Shown here one piece after another: positions 1 through 48,934 of a stretch of 48,934 nt of DNA (position 1 is its first letter; each line of letters begins with the position of its first letter). Both the position numbers and the translations under genes were made by a program. The DNA is from Cohaesibacter intestini (GTDB lineage Bacteria > Pseudomonadota > Alphaproteobacteria > Rhizobiales > Cohaesibacteraceae): assembly GCF_003324485.1 (NCBI RefSeq), contig NZ_QODK01000010.1, forward strand, positions 1-48,934, given 5' to 3'. Under the pieces are notes generated by a model, which ran no database searches, was not told the DNA's origin, and saw nothing but the letters and a program-made list of their open reading frames with translations.

Positions 1-164
1 TCGTAAAAGAGCGCTGCCTGCGCAACTTGCCTCGGTCCCAGCATTCGCAAATCCCCCCTTTTCCTAAAAGGATTGAATCAGGACCAAGCGATTACTTCAA
101 CAGCTACTTTTTCAACACCATTCGCCCTCTTTACCAGTTGATACTCAGATAGTGAGGAGCGGGG
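1..164. other. Left edge, no gene seen
   Basis: No coding frame with a convincing start or ribosome site is visible here. The stretch lies downstream of the serine recombinase stop and is probably the truncated edge of a neighbouring gene or spacer of the mobile region. I see no terminal inverted repeat of a known transposon family and no copy of the tRNA-Arg 3' end. Confidence 0.4.
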
Positions 165-713
165 CTAGGCATTCGCTTGAAGAATTCTGTAGATCTGCAT
201 TCGGGAACAGCCGAGGGCTCTAGCAATGGCACTTGGCCCCAATCCGTCAGATCTCATGCGTATCACTTCGCCTCGATCAATGCGTTGTTGGCCGCCCTTG
301 TACTTGCCCTGCGTCTTCGCTCGTTCGATGCCTTCGCGTTGTCGTTCTTTGATGAACCGTCGCTCCATCTGAGCTACCATACCCAAGACCGTCATGACGA
401 TCTGGCCCATGTCGCCCTTAGTGGAAACGTAAGGGTCGAGGACGGTCACGAATGCACCCTTCTGCTCGCACTCATGAACTATGTTTAGAACATCGCGGGT
501 ATCACGACCAAGCCGATCAAGGCGGGTCACGATCAGCTCATCGTCGGGGCGAAGGAACTCTAGGATTGTAGCTAGTTCGGCACGATTTTCGCGGCTTCCT
601 CCAGATACCTTTTCTGACCTGATCAAACCGCAGCCTTCAGCCCCAAGCCGATTTTGTTGAATTTCCAGATCTTGTTCATGCGTACTGACGCGGGCGTAGC
701 CTATTTTTGCCAT
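165..713 (-). CDS. Serine recombinase of the resolvase/invertase family
   Basis: The 182-residue protein is a complete small serine recombinase. The N-terminus reads GYARVSTHEQDL, with the nucleophile at Ser10, and an arginine-rich active-site segment RLDRLGRDTRD lies at about residues 64-74. The long helix E (about 100-135) and a C-terminal Hin/resolvase-type helix-turn-helix (about 147-180) follow. Family members cut and rejoin DNA at short dyad sites to resolve cointegrates or invert segments. The ATG is only 1 bp from a set of dyad repeats that look like its res site, which is the normal resolvase arrangement. No transposase gene is in the window, so it may belong to a transposon that continues to the left or may be a stand-alone resolvase of the island. 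Resolvase is more likely than invertase, because no invertible segment is seen. Confidence 0.93.
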   Translation of the reverse strand: MAKIGYARVSTHEQDLEIQQNRLGAEGCGLIRSEKVSGGSRENRAELATILEFLRPDDELIVTRLDRLGRDTRDVLNIVHECEQKGAFVTVLDPYVSTKGDMGQIVMTVLGMVAQMERRFIKERQREGIERAKTQGKYKGGQQRIDRGEVIRMRSDGLGPSAIARALGCSRMQIYRILQANA

Positions 714-860
714 GTGTCACCTCAGGGTTTAGGCTTGAGGCTAGCAGGTGACAAATAGTCACTGTCAACCCTGATGTGACGCCCTGAGGTGTAACAATGG
801 CCTGTCACGGCAGGGTATACCTTGAAGTGACGCAAACACTGGCTTTAGCTGGATCTGAAG
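714..860. other. Putative res site of the serine recombinase
   Basis: The segment directly upstream of the recombinase is full of TGTCAC/GTGACA half-sites. TGTCACCT at 715-722 is mirrored by AGGTGACA at 746-753. A second pair (gtcac near 758, gtgac near 775) and a third (gtcac near 803, gtgac near 827) follow. GTGTCACCTCAGGG at 714-727 also recurs inverted, with two mismatches, at 782-795. Several dyads in a row upstream of a resolvase gene match the organisation of Tn3-type res sites, where resolvase also represses its own promoter. The crossover dinucleotide cannot be assigned by eye. Confidence 0.6.
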
Positions 861-1069
861 TTACATGATCCTAGTGGTGGATTTAAATACCGGGTGGGAG
901 GTCATTTGCTATTCTCAACTTGGATTGATCTCTATTGGCAATCAGGGCGCTCGATACACGCAACCGGTCCGTAAAGTGACGTTTCAGCATAGTTACATAA
1001 TCGCCAAACATGCGAAGGCTAGAGATTGGCCGATTTTAGTTTGCACCGGCCAACCACTGTCATTAAGCC
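861..1069. other. Spacer between res site and DUF411 gene
   Basis: No credible gene is present. An inverted repeat, TTGGCCG at 1026-1032 and CGGCCAA at 1047-1053, lies just downstream of the DUF411 stop codon on the minus strand. It may form an RNA hairpin, but it lacks the T-run of an intrinsic terminator. Confidence 0.4.
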
Positions 1070-1534
1070 CTATTTCTTGCCGACTTCATAATAGGGTTCG
1101 GTCTTGTTGACCAAGGATCCTCCGAACGCATAAACGGTGTATTGTGCATTGGCATCATACTCCATTCCGAGTGCTCCGTCAGGCATGCCTGGGACAGCGA
1201 TGCCTTTAATGTCTGGGCGTTCTTTCAGCATTTTTGCCAGCGCCGTCGGGTGGACATGGCCTTCCACGACATAGCCGTCAATCACGGCTGTATGGCAGCT
1301 TTCCATATCCTCCGGTACACTGAACTTTTGTTTTGCCCAATCGAGATCTTCGATATTTTTGCTCTCAATCTTGTAGCCAAGCTGCACAAGAGTCGCTATC
1401 CAGCCGCCGCAGCATCCGCAAAATTCGTTTTTGTAGACCGTCATCGTATTGGATTTAGCTAGACCAACTTGAGACGTGAGGGCAATTCCGCCTGCGACAA
1501 ACAGGGATACCAAGAGATTCTTTTTGAGGGACAT
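1070..1534 (-). CDS. DUF411 metal-binding periplasmic protein
   Basis: The 154-residue protein has an N-terminal signal peptide (about residues 1-26, cut near GLA-KS), then MTVYKNEFCGCCGGW with Cys39, Cys41 and Cys42. Cys-His (SCHTAVIDGYVVEGHV) and the GIAVPGMP segment follow. This is the pattern of DUF411, a family regularly found in copper and silver resistance clusters and thought to bind metal in the periplasm. I chose the start at 1534 because a purine-rich GGGAAAGG lies upstream and a signal peptide follows directly; longer in-frame starts add a non-secretory leader. It is the last gene of the minus-strand block led by copA, about 100 bp after the preceding small gene. The metal-binding function is inferred from family and context. 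Confidence 0.85.
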   Translation of the reverse strand: MSLKKNLLVSLFVAGGIALTSQVGLAKSNTMTVYKNEFCGCCGGWIATLVQLGYKIESKNIEDLDWAKQKFSVPEDMESCHTAVIDGYVVEGHVHPTALAKMLKERPDIKGIAVPGMPDGALGMEYDANAQYTVYAFGGSLVNKTEPYYEVGKK

Positions 1535-1631
1535 GTTCGTGCCTTTCCCGCTCCCCTGATTAGAGAGGTATTCATGTGACTTGAGAAATAGAGAAACCAT
1601 TCGTGCAGAATTTACGCACGATATGCACAGG

Positions 1632-1967
1632 TCAGACGATGGGAGGGCGGAAACCCGTCTTTGGATTGAATGCTGCCAGTACCTTGTTCTTGTTCCATAA
1701 GGCATGGAAATGATGATCCAAATGAATTGCAGTGGGATTGAGTGCTGCAATAAGGCAGCAATCCATCATGCAAATCGATATTTCGGATTGGCAATTGGGC
1801 CCTAGACTGGTGCAGGTATCATCGTAATACAGTGCTGACGTCATAATCGTAGCATAGGATTGCGTCAGATCCGTATCACTATGAGTCACGACGTCAGACG
1901 TTCCATTAACGGTGACGGGCAAGGCCAGAAACAGCGCGACAAGAATGATGTTGACAGTAAAACGCAT
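1632..1967 (-). CDS. Small secreted protein, DUF2946-like, unknown function
   Basis: The 111-residue protein begins with a clear signal peptide (MRFTVNIILVALFLALPVTV). The mature part has cysteine clusters, including ICMMDCCLI, a His-rich LDHHFH and a C-terminal FRPPIV. The C-terminal RPP-hydrophobic ending recurs in the small secreted protein at 8675-9040, and a related proline-rich end closes the one at 5358-5708. This suggests one divergent family of exported metal-binding peptides in the island. It lies between a 36-residue membrane peptide and the DUF411 gene in the copA block. The ribosome site is weak. Cys, His and Met content and context favour copper binding, but I recognise no firm domain. 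Confidence 0.6.
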   Translation of the reverse strand: MRFTVNIILVALFLALPVTVNGTSDVVTHSDTDLTQSYATIMTSALYYDDTCTSLGPNCQSEISICMMDCCLIAALNPTAIHLDHHFHALWNKNKVLAAFNPKTGFRPPIV

Positions 1968-2030
1968 GAACGCTGTTTATCAGATATATCGTTGAACCGT
2001 TTTGATTTTAGTCATTTGGTTTGGGTGCGG

Positions 2031-2141
2031 TTAGCTCATCAGATACTTGATCAATGCCGCGATGATCAACAGCGCAATGATCAGGCCAATCCACATACCA
2101 AAACCACCCATACCAAACCCCATTTCGTATCCACTCATCAT
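2031..2141 (-). CDS. 36-residue Met/Gly-rich membrane peptide coupled to copA
   Basis: This very short ORF encodes [17 protein letters not shown] followed by a single transmembrane helix rich in Leu and Ile and a short KYLMS tail. An AAGGAG ribosome site lies upstream. The start overlaps the copA stop codon by 4 nt (ATGA), so translation is probably coupled. The N-terminal part has five methionines in 16 residues, spaced as in Cu(I)-binding Met motifs. The predicted product is a one-pass inner-membrane peptide that could modulate the ATPase or bind Cu(I). Small DUF2933-like or SHOCT-less peptides occur near copper genes in other bacteria, but I cannot place this one in a family. Confidence 0.7.
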
Positions 2142-4624
2142 GAGTTGCTCCTTTCGATTTCAATGGTTGAAGACAAAACCGCCTCTACCCACCTGAGGCG
2201 AAGAGCATTGCTGAGCACGAATACGCTTGACAGGGCCATGGCTCCTGCCGCCAGCATTGGGGAGAGAAGCATGCCATTGATGGGATAGAGAAGTCCCGCA
2301 GCCACAGGGATCAGTAAGACATTGTAGCCAAATGCCCAGAAGAGATTCTGGCGGATATTGCGCATGGTGCGGCGGCTTATATCCAGCGCGTTAACAACGC
2401 CTCTCAGATCCCCAGACATCAGCACCACATCGGCACTTTCAATGGCCACATCAGTCCCGGTGCCAATCGCGATTCCGACATCGGCAGTGGCAAGCGCAGG
2501 AGCGTCATTAATGCCGTCGCCAACAAAAGAAACAGACTTACCCTCTTTCTTTAGCGCCTTAATAGCGTCCACCTTGCCATTGGGGAGAACTTCAGCCACC
2601 ACATGGTCAATGCCCAATGTCGATGCGATGGCCTGTGCTGTCGCCTGATTGTCGCCTGTGATCATGGCCACTTGCAAACCCTGATTATGTAGGGCATTGA
2701 TCGCTGCCGGGGTCGTCTCTTTGATGGGATCAGCCACCGCAATGAGCGCGACCAATTCGCCGTTCAGTGCCGCATATAGTGGCGTCTTGCCCTGCTGGGC
2801 CAAAAGACCTGCTTCTACATCGAAGATTGAAATGTCGAGGCCCTGTTTGATCATATATCGATCCGCACCAACCCAGAGCTGATTTCCATTGATGGTGCCT
2901 TCAACGCCGTAACCGGGAATGGCTTGGAACTCTTCCACGTGTTCGATAGACAGATCCTCTTTTTGGGCCGCTTCAACAATGGCATTTGCAACTGGATGTT
3001 CCGACTTGGCTTCAAGACTGGCTACAAGCGAGAGGATGTCCTCGCGCTCATGGTCTTCGGCAACATGCATGTCAGTTAACTCCGGTTTGCCCTTGGTGAG
3101 GGTGCCGGTCTTGTCGAGCGCGATGATCCGGGATTCATGTAGGGATTGAAGGGCATCGCCTTTTTTGAATAGAACTCCTAGTTCAGCCGCTCTACCAGTC
3201 CCCACCATGATCGAGGTGGGTGTGGCCAGTCCCATGGCGCATGGGCAAGCAATGATCAGCACTGCAACTCCGGCCACGAGCGCAAGGCTGAGCGCCGGGT
3301 CTGGGCCAAAGATGAGCCATGTCACAATGGTCAGGGCCGATATGCCAAGGACGATGGGTACGAACCAGCTGGTGATTTTGTCGACCAGTCCTTGAATAGG
3401 TAGCTTGGTCCCTTGGGCGTCCTGCACCATCTTGATGATCTGGGCGAGGACCGTATCTGCCCCTGTATTGGTCGCTCGAATAGATAGTGCTCCAGAGCCA
3501 TTGACCGTACCACCCGTGACTGGGCTGTCTGTCGTTTTCTCAACCGGGATGGGCTCACCGGTTATCATGCTCTCATCGACGTACGAGATGCCATCGATGA
3601 CAATACCGTCTACCGGTAGCCGTTCTCCGGGGCGAACCTCCACCAGCATATCCCGTTCCAACGCCTCAACCGGGATGGTTTGTAATCCGTTCTCTGTCTG
3701 AATGCGGGCGGTTTTGGGTTGCAGGCCAATCAGTTTCTTGATTGCTTCCCCGGTGCGACCCTTGGCGCGTGCCTCCAGCGTGCGTCCCAGAAGAATGAGA
3801 ACCACAATCACCGCCGCCGCTTCGAAATAGACCATGCGTGTGCCTTGAGGCAAAAGGTCAGGGGCAAAGGTCACGAGTGTGGAGTAGCCGTAGGCGGCAG
3901 TCGTGCCCAGAGCCACAAGGGAGTTCATGTCTGGTGTGGCCTTAACGAGAGCCGGGTAACCCTTTTGGTAAAAAAGACGTCCAGGTCCAAACAGGACCAA
4001 GCTGGTCAGAATAAACTGCATGATATGGCTGGTCTTTTCAGACAACAGCGAGGCAAATAGTTCCTTTGCACCTGGGATGAAATGAGAGGACATCTCAAAC
4101 AGGAAAACGGGAGCTGTCAAAATGGCTGCCGCAAGGAAGCGGCGGAAGAGGATGTCCGCTTCTTTTTCCCGTTCTGCCTGAAGGTCAAGGGATTGGTCAG
4201 ATCCTTCCGGTTTTGCCGAATAACCGAGCTTGGAAACGATTGCGGCCAACTTTTCTGGGCCGGTGCGCCCTTCCCAATAACTGATGGTTGCGCTTTGAGC
4301 AGCAAGATTAACCGACGCTTCAAGAACGCCGGGAGTTGCAAGCAATGCTTTCTCTACCTTGCCCACACAAGAAGCGCAGGACATATCGGCAATGGACAAG
4401 CGCGATTCTCTTGTTACTGCTGGATATCCGACTTTCTTGAACGTTTCGATCAACACCTGTTGTTCAACTGGGCGATCCAGCGTCAGAATGGCGGTCTGAT
4501 TGGCGAGATTAATGGTCGCATCCAAAACGCCATCCAGCTTCTTTACGGCTTTTTCCACCCGTCCAGCGCAAGACGCACAGGACATCCCTTGTAATTGATA
4601 GGTATCGCTGATTGACTGAGACAT
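2138..4624 (-). CDS. copA: Cu(I)-exporting P1B-type ATPase
   Basis: The 828-residue protein pumps Cu(I) from cytoplasm to periplasm at the cost of ATP. Two N-terminal heavy-metal domains are visible (GMSCASC, Cys16 and Cys19; then DMSCASC about 70 residues later). The CPC metal site in a membrane helix ([13 protein letters not shown]), the phosphorylation motif DKTGTLT, the actuator TGEP and the hinge [10 protein letters not shown] are all intact, so the enzyme should be active. The start at 4624 is preceded by AGGAAA and lies about 40 nt behind a MerR-type promoter; a longer in-frame start at 4732 would overlap that promoter and is rejected. It heads a minus-strand block ending in DUF411. 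The cueR gene is divergent, which supports copper-induced expression. Confidence 0.97.
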
Positions 4625-4667
4625 GGTTTTTCCTGCTTTTGACCTGAAGTCGTTTCGTCTGACCGCT

Positions 4668-4698
4668 AAGATAGGAGTTCCGGCAACTGGAAGGTCAA
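4668..4698 (-). promoter_or_regulatory. CueR-type promoter of copA
   Basis: On the minus strand the -35 TTGACC (4698-4693) and -10 TATCTT (4673-4668) are separated by 19 bp, the overlong spacing typical of MerR-family promoters. The spacer contains TTCC and GGAA half-sites. This matches CueR/HmrR operators (core CTTCC...GGAAG), where the regulator untwists the DNA when Cu(I) binds. Confidence 0.8.
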
Positions 4699-4735
4699 GG
4701 GCGCGAAAAAGATTTATTGGTCCAACTTTCAATGC

Positions 4736-4766
4736 TTGACCTTCCAGTAGGTGGAAGCCTTACTAT
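4736..4766 (+). promoter_or_regulatory. CueR-type promoter of the regulator operon
   Basis: The -35 TTGACC (4736-4741) and -10 TACTAT (4761-4766) are 19 bp apart. The spacer carries the perfect inverted repeat CTTCCA-gtagg-TGGAAG (4741-4757). This is a textbook MerR/CueR operator, pointing towards the cueR operon and suggesting that the regulator controls its own synthesis. Confidence 0.85.
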
Positions 4767-4788
4767 GGGGAAGTACGGAGGGTTTGTT

Positions 4789-4956
4789 GTGACCGAGAAA
4801 CAAGAAAGAAGTCAGCAGGAAACAGACATGCTTGGGCAGGGGGACACTATCCATCACGGAATATTGCTCAAGGCGGCTGAACTTGGTTTCACGGAAGAAG
4901 AGATTGAAAATCTGAGAAGCACCTATGGGGCAATAGGGCGGAGAAACAAAAAATGA
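4789..4956 (+). CDS. 55-residue protein leading the cueR operon, unknown function
   Basis: The GTG start at 4789 is chosen because GGAGGG lies 6 nt upstream and the expected transcription start (about 4773) falls after the only ATG further upstream in frame. The product (MTEKQERSQQETD...) is short, hydrophilic and acidic, with a Glu-rich helix LGFTEEEIENLRSTYG. It has no signal peptide, membrane segment or cysteine. Its last codons overlap the cueR start by 4 nt (ATGA), so the two are translationally coupled. I recognise no family. A role in regulation or as a leader gene is only inferred from position. Confidence 0.65.
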   Translation: MTEKQERSQQETDMLGQGDTIHHGILLKAAELGFTEEEIENLRSTYGAIGRRNKK

Positions 4957-5354
4957 ATATCGGTCATGCGTCCAAAGCCAGCAATCTGCCCACCAAAACC
5001 ATTCGCTATTATGAAGACATCAATCTGATCAATCCGGCCCGCACGGCCAATGGCTATCGGGATTATTCAGACAATGACATCCATCGACTGTCTTTCTTGC
5101 AGCGTTCTCGTTCTCTTGGCTTTAGCATTGAAGAATGTCGCTTGCTCTTGTCTCTCTATGATGATGAGAACCGCGCCAGCGCTGATGTGAAGTCCATTGC
5201 TATGTCCAAGATCACAGAGATCGACAGAAAGATCGCTGAGCTAAAGAGCTTGCGCCACACATTGTCGGAGCTCGCCCACAATTGCCACGGCAACGACAAG
5301 CCGGATTGTCCCATTCTGGACGGACTGGCTATGGACAACAAGGGCTCGGAATAG
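4953..5354 (+). CDS. cueR: CueR/HmrR-type Cu(I)-responsive MerR regulator
   Basis: The 133-residue protein has the MerR winged HTH at the N-terminus (NIGHASKASNLPTKTIRYYE, then NGYRDYSDNDI), a dimerisation helix (about 75-108) and the C-terminal metal loop Cys111-x7-Cys119 (CHGNDKPDCPIL). That loop length and sequence are those of Cu(I) sensors CueR/HmrR, shorter than in Zn or Hg sensors. Family members activate 19-bp-spacer promoters by DNA distortion, and two such promoters lie directly upstream, one towards copA and one towards this operon. The gene overlaps the preceding 55-codon ORF by 4 nt and is followed after 3 nt by a His-rich secreted protein, so it sits in an operon. Confidence 0.93.
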   Translation: MNIGHASKASNLPTKTIRYYEDINLINPARTANGYRDYSDNDIHRLSFLQRSRSLGFSIEECRLLLSLYDDENRASADVKSIAMSKITEIDRKIAELKSLRHTLSELAHNCHGNDKPDCPILDGLAMDNKGSE

Positions 5355-5357
5355 ACA

Positions 5358-5708
5358 ATGACGCTGAATGCCTCCTTCTACCGGACATCTGGGTTGGTGC
5401 TGACATTGCTTGGCATGCTCGCCCTTGTCCTGACGGGAGGAAGCTTCAGTCATGCTCATGAAATTATCCCTACCGGCCATGATCATCACCACGCGTATGA
5501 TCACGACGATGATGTATCCCATCATCATGATGATAAGACACAAGGGAGCAGTGAAGGGCCTATCCATTGCGGAGCGCCGATCCTGACCTTGGTTTTTCAG
5601 CAAATCATCGTATCTGTTAGTGGCAAGGAGAGGGTAACGGGCAAATCGATTGTTGATCTGATTCCACGTGTCCTATCTCCTGAACCACCGCCACCCCGTC
5701 TCGCCTGA
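5358..5708 (+). CDS. His-rich secreted protein, DUF2946-like
   Basis: The 116-residue protein has a signal peptide (hydrophobic LVLTLLGMLALVLTGG, cut near SHA-HE). A striking His/Asp stretch follows (HDHHHAYDHDDD and SHHHDD, about residues 41-60), then IHCGAPILTL and a proline-rich tail ending in PPPPRLA. The His cluster can bind divalent copper or other metals in the periplasm. It follows cueR by 3 nt and is probably cotranscribed from the CueR promoter. The layout (signal, His/Cys region, conserved short C-terminal RPP-like tail) resembles the small proteins at 1632-1967 and 8675-9040. Function is inferred. Confidence 0.7.
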   Translation: MTLNASFYRTSGLVLTLLGMLALVLTGGSFSHAHEIIPTGHDHHHAYDHDDDVSHHHDDKTQGSSEGPIHCGAPILTLVFQQIIVSVSGKERVTGKSIVDLIPRVLSPEPPPPRLA

Positions 5709-5740
5709 TTGAAAATGAAGCAAGTTTCCAATTTCAATCA
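5706..5740 (+). other. Intergenic hairpin spanning a stop codon
   Basis: TGATTGAAA (5706-5714) and TTTCAATCA (5732-5740) form a perfect 9-bp inverted repeat. The left arm includes the TGA stop of the His-rich gene. There is no T-run, so a simple terminator is unlikely. It could be an mRNA processing or stability element, or a regulator dyad ahead of the cytochrome genes. Confidence 0.45.
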
Positions 5741-5755
5741 ATAGGCGATCATCAA

Positions 5756-6367
5756 ATGAAAAAACTGATCTTTTCTACCGCAGTTATCGCAATCATTTCT
5801 GCCACCACTCTCCCTGTTTCTGTTTCTGCTCACGGTGGAGCAAGCGGCATCGTCAAGGAACGGATGGATGCAATGGGCATGATGGGCGATGCCGTCAAGG
5901 TTCTAAAGGATATGATGCAGGGTAAGGCAGATTATGATGCTACGACCGTGCGTGAGCAGGCTTCTATCATCCAAAAACATGCCGGCGACGCGCTGACCAA
6001 GGCGTTTCCTGAAGGCTCACTCGATAAGCCTACTGAGGCCAAACCGGAAATCTGGACCGATTGGGAGCGTTTCACTGTGCTTGCCAAACAGCTGGAGAAC
6101 TTTGCCGAAGGCCTTGGCCTAGCGGCAGACAATGGTCTTCAGATGGGGCAAGGCATGAGATCTGGTATGGGGTCTGGCAAAGGCATGGGTGCCATGATGG
6201 ACGGTCAATCTCCCATGATGGGAGGCAAAGGCATGATGGGCCAGATGATGGGTGATGATCATTTCAGCCCAGAAAGTCTCGCCAAGATGCCTGTGCAGGG
6301 TGTCTTCACTATGATGGTTCAGACCTGCTCAGCCTGTCACACCGATTTCCGTATCGAGAAGAAATAG
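5756..6367 (+). CDS. Class II cytochrome c' family protein with Met-rich insert
   Basis: The 203-residue protein has a signal peptide (to about VSA-HG) and the helical pattern of cytochrome c', with one heme site at the extreme C-terminus, CSACH (Cys191 to His195), as in class II c-type cytochromes. Between the third and fourth helices (about residues 130-165) lies an insert dominated by Met and Gly, with repeated MM pairs such as SPMMGG and KGMMGQMMG. Ordinary cytochromes c' lack such a segment. Met-rich loops bind Cu(I) in CueO and similar proteins, so this may be a copper-binding cytochrome. The next gene follows after 3 nt and encodes a diheme cytochrome, and a multicopper oxidase comes after that. 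Electron transfer from Cu(I) oxidation is an inference. Confidence 0.85.
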   Translation: MKKLIFSTAVIAIISATTLPVSVSAHGGASGIVKERMDAMGMMGDAVKVLKDMMQGKADYDATTVREQASIIQKHAGDALTKAFPEGSLDKPTEAKPEIWTDWERFTVLAKQLENFAEGLGLAADNGLQMGQGMRSGMGSGKGMGAMMDGQSPMMGGKGMMGQMMGDDHFSPESLAKMPVQGVFTMMVQTCSACHTDFRIEKK

Positions 6368-6370
6368 CCC

Positions 6371-7261
6371 ATGAAGAAGCTAGGACTTCTGGTGATTGCG
6401 GCTCTGGTATTGTCCGGGGCTGCTTTCACGATACTTGATCAATGGCCAATTGGTCGGGATCCTGATCTGGATACATTGAAAGGTGTCCCTGAGCGGGGAG
6501 CCTATCTTGCGCGAATGGCCGGATGCATTGCCTGTCACACCAACATCAAGGATGGAGGCAAGCCGCTGGCAGGAGGCTTGGCCTTAAAAACTGATTTTGG
6601 AACCTTCTATTCACCCAACCTGACGACCCACAAGACCGAGGGTATCGGTGGTTGGACGGTCAATGATTTCGCCAAGGCGGTTCGTCAGGGCGTGTCCCCG
6701 GACGGGAAGCCTTATTACCCGGCTTTCCCTTATCCTTTTTATGCCCAATTGAGCGATCAGGATGTTGCCGATCTTTGGGCCGCGTTCCAAACCGTGCCTG
6801 CCGTCGATGAGGCCTCCAAATCGCAAGATCTCGGCTTTCCATTCAATGTGAGGGCCTCGCTCAAGCTCTGGCGGGCATTGTTTTTCGATCAGACGCCATT
6901 GATACCCAAGGAAGGCAAGAGCGAGATGTGGCAGCGTGGCCAATATATCGTTGAAGGCCCAGCTCACTGCGCGGCATGCCACACCCCCCGTAACATTTTA
7001 GGAGCAAGGCAGGCCGAGGCCGCTTTGCACGGAGCTGACAGATTGCCCGACGGTGGAAAATCTCCAGCCATCACCGCTGATGTTTTGAAGAGCCGGGGGT
7101 GGGATAAGGACAGCTTGGCCTATGCGCTGCAAACAGGCCTCACTCCTAACGGAGATGTGTTTGGCGGTTCGATGGGAGAAGTGGTACGAGATGGAACGGC
7201 CTTTCTAAGCCAACAGGACAGGGAAGCCATCGCCATCTATTTGCTGGATCTGGATGAATGA
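6371..7261 (+). CDS. Membrane-anchored or secreted diheme cytochrome c
   Basis: The 296-residue protein begins with a hydrophobic signal or anchor (about residues 4-24). Two heme-binding sites follow, CIACH near residue 52 and CAACH near residue 200, so it consists of two cytochrome c domains. The layout resembles the cytochrome subunits of membrane dehydrogenases (gluconate and alcohol dehydrogenase type; segments SPNLTTHKTEGIGGW and GVSPDGKPYYPAFPYP), which pass electrons to the respiratory chain. No dehydrogenase subunit is nearby; instead it lies between cytochrome c' and a multicopper oxidase, whose start it overlaps by 8 nt. It may therefore serve copper redox chemistry here. Assignment as diheme cytochrome is firm; the partner is not. 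Confidence 0.9.
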   Translation: MKKLGLLVIAALVLSGAAFTILDQWPIGRDPDLDTLKGVPERGAYLARMAGCIACHTNIKDGGKPLAGGLALKTDFGTFYSPNLTTHKTEGIGGWTVNDFAKAVRQGVSPDGKPYYPAFPYPFYAQLSDQDVADLWAAFQTVPAVDEASKSQDLGFPFNVRASLKLWRALFFDQTPLIPKEGKSEMWQRGQYIVEGPAHCAACHTPRNILGARQAEAALHGADRLPDGGKSPAITADVLKSRGWDKDSLAYALQTGLTPNGDVFGGSMGEVVRDGTAFLSQQDREAIAIYLLDLDE

Positions 7262-8666
7262 TATGAGAATAAATCGAAGAGACTTCCTAAAGACCAGTCT
7301 GGGAGCAGCAACCCTTGGAACCATGCCGGGTTTTTTGTCCATTTCCTATGCCAAGGATGGCTTCATAGAAATACGCGCCATGGAGGCAGAGCAAAAGCTC
7401 TATCTTGGCGATGTACCAAGCTCAACACTCTGGACGTATAATGGCACGGCCCCGGGGCCGGAAATCCGGGTCAAGCAAGGGGATCGGGTCAAGGTTCGTT
7501 TTGTCAATGAGCTCAAGGAACCCACATCAATCCACTGGCATGGCATTCGCATCGCCAATGACATGGATGGCGTGTCCGGCCTAACGCAAGATCCCGTCCA
7601 GCCGGGCGAGATATTTGAATATGACTTTGTCGTGCCTGATGCCGGGACTTATTGGTATCACGCCCACAATAAGAGCTGGAATCAGGTCGGGCGCGGGCTT
7701 TACGGGCCTCTGATCGTCGAAGAACCTTACCCCACCTTCGATCCCGACCATGATCTTACCCTTGTTATTGACGATTGGCGTCTCAACCAGCAAGGTCAGC
7801 TTGATGAGCGGTCGATGGGAGCCATGATGGATTGGAGCCATGGTGGACGACTTGGCAACTGGCTCACAGTCAACGGTCAGAGCATGCCGGACTTTGAACT
7901 GACGGAGGGAGAGGCCTATCGTCTGCGCCTCATCAATGTCTGCAATGCCCGCATTCTTGAGATGGATCCCAATCGGTTTGATGCCAAGATTTTGGCTTAT
8001 GATGGCCAGCCGCTCGCAAAGCCTAAAGTGTTGACCTATCAACCTTTCTTGTTAGGTTCAGCCCAGAGGGTTGATCTGTTGGTTATCCCAAAAGCAGGTG
8101 GCGACTTCGCCCTTGAAGAGCTGTCGGGCCGCGAGCCCTTTCCCTATGCCACCTTCAAGGTGACGGGGTCATCCAACTCAGCTGCCCCAATTCCGGTTTT
8201 GAAGCCTAACAAGATCCCGGAGCCTAATCTTGACAGCGCCAAACACTTCAAACTTCATATGACGGGTGGGGTAATGGGGAGGATCGACAAGATCATCTAT
8301 AAGGGCAAGGAGCTTGAGGGGCAGGATTTCCCCCGAACCAAACAGTTTTGGGCCTTCAATACTATCGCCAATCTGGCCGAGGATCCATTCTTTGCAGCAA
8401 ACCGTGATGAGACCATCGTCATAGAGATGATCAATGATACAGCTTTCGCTCATGCAATGCATGTTCATGGACATCATTTCCAAATATTGGAGCGGGAGGG
8501 TAGTGTCGTTGATGAGGGTCGCCCTTGGAAAGATACCTTCCTCATCGGACCAGAGCAGACCACCAAGATTGCGTTTGTTGCTGACAATCCCGGCAAATGG
8601 CTGATACATTGTCATATGCTTGAGCATGCTGCCTCTGGCATGACAACCTGGTTTACAGTCGCGTAA
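7254..8666 (+). CDS. Tat-exported multicopper oxidase (CueO/CopA-like)
   Basis: The 470-residue protein carries a twin-arginine signal (NRRDFLK at residues 7-13) and three cupredoxin-like parts. All four copper motifs are present: HWHG (94-97), WYHAH (134-138), HAMHVHGHHF near 400, and HCHMLEH (452-458) with axial Met463. The type 1 and trinuclear centres should be intact. Periplasmic enzymes of this kind oxidise Cu(I) to the less toxic Cu(II) with reduction of oxygen. The start overlaps the diheme cytochrome gene by 8 nt; an ATG three codons later (7263) is also possible. It is a second, different oxidase from the one at 10645-12120, with which it shares only the motifs. Substrate is inferred from context. 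Confidence 0.93.
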   Translation: MNDMRINRRDFLKTSLGAATLGTMPGFLSISYAKDGFIEIRAMEAEQKLYLGDVPSSTLWTYNGTAPGPEIRVKQGDRVKVRFVNELKEPTSIHWHGIRIANDMDGVSGLTQDPVQPGEIFEYDFVVPDAGTYWYHAHNKSWNQVGRGLYGPLIVEEPYPTFDPDHDLTLVIDDWRLNQQGQLDERSMGAMMDWSHGGRLGNWLTVNGQSMPDFELTEGEAYRLRLINVCNARILEMDPNRFDAKILAYDGQPLAKPKVLTYQPFLLGSAQRVDLLVIPKAGGDFALEELSGREPFPYATFKVTGSSNSAAPIPVLKPNKIPEPNLDSAKHFKLHMTGGVMGRIDKIIYKGKELEGQDFPRTKQFWAFNTIANLAEDPFFAANRDETIVIEMINDTAFAHAMHVHGHHFQILEREGSVVDEGRPWKDTFLIGPEQTTKIAFVADNPGKWLIHCHMLEHAASGMTTWFTVA

Positions 8667-8674
8667 GTGAGACC

Positions 8675-9040
8675 ATGATCAAGATGCACCGAACTTTCCA
8701 GCGCTTCGTCGCTGCCCTCATGCTGCTTTCCTTCGCAGCCATGTTCGGTGCTGCCTATCTGCCGGTCGATCATCATGAAACCAGCCTGTCTGTGGTTGAC
8801 GCACATGAAATTGTTGTCGAGAATAAAATGATCACCGCAATGACGGGTGCACATGATTGCTGTGATCAGGATATGGCCGCGAATGCTATCGAAGAGCTGC
8901 GTTGTTCTGTTGATTGCTCCTATTACTTTTCGTCAAATGAGTTTGCTTTTTACTCTTCGTCTCCGGCCTTCGGTGATGGGGTGACGCATTCTATGTTCCT
9001 TGCGCAGAAAACGAGTGTTCTACGTCCTCCAATAGCGTAA
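8675..9040 (+). CDS. Small secreted Cys/His protein, DUF2946-like
   Basis: The 121-residue protein has a signal or anchor sequence (FVAALMLLSFAAMFGAAYL). A His-containing region (DHHET) follows, then HDCCDQD and RCSVDCSYYF with four cysteines, and the C-terminal VLRPPIA. The cysteine spacing could hold Cu(I) or form disulfides. It follows the multicopper oxidase by 8 nt and closes that gene cluster. The tail resembles that of the protein at 1632-1967 (FRPPIV). Family and function are uncertain; a periplasmic copper-binding role is suggested by composition and context. Confidence 0.65.
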   Translation: MIKMHRTFQRFVAALMLLSFAAMFGAAYLPVDHHETSLSVVDAHEIVVENKMITAMTGAHDCCDQDMAANAIEELRCSVDCSYYFSSNEFAFYSSSPAFGDGVTHSMFLAQKTSVLRPPIA

Positions 9041-9201
9041 GCCTCATTCAAATTGCCTTTCTGTACACTGTCAGCATGCTTTTAAGCTGGTACGCATTTC
9101 TGCAGATGAATGCGGTAGATGGGCATATCTTCAAGACAATCGAATGATGAATGGTCGTCCGACCACGCATTGTATGCGCGGTGCCGACAAGGATACGTAA
9201 T

Positions 9202-9489
9202 ATGAAAAATGCAAAGAATGAGGTCGGTTCCAGCACCTTGCTGGAGCGCATTCTTCCCAAAACTTCACATGGCTGGTTTATGGCAGCCTGCTGCGCATTG
9301 ATGGTGATCGGTGTGGGTATCGCTTTTGCAGGCAACTCTCAAGAGCAGACTTTGCCGAAAGCCCTATTAAGCCTTGCACCTATCGCTGGATGCTTCGTCA
9401 TGCATTTGGTCATGCATCGCATGATGGGGCGCTCCTGCCACCAAGCCGACCATCAGTTGGCCTCCAAAGGGAAAGCCGAGCCTCGATGA
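9202..9489 (+). CDS. DUF2933-like small membrane protein
   Basis: The 95-residue protein has two hydrophobic segments (WFMAACCALMVIGVGIAFAG and ALLSLAPIAGCFVMHLVMH). The end CFVMHLVMHRMMG, with Cys, His and Met, is typical of DUF2933, a small membrane family found beside copper-resistance and thiol genes. The start at 9202 is chosen because AAGGA lies upstream and the preceding 17 codons (from 9151) look non-coding. The stop overlaps the L,D-transpeptidase start by 4 nt. It begins the second long copper operon. Function is unknown; membrane copper handling is an inference. Confidence 0.7.
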   Translation: MKNAKNEVGSSTLLERILPKTSHGWFMAACCALMVIGVGIAFAGNSQEQTLPKALLSLAPIAGCFVMHLVMHRMMGRSCHQADHQLASKGKAEPR

Positions 9490-10157
9490 ACAAACCCCAA
9501 TTCTCACGTCGCACTTTTATGATTGGATCTTCCATTCTGGCGGCAAGCACATTGGCGGGGTGTAACCGCACCACCAAAGGCTCGGTTGCAACTGCGCCCA
9601 GCATTCCGAGCCCCTATGCCACCATGTATGGTCCGATGCCGCATGAGCGCTTTCCGCTACCAGGCATTAATCTTGACAAAATTCCTGAGAAATATCTCCG
9701 ACGGGTCGTTTCCTATCGAACCGACGAGAAGGTTGGAACACTGATCGTCGATACCAAACACTACTTCCTCTATCTCGTTCAGGAAGATGGCAAGGCGATC
9801 CGGTATGGCGTCGGATTAGGGCGTGCTGGCTTTGAGTGGTCAGGGCGCGCAACCGTGGCCCGAAAAGCATCTTGGCCAACATGGACACCGCCTGAAGAGA
9901 TGATCGCAAGACAGCCGGAGCTCGAAAAGTGGAGCTGGAAGAATGGCGGCATGCCGCCAAGTCTTAAGAATCCATTGGGAGCGCGCGCCCTCTACATTTA
10001 CCAAGACGGCAAGGACACCCTCTATCGACTGCATGGAACAGCCGAGACTTGGTCCATAGGGAAGGCTGTCTCATCTGGCTGCGTTCGTTTGCTCAATCAG
10101 GATATTGTCGACCTTCACCGCCGTGTGCCAAATCAGACACCGATTGTCGTGCTGTAG
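9486..10157 (+). CDS. L,D-transpeptidase (YkuD family), exported
   Basis: The 223-residue protein has a twin-arginine-like and lipoprotein-like N-terminus (SRRTFMIGSS then LAGC), so it is exported and probably lipidated. The YkuD catalytic region is complete: HGTAETWSIGKAVSSGCVRL, with the nucleophilic Cys in SSGCVR and the conserved His in HGT. Such enzymes make 3-3 cross-links in peptidoglycan or attach proteins to it. Copper inhibits some L,D-transpeptidases, so an extra copy in a copper operon may keep wall cross-linking going under metal stress; that is inference. The start overlaps the DUF2933 stop (ATGA). A longer frame from 9390 overlaps the previous gene and is not used. Confidence 0.9.
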   Translation: MNKPQFSRRTFMIGSSILAASTLAGCNRTTKGSVATAPSIPSPYATMYGPMPHERFPLPGINLDKIPEKYLRRVVSYRTDEKVGTLIVDTKHYFLYLVQEDGKAIRYGVGLGRAGFEWSGRATVARKASWPTWTPPEEMIARQPELEKWSWKNGGMPPSLKNPLGARALYIYQDGKDTLYRLHGTAETWSIGKAVSSGCVRLLNQDIVDLHRRVPNQTPIVVL

Positions 10158-10165
10158 GAGACGCT

Positions 10166-10648
10166 ATGAAAAAGCCAATTCTAATCGCGACGCTCACCAT
10201 GGCCCTGATGACATTGGGGCTAGGGGGATATTACTTCGTCACTCAACAGGCCGATCCATTTTTACTGAAGCCAAGTAACAAGAAAATCGTCTCGCTTGGT
10301 CGGACAGTTTACGCGGATAACTGCGCTTCCTGTCATGGCGAAAAACTGGAGGGTGAGCCGAACTGGCAAACTCCGAATGAGGAAGGATACCTGCCGGCTC
10401 CACCTCATGATGAAACCGGACATACATGGCACCACCCTGATGATGTTCTGTTCGGTCTGACCAAATTTGGTCTGGTCAAATTCGCCAAACTCAAGAACCA
10501 CAAGTCCAATATGCCTGCCTATGAGGACATCCTGAGCGACGAGGAAATCGTCGCAGTTCTGTCTTTTATCAAGAGCGCTTGGTCTGAGGAGATTCGGGGA
10601 GTTCACGATCAAAGGAATGCATTGGCAGCCGAAAGGAGCAAACCATGA
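10166..10648 (+). CDS. Monoheme cytochrome c, membrane-anchored or secreted
   Basis: The 160-residue protein starts with a hydrophobic segment (ILIATLTMALMTLGLGGYYFV) followed by one class I heme site, CASCHGEKLEGEP. A probable Met axial ligand lies in KSNMPAYEDILSDEEI. Such proteins carry electrons in the periplasm. A TAGGAGA ribosome site precedes the ATG at 10166. Its stop overlaps the start of the second multicopper oxidase by 4 nt, so the pair is translationally coupled and may act together. Partner and direction of electron flow are inferred. Confidence 0.88.
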   Translation: MKKPILIATLTMALMTLGLGGYYFVTQQADPFLLKPSNKKIVSLGRTVYADNCASCHGEKLEGEPNWQTPNEEGYLPAPPHDETGHTWHHPDDVLFGLTKFGLVKFAKLKNHKSNMPAYEDILSDEEIVAVLSFIKSAWSEEIRGVHDQRNALAAERSKP

Positions 10649-12120
10649 ATAGGCGCCAATTTCTGACAGCCACTTCAGTCGTGGGGCTCGGAGCCGTTGG
10701 TCTTTATACCTTCGGAGGCAGCAGCTCAATGAGAGCCGCTGATCTTGAAGGCATGCCGAGGCTGAAAATGCCACCATTGCTCGATGCAAGGGCCGACAGA
10801 TCTCCCGAGTTGGTCGCTCAAAAGGGGAATACCGTCTTTGTGGGTAATGCTTCAAACCAGACCTTTGGCTTCAATCAGTCCTATCTAGGCCCGACATTGG
10901 TACTCGAGAAAGGGGACTTCAACCCGGTCATCAGAAATGAGTTGCCGACGCCGGTTAGTGTGCATTGGCATGGGCTATTGGTTCCGGGCGATCATGATGG
11001 AGGGCCTCACATCCCGGTCAATCGCGGCGAGGAATGGTCACCGGAAATCACGATTGACCAGCCACCGGCAACTGTCTGGTACCACACTCATATTCATGAA
11101 AGAACGGCCCATGATGTCCATAAGGGTTTGGCTGGGGTCATTCACCTGACTGATGGCCGGGATGATGATCGAGACTTGCCTAACAGATATGGAATCGATG
11201 ATCTCACTCTGGTTCTTCAGGACCGCCGCATCAATGAAAGTGGCTTTGTGTCCTACCGCTTGTCCATGCCTGATCTGATGCATGGTTTTACCGGCAACAC
11301 CATGCTGGTCAACGGGCAATATGGAACAGTCGGAGCCGTGCCCAACGGGATTGTTCGCCTCCGTCTCATCAATGGATCCAACGCGCGGATCTATTCGTTG
11401 TTTTTCGAAGATAACAGGGAGTTCCAGTTGATCGCGACGGATGCCGGTTTCTTGGCGAAGCCTGCAACGATGTCCAACTTACCATTGTCTCCTGGAGAAC
11501 GTGCTGAAATTCTGGTGGATTTCTCTGACGGGAAACCCGCCATGCTCATGAGTGGGGGTGATCCAAATCAGGGGCCCGGCGGCATGATGGGGCGCATGCG
11601 CGGTTTTGTTGATCAGTTCGTGGACAGAGACTTTGCAATCCTGCCATTCGCCGTCGACGAGCGTATGGAAGCCCGGATTACCAAATTCCCTGATGAGTTG
11701 GACGGTGCAGATATCACCCTCAGGGAAGAAGATAGCATCAGAACACGCTCATTTTCGCTGGACATGGGGATGATGGGCATGATGGGAGGAGGAGGCTTTG
11801 CCATCAACGGGGAGCCGTTCGATATGAATAAGGTCAATCTTGAAGTCGCTCTTGGATCAACAGAGACATGGCGAGTTTCCAGCGCCATGCTATCCCACCC
11901 CTTCCACATTCACGGCGCCGTCTTCAAGGTTCTGTCAGAAAACGGACGCAGTCCGCAGCGCCACAATGAAGGCCTCAAGGATACTGTTTTAGTGCAGGAC
12001 CAGATCGATCTTTTGGTGCGCTTCGACAAACCGGCGAGCCGGGAAAAACCTTTCATGTATCACTGCCACATTCTGGAGCATGAGGATGCGGGAATGATGG
12101 GTCAATTTGCCGTGGTCTAG
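10645..12120 (+). CDS. Tat-exported multicopper oxidase with Met-rich segment
   Basis: The 491-residue protein has a Tat signal at the very start (MNRRQFLTAT). All copper motifs are present: HWHG (107-110), WYHTH (145-149), HPFHIHG near 417, and HCHILEH (473-479) with axial Met484. Two Met/Gly-rich loops (PGGMMGRMRG near 315 and MGMMGMMGGGGF near 375) recall the Met-rich lid of CueO that feeds Cu(I) to the type 1 site, supporting a cuprous oxidase role. The FtsP/SufI group is another relative, but it lacks the copper ligands that are intact here. It overlaps the upstream cytochrome gene by 4 nt and is followed after 29 nt by a ScsC-like gene. Confidence 0.93.
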   Translation: MNRRQFLTATSVVGLGAVGLYTFGGSSSMRAADLEGMPRLKMPPLLDARADRSPELVAQKGNTVFVGNASNQTFGFNQSYLGPTLVLEKGDFNPVIRNELPTPVSVHWHGLLVPGDHDGGPHIPVNRGEEWSPEITIDQPPATVWYHTHIHERTAHDVHKGLAGVIHLTDGRDDDRDLPNRYGIDDLTLVLQDRRINESGFVSYRLSMPDLMHGFTGNTMLVNGQYGTVGAVPNGIVRLRLINGSNARIYSLFFEDNREFQLIATDAGFLAKPATMSNLPLSPGERAEILVDFSDGKPAMLMSGGDPNQGPGGMMGRMRGFVDQFVDRDFAILPFAVDERMEARITKFPDELDGADITLREEDSIRTRSFSLDMGMMGMMGGGGFAINGEPFDMNKVNLEVALGSTETWRVSSAMLSHPFHIHGAVFKVLSENGRSPQRHNEGLKDTVLVQDQIDLLVRFDKPASREKPFMYHCHILEHEDAGMMGQFAVV

Positions 12121-12149
12121 CCAATTTTTTCAAAAATCAGGATTCTATC

Positions 12150-12890
12150 ATGAAATCTCTAACCACAATTTTCGCCGCCTCCATAATCGCCTTCACACCC
12201 ATCTCGGCGATGGGTGACCAACTGACAGGTGATCAGATCAAGAAGCTCGCACTTGAAGCCATTCTGGAAAATCCCGAGATCATCCGCGACGCCATTACCT
12301 TGCTTCAGGAAAAGGAAGAACTGGCAAAAAGGGAAGAAAGAAAAGCAGTCATACAGAGTCAGATTGTGGCTCTTGAGCAGGACGAAAATGCGCCTGTGCT
12401 CGGCAACCCAAATGGGGATGTCACGGTTGTTGAGTTCTTTGACTATAACTGCCCTTACTGTAAGAGTGCAGTGCCGATGATCAAGGCCGCCATCAAGAAT
12501 GATCCGAATTTACGGATCGTTTATAGGGAGTGGCCAATCCTGAGCGAAGGGTCGATGTTCGCGGCGCGAGCAGCCTTGGCTGCCCGAGAACAGGGAAAAT
12601 ACGAAGAGCTGCATTGGGAGTTAATGGAGGTTCGCGGCAGGATCGATGAAGCCGTTGTCATTAAAGCCGCAGAGAATGTAGGGTTGGATGTCGACAAGCT
12701 AAGAACTGATATGAAGACTCCCCAGATTGACGCCCATATCGAAAAATCGATGCAGCTTGCACAGCTGCTGAGCTTTTCCGGAACACCATCCTTTGTCGTT
12801 GGGGAAAATGTCGCTCCTGGATTGATTTCGCCCAACCAACTTCAAGATATGATCGACGAAGCCAGAGAAGTTCAGGCTGCAAAAGAATGA
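12150..12890 (+). CDS. DsbA-family periplasmic thiol oxidoreductase, ScsC-like
   Basis: The 246-residue protein has a signal peptide (to about SAMG-DQ). A charged helical N-terminal region (about 25-80), the usual oligomerisation stalk of ScsC-type proteins, precedes a thioredoxin fold with the active site CPYC (Cys101 and Cys104) and a GTPSFVVG cis-proline loop. ScsC (suppressor of copper sensitivity) proteins isomerise or reduce disulfides wrongly formed by copper. No ScsB-type membrane reductase gene is present, so the reductant is unclear. The stop overlaps the next gene by 4 nt. Confidence 0.9.
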   Translation: MKSLTTIFAASIIAFTPISAMGDQLTGDQIKKLALEAILENPEIIRDAITLLQEKEELAKREERKAVIQSQIVALEQDENAPVLGNPNGDVTVVEFFDYNCPYCKSAVPMIKAAIKNDPNLRIVYREWPILSEGSMFAARAALAAREQGKYEELHWELMEVRGRIDEAVVIKAAENVGLDVDKLRTDMKTPQIDAHIEKSMQLAQLLSFSGTPSFVVGENVAPGLISPNQLQDMIDEAREVQAAKE

Positions 12891-13633
12891 CGGATGCCCG
12901 CCTGACGTCAGATCACAAGCGGAAGAGTATGCCCAAGCGTCATAAGGAACCGTTTGTGAAAGGACAGATGCTGCGCTTGGCGGTGGTGTTCTTCTTGCTT
13001 TTGATCATTGTCCTTGTCTTCACCAGTGAGACTGGAAAGAGCCTCCTAGAGTTTTTCGACAAGGATGCAATCGGCGGTCTTGTCCAAAAGGTTGGCCACT
13101 GGGGTCCCTTGCTGATTGTTGGAATGATGGCAACGGCCGTGGTCTTTAGTCCCCTGCCTTCAGCACCAATCGCTGTTGCCGCCGGTGCCGCCTATGGGCA
13201 TATTGGGGGAACGGTAAGTGTCGTTCTCGGAGCGTCGTTGGGGGCTGTAATTGCATTCTTATTGGCCCGATGGTTGGGGCAGGACTTCGTTCGCAAATGG
13301 TCTGTTCTACCTGATCGACACTTTTTGCAGCCCTCTCAGCGCGCTCTCATGCTGACTGTGATCGCTGCTCGACTGATCCCATTTGTCTCATTCGACGCAG
13401 TCAGTTATGCCGCAGGGCTCACCAAACTGTCTTTGTTCAACTTCTCGGTTGCAACTGTGCTTGGCCTTATGCCTATGAGCTTCTTTCTTGCTCACATTGG
13501 TGATCAATGGGTAACGACGGAAGGAAACGACCTCATGAGTTGGGTCTTTGTTGCAGGTGCCTTCTCTCTTCTTCCTGCTGCTGGATATGCGGTGAAGTGG
13601 CTTCAGGACAGACGATCATCACAAAACGGATAA
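12887..13633 (+). CDS. TVP38/TMEM64 (VTT domain) membrane protein
   Basis: The 248-residue protein has about six hydrophobic segments, beginning with LAVVFFLLLIIVLVFTS. The family core is seen in GPLLIVGMMATAVVFSPLPSAPIAVAAGAAYG and in RWLGQDFVRKWS followed by a re-entrant-like GLTKLSLFNFSVATVLGLMPMSF segment (each quoted only in part by residues). VTT/DedA-related proteins are linked to lipid scrambling and membrane homeostasis, and they are frequent in metal and mercury islands. It overlaps the ScsC-like gene by 4 nt and precedes a cytochrome gene, so it is part of the same operon. Role in copper tolerance is inferred. Confidence 0.85.
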   Translation: MTDARLTSDHKRKSMPKRHKEPFVKGQMLRLAVVFFLLLIIVLVFTSETGKSLLEFFDKDAIGGLVQKVGHWGPLLIVGMMATAVVFSPLPSAPIAVAAGAAYGHIGGTVSVVLGASLGAVIAFLLARWLGQDFVRKWSVLPDRHFLQPSQRALMLTVIAARLIPFVSFDAVSYAAGLTKLSLFNFSVATVLGLMPMSFFLAHIGDQWVTTEGNDLMSWVFVAGAFSLLPAAGYAVKWLQDRRSSQNG

Positions 13634-13644
13634 GGATCTCACCC

Positions 13645-14043
13645 ATGTCAAAATATTTTGTTCTGGCCTTCATCGGATTGGGGCTACTCATCATGTTTTA
13701 TCAAAATATGAATGGTGCTCCAGATAGCTCTGTTGAGGTTCTGGTTCCGTCTTTTTCTGCAACAGCATTAAAAGGGCAAGAGCTCTTCAACGAGAATTGT
13801 TCCGGATGTCATGGAGAGAATGGATCTGGATCGGATGTTGGACCGCCTTTGATCCATGACATATACAAACCCAGTCATCACGGTGATCAGGCGTTTTATC
13901 TCGCGGCGCAAATTGGTGTTCGGGCACACCACTGGCCTTATGGCAATATGCCTAGGCAACCTCATATAACACCAGAAGTTATGGCATCGGTTATTCAGTT
14001 TGTTCGGGAGACACAGAGAGCCAATGGCATTTCGATGCAATAG
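13645..14043 (+). CDS. Monoheme cytochrome c, small
   Basis: The 132-residue protein has an N-terminal anchor or signal (YFVLAFIGLGLLIMFY), then one heme site CSGCHGENGSG and a likely Met ligand in GNMPRQPHITPEVMASV. It belongs to the cytochrome c class I (cytochrome_CBB3-like) group. The start at 13645 follows the previous stop by 11 nt; a longer frame from 13507 runs inside the membrane protein gene and is rejected. It is the last gene of the operon and converges on the Crp/Fnr gene. It is probably a periplasmic electron carrier for the copper redox module. Confidence 0.88.
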   Translation: MSKYFVLAFIGLGLLIMFYQNMNGAPDSSVEVLVPSFSATALKGQELFNENCSGCHGENGSGSDVGPPLIHDIYKPSHHGDQAFYLAAQIGVRAHHWPYGNMPRQPHITPEVMASVIQFVRETQRANGISMQ

Positions 14044-14062
14044 TGCCAAACAAAGAACGAGG

Positions 14063-14082
14063 TCACGGGGTCGGCCCCGTGA
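14063..14082. terminator. Hairpin between convergent genes
   Basis: TCACGGGG-tcgg-CCCCGTGA is a perfect 8-bp stem immediately after the cytochrome stop. It also overlaps the stop codon of the convergent Crp/Fnr gene. It can work in both directions as a weak terminator, although T-runs are short. Confidence 0.55.
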
Positions 14083-14641
14083 TCTCATAGTTTCCGCGCT
14101 GCGTCTTTTTCAGTTTGCCAGCTCGAACGAGGTGTGCAAGGGAGCGGTAGACGGATTCATGGCTTAGACCGATCGTCGCCGAAAAGTCCATAATCGATCC
14201 CTTTAAAAATCCGGCGTTTAGCGCTTGCCAAACCCTTTCCTGTGAAGATTTGATCGCCATGATTTCGACTTGTTGTCGGTAGGCCTGGACTTGCCTTGCC
14301 AGCATTTTACTGAAGGATATCGAGAATCTGGCATCGCGCTCCAATGCATCAAGAATTCCCTTCTTGTCCAAACGCAACAAGCCACTGTCCGACTGACAGA
14401 CTGCATCACAATGATAAGTATCAGAGAAAATGGATGCCTCAGCGAAGAATGTACCAGAAATAGCATGATGGACAATTTGTTGATCGCCCGTCGTCGTGTA
14501 TCGACGAAGCTGAACTTGCCCAGATTTTAGGTAATACATTGCTGAACATTGCTCACCCTGCCGGAAAATGTACGACCCACTATTCCGGTTGATAAGAGTT
14601 GCCAATGGCTCTGTTAGGGAATTCAAGAAATCTGTTTCCAT
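14063..14641 (-). CDS. Crp/Fnr-family transcription regulator
   Basis: The 192-residue form from the ATG at 14641 has a cyclic-nucleotide-binding-like beta-roll (GSYIFRQGEQCSAMYYLKSG), a long dimer helix and a C-terminal winged HTH whose recognition helix LSHESVYRSLAHL keeps the Glu and Arg that FNR-type proteins use to read TGAT half-sites. The N-terminal cysteine cluster of FNR is missing, so it is not an oxygen-sensing Fe-S protein of that type; a DNR-, heme- or metal-linked signal is possible. An in-frame start at 14728 exists but would place an FNR-like box inside the gene. With the start at 14641 that box lies just upstream, suggesting autoregulation and control of the divergent secreted protein gene. 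Confidence 0.85.
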   Translation of the reverse strand: METDFLNSLTEPLATLINRNSGSYIFRQGEQCSAMYYLKSGQVQLRRYTTTGDQQIVHHAISGTFFAEASIFSDTYHCDAVCQSDSGLLRLDKKGILDALERDARFSISFSKMLARQVQAYRQQVEIMAIKSSQERVWQALNAGFLKGSIMDFSATIGLSHESVYRSLAHLVRAGKLKKTQRGNYEITGPTP

Positions 14642-14655
14642 ATGATCACAATCAT
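14642..14655. promoter_or_regulatory. FNR/Crp-like operator between divergent genes
   Basis: ATGAT-caca-ATCAT is a perfect dyad of the TGAT-N4-ATCA type bound by FNR-family proteins. It touches the start codon of the Crp/Fnr gene, so binding would block that gene. For the plus-strand gene at 14709 the centre lies about 41 bp before a plausible start near 14690, the class II activator position, with TCTATT at 14676-14681 as a weak -10. Confidence 0.55.
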
Positions 14656-14708
14656 AAGTGAAAGAACTGATCTTGTCTATTGTGCGTGCAATCAGACAGG
14701 AGAGATGA

Positions 14709-15233
14709 ATGAAATATCTTATGCTCACAATATTGCTGCTATTCTTACCATCAGCAATATCAGCCCAACATGCACATATGGATTCTTCAGAGATCAGAGA
14801 AACCGGTCAGGACGCTTTTGCAGCTTTGGCTGAGATTGTTATCAAGCTTCGGGAAAATCCAAATACAGATTGGTCCACGGTCTCGGTTTCAGCATTGCGT
14901 GCTCACTTACAAGACATGAACCGAGTAGCGCTTCAAGCTGAGGTGCGCACAGAGAAACAAGATCTTGAGACATCATTTCATGTCGAAGGAGAGGGAAGTG
15001 TTATCGGATCAGTACAGAGAATGGTACTCGCGCATGCGCCGATGCTTGAAACCGATAGTGGTTGGACGGTGAAGGCTGAGACCAAACCTGAAGGGGCAAT
15101 TTTGACTGTTGGAGCCAAGAGCTTGGAAGAGCAGCGAAAGATCAACGCATTGGGGTTCTTCGGTTTAATGACAATCGGTGCCCACCACCAAATGCATCAC
15201 CTGATGATAGCAACTGGTAATGACCCGCACTGA
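14709..15233 (+). CDS. Putative secreted protein, unknown function
   Basis: The 174-residue protein has a clear signal peptide (YLMLTILLLFLPSAISA, cut before QHAHM). The mature part is mostly helical and charged, and the C-terminus has a His/Met cluster, GAHHQMHHLMIATG, which could bind metal. A strong GGAGAG ribosome site lies upstream. It is divergent from the Crp/Fnr gene with an FNR-like box between them, so it may be that regulator's target. I recognise no domain; similar proteins seem to occur in copper clusters, but I cannot name the family. Confidence 0.7.
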   Translation: MKYLMLTILLLFLPSAISAQHAHMDSSEIRETGQDAFAALAEIVIKLRENPNTDWSTVSVSALRAHLQDMNRVALQAEVRTEKQDLETSFHVEGEGSVIGSVQRMVLAHAPMLETDSGWTVKAETKPEGAILTVGAKSLEEQRKINALGFFGLMTIGAHHQMHHLMIATGNDPH

Positions 15234-15390
15234 TGATCAGCAAACGTAGCCCTAATGGCGCGGTTATGCCTACGCTTGCTAACGGTTGCGAAGATGTTAA
15301 GTGTTGCGTATTTGTGTCTGAGTTAATTCAGTGTCAATCTCAGGCTTTTTTTGTTGAATTCAACGAAATTGGCACGAATGGCTGCTCATA
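15234..15390. other. Junction spacer between copper island and replication module
   Basis: No gene is seen. It holds an imperfect inverted repeat, GCAAACGTAG at 15240-15249 against CTACGCTTGC at 15270-15279 (9 of 10 pairs), and a run of seven T at about 15346 after a CTGAG/CTCAG pair. It separates plus-strand metal genes from the minus-strand replication module and could be a recombination scar. Confidence 0.4.
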
Positions 15391-15427
15391 AAAAGAAAAA
15401 GCCCCACAGGGCTTACCTGAGGGGCTT
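15391..15427 (-). terminator. Intrinsic terminator of the minus-strand accessory operon
   Basis: AAGCCCC (15399-15405) and GGGGCTT (15421-15427) form the stem. Read on the minus strand, the hairpin is followed by a T-rich tract (15400-15391). It lies about 40 nt after the stop of the membrane protein gene, the last of the operon. Confidence 0.75.
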
Positions 15428-15464
15428 GGGTGTCGTTTTGATGCGTTGGGTGCTGGCTGGGGCC

Positions 15465-16052
15465 TTACAGCTTCACAATGCCCGTGTAATCGACCATGCG
15501 GCCCTGTTCGAGCTTGATGGCGGCACGGTAGCCGCGTTTGCCTGATACCGAGAATACGAACTTGTCGTCGCTTTGCTCGATGAGCTTGAGCAAGTTCCCT
15601 TCTGCGTCTTGCAGAAGGTCAGCATCGAAGTCACTGTCCGATAGGCCCATGTCTCGCATGAAGGTGGCATTGTGAGCGATTGCCTCTGCGGCTTGCTGGC
15701 GCTTCTTTCTATCTTTGATGCCCCAGATGTTCCCGGCGATGTAGGAAAGGATGATCACTATCAGTGAAGTAATCAGGGCGACATTGCCAAAGTCTTTGGT
15801 GAGTGCAACGCCTACGAACAGCCAGCCTCCGGTGCCGATGGTGATCAGAATGGTGGAGCCAAGGAAAGTGACGAAGAATTTATAGGCATCTCCACGGCCT
15901 TGGCCAAGATAGAAATTCCGCCAACCAAAGGCGATCAGTAGAATGCCAATGATGGCCCAGACGATTGGGTTCTTCTTTGCGGCTTTATAGAGGTCCCGGC
16001 CAAAGCTTGCTCCGAAGCCGTATGTCGACGCTGTTGCCAGTTGCTCAAGCAT
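15465..16052 (-). CDS. Three-pass membrane protein, unknown function
   Basis: The 195-residue protein has three hydrophobic segments: IVWAIIGILLIAFGW (about 30-45), FLGSTILITIGTGGWLFVGVAL (about 64-86) and VALITSLIVIILSYIAG (about 93-110). A soluble C-terminal half follows, ending in a beta-like KRGYRAAIKLEQGRMVDY. It overlaps the preceding gene by 8 nt and ends the operon. I recognise no family. In a mobile replication module such a protein could be an exclusion, holin-like or structural membrane protein, but nothing in the sequence decides between these. Confidence 0.7.
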   Translation of the reverse strand: MLEQLATASTYGFGASFGRDLYKAAKKNPIVWAIIGILLIAFGWRNFYLGQGRGDAYKFFVTFLGSTILITIGTGGWLFVGVALTKDFGNVALITSLIVIILSYIAGNIWGIKDRKKRQQAAEAIAHNATFMRDMGLSDSDFDADLLQDAEGNLLKLIEQSDDKFVFSVSGKRGYRAAIKLEQGRMVDYTGIVKL

Positions 16053-16689
16053 CGCTATTTACTCCGGTGGTGCCGTTTGCCTGGTCAGGCTGGCTCTGTG
16101 CCTGAAGTGCGATAGCCAGGGGCTCCAGAACAGTTGTGTTGAGGTCCAGCAAAGCGTCGGGAAGTTGGTTGAATAGATCATTGATATTGAAGGCCTGGGG
16201 TTTGCTGCTGTCTTTGTCGGTTTCTAGCTCAATGCTTCGCAGCGTGGCTTCATACCGCCAGTCTGTGTCGCTTTCCTTGAAGCGATGGCGAAGAGGTATC
16301 AGTGCCGCTTTGAAAGGGGTAAAATAAACCGACTTCTCATCAGGCATCCTCAATTGAATGTCGATGGAATGACGGAAGTAGCTGTTGATTTCTAGATTCA
16401 GCAAGATCGGCAGGGGAGTGATCTCGAAGGCATCTGTATCCGGGTTTCGGATCTTTACGCCGATTTGGAGGTCGATTTCGGCTCGGTCCGAGAATTCAAA
16501 TCCGCCATTGTCGATGAAGTGCAGTCTGACTTTTTCAGTACTGGCCGCTTTGGCAATCTCATCGCAGCGTGGCCACAGCCTTGCGCAAATGAGGTCATAA
16601 GCGCAGAGATCCTGTCTGATAATTTCATTGAGGACCGGCCCGTGCTGATCCCAAAGTTGGGCTACTTGTTTCACTTGATCCTTGTTCAT
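16045..16689 (-). CDS. Hypothetical soluble protein of the replication module
   Basis: The ATG at 16689 has GAGAG upstream, whereas the longer TTG form from 16734 overlaps the DUF3768 stop by 4 nt; either is possible and would couple translation differently. The 214-residue product has no signal or membrane segment. It looks like a mixed alpha/beta protein (RLHFIDNGGFEFSDRAEIDL; LLNLEINSYFRHSIDIQLRM) with a disordered Gln/Ala-rich tail. I recognise no domain. Its fixed place between DUF3768 and a membrane protein, with overlaps on one or both sides, suggests a shared function with them. Confidence 0.65.
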   Translation of the reverse strand: MNKDQVKQVAQLWDQHGPVLNEIIRQDLCAYDLICARLWPRCDEIAKAASTEKVRLHFIDNGGFEFSDRAEIDLQIGVKIRNPDTDAFEITPLPILLNLEINSYFRHSIDIQLRMPDEKSVYFTPFKAALIPLRHRFKESDTDWRYEATLRSIELETDKDSSKPQAFNINDLFNQLPDALLDLNTTVLEPLAIALQAQSQPDQANGTTGVNSDA

Positions 16690-16730
16690 TGGAATGCTCT
16701 CTTGAATAGGTTTGATCTTGTTTTGTTCTA

Positions 16731-17060
16731 TCAATATTCGTCCGCACGCATGACGGTCATCACCCGTGTCGTCTGAGCCGGGTCAGTTGGATCTGGTGAG
16801 CCATATTCCAAGTTCCGGTCGTAGCATTCAATCTTGAAGAAGAAGGTGCTGCCGTCATGAGAAAGCGAGCCGAAGTCATGTTCGCCGTATGGGTCATTGT
16901 CAGCACCAAACCCATCAAAGCACCGAATGGCTTGTAGCAAGGCTGATTGACCCTCAGCAGGCAAGCTGAGTACGCCTGGGGTGAGGAATACCTGCCCACC
17001 TTGAAGGGTCGAGCGGAATGCGTCATTGAGGACGCAAATCTTTTCAGATGATCCGCTCAT
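16731..17060 (-). CDS. DUF3768 protein
   Basis: The 109-residue protein has the DUF3768 signature: LNDAFRSTLQGGQVFLTPGV near the N-terminus, then DNDPYGEHDFG, FFFKIECYDR and a C-terminal EYGSPDPTDPAQTTRV. The family is common on plasmids, phages and integrative elements of alphaproteobacteria, and its function is not known to me. The start overlaps the preceding gene by 4 nt (ATGA). This is the one firmly recognisable family in the accessory operon and supports a plasmid- or phage-like origin for the module. Confidence 0.88.
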   Translation of the reverse strand: MSGSSEKICVLNDAFRSTLQGGQVFLTPGVLSLPAEGQSALLQAIRCFDGFGADNDPYGEHDFGSLSHDGSTFFFKIECYDRNLEYGSPDPTDPAQTTRVMTVMRADEY

Positions 17061-17692
17061 TCTTCATACTCCCAGTCAAATTGGTTGAGGTCGACTTTGG
17101 GGTGTAGCATGGCCAGATCCGACACCTGTCGCTGGAAGTTCGGCTCATCAGTGTAGTCGCGCCAGCGCAAGGTAAAATTGATTGGCCCTGTCTTGCCGAT
17201 GATCACGGCTAAGTAGAAACTTTCCTCTTCAACATCACGGGCAAGCACCAAGGAACCGACCCCAAGCTTGGACCATTCATCAGGCACTTTGCCTTCGATG
17301 ACTGAAGCGCTTGAAGCAACGGAAGCTTCACTGCTCGATCCAGCACTATCAGCATCACTACTGGCGACCAACTGAAGCTGGGGTGCTTTATCTGCCTGAG
17401 GTGCAAAGCCCATCAATTTATCGAATACCTCACCTTGGATGCGGGGCATGAACAGCTTGCCGCTGTCGAAGATCCGGCCCTTCGGCACCCGTTGGGCCAA
17501 TCCCATAATCTTAGTTCCTTTCACCACGACGGCCACTGAGCCAGCCGCTTTCGCGCTTGCCTTGGCGACCTTTGCATCGCTTGCCGCGAACCATGAGCCA
17601 CGGGCAACGCCGCTCACATCTTTGGTGATCACCACGAGCGCGGGTTCATCATTGGAACCGGCGTAGGTGATCTGTCTGGCTGCATCTGCCAT
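17057..17692 (-). CDS. Hypothetical protein heading the accessory operon
   Basis: The 211-residue form from the ATG at 17692 is chosen for its CGGAG ribosome site; a start 12 codons earlier is less likely. The N-terminal half (ALVVITKDVSGVARGSWFAA, VAVVVKGTKIMGLAQRVPKG) is Val/Gly-rich and beta-like. A Ser/Ala-rich linker (about 105-140) follows, then a second compact part (LGVGSLVLARDVEEESFYLA, PINFTLRWRDYTDEPNFQRQ). No known domain is evident. An OB-like or single-strand-binding role would fit a rolling-circle module, but this is a guess. The terminator at 17761-17792 separates it from the initiator gene. Confidence 0.65.
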   Translation of the reverse strand: MADAARQITYAGSNDEPALVVITKDVSGVARGSWFAASDAKVAKASAKAAGSVAVVVKGTKIMGLAQRVPKGRIFDSGKLFMPRIQGEVFDKLMGFAPQADKAPQLQLVASSDADSAGSSSEASVASSASVIEGKVPDEWSKLGVGSLVLARDVEEESFYLAVIIGKTGPINFTLRWRDYTDEPNFQRQVSDLAMLHPKVDLNQFDWEYEE

Positions 17693-17760
17693 TGCATATC
17701 TCCGTGTCTGGAAGGTGGAAGAAGGCACTCGGCCATGCCCGATAATGCCTACCTGGAATC

Positions 17761-17792
17761 AAAAAGAGGCGCTGCAAGAATGCTAGCGCCTC
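17761..17792 (-). terminator. Intrinsic terminator downstream of the HUH-DUF927 gene
   Basis: GAGGCGCT (17766-17773) and AGCGCCTC (17785-17792) form a perfect 8-bp stem, followed on the minus strand by five T (17765-17761). It lies 160 nt after the initiator stop and 70 nt before the accessory operon, so the two transcription units are separated or linked by attenuation. Confidence 0.75.
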
Positions 17793-17895
17793 AGTTTGCC
17801 CAATGCGGGCTTGATGCAGCCGATGATAGCCGATAACAACAAAGCTGTCAACAATATCTCTCGCAATATCAATTGCTTAGATATTCAACTCGCAC

Positions 17896-17922
17896 TAGCC
17901 TGCGGCAGGCTAACGCTTTTTT
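17896..17922 (+). terminator. Palindrome with T-run downstream of the initiator gene
   Basis: TAGCCTG-cgg-CAGGCTA is a perfect 7-bp stem followed on the plus strand by six T (17917-17922). It points against the initiator gene, where no plus-strand gene is present. It may block antisense transcription, or it may be a structural hairpin such as a nicking or single-strand origin of a rolling-circle replicon. Confidence 0.5.
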
Positions 17923-17952
17923 GCCCTACCGTGCTCTGTGGGTTATTTCGAG

Positions 17953-20802
17953 CTACGACGCCTGCGTTTGCCGTTCGGACCTAGGCGCTTTCGCTTTGGT
18001 GGAGAGAGTGGTTTTGTTCCGCTTTCGCCCAGTGCTTGAGGGCTTAGGAGGCTGCTTCCGTTTTTTTGACGAGCTTTTCACACCAGCAAGCGTTTTCAGC
18101 TTGGCCCAGTCGAAAACCAACATACGAACAGTATCGATGCCCTTTCCCGGTCTAACTGAGGTGGTTAAACCTCCATCATTTGCACGAATGAATACGCCTT
18201 TAGCCTCCAGTTCGGCGAGAAGTCGCTGCTTTTCGTTTTCAGGATTCAAAGTTTCATCGATCACAAGGCCAAGAACAAGATTCTCGAAAGCCTCGTGCCT
18301 TATGTATGCTTTCCAGATGCCGAGCTTAACATATCCTGGCTTGTCAAAACCATGTACATTGGCCTTTGGTCGTCTGGGAAATTGCTCTTTGTCCGCCATG
18401 GCCTGATAGAGCGATTTGGCCAGTAGCTCCACTTTGACCGGACGTGGAGGTCCGTTTGCGATGATAGATGCGCGCGCGTATTGGCAGGCAAAGTGCACCA
18501 GCCCCGGTGCGAATGGGATGAAATCTGCGTCTTGTAACATGTAACCAGTGGCCCTGAGTTCGGCTACGAACCTCATCAGGCTTTCGTCAAACGGAGTTTC
18601 AACCTCTTCAAAATCCAAGGACTGCTCAACCTTGGTTGCAAAGTCAGAACTCAACCCATCTGGATCCTCGCACACATATTGATCCCATTTTTCCCCGATG
18701 GCACCAAAGCTGTTTCTAAGGCTTGCAGAAACTTTTTTGGCTGCGTCGCGGGGATCACCCATGCGGTTAGAAAACATGCTACGCCCCTGAGACCAGATGC
18801 CACCTTCCTCTTCGGTCGGCAAGTCAATGTTGAACACCAGGGCATCACCATCCCAGCGGTTATTGCCACCTGCATTTAGGAAGTAGGATAGGTCTTGGCT
18901 ACCGCTTGAGCAGATCAAGTAGGGAGTATCAATGGCTGTCAGCCCAACTTTTGCTGCCTTCGAGCTTGCAGGCAGCCTCAATCCAGTAAGTGCCTTGATG
19001 TTTTCGGAGATGGTTTTCTTCTCGCTTTTGTCATAATCGTGATAGCGATCAATATCCCCCATGCAGATTGCGACCTGGCCGTGGGTTTTGACTGCTTCTG
19101 CCAGATCTGCGGGGTCCATAGACCAGGAAGGCCGTTTGTCCGGGTTGCCACGAATTGAGGCGCATAGCGAGGTCAGAAGCTTTCTTTCAGACGCTGCACC
19201 CCCAGAAAAGTGGACGATGACACTTGGATGCTCTCCATTCGAAGGCCTAAGCGTAGCGAAAATGCCCAACAAAATGGAGACCATTGGAAGGAAGCGATAT
19301 GCAGCAATGTTTCCAACTTGTGTTTCCCACTCTTCAGCGGAGCCCTTTATCTCTGCAAGCCCGTACTTCTCAAGACTGGCATTCTGATAAAGGATGGTGA
19401 GATCATCGAGTTCGAGCTCTTTTTGATAAAAGGGGAAATAGGAGACGTCACCATGTTTCACCCAGGCGGCGGTATCAGTCAAAGTTCCAGCATTTTCTGG
19501 AAGACCGTTCTGGATGCTGGATGTGTCAATTCCCTTGTCAGACACCCCTGCCTTCAAGAGTTCCTGGCGAAGCTTGCTGGGGCTGTGAAAATCACCTGCG
19601 TCGAGCAAAATGCTTGCGGTGCGACTTCTATCGGAAACGGGTGCTTTGACCAAGACAAAGTGCTCCTTGGAAGCCTTATGCTGCAAGCGGTATGAGATGA
19701 TTTCGTGATTGATCATGGTAAACTCCTCCAGTTCAAGATCAGTTGTAGTGGGGTGTGCAATGTTCTGTAAAAAGTGCCGTGACAGGTGTGACATGTGTGA
19801 CAAAGGATCTGTCACAACTGTTCCAGATGTTTCGGCGATATTGAATGGTTGGAAGGCTTGGGGGGAAAGTGACAGTTTGCAGGTCAGGGCCATAGTGTAG
19901 CCAATACCTATACCCACTTTCCCTCTATCAAGCTTATAGAAGGGTCTATGGGTACAGTTATGGCCTTCCCCATCTTCATCAAGGGTAAAACCTGATGACA
20001 AACCTCTGAAGATGTCGTCATAGGGGGAACCAAGAGCAAGGTCTATCTTAGCCTTATCTGTCGTGCGCTGCTTCTTGCAATTGATCTGGATTAAACGACC
20101 ATCGACCTGATATCGGTTCAGGTAAGACCGCAGCTCAAAATCCTGATCGTCTGTGAGAAATGGCCGAACTTTTTTATCCCCCGATTGGGAAAGGCGTTTG
20201 TCCAGCTTCTGAAAGAATGCTGATTTGTAGCAGTAGGTCAGGACTCTGAAAAAGTCTTCGGCTGTGTTCTGTACCTGCCGATGGTCAACCGGTTTTAAGG
20301 CATGTTTCGACTTGCGGTAGACTTGGCGCAGTCGCTTCAATGACTCTTCCTTGGAGATGCCAAACAAAAGCAGATGCAAGTGAGGTAACCACCCAATGAC
20401 TTTTCCATTCTCTATCTTAAGCGCAAAGTCGGCGCCACCAATGAGAAGCGCCTCAGGCATGGCTCTCTGGAGGCGACGATAGTGCTTCTCCTTGAATGTG
20501 ATCAGGTCGAACTGGGATAGTTTGCCTTGTGGGATGGGTGCTTCGGATGGGTACAGTGTCAAAAAAATCCACTCCCCCGCTTTTTCGTGCAGTCTGAGTT
20601 TCGTGCATGCTTCCACCAGGCCCATGCGGAAATCGCGAAGGCAAATTGGGCAACCATCACGGCGACAACGGTTGCGAGGGCTACATCTCTTGCGTTTGAT
20701 TTTCGCAGATCTGTATTTTCTCCGCAGCATTGCCGCTTTGGACTTTGTTTCGGATGGTCCCTCAAACTTCGTAGGAAGGAACTCGGGCAATGTCATTTCC
20801 AT
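17953..20802 (-). CDS. HUH replication initiator fused to a DUF927-like domain
   Basis: The 949-residue protein (ATG at 20802, with GAGGG upstream) begins with a Cys cluster (Cys40, 46, 51, 54) and the rolling-circle Rep motifs FLTL (80-83), PHLHLLLFG with metal ligands His141 and His143, and YCYK (Tyr190, Tyr192, Lys193) as candidate nicking tyrosines. Such enzymes cut one strand at the origin and stay bound to its 5' end. After a low-complexity junction (about 295-362), a DUF927-like part follows (about 363-780). Its would-be Walker A reads FSGGAASERK, lacking the normal GKS/GKT, and Walker B-like MGDIDR replaces a DEI-type motif. ATP hydrolysis is therefore doubtful. The basic tail (KRKQPPKP and similar) may bind DNA. 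A strong internal start at 19716 could also give a DUF927-only product. A REP-type transposase is the alternative for the N-domain. Confidence 0.8.
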   Translation of the reverse strand: MEMTLPEFLPTKFEGPSETKSKAAMLRRKYRSAKIKRKRCSPRNRCRRDGCPICLRDFRMGLVEACTKLRLHEKAGEWIFLTLYPSEAPIPQGKLSQFDLITFKEKHYRRLQRAMPEALLIGGADFALKIENGKVIGWLPHLHLLLFGISKEESLKRLRQVYRKSKHALKPVDHRQVQNTAEDFFRVLTYCYKSAFFQKLDKRLSQSGDKKVRPFLTDDQDFELRSYLNRYQVDGRLIQINCKKQRTTDKAKIDLALGSPYDDIFRGLSSGFTLDEDGEGHNCTHRPFYKLDRGKVGIGIGYTMALTCKLSLSPQAFQPFNIAETSGTVVTDPLSHMSHLSRHFLQNIAHPTTTDLELEEFTMINHEIISYRLQHKASKEHFVLVKAPVSDRSRTASILLDAGDFHSPSKLRQELLKAGVSDKGIDTSSIQNGLPENAGTLTDTAAWVKHGDVSYFPFYQKELELDDLTILYQNASLEKYGLAEIKGSAEEWETQVGNIAAYRFLPMVSILLGIFATLRPSNGEHPSVIVHFSGGAASERKLLTSLCASIRGNPDKRPSWSMDPADLAEAVKTHGQVAICMGDIDRYHDYDKSEKKTISENIKALTGLRLPASSKAAKVGLTAIDTPYLICSSGSQDLSYFLNAGGNNRWDGDALVFNIDLPTEEEGGIWSQGRSMFSNRMGDPRDAAKKVSASLRNSFGAIGEKWDQYVCEDPDGLSSDFATKVEQSLDFEEVETPFDESLMRFVAELRATGYMLQDADFIPFAPGLVHFACQYARASIIANGPPRPVKVELLAKSLYQAMADKEQFPRRPKANVHGFDKPGYVKLGIWKAYIRHEAFENLVLGLVIDETLNPENEKQRLLAELEAKGVFIRANDGGLTTSVRPGKGIDTVRMLVFDWAKLKTLAGVKSSSKKRKQPPKPSSTGRKRNKTTLSTKAKAPRSERQTQAS
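19779..19815. repeat. Iteron-like GTGACA cluster inside the initiator gene
   Basis: GTGACA occurs at 19779, 19788 and 19797 with an exact 9-nt period, and its inverse TGTCAC occurs at 19810-19815. The cluster lies in the linker between the HUH and DUF927 parts, about 60 nt upstream (minus strand) of an internal ATG with GGAGGAG at 19723-19729. It could be an iteron, operator or origin. Confidence 0.55.
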
Positions 20803-20813
20803 AATAGCCCTCT

Positions 20814-21221
20814 TCAATACTGACTAGTATTCTGCTTCACGCCCTGCTCAATGAAAGCCTTCAGATCGGCATGGCGATAGCGGATGGTACGGTTGGCCAG
20901 CTTGATGAAGAGCGGTCCGCCACCAGCACTTCGGAAGTTAGCAAGCGTCTTTGCTGACAAGCCAAGAACGCGGGCTGCCTTTTCGGGGGTAAGGAGGTCG
21001 TCGGGCTTGTATTGTCGAGCTCTTGTGCGCTTAGTTCTGCGCTTTGGCGCGCGTGTACTTCTATGTTTTACCCGGGCTGTGGCCTCGGGGAACTCCGCCG
21101 CCATGAGTTCGCGGATGTGATCGACATCAAGCAAGTTTGCGCGATACAGCAGCAGTGCTTGATGGAAGACAGCTGTTGTGAAGTCTTTCTTGGATAGGTC
21201 AGAGAGTGTGGATTGAAGCAT
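20814..21221 (-). CDS. AlpA/excisionase-like helix-turn-helix protein
   Basis: The 135-residue protein (ATG at 21221 with GGAG 9 nt upstream) has a helical N-terminal part, a very basic linker (STRAPKRRTKRTRARQ) and a C-terminal MerR-like HTH_17 domain (LLTPEKAARVLGLSAKTLAN, then FIKLANRTIRYRHADLKAFI). This fold is shared by phage excisionases and AlpA-type regulators of integrated elements. The gene ends 11 nt before the initiator start, so it probably regulates that operon or assists excision. A 23-codon longer form from 21290 is less likely. Confidence 0.8.
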   Translation of the reverse strand: MLQSTLSDLSKKDFTTAVFHQALLLYRANLLDVDHIRELMAAEFPEATARVKHRSTRAPKRRTKRTRARQYKPDDLLTPEKAARVLGLSAKTLANFRSAGGGPLFIKLANRTIRYRHADLKAFIEQGVKQNTSQY

Positions 21222-21714
21222 TTGCTTTCTCCAGTTCGCTTGTTGGGTTGAAGCGTGAGTTTGGAGCAAGCTGGATATGGAAAAGCCCAAGTGCTATGTC
21301 TCACAAAACGCACGCAAGAAAATCGTCAGCACCATTGCTGAGCAAAAGAAACTCTTGATTGTGGTTTTGTTCGAATAGCCCTTAGGCGAAAATGCCCTCG
21401 GTGTACCCGCCGGTGGTAGCTGTCTATTCAGTAAGGCACTGAACAGATCGAGATCGAACGGCGCTGTTTTAGTGGGCAATCTCCATGTCTTAATGCGGTC
21501 AAGTGCAAGGACTTTCCTTGCTACAGAACAATATGGATACTTAAAATTGAATTTTCAAGAGATATAAAGATATTTTTATGTGTCAAAGACATTCAGATGC
21601 TGTGGGGCCATACGTTGTGCTGGTCCACGTAAAATGTGAAGTGCATGCGTGCTTACTATGTGCTTACTTTTCAATTTTTGAAGTTTGATATTTTGAGTAA
21701 GTCATTGAAAATAT
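21222..21714. other. AT-rich att-like region beside tRNA-Arg
   Basis: No convincing gene is seen. The stretch is AT-rich and, close to the tRNA 3' end, holds the tandem direct repeat GTGCTTACT at 21649-21657 and 21660-21668 (11-nt period). Short tandem arm-type sites next to a tRNA 3' end are typical of attachment sites used by tyrosine recombinases. The promoter of the HTH-initiator operon should also lie here, but I cannot fix it. Confidence 0.55.
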
Positions 21715-21791
<77 letters not shown>

Positions 21792-22165
21792 CTGGCGCTG
21801 ATGAGGGGATTGTCGGCATGACGCCTTGTCTCGATCCCGTCGCGCGAAGATATGTCGGACTTCTTAGCTGATGCGTTGCGTTGGTGCAATGGGAAATGAC
21901 GGTGAATTTCGTCGCTTTGTGCATATTGCGCAGGGAGTGTGGCGTTCCATCCCAATGGCTTTGGGGCAGATGGGATCGGTCATATCGCAAAGGGGAGTAT
22001 CCTCGCGCCGTCCGTGTAGTCGGGCATGACGCAGACGGCGATGTTGCGAAAGCCGGAAGCTCAGAAGATGATCAAACAACTTAGCGACAGGATCTGCAAA
22101 ACCGTTTCAGCGAAGGAGGCAATCAATGTCTTGCAAACGTGCCGCCTGGGGTGACGCATTTGCGC
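21792..22165. other. Spacer between tRNA-Arg and permease
   Basis: I see no supported gene here. Open frames on both strands lack ribosome sites and family features. The tRNA promoter must lie at the left end, but no clear -35/-10 pair is visible. Confidence 0.4.
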
Positions 22166-23968
22166 TTAAAGCGGCCAGACGATCAGGATGGTGGGCACCG
22201 AGATGGCGATGATCAGGATCTCAAGTGGCAGGCCCATACGCCAATAGTCGCCGAATTTATAGCCGCCGGGGCCCATGATCAGCGTGTTGTTCTTGTGGCC
22301 GATGGGGGTAAGAAAGGCACAAGAAGCGGCCACGGCAACGGCCATCAGGAAGGGATCGGGGTTGACGCCGAGGCGATTGGCGAGCTCAATGGCGATGGGA
22401 GCTGCGACCACGGCTGTCGCCGTGTTGTTGAGCACATCGGACAGGGTCATGGTGACGACCATCAGGATGGTCAGGATGATGGCTGGGCCCAAGCCTTCAG
22501 TTAAAGACAGGATAGAGCCTGCAATTAGGCTGGTGCCGCCGGAATTTTCCAGCGCGGTGCCCAGCGGGATCATGCTGCCGAGTAGGACGACGACGGGCCA
22601 TTCAATCGTGTCATAGACTTCGCGGACTGGGACAATTTCCAGCAGGGTATAGAGCACGACGACGGCGGCCAGCGCGATGGGGAGATAGACAAGCTCAAGG
22701 CTTGCAGCGAGGATGGCCAGCGCGAAGAGGCCGGCTGCCAGTCCGGCGCGGCCATGCTGGGTGAGGGACAGGCCGCGACTGGCCAGAGGCAGGCAGCCGA
22801 GCCAGCGAACCGTGTCGGGCAAGGCATCGGCAGGGCCAAGCAGCAACAGCACGTCACCGGCCTGGATTTCTTCCTTGCGGACCCGTTGATAGAAGCGCGT
22901 GCCCTGTCGGGAAATGCCCAGCAAAGTCACATTGCGGCGTGACAACAGGCGCACGGACATCGAGGAACGCCCGACAATGCGGGCATCAGCGGGCACCACG
23001 CATTCGGTCAATTCCATGCCGCGGGCGGCGACCGGGGCCTCTGATGGCTTGCGCTGATAGCCCAGTTTGAGACTGCCGACAAATTTATCGATCTGCTCAG
23101 GCGTGGCTTCGAGCACCAGAATGTCCTTGGCGCGCAATTCGGTGTTGCGGCTGTTGCCCGCCAAGCGCTTGCCGTTGCGGATGACACCCATGATGGCGAT
23201 GTCATGCTCTTCGCAGGCCTCGTCGAGCTCCCGGACCAATTGGCCCTCGGCCTTGCTGTCTTCGATGACCACGACCTCTGCGATATATTTGCCGATTTCG
23301 AACAGATCTTGCGTTTCATCGCGGCTGCTCTGGGCGCCGGGGATCAGGCGCCAGCCAACCAGCGCGATGAACACCATGCCTGCAGTGGCGGCCACCAAAC
23401 CGACGGGGGCAAAATCGAACATGGCAAAGGGTTCCCCCAAGGCCTGCTCCCGGAAGGCGGCGATGATGATGTTGGGGGGTGTGCCGATCAGGGTGATCAT
23501 GCCACCCAGAATGGTGGCAAAGGCCAGCGGCATCAGAGAGAGGGACGGGCTGCGTCCCGACTTTTGCGCCGCCTGAATGTCAACGGGCATCAGCAGGGCG
23601 AGGGCGGCGACATTGTTCATCAGGGCGCTCATCAGGCCGCCTGCTGCCCCGATGATCGAGACGTGGCTTTGCAGCGAGCGGTCCTTGTCAATGACCAGAG
23701 CCGTGATCTTGTCGACCGCTCCGGACAAAACCAGCCCGCGCGAGACCACCAGAACCAGAGCCACAATGATTGTGGCCGGATGACCAAAGCCCGAAAAGGC
23801 CTGTTCCTTTGGCACAAGACCCAGCAACAATGCGATGACCAGAGCGCCAAAGGCGATGACATCATAGCGGATACGGCCCCACAGCAGCATCGCAAAGACA
23901 AGGCCGAAGAGGGAGAAAAGGGCAATCTGGTCGAAGGTGAGAGAGCTGTCTGACACGGAAACTGGCAT
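22166..23968 (-). CDS. SLC13/ArsB-superfamily permease with two RCK_C domains
   Basis: The 600-residue membrane protein has the citrate-transporter-like fold. There are about five N-terminal helices (from FDQIALFSLFGLVFAMLLWG), with MSALMNNVAALALLMPV and the family motif TLIGTPPNIIIAA. A cytoplasmic middle part with two TrkA-C/RCK_C domains (about 215-390: VVVIEDSKAEGQLVRELDEA and VRLLSRRNVTLLGI) and the second half of the transporter (SDVLNNTATAVVAAPIAIEL, then HKNNTLIMGPGGY) follow. Related proteins move anions such as sulfate or dicarboxylates with sodium. Substrate cannot be told. It is monocistronic on the minus strand and the first chromosomal protein gene beyond tRNA-Arg. Confidence 0.9.
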   Translation of the reverse strand: MPVSVSDSSLTFDQIALFSLFGLVFAMLLWGRIRYDVIAFGALVIALLLGLVPKEQAFSGFGHPATIIVALVLVVSRGLVLSGAVDKITALVIDKDRSLQSHVSIIGAAGGLMSALMNNVAALALLMPVDIQAAQKSGRSPSLSLMPLAFATILGGMITLIGTPPNIIIAAFREQALGEPFAMFDFAPVGLVAATAGMVFIALVGWRLIPGAQSSRDETQDLFEIGKYIAEVVVIEDSKAEGQLVRELDEACEEHDIAIMGVIRNGKRLAGNSRNTELRAKDILVLEATPEQIDKFVGSLKLGYQRKPSEAPVAARGMELTECVVPADARIVGRSSMSVRLLSRRNVTLLGISRQGTRFYQRVRKEEIQAGDVLLLLGPADALPDTVRWLGCLPLASRGLSLTQHGRAGLAAGLFALAILAASLELVYLPIALAAVVVLYTLLEIVPVREVYDTIEWPVVVLLGSMIPLGTALENSGGTSLIAGSILSLTEGLGPAIILTILMVVTMTLSDVLNNTATAVVAAPIAIELANRLGVNPDPFLMAVAVAASCAFLTPIGHKNNTLIMGPGGYKFGDYWRMGLPLEILIIAISVPTILIVWPL

Positions 23969-24183
23969 GGTGGCGGGTTTGTGACCTTCATTTGGGTTTG
24001 TCGCACTGGGATCAGCTTATTCGATTTGAGCCTCAGATCCAGTGCTTTGATGCTGAAAGTGCGTGTGGTGGCTTTTGGTTCCAATAAAATTCTGGGTGAA
24101 ACGCAATCGGATGGCTGGTCGGGTGAGGCGGATGGGTTAGTCTTGCCACATCTTCAAGGGATCAAGTGAAGGAAGCACCCATC

Positions 24184-24891
24184 ATGACATCGGATTTGAC
24201 CCACTGGACGCCGCGGCCTTTGCCGCCTCACACGGCCATGGAAGGACGCTATGTGCGGCTGGAGCCGCTGGATGCAGACCGTCATGCGGGGGCGCTGTAT
24301 GTTGCATCGAATGTGCCCGACAAAGAGGACAAATTCCGTTGGCTGTTCGAGGCACCTCCAACAGATGAGGCACGTTTCACGGCTTGGGTGGCTGAACAGG
24401 CGGCCAAGCGTGATCCGCTTTTCTATGCAATCATCGATCTTGAAAGCGGCAAGGTGGCCGGGCGGCAGGCCTTGATGCGGATGGATACCAACAATGGCTC
24501 GATTGAGATTGGCAGCATCTATTGGGGGCCGTTGCTATCACGCCGAAGGGGTGCGACCGAGGCCTGCTATTTGTTCATGAAGCAAGCCTTTGACGAATTG
24601 GGCTATCGCCGGTTTGAATGGAAATGCAATGACCAAAACCTGCCCTCCAAGCGGGCGGCGGAGCGGTTCGGCTTTCGCTATGAGGGCCTGTTCCGCCAGC
24701 ATATGGTGATCAAGGGGGAAAACCGCGATACGGCCTGGTTCTCAATCATCGATACCGAGTGGCCTGCTTTAAAGGCAGGCTATGAAAGCTGGCTGGATGA
24801 GGCGAATTTCGATGCGAATGGTCAGCAAGTGTCGAGCTTGCAGGACTGTCTCGCCAAGGCCCGGCAGGATTTGGCGCAACAAGGCATATGA
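24184..24891 (+). CDS. GNAT N-acetyltransferase, RimJ/RimL type
   Basis: The 235-residue protein has the RimJ/RimL-like acetyltransferase layout: GRYVRLEPLDADRHAGALY at the N-terminus, IEIGSIYWGPLLSRRRGATEA (acetyl-CoA loop, each motif approximate) and the terminal YRRFEWKCNDQNLPSKRAAE with GFRYEGLFRQH. Such enzymes acetylate N-termini of proteins or small molecules such as amino acids. The ATG at 24184 has AAGGAAG upstream; a GTG six codons earlier is less likely. It converges on secA across a shared terminator. Substrate is unknown. Confidence 0.9.
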   Translation: MTSDLTHWTPRPLPPHTAMEGRYVRLEPLDADRHAGALYVASNVPDKEDKFRWLFEAPPTDEARFTAWVAEQAAKRDPLFYAIIDLESGKVAGRQALMRMDTNNGSIEIGSIYWGPLLSRRRGATEACYLFMKQAFDELGYRRFEWKCNDQNLPSKRAAERFGFRYEGLFRQHMVIKGENRDTAWFSIIDTEWPALKAGYESWLDEANFDANGQQVSSLQDCLAKARQDLAQQGI

Positions 24892-24909
24892 TAGCCAGCC
24901 CCGAACACC

Positions 24910-24947
24910 AAAAAGCCCCGCAGGCTGATCAGTCTGCGGGGCTTTTT
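24910..24947. terminator. Bidirectional terminator between the acetyltransferase gene and secA
   Basis: AAAAAGCCCCGCAG and CTGCGGGGCTTTTT form a long GC-rich stem around a 10-nt loop, with A-run and T-run on either side. It serves both convergent genes. Confidence 0.9.
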
Positions 24948-24967
24948 CTATCGGGTTGGTAAGACTG

Positions 24968-27655
24968 TCAGGACAGTTTGCCGTGGCAATGCTTGAATTT
25001 CAGGCCCGAGCCACACGGGCAAGGGGCGTTGCGTGGCACTTTGCCATGTTGCCGGACATAAGCTTCCAGATCAAAGTCATCATTCGCCACCATCTCATCT
25101 TCGCCGGTGATCGGATCGATGTGGGAGGCGTGCATTTCAGGCAATTCCTGCTGCTCGAACGGGTTTGGTTCTTCCTGACGCAACACCACATGGGCCAATT
25201 GCTGGGTGACCATTTTGCGCAGGTTGATAAGCAGGGCCTGGAACAACTCGAAGCTCTCGGTCTTGTATTCCTGCAGCGGGTCGCGCTGGCCATAGCCGCG
25301 GAAACCGATGACGTTGCGCAGGTGATCCAGAGCCACCAGATGCTCACGCCAGAGATGGTCGAGGATCTGAAGCAGAACCGATTTCTCCACCTGACGCATC
25401 AGGTCCGGGGTGAAATTAGCGGTCTTGGCGGCGGCGGCCTCGTCGGCGGCACGCTTCAGGCGGTCAAGGATCTCCTCGTCCGCAATGCCTTCTTCCTGCG
25501 CCCACTCCTTCACCGGGACATCGAGATTGAGATATTCCTGCACATCGTCATGCAGACCTTCAACATCCCACTGCTCGGCGTAGGCCTTTTCAGGGATATG
25601 CTGTGCAACGATGTCTTCAATGACTTCATGACGCATGTCTGAGACCACGTCGGCAACGCCTTCTTCATCCATCAGGTCGATACGCTGATCGAAGATGACC
25701 TTACGCTGGTCATTCATCACGTCATCGAATTTCAGCAGGTTCTTACGAATATCGAAGTTGCGGGCCTCAACTTTTTTCTGCGCCTTTTCCAGAGCCTTGT
25801 TGATCCAAGGGTGGATGATGGCCTCGCCTTCCTGCAGGCCAAGCTTCTGCAACATGCCATCCATGCGATCAGAGCCAAAGATGCGCATCAGGTCATCTTC
25901 CAGAGACAGGAAGAATTTGGAATGACCCGGGTCACCCTGACGACCGGACCGGCCACGCAGCTGGTTGTCGATACGGCGGCTTTCATGGCGCTCGGTGCCG
26001 ATCACATAGAGCCCGCCAGCGGCAAGGGCAATCTGCTTTTTGGCTTCGATGTCGGCCTTGATTTCGGCAATCTTGGCTTCGCGCTCTTCGCCTTGCACCT
26101 CTTCGGGGATTTCCTGTGCGATGCGCATGTCGAGGTTGCCGCCGAGCTGAATGTCGGTCCCACGGCCAGCCATGTTGGTGGCGATGGTGACGGCTCCGGG
26201 GCTGCCGGCCTGAGCGACGATCATGGCTTCCTGTTCGTGGAAGCGGGCGTTCAGCACCTGATGGGGGATATTTTCTTTTTTCAAGTGGGCCGAGAGCTCT
26301 TCGGAGCGTTCGATCGAGGTGGTGCCCACGAGGGTCGGCTGACCGCGTTCCTGACAATCCTTGATCAGGGCCACCAAGGCGATGTCCTTCTCGCGCGTGG
26401 TGCGATAGACCTCATCGTCATCGTCGGCACGCTGGACCGGCAGGTTGGTGGGCACTTCGATAACCTCAAGGCTATAGATGTCCATCAATTCCTCAGCCTC
26501 AGTCTGGGCCGTACCGGTCATGCCGGAGAGTTTTTCATACAGGCGGAAATAGTTCTGGAAGGTAACAGAGGCCAGCGTCTGGTTTTCCGGCTGGATGGAG
26601 ACATGTTCCTTGGCTTCCAGCGCCTGATGCAAGCCTTCGGAAAAACGACGGCCTTCCATCATGCGACCCGTGAACTCGTCGATGATCACGACCTGATCAT
26701 TCTTGACGATATAGTCCTTGTCGCGGGAAAACAGCTTGTGGGCGCGCAGGGCCTGATTGAGATGGTGGACGATCGACACATTTTCGATGTCATAAAGACC
26801 CTCGCCCTGAAGCATGTCTGCTTCCTTGAGCATGGTCTCGATCGCCTCGGTGCCTTCCTCGGTGAAGGTGGCGGTCTTTGACTTCTCGTCGATTTCGTAA
26901 TGGCTATCGGACAGCTTGGGAATGAAGGTGTCGATGGTGTTGTACATGTCCGACTTGTCATCAAGCGGACCGGAAATGATCAGCGGCGTGCGCGCCTCGT
27001 CAACGAGGATGGAATCCACTTCGTCGACGATGGAGAAATAGTGGCCGCGCTGAACCATCTGCGGCTTTTCGTATTTCATGTTGTCGCGCAGATAGTCAAA
27101 GCCGAATTCGTTGTTGGTGCCATAGGTGATGTCGGCATCATAAGCAGCCTTGCGTTCGTCATCGTCCAGACCGTGAATGATGACGCCGGTGGTCATGCCC
27201 AGAAATGCAAAGACCTGTCCCATCCATTCGGAGTCACGCTTGGCCAGATAATCGTTGACCGTGACGACATGAACGCCACGCCCGGTCAGGGCGTTGAGAT
27301 AGGCGGGAAGGGTGGCAACCAACGTTTTGCCTTCACCGGTGCGCATTTCGGCAATGGCACCGTCATTGAGCACCATGCCGCCCATCAGCTGCACATCATA
27401 ATGGCGCTGACCGAGCGTTCGTTTGGCGGCCTCACGGACGGTGGCAAAGGCGGGAACCAGAAGGTCGTCGAGTTTGGTACCGTCTTCCAGTTGCTTTTTG
27501 AACTCCGCAGTCTTGTTGCGCAGCTCTTCATCGGACAATTGGGAAATTTCTTCTTCCAGCGCATTGATGGCTGCAACGATGGGATGATATCCCTTGATGC
27601 GGCGATCATTTGCCGACCCAAAGAGTTTGCGAGCGATGGCTCCAAGACCGACCAT
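24968..27655 (-). CDS. secA: Preprotein translocase ATPase SecA
   Basis: The 895-residue protein drives Sec-dependent export by pushing unfolded preproteins through SecYEG with ATP hydrolysis. Walker A is [11 protein letters not shown] (Gly107 to Thr111), the DEAD-like box is [14 protein letters not shown], and the C-terminal zinc and SecB-binding tail [16 protein letters not shown] is intact. Length is normal for alphaproteobacteria. It is divergent from the parvulin gene, a common arrangement in Hyphomicrobiales. The Sec machinery is needed for many exported proteins encoded in this window. Confidence 0.98.
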
Positions 27656-27913
27656 AGACCGGATCCTTCCTTATGCATTGCCGTCGAAAAAGGGGACGGC
27701 CATATTTGTAACGCAATTGCGGCGAGACTGGCTTCTCACGGGCGAAACCGTCCCGACTTGAATAATGAATGTCAACAGTCCAGATAGAGTTCTGGCAACA
27801 AACTGCACGGCTGACAGATAAGATTGGGCCTCAGTCTTGTCAACGCCAACAAAGGCAGGTAGGTCACCTGTCAGGTGAGTTTTTCGTGTTTTTTCGTTCC
27901 TCAGTGAACAACA

Positions 27914-28753
27914 ATGGGAAATATTAAGATGGTTCGAGCCTTTTTTGCACGGTCGGCAGCGACCGCCCTGACATCTTTTCTTGTGCTGGCAGCGGTCCCC
28001 GCTTCCTATGCACAGGATGCCAGCAAGGATAGTGTTGTTGCCACTGTGGATGGCAAGGCATTGACCACCAGCGAACTGGGTTTCATCACCCAGGAGCTGG
28101 GCCCACGTCTTGGCAAAATGCCTGCCGAGCAGCAAAAATCCCAACTGATCAACGCGCTCGTCGATCTGCAGATTGTCGCCGCCGCCGCGAAGAGCGAAGG
28201 TCTGGACAAGAGCGAATTCTACAAAAAGCAGATGGACTATCTGGAACTCAAAGCGCTGCGCAACGAGTTCTTCCGCGCCAAGGTTGAATCGGCTGTCAGC
28301 GAAGACGACATGAAAGCGCTCTATGAGGCGCAAATCGGATCTGCGCCTGCAAAGATGCAGGTCAAGGCTCGTCATATTTTGGTGAAAGAAGAAGCTGAAG
28401 CCAACGATGTGATCAAGACGCTGGATGGTGGTGCCGATTTTGCCACGCTTGCCAAAGAAAAATCCACAGGCCCTTCCGGTGCCAATGGCGGGGATCTGGG
28501 GTATTTCGGACAAGGCCAGATGGTCCCGGCCTTTGAAGCTGCGGCCTTTGCTCTGGATAAGGGTGGTTATACCAAGAAGCCGGTTCAGACCCAGTTTGGC
28601 TGGCATGTCATTCTGGTGGAAGACAAGCGCGAGCAGCCGAAGCCTTCCTTTGATGATGTGAAAATGAACATCCGCGGCTTCCTCGTGCAGCAGAAATTTT
28701 CCCAGTTGCTGAATGAACTGAAGGAAAAGGCCAACGTCGAGATTGTGAAATAA
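27914..28753 (+). CDS. Periplasmic parvulin-type peptidyl-prolyl isomerase
   Basis: The 279-residue protein has a signal peptide (ALTSFLVLAAVPASYA-QD), an N-terminal SurA-like helical region and a PpiC/rotamase domain (MQVKARHILVKEEAEANDVI; GGDLGYFGQGQMVPAFEAAA; TQFGWHVILVED). It catalyses cis-trans isomerisation of prolyl bonds and acts as a folding chaperone for exported proteins. Its position divergent from secA fits this. A start at the fifth downstream codon, an ATG in frame, would also keep the signal peptide. It is followed by a terminator. Confidence 0.93.
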   Translation: MGNIKMVRAFFARSAATALTSFLVLAAVPASYAQDASKDSVVATVDGKALTTSELGFITQELGPRLGKMPAEQQKSQLINALVDLQIVAAAAKSEGLDKSEFYKKQMDYLELKALRNEFFRAKVESAVSEDDMKALYEAQIGSAPAKMQVKARHILVKEEAEANDVIKTLDGGADFATLAKEKSTGPSGANGGDLGYFGQGQMVPAFEAAAFALDKGGYTKKPVQTQFGWHVILVEDKREQPKPSFDDVKMNIRGFLVQQKFSQLLNELKEKANVEIVK

Positions 28754-28790
28754 GACCGGTTTTTCTGGTATTTCTTCACATCAAAGGGTA

Positions 28791-28843
28791 AGGAGAGAGA
28801 CCAATGCGCACCGGAGGGTGCGTTCGGGTTTCTCTCCTTTTTT
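28791..28843 (+). terminator. Intrinsic terminator after the parvulin gene
   Basis: AGGAGAGA and TCTCTCCT pair around an inner GCGCACC/GGTGCG hairpin, followed by six T. It lies just before argJ, so argJ needs its own promoter or relies on read-through. Confidence 0.8.
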
Positions 28844-28861
28844 GTTGCAAGGAACTGCATC

Positions 28862-30106
28862 ATGGATCTCAAGCCATCCCCATTTGCCCCCGAGGAACTT
28901 CCAGAGATGACCACGCTTGATGGCTTTCGCGTCGGCGTCGCGGCGACGGGGGTCAAGTATCGGGGTCGCAATGACGTGCTTGTGGTGACGATGGATGAAG
29001 GCACGACGGTCGCCGGCGTCTTCACCAAGTCCAAATGCCCGTCTGCGCCGGTTGACTGGTGCCGTCGTTGTCTGTCCAATGGGGAAGCGCGGGCGCTGGT
29101 GGTTAATGCGTCGAACGCCAATGCCTTTACCGGTGCCAAGGGGGAAGAAACCGTTGCCGCCGTGGCACAGGCCGCTGCTGCCAAGCTTGGCGCCGACCCT
29201 TCGATGATTTTTCAGGCTTCGACCGGGGTGATTGGCGAGCCGCTTGATCCGGCTCCGATCACCGCAACCTTTGATGGCTTGATGGATGATGCCAAGGCAG
29301 ATGCCTCCTGGCTTGACGCGGCCAAAACCATCATGACCACCGATACGTTCCCCAAAGTGGCAACGGCAAGCGTCGATATCGACGGGGTCGAGGTGCGGAT
29401 CTATGGGCTGGCAAAAGGCTCGGGCATGATTGCCCCTGACATGGCAACGATGCTGAGCTTCGTCTTCACCGATGCACCTATCGCTGCCGATGTGCTGCAA
29501 AAGATGCTGACCAAGCATGTGGACACCTCGTTCAATGCCATCACTGTTGACAGCGATACCTCGACCAGTGACACCTTGATGCTGTTTGCCTCCGGTGCCG
29601 CCAAGGCGCGGGGCTGTGCTGAAATCACCGAACTCAGCGACGAGCGAGTGGCTCTGTTTTCCGAAGCCCTGTCGAAGCTGCTGGTCGATCTGGCCAAACA
29701 GGTGGTGCAGGATGGCGAGGGCGTCAGTAAGGTCATCCGAGTCACCGTTACCGGGGCGGCGAATGATGCGGCCGCCAAGCGCGTGGCCCTGTCGATTGGC
29801 AACAGCCCGCTGGTCAAGACAGCGGCCGCGGGGGAAGACGCCAACTGGGGTCGTGTCGTCATGGCGGTTGGCAAGGCAGGGGAAGCGGCGGACCGCGACA
29901 AGCTGGCGATCTGGTTCGGCCCTCTGCGTCTGGCAGTCGATGGTTTGCGCGACCCGGATTATTCGGAAGAAGCGGCCAGCGATTATATGAAGAATGACGA
30001 AATCGAGATTTGCGCCGATCTGGGTGTGGGGGATGGTCAGGCGACCATCTGGACCTGTGACCTGACCCATGGTTACATCACCATCAATGGCGATTATCGC
30101 TCCTGA
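28862..30106 (+). CDS. argJ: Bifunctional ornithine acetyltransferase / N-acetylglutamate synthase
   Basis: The 414-residue ArgJ transfers acetyl from N-acetylornithine to glutamate and so closes the cyclic arginine pathway. The autocleavage site is [14 protein letters not shown], where the chain is cut before Thr196, the nucleophile of the beta subunit. The oxyanion segment [12 protein letters not shown] and the C-terminal [15 protein letters not shown] are typical. The gene precedes mutT by 24 nt on the same strand, and the two are probably cotranscribed. Confidence 0.97.
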
Positions 30107-30130
30107 CTGCGGCAAACGGGATCCGGATAT

Positions 30131-30568
30131 ATGACTCATGCAAAGGATGAGGCGAACAAAGCGGTTCGCCTGCTGCTGGTTGTTGCAGTGGCGCTGGTGG
30201 ACAAGGACAATCGGATCCTGATTGCCCAACGGCCTGAAGGTAAGAATCTGGCAGGCCTGTGGGAATTTCCCGGCGGCAAACTAGAGGCTGGCGAGCGGCC
30301 TGAAATTGCCTTGGTGCGCGAGCTGGAAGAGGAATTGGGCATTAAGACATGGGAGAGCTGTCTGGCCCCATTGACCTTTGCCAGCCATGCCTATGACGAT
30401 TTTCATCTGCTGATGCCGCTCTATATCTGCCGCCGCTGGGAAGGTACGCCTGTGGCCAGAGAGGGACAGGCGCTGAAATGGGTACGGGCTGGCACCTTGA
30501 AGGACTATCCGATGCCACCTGCGGATTTGCCGCTGATTCCGGCGCTGATTGATCTGTTGGGCGTGTGA
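30131..30568 (+). CDS. mutT: Nudix hydrolase, 8-oxo-dGTP diphosphatase type (MutT)
   Basis: The 145-residue protein has a complete Nudix box beginning GGKLEAGERPEIALVREL and ending EEELGI. The preceding NLAGLWEFPGG and following YDDFHLLMPLY are typical for MutT. It cleans oxidised guanine nucleotides from the pool, preventing A:C transversions. It follows argJ directly, as in many Hyphomicrobiales. Confidence 0.92.
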   Translation: MTHAKDEANKAVRLLLVVAVALVDKDNRILIAQRPEGKNLAGLWEFPGGKLEAGERPEIALVRELEEELGIKTWESCLAPLTFASHAYDDFHLLMPLYICRRWEGTPVAREGQALKWVRAGTLKDYPMPPADLPLIPALIDLLGV

Positions 30569-30726
30569 CGGCGTTGTGTTTAAGTCTTTGTTAGCCAAAG
30601 ATTTTAAAATTCGAGATAAAGAGAAAAGAAAGTCTGTCTCTTGAGGGTCCGTTCATCGATTGGTCGGTAGAGTGGCAACCGGGAACGAGAAAAGCTGTTT
30701 GCTACCCTTTTGGGGGGACTTTTTGA

Positions 30727-30903
30727 ATGCACAAATGGATCAGTCATTTCCGGCGCGATGAAACCGGCGCCACCGCGCTCGAATATGCGTTGCTTGCGGG
30801 GCTGATTGGTGTGGCTCTGGTCACCGTGATGCATGATGTTACCTTTGCCGGGCTGGATAAGGTTCAGGCCCTGCTCGACTCGATCATTGCCAGCGCGCCC
30901 TGA
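30727..30903 (+). CDS. Flp/Fap-type pilin subunit, small
   Basis: This 58-residue gene encodes a charged N-terminus followed by DETGATALEYALLAGLIGVA, the class III signal and hydrophobic helix of Flp pilins. The Gly before ATALEY is the likely prepilin-peptidase cut, with Glu at position 5 of the mature form. Flp pilins form tight adherence (Tad) pili. No tad/cpa assembly genes are nearby, so this is an isolated pilin copy whose machinery must be elsewhere. GGGGGG runs about 12 nt upstream of the start may serve as ribosome site. Confidence 0.88.
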   Translation: MHKWISHFRRDETGATALEYALLAGLIGVALVTVMHDVTFAGLDKVQALLDSIIASAP

Positions 30904-30932
30904 TTGGTGCTCTCCCCTATCCTTTTTTTATC

Positions 30933-31814
30933 CTATCTTGACTTGTCAGGCAGAATGGCAGCCAGAGGCGTTGTCGCGCTGCCCGGCTTCAGGGGCTTTT
31001 GCTGACTTTCATGGGGTGACCAGCCCGACAATGAGAGAATCTGGAAGGTGGCGCGAATGCGCCCGTCCGCATCGGCATATTTCTGCTGGTAGAGTTCTGC
31101 GGCTCTTAGTAGGGTGGAGCGGCGCATCGAGCGCCGGGTACGATCCGTCAACATGTTGGCGGCTCCCATCTGGCGCAGATCGCGGATCAGATCAAACATT
31201 GTGTCATAGCGCACGGTCAGGCTGTCCTGATCCGCCACCGGCAGGGTGAAACCGGCCCGTTGCAACAGACTGCCCATATCTTTCAGATCGGGCAAAGGGG
31301 CGATTCTTGGGGTGGCACCACCGGAGATCTCACTGTCGGCCATGAGGAACACCTCGCGCAACTCGTGCAGGCTGTCGCGGCCCAGAAGAGTGGCCAGAAA
31401 CAGGCCGTCAGGCTTCAAGGCATGGCGGATCTGGATGAGGCATCCGGGTAGGTCGTTGATCCAGTGGAGAAAGAGCGGCGAGACGATCAGGTTGCAGCTT
31501 TCTGCGGCGATCGGCAGCATCTCCGGATCTGCCACGATACCAAGGTCGTCTGGCTGAAAAAAGTCAGCGTGTTGCTCAAGGCGAAAGACCTGTTCGGTGC
31601 CTTTGCGAGCAGCCAAGCGCTGTGCCAGCAATCCGGTATGGCCACCAAGCTCCATGCAAAGGGGGAAGTCCCGCAACACCATAGACAGGCGGGATTCCAT
31701 ATCGTCGACCACCTCCGTGAGCAGGAAATCTGCCCCTTCTTCGGCGCGTTTCAAAGCCTTGACGCGGCGGGCGGTCAGAAGGGCATGGTCAAAGATCTGC
31801 GGAATGGAACTCAT
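30933..31814 (-). CDS. SAM-dependent methyltransferase, BioC/NDUFAF5-like
   Basis: The 293-residue protein has an opening IFDHALLTARRVKALKR typical of the NDUFAF5/BioC-like group and a SAM-binding motif I in MELGGHTGLLAQRL. An acidic post-motif and an LHWINDLPGCLIQIRHALKP segment follow. Family members methylate malonyl-ACP (biotin synthesis) or an arginine of a complex I subunit; which applies cannot be told. The divergent position next to comF and grxC is conserved in Hyphomicrobiales and does not suggest a biotin operon. Confidence 0.88.
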   Translation of the reverse strand: MSSIPQIFDHALLTARRVKALKRAEEGADFLLTEVVDDMESRLSMVLRDFPLCMELGGHTGLLAQRLAARKGTEQVFRLEQHADFFQPDDLGIVADPEMLPIAAESCNLIVSPLFLHWINDLPGCLIQIRHALKPDGLFLATLLGRDSLHELREVFLMADSEISGGATPRIAPLPDLKDMGSLLQRAGFTLPVADQDSLTVRYDTMFDLIRDLRQMGAANMLTDRTRRSMRRSTLLRAAELYQQKYADADGRIRATFQILSLSGWSPHESQQKPLKPGSATTPLAAILPDKSR

Positions 31815-31935
31815 GATGGCTGCTTCTGGTTGTTGGGTCGTGTGTTTTGCTTGTCAGGAGTTGCGGTTTGGGACACACTTGCTTCATTGCCTTTGTGTCT
31901 GAGGGGGCAACAGATTGCAAGTCAATGGGGGCACT

Positions 31936-32766
31936 ATGAAGCGTTGGGCGGCAAAAGACCATGGGCCTTCCGGCCTGCCAGAAGACGATGAGCCCATTGT
32001 GGTGCGAGCATCCGTGAAGGATACCCTGTCCCGGCTTGGCATGGCCTGTCTCGATTTGATCATTCCGCCGCGTTGTGCTGGCTGCGGCGCCAGTCTTGAG
32101 GTCTCCAATCATTTGTGCGCGGCCTGCTGGTCGCAGATGGAATGGATCGACAAACCCTATTGTGCCGTGTCGGGCCTGCCCTTCGCTTATGATCTGGGGG
32201 AAGAACAAGTCAGCAGTTCCGTGCTGGCCCGCCCGCCGGTCTATGACAGGGCGCGCAGCGTGACCGCCTTTGGCGATACGGCGCGATCGCTTGTGCATCA
32301 GCTGAAATATTACGACAGGACGGACCTTGCCAAAGTGATGGGGCGGTGGATGGTGCGGGCCGGGGCGGACTGTCTGGATGACCCGGACAGCTGGATTGTG
32401 CCTGTGCCGTTGCATGTCTTGCGGCTCTGGTCCCGGCGCTACAATCAGGCGGCCATGCTGGCCAAGGTGGTGGCCGGGGAAACGGGGTTGCGCTTCAAGC
32501 CCGATCTGTTGCGCCGGGTGCGCCCGACACGCCAACAGGTGGGCCTGAGCGGGGAGGCGCGGCGCAGCAATGTGGAAGGGGCGTTCAAACTGTCCCTGCC
32601 GGACCGTCTGACCCTGTCCGGGCGGCGGGTGGTGCTGGTGGATGATGTCTGGACGACGGGAGCGACACTGGAGGCCTGTTGTCGGGTCCTGCGACGGGCC
32701 GAGGTCGGGGAAATTTGCATAATTACCTTTGCTCGGGTTGTCGGAGATGGGGAAAAGCCCATATAA
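31936..32766 (+). CDS. comF: ComF-family phosphoribosyltransferase-like protein
   Basis: The 276-residue protein starts with a zinc-finger-like region (CLDLIIPPRCAGCGASLE and HLCAACWSQM) and ends in a phosphoribosyltransferase domain with the PRPP loop VVLVDDVWTTGATLEACC. ComF proteins take part in uptake of single-stranded DNA in competent bacteria, but they are widespread in species not known to be competent. The ATG at 31936 is preferred over a TTG at 31915. grxC follows closely. Confidence 0.93.
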   Translation: MKRWAAKDHGPSGLPEDDEPIVVRASVKDTLSRLGMACLDLIIPPRCAGCGASLEVSNHLCAACWSQMEWIDKPYCAVSGLPFAYDLGEEQVSSSVLARPPVYDRARSVTAFGDTARSLVHQLKYYDRTDLAKVMGRWMVRAGADCLDDPDSWIVPVPLHVLRLWSRRYNQAAMLAKVVAGETGLRFKPDLLRRVRPTRQQVGLSGEARRSNVEGAFKLSLPDRLTLSGRRVVLVDDVWTTGATLEACCRVLRRAEVGEICIITFARVVGDGEKPI

Positions 32767-32847
32767 CCGGGACAAATCGTTATGGACATTCGCCTTTGCT
32801 GCCGCTTCATTGACGGCAAAGACAGGGCGCACAATCTGGAGATCCCA

Positions 32848-33102
32848 ATGGCAGAGATTGTCATCTATACCCGCCAAATGTGCGGATTTTGCACCGCCGC
32901 CAAGAAGTTGCTGGCCGACAAAGGCGCAGCTTTCCGCGAGCTTGACGCAACTTTTGATTTTGATATCAAGCAGGAAATGATGAAGAAATCCGGTCGCCGG
33001 ACCTTCCCGCAAATCTTCATCAATGAGACCCATGTGGGGGGCTGCGATGATCTGTTCGCTCTGGAACAAGCAGGCGAACTGGACGGCATATTGGCTGCTT
33101 GA
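32848..33102 (+). CDS. grxC: Glutaredoxin 3
   Basis: The 84-residue protein is a typical glutaredoxin: active site MCGFCTAAKKLL (Cys11 and Cys14), cis-Pro in RTFPQIFIN, and the glutathione-binding GGCDDL. It reduces disulfides and mixed glutathione disulfides in the cytoplasm. The start at 32848 with GGAG upstream gives the normal length; a longer frame from 32782 overlaps noncoding sequence. It is flanked by comF and the amidase gene on the same strand. Confidence 0.95.
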   Translation: MAEIVIYTRQMCGFCTAAKKLLADKGAAFRELDATFDFDIKQEMMKKSGRRTFPQIFINETHVGGCDDLFALEQAGELDGILAA

Positions 33103-33160
33103 GGCAGGCGCTCGCGCAATTGTGTAGATTGCGTGAGAACGAAGATTCCGGAGGGGTGAC

Positions 33161-33997
33161 ATGGATAAATTTCGGGCTGCCTGTGTGCAGATGCGCTGTG
33201 GCCGAGACATCGGGACCAATCTGGATCTGGCTGAAAGGCTGATCCGTGAGGCCGCTGCCGATGGTTGCGTCTATATTCAGACCCCTGAGCAGACCTCTAC
33301 CATGGAAATGAGCCGCAAGGCACTGATGGCAATCATTGCCGAACAGGATGCGGATGAGGGCCTCAAGCGGATGCAGGCTCTGGCCCGTGAGCTGTCTGTC
33401 TGGCTGCATATCGGCTCGATGTCTTTCCTTGCATCAGACCCTGCGACCGGTGAGCCGAAAGCAGCGAACCGGTCGCTGGTTCTGACGCCTGACGGGTCGG
33501 TGGTGGCGACCTATGACAAGATCCATATGTTTGATGTGGATCTGGAAAATGGCGAAAGCTACCGGGAATCGAGCAGTTTTGAGGTCGGGGCAAGGGCTGT
33601 CAGCGTGGCTTTGCCATGGGGTGAGTTGGGGTTGAGCATCTGTTATGATTTGCGCTTCCCCTACCTCTATCGGGCGCTCTGCCAGCAAAAGGGCGCGTCG
33701 ATTCTTGCCATACCATCCGCTTTTACCAAGAAGACAGGGGAAGCCCATTGGCAGGTCCTGATGCGGGCGCGCGCCATTGAATGCGGGGCCTTTGTCATTG
33801 CGGCAGCGCAGGGAGGCACACACGAGAATGGCCGCAAAACCTATGGCCATTCGCTGATTGTCGATCCGTGGGGCAAGGTTTTGGTTGAAGCCGAGGACGA
33901 GCCTTGCTTTGTTGCCGCTGACATCGATATGGGGCAGGTGGCCAAGTGCCGGCAGGCGATCCCGTCTTTGACCCATGACAGATCTTTTGATATCTAG
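33161..33997 (+). CDS. Nitrilase-superfamily amidohydrolase, Nit1/Nit2-like
   Basis: The 278-residue protein has the catalytic triad of the carbon-nitrogen hydrolase family: Glu43 (IQTPEQTST), Lys120 (YDKIHMFDVD) and Cys161 (GLSICYDLRFP). The DKIHMFDVDLENG segment is close to that of Nit1/Nit2 enzymes, which hydrolyse deaminated glutathione or omega-amides such as 2-oxoglutaramate. Its placement directly after glutaredoxin 3 fits glutathione metabolite repair; this is a conserved neighbourhood but the substrate is inferred. Confidence 0.92.
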   Translation: MDKFRAACVQMRCGRDIGTNLDLAERLIREAAADGCVYIQTPEQTSTMEMSRKALMAIIAEQDADEGLKRMQALARELSVWLHIGSMSFLASDPATGEPKAANRSLVLTPDGSVVATYDKIHMFDVDLENGESYRESSSFEVGARAVSVALPWGELGLSICYDLRFPYLYRALCQQKGASILAIPSAFTKKTGEAHWQVLMRARAIECGAFVIAAAQGGTHENGRKTYGHSLIVDPWGKVLVEAEDEPCFVAADIDMGQVAKCRQAIPSLTHDRSFDI

Positions 33998-34113
33998 CGC
34001 CAAGTGCCGTATCATGCTGCATTCGTTCGGCATTTGTCGACCCTATGGTCGGTCGGCTTTTCGTTGTTGATGCCCATGGCTCATGCCAAAGGGTGAAAGG
34101 GTCAGGGAACCCA

Positions 34114-34644
34114 GTGATCAAATATTCGCTTCGATGTGATCAGAACCATCAGTTTGAAGGCTGGTTCCGCAACAGTGATGATTGCGAGGCCCAGATCCAT
34201 GACGGCTATCTGGAATGCCCTTTTTGTGGTTCGCGTGCGGTGTCGAAATCCCTGATGGCACCCCGCGTGTCGGGGACCCGCAGCCAAAACCGATCACAGA
34301 CCCAGCCCACTCTTCAGGCCGAGCCACAGGAAAAGACCAGCCAGACAAGCCCGACACCTGTCGCCGATGGGGCGGGTGCCAATGCACCTGTGCCCGTGAC
34401 CAACGATGGCGCCGCAATCGATCCGAAGGCCTTGCAGGATATGCTGCGAAGCTACCGCAAGCATGTGGTGGAAAGCTCGGATTATGTCGGTGACAAATTT
34501 GCCGAGGAAGCCCGCAAGATGCACTTTAAGGAAAGTGAAGCGCGAGGCATCTATGGCGAGGCGACTATCGATGACGTCAAGTCGCTGGCCGAGGACGGGA
34601 TCGAATGCCTGCCGCTGCCGGTTCTGCCCGAAGATCAGAACTGA
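34114..34644 (+). CDS. DUF1178 protein
   Basis: The 176-residue protein opens with MIKYSLRCDQNHQFEGWFRN and a zinc-ribbon-like LECPFCGSRAVSKSLMAP, the signature of DUF1178. It ends in FAEEARKMHFKESEARGIYG and GIECLPLPVLPEDQN. The GTG at 34114 is chosen because family members start with this exact motif. The central part (about 55-95) is Gln/Thr/Pro-rich and probably disordered. Function is unknown; the gene regularly follows nitrilase and grxC genes in alphaproteobacteria. Confidence 0.92.
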   Translation: MIKYSLRCDQNHQFEGWFRNSDDCEAQIHDGYLECPFCGSRAVSKSLMAPRVSGTRSQNRSQTQPTLQAEPQEKTSQTSPTPVADGAGANAPVPVTNDGAAIDPKALQDMLRSYRKHVVESSDYVGDKFAEEARKMHFKESEARGIYGEATIDDVKSLAEDGIECLPLPVLPEDQN

Positions 34645-34662
34645 TCTGCCCTATCGTTTCGG

Positions 34663-35439
34663 TCAGGCGGGTTTCTGCCAATAGATCATGTAATTGACAT
34701 CCATGTCAGACGACAGGGACCAGCTATCCTTGAGCGGATTGTAGGTCACGCCGGTGCGTTCTTCCACCGTCAGGCCGGTCGGATACAGGGCGCGTTCCAA
34801 CTCATCGGGTGTGACGAACTTTTCCCATTGATGGGTCCCTTTGGGCAGCCAGCGCAGGACATATTCCGCCCCGACAATCGCCAGAGCATAGGCCTTGAGA
34901 GTCCGGTTGAGGGTGGCGACAAACATCAAACCGCCGGGTTTGACCATGCTGGCGCTTGATTGCAGGAACAACTCGATGTCAGCGACATGCTCGACCACTT
35001 CCATGGTCAGCACCACATCGTAGCTTTCGCCGCGGGCGGCCAGACTTTCCGATGTTGTGGCTTCATAGGTGATGTCGAGACCGTTTTCGCTGGCATGGGT
35101 GCTGGCGATGCCGATATTGGTTTCAGACGCGTCAACGCCGGTAACCTCGGCGCCCATCCGGCAAAGCGGTTCACACAACAGGCCACCGCCACAGCCAATG
35201 TCGAGAATGCACAAGCCCTCCAGCGGACGCTGGGCCTTCGGGTCGAGGCCGAACTGGGCGACCAGTTTCTCACGGATATATTTGACCCGGGTCGGGTTGA
35301 ATTTGTGCAGGGGGCGGAATTTGCCGGTCGGACTCCACCATTCTGCTGCCATGGCAGAAAAGCGTGCGACCTCGGCTTCATCGACGGTGCTGCCGGAAAA
35401 TGTGGTTTGTGACGTCATCTCTTCTGCCCTTTCCCTCAT
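34663..35439 (-). CDS. ubiG: Ubiquinone biosynthesis O-methyltransferase
   Basis: The 258-residue UbiG carries out both O-methylations in ubiquinone synthesis with S-adenosylmethionine. The sequence shows [20 protein letters not shown] at the N-terminus, the SAM site [25 protein letters not shown], and the C-terminal [20 protein letters not shown]. An ATG seven codons downstream (35418) is an alternative start. It is convergent with the DUF1178 gene and divergent from lysC, a common order in the Hyphomicrobiales. Confidence 0.96.
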
Positions 35440-35688
35440 ACTGACCCTGCAAGGCCGGTGCGCACCACAGGCGTGTGAGACGCTGCAATGGTGTGCTTAT
35501 CCATACGGTGGCATCTGCGCAACCGGATTTTTCCTTGCTCGGTCGAAGGGGACCAAAAGTCAAGTCTTTGAGTCCTTGCAAGTGACGTCCGTGCCGAGTA
35601 TGACTATGCGCAAATTGGCGTGAGTGTGGCAAATAGACGAGCTGCGTCAGGCTTATATAACGAAAACAATGACAGAAAGAGATGTTGA

Positions 35689-36942
35689 ATGGCTCGCCTT
35701 GTCATGAAATTCGGGGGAACGTCGGTTGCCGATCTCGATCGCATCCGGCGGGTCGCCCGACATGTAAAACGCGAAGTGGATGCTGGCAATCAGGTGGCGG
35801 TCGTCGTGTCTGCCATGGCTGGCAAGACCAACGAGTTGGTCGGCTGGGTGGAAGATGCGTCTCCCCTCTATGATGCGCGCGAATATGATACGGTTGTCTC
35901 CTCTGGTGAGCAGGTGACGTCGGGTCTTCTGGCCCTGGTGTTGCAGAATATGGGTGTTGATGCCCGCTCTTGGCTTGGATGGCAAATTCCCTTTAAAACC
36001 AATGGTGTGCATGGGGCCGCCCGCATCGAGGAAATCGATGGTGCGCGTCTGATCGAGCGGCTGGAAATGAATCAGGTGGCCGTGGTCGCCGGGTTCCAGG
36101 GCATCGGGCCGGACAACCGGATCGCCACCCTTGGGCGCGGAGGGTCTGACACCAGTGCGGTGGCGATTGCTGCGGCTATTCATGCGGATCGCTGCGATAT
36201 CTACACCGACGTGGATGGTGTCTATACCACCGACCCGCGCATTGTACCCGAGGCGCAGCGACTGGATCAGATTTCCTATGAGGAAATGCTTGAAATGGCT
36301 TCGCTTGGTGCCAAGGTCATGCAGGTGCGCTCCGTTGAAATGGCGATGGTTCACAATGTCCGCACCTTCGTGCGGTCGTCATTCGTCGAACCAGATGCCC
36401 CAGAATTGCTCAATAGCGATGTTCCGATCGGAACATTGATCTGTGATGAGGAAGAGATTGTGGAAAAACAGGTTGTAACCGGGATCGCCTATTCAAGAGA
36501 CGAAGCGCAGATTTCCCTGCGCCGTGTCGAGGACAAGCCCGGCATCGCCGCCCATGTGTTTGGTCCGCTTGCTGATGCCAACATCAATGTCGACATGATC
36601 GTGCAGAATATCTCGGAAGATGGCACCATCACCGACATGACCTTCACCGTGCCAAAGGGTGACTTTGAACGGGCCAAGACCGTGCTTGAAGATGCGCGCA
36701 GCGATATCAATTATGCGGTGCTGCAGGGGTCAACCGATGTGGTCAAGGTATCCGTCATCGGTATCGGCATGCGCAGCCATGCGGGTGTTGCCTCGCAGGC
36801 CTTCAGGGCCCTGGCTGACAAAGGCATCAACATTCGGGCGATCACCACTTCGGAAATCAAGATTTCGATTCTGATCGACACGGAATATACGGAGCTCGCA
36901 GTGCGTGCTCTGCACTCGCTCTATGGGCTGGACGGCAAATAG
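35689..36942 (+). CDS. lysC: Aspartate kinase
   Basis: The 417-residue enzyme phosphorylates aspartate, the first step to lysine, threonine, methionine and diaminopimelate. The N-terminal kinase motif MKFGGTSVADLDRIRRVA (Lys7), the GRGGSDTSAVAIAAA loop and DVDGVYTTDPRIV are present. Two ACT domains occupy the last 150 residues (NINVDMIVQNISEDG; INIRAITTSEIKISILI) and give feedback inhibition. A TATATAAC stretch shortly upstream (about 35655) may be its -10. Length is normal. Confidence 0.97.
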   Translation: MARLVMKFGGTSVADLDRIRRVARHVKREVDAGNQVAVVVSAMAGKTNELVGWVEDASPLYDAREYDTVVSSGEQVTSGLLALVLQNMGVDARSWLGWQIPFKTNGVHGAARIEEIDGARLIERLEMNQVAVVAGFQGIGPDNRIATLGRGGSDTSAVAIAAAIHADRCDIYTDVDGVYTTDPRIVPEAQRLDQISYEEMLEMASLGAKVMQVRSVEMAMVHNVRTFVRSSFVEPDAPELLNSDVPIGTLICDEEEIVEKQVVTGIAYSRDEAQISLRRVEDKPGIAAHVFGPLADANINVDMIVQNISEDGTITDMTFTVPKGDFERAKTVLEDARSDINYAVLQGSTDVVKVSVIGIGMRSHAGVASQAFRALADKGINIRAITTSEIKISILIDTEYTELAVRALHSLYGLDGK

Positions 36943-37203
36943 GCGACAATTGCTTCACAGGGTGATCCGCCGGGATCAGCTGCGGTTTAAGATGTAGACA
37001 AAATACTGTTTTCTTTGCCGTTCCAATCTTTCCGGCGGGTTATTGATCTGCCTGCGGGCCTCATGCCATAGTGCTCGCGAGGAGAATCTGTTCCCCGATT
37101 GCATCATGTGTGCCTTGTCGGGGTTCAGGGATGACGTCTTGCAGGACGTGATGTGCCAGATGCTGTTGCGCTCTGGCTGTGGCGGATGATCGGAGTATCC
37201 CTG

Positions 37204-39486
37204 ATGCGGGGAAATGTGGTGGGGCCGCGCATATTGTTGCGACGCCTTCGGGAAACGATGGCGAAGCCGACCGATGCTCAGGATCGGTTGAACGAGATCG
37301 TGTGTCTGATCGCGGCCAATATGGTTGCCGAGGTCTGCTCGGTCTATGTGCTCAGAGCCGATGATCAACTCGAACTCTACGCGACCGAGGGTCTCAATCC
37401 GGATTCCGTTCACCTGACCCGGCTGAATGTCGGCGAAGGCCTTGTCGGCCATATCGCGTCCGAAGCCCGCATTCTCAATCTGTCCGAACCGCAGGAGCAT
37501 CCTGCCTTTGCCTATCGCCCGGAAACGGGCGAGGAAATTTACCACGCCTTCCTTGGTGTGCCTGTGCTGCGTGCCGGACGCGTGCTGGGGGTTCTGGTGG
37601 TGCAGAACAAAACCCAGCGAATCTATTCCGACGAGGAAGTCGAAGCGCTGCAAACCACCGCGATGGTGCTGGCTGAACTGATTGCCTCGGGCGAGCTGCG
37701 CGGTTTGTCAGGGCCGGATACCGACCTTGACATGGTGCGGCCGATGCGGCTCGAGGGCCTGTCGATGGCGGAGGGCATCGGTCTGGGTCATGTGGTTTTG
37801 CATGAGCCGCGCGTGGTGGTCACCAATCTCATTGCTGAAGATTTGCGAGGCGAGGAAGAGCGCCTTGAGGCGGCAATTGAAAAGCTGCGCCTGTCTGTCG
37901 ATGATCTGCTCAACCGGGACGACATATCCCATGGTGGAGAGCATCGGGACATTCTCGAAGCCTATCGCATGTTTGCCTATGACCGTGGCTGGGTGCGGCG
38001 GATGAAGGAGGCCATTCATTCCGGCCTGACCGCCGAAGCCGCCGTTGAGCGTGTGCAAAGTGACACGCGCGCCAGGATGCTGCGCTCCACCGATCCCTAC
38101 TTGCGGGACCGGCTGCATGATTTCGATGATCTGGCCAACCGCCTGCTGCGCAAGCTGACGGGCAACAAGCACGGGGTGAATGGCGGTGAAATGCCGGCAG
38201 ATTCCATCATTGTTGCACGCAATATGGGCGCGGCGGAATTGCTGGATTATGGTCGGGATCATGTGCGCGGGCTGGTGCTCGAAGAAGGCACGCCGACGAG
38301 CCATGTGGTGATTGTTGCCCGGGCCTTGGGCATTCCAACCGTCGGGCAGACGGATGGCGTTGTCTCTCTGTGCGAAGATGGCGATGCAATCATCATCGAT
38401 GGCGATATGGGGCATGTTCATCTGCGTCCGCCATCGGATGTGGAAGCCTCCTATATCGATCAGGTCCGGTTTCGGGCGCGGCGGCAGGAGCAGTATCGCC
38501 AGCTGAGTGGCAAGCCTGCCATCACGCAGGATGGCACATCGGTCGATTTGTTGATGAATGCAGGCCTGCTGGTTGACCTTCCCAATCTGGTGGGGGCCGG
38601 TGCCAAAGGCATCGGACTGTTCCGTACCGAGCTTCAATTCATGGTGGCGGCCAGTTTCCCGCGGATGCGGGAACAGGAAAAGGTCTATCGCAAGGTTCTC
38701 GACATCTCTGATGGCATGCCGGTGACGTTCCGCTCGCTTGATGTGGGCGGGGACAAGGTGCTGGCTTTTCTGCGCATGGCGCAGGAGGAAAATCCGGCCA
38801 TGGGTTGGCGGGCCATTCGCTTGGGGTTGGATCGACCGGGCCTGTTGCGCACCCAGATCCGGGCTCTGTTGCATGCGGCAGCGGGGCGGGAGTTGCGGCT
38901 GATGTTCCCGATGATCACCGAAGTGCAGGAATATGATATCGCCAAGGATCTGTTCGAGCGGGAAGTGGCCCATCTGGAACGGCATGGTTATGAGAAACCG
39001 GTCAAGATCCGTCTGGGTGCGATGCTGGAGGTGCCTTCGCTGCTGTTTCAGATCGATGCCCTGATGAAGCGGGTGGATTTTATTTCTATCGGCACCAACG
39101 ATCTGCATCAGTTCATGATGGCCAGTGATCGGGGCAATACCCGTCTGTCCGGGCGGTTCAGTTCTCTGTCGCCATCCTTCATCCGGGCCTTGAAGCTGGT
39201 GGTTGACAAGGGCAATGAATATGGCGTGCCCGTTACCGTCTGTGGTGAGTTGGCAGGCAAGCCGCTCGGTGCGATGGCCCTGTTGGCGATTGGCTATCGT
39301 CGCCTGTCGATGGCTCCGTCTTTCATCGGGCCGGTCAAGTCGATGATTCTGGATTTGCCGCTCGATACGCTCGAGGCGGCGTTTCTTCCGGTTCTTGATG
39401 CGGCAACGGACAGTGATGAAATCAAGGCCTATTTGTCGGACTTTGCCGAAAAGCACGATATCCACTTGCCCGCTACCAATCTTTAG
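37204..39486 (+). CDS. ptsP: PEP-protein phosphotransferase PtsP (enzyme I-Ntr)
   Basis: The 760-residue protein starts the nitrogen-type phosphotransferase relay: PEP to EI-Ntr to NPr to EIIA-Ntr. The N-terminal GAF domain (about 15-160), sensing glutamine or 2-oxoglutarate in relatives, is followed by the PEP-utiliser domains. The phosphorylated His367 is in GTPTSHVVIVARALGIP, and the TIM barrel contains GIGLFRTELQFM, RSLDVGGDKVLAF and GTNDLHQFMMASDRG. The ATG at 37204 with GGAG upstream is preferred to one at 37153. It follows lysC, as in many Hyphomicrobiales. Confidence 0.95.
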   Translation: MRGNVVGPRILLRRLRETMAKPTDAQDRLNEIVCLIAANMVAEVCSVYVLRADDQLELYATEGLNPDSVHLTRLNVGEGLVGHIASEARILNLSEPQEHPAFAYRPETGEEIYHAFLGVPVLRAGRVLGVLVVQNKTQRIYSDEEVEALQTTAMVLAELIASGELRGLSGPDTDLDMVRPMRLEGLSMAEGIGLGHVVLHEPRVVVTNLIAEDLRGEEERLEAAIEKLRLSVDDLLNRDDISHGGEHRDILEAYRMFAYDRGWVRRMKEAIHSGLTAEAAVERVQSDTRARMLRSTDPYLRDRLHDFDDLANRLLRKLTGNKHGVNGGEMPADSIIVARNMGAAELLDYGRDHVRGLVLEEGTPTSHVVIVARALGIPTVGQTDGVVSLCEDGDAIIIDGDMGHVHLRPPSDVEASYIDQVRFRARRQEQYRQLSGKPAITQDGTSVDLLMNAGLLVDLPNLVGAGAKGIGLFRTELQFMVAASFPRMREQEKVYRKVLDISDGMPVTFRSLDVGGDKVLAFLRMAQEENPAMGWRAIRLGLDRPGLLRTQIRALLHAAAGRELRLMFPMITEVQEYDIAKDLFEREVAHLERHGYEKPVKIRLGAMLEVPSLLFQIDALMKRVDFISIGTNDLHQFMMASDRGNTRLSGRFSSLSPSFIRALKLVVDKGNEYGVPVTVCGELAGKPLGAMALLAIGYRRLSMAPSFIGPVKSMILDLPLDTLEAAFLPVLDAATDSDEIKAYLSDFAEKHDIHLPATNL

Positions 39487-39653
39487 CGATCTGGTTGGCT
39501 GCCTTCTGGCCGCGCCTAGCTGGCCGGGCGGTGGGCGTTTGTCTTGGAGAAATGAACGCGGTGAGCCAGAATGACTGGCGACCAGAGCGGTCTTGGTTTC
39601 TCTTTTTGTAAGCAGCCAATTGAGCCTGAGCTCGTGGCTTGAGGAATGAAACG

Positions 39654-40745
39654 ATGTCGGGAATCACGATTCCATTGGGCCGGGTTGAGGCTCTCATTCA
39701 GCGCTTTGATGCAATCTCCTCTGAGATGGCAGCCGGGCCGGAGCCGGATGTCTATGTCAAACTGAGCCGCGATTATGCGGAGCTGGAGCCTGTGGCCAAG
39801 GTGGGCAACGACTATGTTTCCGCGCTACGGGAATTGGGCGATCTCAAGGAAATCCTCTCTGATCCCGAGATGGATGCGGAGATGCGCGAGCTGGCCCAAA
39901 TGGATATCAAACCGACGGAAGAGCGTATTGATACCTTGGCGGCAGAGTTGCAGATCCTGCTGTTGCCCAAAGATGCCGCTGACAACAAGAGCGCGATCCT
40001 TGAGGTGCGTGCCGGGACGGGCGGTGATGAAGCGGCTTTGTTCGCCGGTGATTTGTTCCGGATGTATCAGAAATATGCCGAGGATAATGGTTGGAAAGTG
40101 TCGTTGATGTCGGTCAGTGAGGGCGATGTCGGCGGCTATAAGGAAATCATTGCCAGCATTTCCGGTGTCGGTGTGTTTGCCAAGATGAAGTATGAATCCG
40201 GTGTGCATCGCGTGCAGCGCGTGCCGGAAACCGAAAGCGGCGGGCGTATTCACACCTCGGCGGCAACGGTTGCCGTTTTGCCCGAAGCCGAGGATATTGA
40301 CGTTGAGATTCGCTCCGAGGATATCCGCATCGATACAATGCGGGCGTCGGGCGCTGGCGGTCAGCATGTCAATACGACTGACTCGGCGGTGCGCATCACC
40401 CACTTGCCAACAGGTATCGTGGTGACGTCTTCGGAAAAATCCCAGCACCAGAACCGTGCCAACGCCATGAAGGTGTTGCAGGCGCGTCTGTTTGAAGCGG
40501 AACGGGAACGTGCCGACAGTGAGCGGGCTGATGCGCGTCGCGGCCAGGTCGGGTCGGGCGATCGGTCCGAACGGATCAGAACCTACAATTTCCCGCAAGG
40601 GCGCGTGACGGACCATCGGATCAATCTGACGCTCTACAAGCTTGAAAAGGTTCTGTCCGGTGAAGCGCTGCCGGAGTTGATTGATGCCTTGATTGCCGAA
40701 AATCAGGCTCAATTGCTGGCCGCTGTTGAAGCCGACGAAATCTGA
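39654..40745 (+). CDS. prfA: Peptide chain release factor 1
   Basis: The 363-residue RF1 reads UAA and UAG stop codons and triggers release of the peptide. The GGQ motif (Gly235-Gly236-Gln237) sits in [16 protein letters not shown], and the codon-reading loop region precedes it. The gene overlaps prmC by one base (TGATG), so the release factor and the methyltransferase that modifies its GGQ glutamine are translationally coupled. An ATG 5 codons earlier is possible but the GAGGA site favours 39654. Confidence 0.97.
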
Positions 40746-41620
40746 TGCGACTCGATCAGATGATTGCGGCGATCGCGGCGCGTTTTGCTGGTGTGGGTAT
40801 CGATAGCGCGCGGCTCGACGCGCGGCTTCTGGCCTGTCATGCCTTGGGCCTGACCGAAACCGACATGATCTTGCAGTTTGATCGCACCCTCTGTGAAGAT
40901 GAGGCTGAAGCCATCGAGGCTTTGGCGGCGCGGCGCCTTAAGCGAGAACCGGTTGCGCATATTCTGGGGCAGCGGGAATTTTGGGGACTGCCTTTTCACG
41001 TCTCCTCTGATGTCCTTGTGCCGCGTCCGGATAGTGAAACGCTGGTTTCTGCTGTGTTGGAGGCTGTGCCTGATCGCACGGCACCGCTCCGGATTGTTGA
41101 CATCGGCACCGGGTCTGGCTGTTTGTTGCTGGCGCTTCTCTCCGAATTGCCCAATGCACAGGGTTTGGGCGTCGATATCAGTGAGGCGGCGCTCACCATT
41201 GCCCAGCACAATGCCGAGGATTTGGGGCTGGCTGATCGGGCGTCTTTCGTTCAGGGGGATTATGCCAATGCCATTGGTCCTGAGGTTGATATTCTGATTT
41301 CCAACCCGCCTTATCTGGCGGACAAGGAGATGGCGGATCTGGAACCGGATGTGGCGAACTATGATCCGCGCCATGCATTGGTTTCTGGTGCAAGCGGTCT
41401 GGAAGCGTATGAGGCGATCTTTTCGACGGTTGGGGCGTGGGACAAAAGACCGGATGTGATGGCCTTTGAGTTTGGATATCGGCAAGCCAAAGATATATTG
41501 CTGCTTTCGCAACAATATAAACTCTGTGGGGACACGGACATGAAATGTGAGGTCCGTCAGGATTTGGCTGGGCATGATCGTGTTCTGCTGGTGAGCGCAA
41601 AGCCTGCAATTCCGGCCTGA
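40745..41620 (+). CDS. prmC: Release factor glutamine methyltransferase
   Basis: The 291-residue PrmC methylates the GGQ glutamine of release factors. Its N-terminal helical domain is followed by the SAM site VDIGTGSGCLLLALLSEL and the catalytic NPPY motif (Asn187 to Tyr190) in ISNPPYLADKEM. The prfA-prmC pair with a one-base overlap is conserved. Length is normal. Confidence 0.97.
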   Translation: MRLDQMIAAIAARFAGVGIDSARLDARLLACHALGLTETDMILQFDRTLCEDEAEAIEALAARRLKREPVAHILGQREFWGLPFHVSSDVLVPRPDSETLVSAVLEAVPDRTAPLRIVDIGTGSGCLLLALLSELPNAQGLGVDISEAALTIAQHNAEDLGLADRASFVQGDYANAIGPEVDILISNPPYLADKEMADLEPDVANYDPRHALVSGASGLEAYEAIFSTVGAWDKRPDVMAFEFGYRQAKDILLLSQQYKLCGDTDMKCEVRQDLAGHDRVLLVSAKPAIPA

Positions 41621-41999
41621 TTGCATCAATTTTATCCAATCTTCTGTTGAAAGCATGGGCCGCTTTCGGACAAAAACTCGCCAATGGGCTTGAATTTGTG
41701 CCCCAGACGGATAAGTTGAAGGCATCAAGTGAGCGACTGGCTGATTTGGTGCAAACCTCGGCCAGTATTGAAACGTCTATCGGAAAACCCTTTTCAGGTG
41801 ACCGGATAGCAGAATTTCAAACTTTTTCAGTCTAAGAAGCGACCCGGTCATAGGACCGTTTGCGCTTGGGGACTTTTCAAACAGGTTGTCAGCTCGATAC
41901 CAGAGTCTGAACTATCAGACTGCAAATGGTGTCTGTTGAGCACCATCAGTCGGTTTGAATGCTGATTATTTCTTCGGCACTTTACGAAAGACAGAAGCA
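41621..41999. other. Spacer between prmC and DUF4167 gene
   Basis: I see no supported gene. A 62-codon frame (41647-41835) starts with TTG and has no ribosome site. TTGTCA near 41887 with AACTAT near 41911 is a weak promoter candidate for the DUF4167 gene. Confidence 0.35.
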
Positions 42000-42623
42000 A
42001 TGCGACAGAGCCAGAAAAGCAATCGGACACGCGGTCGCGGACGCAAAGCCGCCAATCCGTTGTCTCGATCCTATGACAGCAATGGTCCTGATGTGAAAAT
42101 TCGCGGAACAGCCAGTCACATTGCGGAAAAATATCAGTCTCTTGCCCGCGATGCGATTGCGTCCGGTGATCTTGTGATGGCGGAAAACTATTATCAGCAT
42201 GCGGAGCACTATCTGCGCATCATTGCTGCCGCCCAGCCAGCCAGCCGCGAGGAAGGTCGTCCAAACAACAATGACGGCAACAGCAACAACGGCGGCAACA
42301 ATGGGAGTCGCAAGGCTGCCAACGTCAATGGTGATGATGCCGACGATGCAAACACAAACAACGCCAGCGATGTTGAAGACACTGCTGTCGAAATGGATGT
42401 GGTTGCCGTTGCCGAGGTGCCGGGGTCGGGAGATCAACCGGATGTCGCGCCGCCTGCGGAAGTGGTGGATGAAGAAGTGGCCGCTGCTGGTGCACCACGC
42501 CGCCGCAGAAGGACAACCTATCGGTCCCGCAAGCGCCCAACGGCTGCCGAGCGCAAAGCCGAGGGGGGCGACGGCTCTGACGGGGCCAAGGAAAAGCCAG
42601 CGGTGGTTGCCTCTGAAGATTGA
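42000..42623 (+). CDS. DUF4167 protein, RNA-binding-like and disordered
   Basis: The 207-residue protein opens with a basic RNRTRGRGRK-like stretch and the conserved DUF4167 core (SNGPDVKIRGTASHIAEKYQ, LARDAIASGDLVMAENYYQH, HYLRIIA). A long low-complexity tail follows: Asn/Gly-rich (about 95-125), acidic (about 125-155) and Arg-rich (APRRRRRTTYRSRKRP). DUF4167 is characteristic of alphaproteobacteria; the function is unknown to me, but the composition suggests nucleic-acid binding. The start at 42000 fits the family N-terminus. Confidence 0.9.
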   Translation: MRQSQKSNRTRGRGRKAANPLSRSYDSNGPDVKIRGTASHIAEKYQSLARDAIASGDLVMAENYYQHAEHYLRIIAAAQPASREEGRPNNNDGNSNNGGNNGSRKAANVNGDDADDANTNNASDVEDTAVEMDVVAVAEVPGSGDQPDVAPPAEVVDEEVAAAGAPRRRRRTTYRSRKRPTAAERKAEGGDGSDGAKEKPAVVASED

Positions 42624-42655
42624 GGCGGCTTTGACCGATGTTGCTATTGCCAAAG

Positions 42656-42683
42656 AAAAACCCGCCGGCTGGCGGGTTTTTTT
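42656..42683 (+). terminator. Intrinsic terminator after the DUF4167 gene
   Basis: AAAAACCCGCC and GGCGGGTTTTT pair around a 5-nt loop with long A- and T-runs, so it can also end the convergent MOSC transcript. Confidence 0.9.
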
Positions 42684-42694
42684 GTGAGCAGTTG

Positions 42695-43462
42695 TTATGT
42701 GTTTTGCGGCAAGGTGATGCGATCACCGATGGTCAACGCGCCATCCCCCAACGGCATCAGGTGTATACCGCAGTCGGTATGGCCGTAGTGATCCATCAAA
42801 GCTTTCGGGATATTCCGGTCGCGTTCGCCGGTGGTCGGGTTGGCATTGGTGGCGGCGCAACGCTTGGTGCGTTTGCGCACCTGAAAGGATACCGCGCCAA
42901 CTTCGATGATCTTGTCGACCCAGTCATGTTCCTGCCACGGGGCGGCCCCTTCGATATAGAGATTGCCGCGGAAGCGCATCGGATCGATATCATTGCCGAT
43001 TTTGGCTTCCAGATCACTGACGCTGGCAAGATTGATCAAGGAGAGATCCTGAGTGCGAGAATCGGTGAAGGCAAATTCACTGGCATGGAGCAGCCTCGGT
43101 GACCCGCGCATCGGTTTTTTGCAGTGACCCGCCATCACCTGAAGGGCCGCTTGCATGCTGTCCGGCGCAAACAGGTTGCCTTCGGCCAGGAGCGTGCCAT
43201 GCTGCTGCACCGAGAAGGCGCCGGTCACATCATCGAACTGGGTGATCAAGTTGGCCAGTTCGGGTTGCTTCATCAACATCAGAAAATGGATTTTGGGCAG
43301 GTGGGCCGGGGCGGCAGGATCAAAGCCGCTGTCGCCATTTTCAATGGCAAAGGCGCGGTCCCACGCAAGTGGTTTGCCTTTTGTGATGGCTGCCTTTTCC
43401 AGTTTCTGGCCGGTGAAGCCCTTGATCGGATAGCGATAGATTGATGCGAGCGTGATGGTCAT
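42695..43462 (-). CDS. MOSC-domain protein
   Basis: The 255-residue protein has a MOSC N-terminal beta barrel (LASIYRYPIKGFTGQKLEKA, WDRAFAIENG) and the MOSC domain (about 110-250; RFRGNLYIEGAAPWQEHDWV and KRTKRCAATNANPTTGERDR). The conserved cysteine that binds sulfur or the molybdenum cofactor is in RCAATNANP. Members handle sulfur or molybdenum cofactor and reduce hydroxylated substrates in the mARC group; the exact role here is unknown. It is divergent from clpB. Confidence 0.9.
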   Translation of the reverse strand: MTITLASIYRYPIKGFTGQKLEKAAITKGKPLAWDRAFAIENGDSGFDPAAPAHLPKIHFLMLMKQPELANLITQFDDVTGAFSVQQHGTLLAEGNLFAPDSMQAALQVMAGHCKKPMRGSPRLLHASEFAFTDSRTQDLSLINLASVSDLEAKIGNDIDPMRFRGNLYIEGAAPWQEHDWVDKIIEVGAVSFQVRKRTKRCAATNANPTTGERDRNIPKALMDHYGHTDCGIHLMPLGDGALTIGDRITLPQNT

Positions 43463-43625
43463 GGCAGATCCTTGAAAGGTGCGGGCAGGTGCGGGGACTG
43501 GGAAGGGGCATTTTGATTGCTGCTTTTTCCTACATCCCCCTTTTGTGACGAAATTGCAACACTATATTAGACAAGAGCCTGTTTCTTGCCTGTTGGGAGA
43601 GATGGGGAGTTGGCCGACAATTGGG

Positions 43626-43653
43626 CTTGCTGACAGAGGCCGGGAGCCTGTTT
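43626..43653 (+). promoter_or_regulatory. Candidate heat-shock (sigma-32) promoter of clpB
   Basis: CTTG (43626-43629), a 17-bp spacer and CCTGTTT (43647-43653) fit the alphaproteobacterial RpoH pattern CTTG-N17-CYTATNT with one mismatch. It lies about 75 nt before the clpB start, as expected for a heat-shock gene. Confidence 0.5.
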
Positions 43654-43730
43654 AATGGCCGTAATTTGAGTGGCAATCAGATCATGCCTTTGCAGTTTGG
43701 ATGATCCGGTTGGGCACAAGGAGATAGATT

Positions 43731-46316
43731 ATGAATCTTGAACGCTATACAGAGCGGGCGCGCGGCTTCATGCAGTCTGCGCAAACCTATGCAATCGGGC
43801 AGGGGCATCAGGCCTTTTTGCCGGAACATATTCTCAAAGTTTTGATGGACGACAAGGAAGGCCTCGCATCCGGCCTGATTGATCGTTCGGGTGGCCAGTC
43901 GGCGGAAGTGCGCCGGTTGCTGGAAGCCCATCTCAAGGGCATCCCGTCCGTCTCTGGTGGCGGAGCGGGGCAGCTTTATTTGTCGCCCGCAATGGCGAAG
44001 CTGTTTGAAAAGGCCGAAGAGGTCGCTGAAAAAGCGGGTGATTCCTATGTCACTGTCGAACGGCTGTTGCTGGCGCTCAGCCTGACACCGGAGGCCGAAT
44101 CGGCTGCCATTTTGAAAAAGGCGGGTGTGACAGCCCAGAATCTCAATCATGCCATCGAGCAACTGCGCAAGGGCCGCACCGCTGACAGCGCGTCGGCGGA
44201 AGACAGCTATGAGGCGTTGAAGAAATATGCGCGCGATCTGACGCAGGATGCGCGCGAGGGTAAGCTTGATCCGGTGATCGGGCGGGACGATGAGATTCGC
44301 CGTGCGATCCAGGTCCTGTCGCGGCGAACCAAGAACAATCCGGTGCTGATTGGCGAGCCGGGGGTTGGTAAAACCGCTATCGCCGAAGGATTGGCTTTGC
44401 GTATCATCAATGGCGACGTGCCCGAATCGCTCAAGGATAAAAGACTTCTTGCCCTCGACATGGGGGCTCTGATTGCCGGGGCCAAATATCGCGGTGAATT
44501 TGAGGAGCGTCTGAAAGGGGTGCTGAGCGAAGTCGAAGCGGCCGCCGGCGAAATCGTGCTGTTTATTGATGAAATGCATACGCTGGTTGGCGCAGGCAAG
44601 GCCGATGGAGCGATGGATGCTTCGAATCTGCTGAAACCTGCTCTGGCACGCGGTCAGTTGCATTGTGTTGGCGCGACGACACTTGATGAATATCGCAAGC
44701 ATGTTGAAAAGGATGCCGCTCTGGCACGTCGGTTCCAGCCTGTGATGGTCAGCGAGCCGACGGTCTCGGATACGGTGTCGATCTTGCGTGGCCTGAAGGA
44801 AAAATACGAGCTTCACCATGGGGTGCGGATCTCGGATAATGCGCTGGTTTCGGCTGCCTCCCTGTCGGATCGTTATATCTCCGACCGATTTTTGCCTGAT
44901 AAGGCCATCGACCTGATGGATGAAGCGGCGTCGCGGTTGCGGATGCAGGTGGATTCAAAACCCGAAGAGCTGGATGAGCTTGATCGGCGAATCATTCAGC
45001 TGAAGATTGAGCGTGAGGCTCTTAAAAAAGAGGAAGATGACGCTTCGAAGGATAGGCTCGCCAAAATCGAGGACGAGGTCGCCCAACTGGAGCAGGAATC
45101 GGCGGTTTTGACCCAGCGTTGGCAGTGGGAAAAAGACAAGCTGTCGGACGCGACCAAGGTGAAGGAACAGCTCGATGAGGCCCGTGTGGCGCTCGCACAG
45201 GCGCAGCGGCGCGGTGATTTGGCGCGAGCCGGTGAGCTGGCCTATGGTGAAATTCCCCGACTTGAAGCGACTTTGAGCGAGGTGGATGAGAAAAACACCC
45301 AGTCCAATGCCATGGTCGAGCGGTCGGTGACAGCGGATCACATTGCGCATGTGGTCTCGCGCTGGACCGGCATTCCGGTCGACAAGATGCTGGAAGGCGA
45401 GCGGGACAAATTGCTGCGGATGGAAGAGGAACTTGCCCACCGGGTGATTGGCCAAGCCGATGCGGTGACTGCCGTTTCCAAGGCCGTGCGGCGCGCAAGG
45501 GCCGGATTGCAGGATCCCAATCGTCCCATTGGCTCCTTCATGTTTCTTGGGCCAACCGGCGTTGGTAAAACCGAATTGACGAAAACGCTGGCGGACTTTC
45601 TGTTTGACGACGAAAGTGCGATGGTTCGCCTTGATATGTCGGAATATATGGAGAAGCACTCTGTTGCCCGTTTGATTGGCGCGCCTCCGGGCTATGTCGG
45701 TTATGAGGAAGGCGGCGTGCTGACGGAAGCGGTGCGGCGGCGTCCTTATCAGGTGATTCTGTTCGATGAAATCGAAAAGGCGCATCCGGATGTCTTTAAC
45801 GTGCTGTTGCAGGTTCTTGACGATGGGCGGCTGACCGACGGGCAGGGGCGGACAGTGGATTTCCGCAACACGCTGATCATCATGACCTCAAATCTCGGAG
45901 CGGAGTTCCTGTTGTCCAAGGACGAGGGGGATCTCAAACAAGAGGATCGGGAGAATGTGCTCAATGTGGTGCGCAGCGCTTTCCGTCCGGAATTCCTCAA
46001 CCGCGTTGATGAGATCATCATTTTCCATCGGTTGTTGCGCGAGCATATGGCGTCGATTGTTGCGATCCAGATGCAGTATCTTTCCGACTTGCTGGCCGAT
46101 CGCAAGATCGAGTTGGTGCTGGATCCAGAGGCGGTCAAGTGGATTGCCGAGAAGGGTTATGACCCGGCCTATGGGGCGCGGCCTTTGAAGCGGGTGATCC
46201 AGCGACATGTGCAGGATCCGTTGGCAGAAGAGTTGCTGGCTGGCAAGATACTGGACGGGGCACGGGTGCACATTCTGGTCAAGGATGATGCACTGACCTT
46301 CGGTCTGGAAGACTAA
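43731..46316 (+). CDS. clpB: ATP-dependent disaggregase ClpB
   Basis: The 861-residue Hsp100 chaperone dissolves protein aggregates together with DnaK. It shows the N-domain, two AAA+ modules with Walker A motifs GEPGVGKT (208-215) and GPTGVGKT (607-614), and the coiled-coil middle domain between them (about 405-525, rich in Glu/Lys/Gln). The middle domain separates it from ClpA and ClpC, and no ClpP-binding IGF loop is seen. Length is normal. Confidence 0.97.
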
Positions 46317-46364
46317 GTCTGTCAGGCCGGTTGGTTTGTCCGGTCCTTGATGTTGCAAATAAAG

Positions 46365-46397
46365 AGCCCCGGAGCCTTTGGCTTTCCGGGGCTTTTC
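46365..46397. terminator. Terminator between clpB and the M23 peptidase gene
   Basis: AGCCCCGGA (46365-46373) and TCCGGGGCT (46385-46393) form a perfect 9-bp stem followed by T-rich sequence on the plus strand and preceded by A-rich sequence, so it serves both convergent genes. Confidence 0.85.
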
Positions 46398-46449
46398 TAT
46401 TGGGGGGAGGGGGCGCGGGCCGGCGTTTCTTCAAAAATTTTCGGCCCGC

Positions 46450-48462
46450 CTATTCGGCTTGCGCAACCTTGACGTTGGTGGGTTTGCCAAGCAGTTCGTC
46501 GATCCGCAGGCGCTCTTCATCGAAGGTGGCGAGCATGTCACCATTCAGGGAGCGGCCCCGCGGCAGACGGATCCGCATCGGGTCCACATGGCGACCATTG
46601 ACCGTTACTTCATAGTGAAGGTGCGGACCGGTCGACAGGCCGGTGGAGCCGACATAGCCGATGATCTGACCCTGACGGACATAATCCCCCACTTCAAAGC
46701 CCGGAGCGAACTGGCTCATATGGGCATAGCCGGTGGCATAACCGTTTGTATGTTGGATCTGGATGAATTTGCCATAGCCGCTCGACCAGCGCCGTTTGAT
46801 GATTCGACCATTGCCTGATGCCATGATGGGCGTGCCGCGCGAGGCAGACCAGTCAACACCCTTGTGCAGCCGCGATATCTTGAGAATCGGGTGACGACGC
46901 CAACCAAAGGGTGAACGGAACTTGCCGCCCTGCATCGGCTTGCGCATTAGAAACTTTTTCGAGGAGCGGCCATTCTCGTCATAATAGTCGACAATGCCAT
47001 CATCCGGAGCGCGGAAACGATAATAACGCTTGGTCTTGCCGCCGAGCTGCACTTCGACAAACAGGATCTCGGCTTTCTTCGAATCGCCGTCTTCCGGGAT
47101 GGAATGGAAAATCTGTAGCGAGTCGCCGGGCTTGATCTTGGCGTTGAAATCGAGATCGAAGGACAGAATTTTGATCAACTCGTCGATCATGTTCGCTTCA
47201 ACGCCGTTGTTGAGGGCGGTCTGATAAAGCGAGTCATAGACATTGAGCCGTGGCCCCGCCCGCAGATTGGCAATGGCGTCCGAGGTTGGCATCGGACTAA
47301 AGCTTTCAACGGGCTCCTCGGCAACGCGGAAGCCACCCTGATCCGACCGGGCAACGGTGATCTGATGTTCTTCACCCAAATAGAGGCTGAGACGAATCGG
47401 TGCGCGCTCGCGGATGCCGTCATAAACCAGCTCATATGTAATGCGCATGCGCTGGTTGTTGCTCAAGGCGTCGATGCCTGCTTCCTTGACGAACAGATCG
47501 GCGAGAATTTCCGCTTCTTCTTCTGTCGCCTCATTTTCCAGCAACAGGTTGCGCACTGTGTCGCCTTGAACGGCAAGGACAATCTTTTCCTCTGTTTCCG
47601 TGCCTTGACCGCTCAGATCGGTTTTGGTGATCGAGCTCATATTTTCCGGGACGATACGGATATAGGAGGGCGCAAGGGCATCGACTGAAGTTGTCGGGAA
47701 CTCAAACCGGGCCGGATCGATCACCCCGAGTGCGGAGGCGGATTGTTGATCCTTGTCGGTGAGGAAAATGGCGGATTGGGCCGCCAGTCGCTGGATGGCG
47801 AAATTGTTTGGGCGGCCTGCATCCAGTTCATAATCGACATTCATGTCGAGAGGCTCCGTCCGCAGACGCATTTCCCCTTCCACGTTGGCGGCATAGAAAA
47901 TGTCTTCCTCAGTCGCTGTCGATTGTTCTGTCTTCTCCTGGGCTGATGCGAAAATACGCACGGCATTGAATGCCGGGAAAGATACGCTTTCGCTGCGTTT
48001 GGTTTCCAGCGAAGCAGAAATCAGCATGAAGGGACGCGCGCTAACGAGATTCTCATCACCAAGGGATGAAATGGTACTGACTTGAATCTCACGCCGATGA
48101 GAAACCGGACGGATCGTACGCGAGAGACGGTTGCCCTTTTTGCCTGCGGTGATCAACTCCCCGGGCTTCAAGTCGAGTGTGTCAGACTCGTCGCCAGTGC
48201 TCACCAGGGCACGCTCGATCATCTGATCCTGACTTTGAATGCCGGCCAGCAGGGCCCCGCCCATCAAAAAAATCGATGTGCAGCCCGTCAGCACGGTGCC
48301 GACAAGCCAGCGCAGGTTCAAAGTTCTTCGATCAGGGGGATTAAGACGTGCAGAAGGGGTCAGCAAGGCTGGCATGGGTTCAAGATTGACCCTGTTTGCA
48401 TCATGCATCGCCGCAAAGGTCGGCTTAATCATGCCGGGTCCTGTCATGTCCGCTTTGTTCAT
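46450..48462 (-). CDS. Membrane-anchored M23 (LytM) peptidase
   Basis: The 670-residue protein has a cytoplasmic N-terminus of about 50 residues, one transmembrane helix (LVGTVLTGCTSIFLMGGALLA), a long periplasmic region with an OapA/LysM-like part, and a C-terminal M23 domain. The zinc motifs HKGVDWSA and HLHYEVTVNG are complete (HxxxD and HxH), so it should be an active glycyl or D,D-endopeptidase acting on peptidoglycan cross-links, with GYAHMSQF as substrate-side motif. Related alphaproteobacterial proteins act in cell growth or division. It lies opposite clpB across a shared terminator. Confidence 0.92.
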   Translation of the reverse strand: MNKADMTGPGMIKPTFAAMHDANRVNLEPMPALLTPSARLNPPDRRTLNLRWLVGTVLTGCTSIFLMGGALLAGIQSQDQMIERALVSTGDESDTLDLKPGELITAGKKGNRLSRTIRPVSHRREIQVSTISSLGDENLVSARPFMLISASLETKRSESVSFPAFNAVRIFASAQEKTEQSTATEEDIFYAANVEGEMRLRTEPLDMNVDYELDAGRPNNFAIQRLAAQSAIFLTDKDQQSASALGVIDPARFEFPTTSVDALAPSYIRIVPENMSSITKTDLSGQGTETEEKIVLAVQGDTVRNLLLENEATEEEAEILADLFVKEAGIDALSNNQRMRITYELVYDGIRERAPIRLSLYLGEEHQITVARSDQGGFRVAEEPVESFSPMPTSDAIANLRAGPRLNVYDSLYQTALNNGVEANMIDELIKILSFDLDFNAKIKPGDSLQIFHSIPEDGDSKKAEILFVEVQLGGKTKRYYRFRAPDDGIVDYYDENGRSSKKFLMRKPMQGGKFRSPFGWRRHPILKISRLHKGVDWSASRGTPIMASGNGRIIKRRWSSGYGKFIQIQHTNGYATGYAHMSQFAPGFEVGDYVRQGQIIGYVGSTGLSTGPHLHYEVTVNGRHVDPMRIRLPRGRSLNGDMLATFDEERLRIDELLGKPTNVKVAQAE

Positions 48463-48788
48463 TCAGTCGCTCTGTCAATCGCCTTGGTCTTGCTAAGCTT
48501 CATATTAATGGCCCATCGCCGTCGGCGATGGTCACCAAAGCCCTTGCGTCGAACCACAGGATAAGGGAGCAAAGTCCACTTATCCGGGCCAACTTTGTCT
48601 CTCTATATACAGGTGCTATAGAGAAGAGGGAAATTCAGGTTTATCCCAATGCCTGATTTCTACACTTTAAGTGCAAGAAAGCAAAGATCAGAAGGGCTGG
48701 GCAGAATGATGGTCCGTCCAGCACTATTTTGAAAAAATGTGAGTTATGCACCGCGGGTGGAAAAGTTTGATTTTTGTATTTTTTGGGT
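48463..48788. other. Non-coding region with three inverted repeats
   Basis: No gene is supported. Three stems follow one another: CCATCGCCG-t-CGGCGATGG at 48513-48531, GGATAAG/CTTATCC at 48559-48565 and 48579-48585, and CTCTATA/TATAGAG at 48601-48607 and 48617-48623. The M23 peptidase promoter must lie at the left end. An AT-rich tract at about 48720-48785 leads into the promoter described next and may act as an UP element. Confidence 0.45.
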
Positions 48789-48934
48789 TTGACTTGCCCG
48801 GAGCACAGGTCTATAACCCGGTTCATCGACAGCGGCGGCGCTGCTGGCGGCGGGGCGGTTTGCTCCAAAATTCAGAGTTTGCGGGTTGAGGCTTAGGTCT
48901 TGATGTTTTGCATAACTTTTTGAAAAAGCAGATG
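48789..48934 (+). promoter_or_regulatory. Strong sigma-70 promoter, probably of an rRNA operon
   Basis: TTGACT (48789-48794), a 17-bp spacer and TATAAC (48812-48817) form a near-consensus promoter behind an AT-rich stretch. The G+C-rich leader after it (AGCGGCGGCGCTGCTGGCGG) resembles rrn leaders of Hyphomicrobiales, and no protein start follows within the window. The 16S gene itself is not in the window, so this is an inference. Confidence 0.6.

Follow-up and report, generated by a model that had tools for sequence, protein, structure and literature searches.

A DUF927 protein with a lost ATP site in one frame with an HUH-type initiator: a putative replication module of a copper-resistance island in Cohaesibacter intestini

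Our analysis points to a single reading frame in Cohaesibacter intestini in which an HUH-type initiator is followed by a DUF927 protein that, judging from alignment, has had its ATP site destroyed and has kept its reading frame and predicted fold. The window, that is, the whole 48,934-nucleotide stretch of DNA that was analyzed, is one entire contig (C10) of a genome of 4.79 Mb in 27 contigs. The best explanation for the frame is that it is the replication-start module of a copper-resistance island integrated at a tRNA-Arg gene. Its main parts are the following.

17953-20802, minus strand: the whole frame, HUH plus DUF927, 949 residues
20005..20802, minus strand: HUH-type rolling-circle initiator domain, with a four-Cys cluster, FLTL, HLH and Y-x-x-K (18-row alignment)
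17953..19716, minus strand: DUF927 (Cch/SaPIbov1 Rep-like) protein of 587 aa (profile and predicted fold)
19180..19209, minus strand: FSGGAASERK at the Walker A position (alignment)
19054..19065, minus strand: MGDI at the Walker B position, the first acid replaced by G (alignment)
18079..18450, minus strand: C-terminal winged-helix-like domain, matching TcpK of the pCW3 relaxosome

The first-pass annotation had assigned the C-terminal half to DUF927 and reported a decayed P-loop, and both points hold. The profile found DUF927 homology and agrees with the predicted fold, which comes from a model built with an alignment of intact relatives, and GGAASERK stands at the same aligned position where relatives have GK[ST]. 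A conserved Arg, present in 15 of the 15 other rows counted (L049 left out), is deleted, leaving the protein without any of the three elements of an active ATPase (Walker A GK[ST], Walker B acid, Arg). A frameshift was rejected as the cause of the P-loop loss, since GK[ST] is absent from the other frames. Furthermore, the 587 codons contain no stop or frameshift; random substitution to the 31% residue change would have given 8.6 stops on average. The coding signal is approximately zero (-0.05) at residues 521-560, which surround the lost P-loop. What we observe favors, for a single sequence and short of proof, retention of the DUF927 protein for a job other than ATP hydrolysis.

The losses are concentrated in the catalytic part. 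We took columns conserved in half of the 15 other rows and, within domain borders that we drew ourselves, compared losses in the window with those in its sister L006. In the AAA+ core, 27 columns were lost in the window and kept in L006 versus 5 in reverse (p 1e-4), and the excess recurred at thresholds of 0.3, 0.4 and 0.6 (39 v 19, 35 v 13 and 18 v 3). The lost core columns include the Walker A G and K, the Walker B D and the conserved Arg. Counts were 3 v 2 in the N-terminal part of DUF927 and 2 v 2 in the C-terminal winged-helix part (8 v 8 and 6 v 6 at 0.3), where power is low because informative columns are few. For the HUH half, the comparison with L007 gave 6 v 6 and that with L006 10 v 8. 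In trees over 16 HUH-DUF927 pairs, with several long branches flagged, the end branch of DUF927 measured 2.86 in the window versus 1.05 in L006 (support 99/97), and that of HUH 0.78 versus 0.93 in L007 (support 85/66, weaker). Because the nearest relatives thus differ by half, L006 for DUF927 and L007 for HUH, the trees suggest that the two halves have exchanged partners. No relative close enough for dN/dS was found among viral contigs, phages, genome contigs or plasmids: close relatives were absent from the phages and genome contigs, as well as from the viral contigs, one search of which gave only distant DUF927 matches at 19-20%, and the plasmid search gave two HUH-region matches at 27%.

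The HLH and YCYK motifs described in the first-pass annotation are present in the HUH half, and its nuclease motifs look intact in the alignment, where the Tyr of YxxK is invariant in 18 rows and the second His is variable. In nine relatives (L014, L015, L016, L042, L043, L045-L048) the second His is replaced by G, N, W, Q, M or Y and the Tyr is kept; in some of them the first His is replaced as well. In the proposed check against Rep profiles, Rep_1 (PF01446) scored 12.8 bits, below the curated 33.2, and Pfam cut-offs were passed neither by this part nor by any of ten relatives scanned. The predicted structure has pLDDT >80 at residues 11-190 and >70 at residues 211-270, with RepB of pMV158 as the best structural match at a low Z; Foldseek alone returned no row at E 0.001 for this model.

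How the two halves came to share a frame can be read from the DNA between them.

20002..20004, minus strand: GGT codon at the position of L007's TAG stop (aligned without gaps across the stop and TTGTCATCAGG-TTT)
19717..20001, minus strand: open spacer read as a 'linker', pLDDT ~33, probably origin DNA
19779..19802, minus strand: three TGTCAC repeats of period 9, iteron-like (p 0.04 vs shuffles, uncorrected, weak)
19714..19727, minus strand: internal DUF927 start, AGGAG + 6 nt + ATG (19716), read from the sequence

In L007 (genome G015), the HUH gene ends TTC GAA TAG TTG TCA TCA GGG TTT; in a gap-free alignment the window reads TTC AGA GGT TTG TCA TCA GGT TTT. The simpler reading of this alignment is that a stop codon was lost in the window, rather than gained in L007, because 17 of the 17 other HUH genes listed end in a stop. 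After the former stop, 95 codons are open. Apart from LSSGF, the spacer has no protein similarity to the post-stop frame of L007, on which ground a conserved protein linker was rejected. It also has no predicted structure. Its coding log-odds are 0.04-0.08 (0.17 in HUH, 0.30 in DUF927). As DNA, it resembles the L007 spacer at p 0.035, carried by the first 15 nt (p 0.44 without them), and the L006 spacer at p 0.051. As single-stranded DNA it folds with a z of -3.6 (1/200 shuffles), or -2.4 when run with the other spacers; the L007 spacer gives -2.8. Across 14 of 16 spacers (L015, with genes on opposite strands, and L043, at 36 nt, were left out), the median z was -1.39 versus -0.12 in 56 controls, which are coding rather than ordinary intergenic DNA (p 0.001), with 6/14 spacers and 3/56 controls below -2. 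Iteron-like repeats reached p <0.05, uncorrected, in 3/15 spacers (window, L007 and L044; L015 left out) and so are not general. A Shine-Dalgarno match as long as the one above precedes only 2 of the 45 ATGs in the frame, the DUF927 ATG at 19716 included, and AAGGAG precedes the DUF927 ATG in L007. Given the lack of protein conservation and structure, the single-strand folding, and this start of its own, we conclude that the 'linker' is mainly DNA, probably an origin, and that DUF927 is likely still produced as a separate protein. The first-pass annotation had envisaged a nickase tied to a helicase-like domain: the single frame stands, but the lost stop, the spacer and the separate start leave one tied machine, and with it a physical fusion of HUH and DUF927, doubtful.

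To place the window among its relatives, we surveyed HUH-DUF927 loci. A search with the entire protein, in which either half could match, hit 4/20 genomes of the family; HUH profiles matched in 15/397 genomes of the order, 7/385 of the class and 8/378 of the phylum, in overlapping sets, the order and class searches using a profile that already contained seven of these loci. DUF927 adjoins HUH in 16/21 distinct HUH loci, with both genes on one strand in all but L015, and stands beside HUH in 9/14 loci found by the HUH profile alone (L042-L055). Five further loci from the phylum search included one with a short DUF927 piece. Separate neighboring HUH and DUF927 genes are frequent in the loci surveyed; what is unusual is the dead ATPase and the single frame. 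Only in the window do the two form one ORF. GK[ST] is kept in 14/17 DUF927 rows (the 16 pairs plus L008), the window and L049 being without a P-loop and L044 having GSGRST. The L044 protein (7820-9796, plus strand) thus has Arg for the Walker A Lys. In L049, the P-loop-less DUF927 (4486-6402, minus strand; TRDAYPSA) is a separate gene beside an HUH gene, and two distant matches in its family (ORFs of 857 and 829 aa) have intact P-loops. L013, like the window, has GD at Walker B but retains its P-loop, so this change alone need not kill activity. The HUH-DUF927 pair is unnamed in the titles and abstract openings of the DUF927, HUH and rolling-circle matches listed, a literature that mostly leaves out subscription journals.

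The setting of the frame is that of an integrative element.

21715..21791, minus strand: tRNA-Arg(CCG), right boundary of the island, at the limit of homology with G015 and G008
20814..21290, minus strand: HTH_17 excisionase-like gene, just upstream of the frame; a homologue adjoins the pair in L014
15465..17728, minus strand: four genes lying downstream, for a 223-aa, a DUF3768, a 229-aa and a membrane-like 195-aa protein; relatives have counterparts

Same-locus homology with G015 and G008, both of the same genus, begins at 21709, at the 3' end of the tRNA; left of this point it is absent from both (15.9 and 10.3 kb of the same locus compared). The window thus offers a tRNA target, a boundary at it and absence of the island from this site in both relatives. 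Left of the tRNA lie copper genes encoding a P-type ATPase, a MerR regulator and multicopper oxidases. Identity to the L007 counterparts is 83% for the 223-aa, 47% for the 229-aa and 82% for the 195-aa protein. The DUF3768 gene and two unnamed neighbors (16731-17060, 17057-17728 and 16045-16734) are matched by genes next to the pair in several relatives. No match to the integrase profile PF00589 was found on the window's contig, and a 407-aa integrase next to a tRNA-Arg copy on contig C5 may mark the left end of the element. There, at L085/L086 (G000:C5:1-28600), the 3' part of the tRNA occurs in two copies with a tyrosine integrase beside each, and tRNA-Arg islands are apparently stacked. The first 9 kb of C5 carry more metal-resistance-like genes, named by eye, and may also belong to that left end. 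An island in a Cohaesibacter MAG (L056) has similar copper cargo and a neighbor protein in common, with a 288-aa ORF in the pair's place and no HUH or DUF927 match. A defense role was considered and rejected, PADLOC giving one weak match to the frame (E 0.007).

We favor, tentatively and stopping short of calling it probable, a nickase that works on this island with a non-hydrolyzing, origin-binding or scaffolding DUF927 and with a helicase of the host. The HUH domain would nick the origin, which probably lies in the spacer that separates this domain from DUF927. Most DUF927 would come from the internal start, with some perhaps made by read-through as a fusion, and it would use its winged-helix and N-terminal parts to hold the origin, serving as a clamp or scaffold. 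PcrA, UvrD and Rep act in plasmid rolling-circle replication, and by analogy a host helicase of this type could unwind the DNA. With the ATP site of DUF927 lost, the island may have to borrow such a motor. A bolder version, in which a permanently non-hydrolyzing, MCM-like DUF927 ring serves the nickase as both origin clamp and host-helicase loader and has evolved in two or more lineages (window and L049), is unlikely in our estimate; if true, it would be a new division of labor in island replication.

The main rival, doubtful yet serious, is that DUF927 is a dispensable relic whose decay includes the loss of the stop, with HUH working alone or nothing working at all. The fast DUF927 branch fits decay, although L013 has a branch of 2.89 and an intact P-loop, so that speed alone does not mean a dead motor. 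The window also retains the lowest proportion of the most conserved columns (10/23) among 17 rows, and a DUF927 gene is described in excerpts of PMC7449626 as dispensable for mobilization of MGIVchHai6. Against decay stand the uninterrupted 587 codons and the confinement of excess loss to the AAA+ core, none being detected in HUH or, at low power, in the rest of DUF927. Selection might instead have kept the read-through, yielding a nickase and DUF927 ring in one protein like the CRESS-type HUH-SF3 Reps. The 949-residue frame speaks for this, an open 82-codon stretch being expected by chance in about 2% of cases, but long open frames also follow the HUH stop in three of 17 relatives (97 codons in L014, 77 in L046, 74 in L007), and DUF927's own start and the unconserved, unstructured linker make the idea improbable. 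Finally, a dominant-negative or regulatory DUF927 could enter the rings of related islands, incoming or stacked, and stop them from replicating. Its fold is predicted to be kept and islands appear stacked here, but the assembled genome holds no second DUF927 match, and we regard this role as very improbable.

Dead-motor DUF927 on an island has instructive counterparts in known systems. SCCmec Cch and SaPIbov1 Rep, self-loading helicases (PDB 5dgk, 8tch), share with the window's protein the DUF927 fold over most of their length and the island setting. Their Walker A is intact; in the window's protein this motif is gone, together with the first Walker B acid and the conserved Arg. Excerpts of PMC7581432 and PMC5862659 describe DUF927 and helicase activity for both. 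The partner also differs: staphylococcal islands have a primase preceding or fused to the DUF927 helicase (PMC10061031, in the portion available), and here it is an HUH-type initiator. A natural member with a dead motor lets one ask whether an island needs DUF927 for binding the origin or for unwinding. As the available part of PMC6668415 presents them, the HUH-SF3 Reps of CRESS viruses and pCRESS integrative plasmids resemble the window in joining nickase and helicase domain in one frame on integrated elements. The window differs in that its C-terminal part is DUF927 rather than SF3, in its lost catalytic residues and in the second start before DUF927. The same source, in that part, has cellular helicases recruited by viruses of prokaryotes with Reps that contain no helicase domain, and gives papilloma- and polyomavirus initiators an inactive HUH joined to an SF3 helicase. 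With one catalytic half dead, these are the mirror image of the window, whose apparently intact nuclease motifs stand beside a dead motor. The HUH domain differs from RepB of pMV158, which to our knowledge has no DUF927 partner, by its N-terminal Cys cluster.
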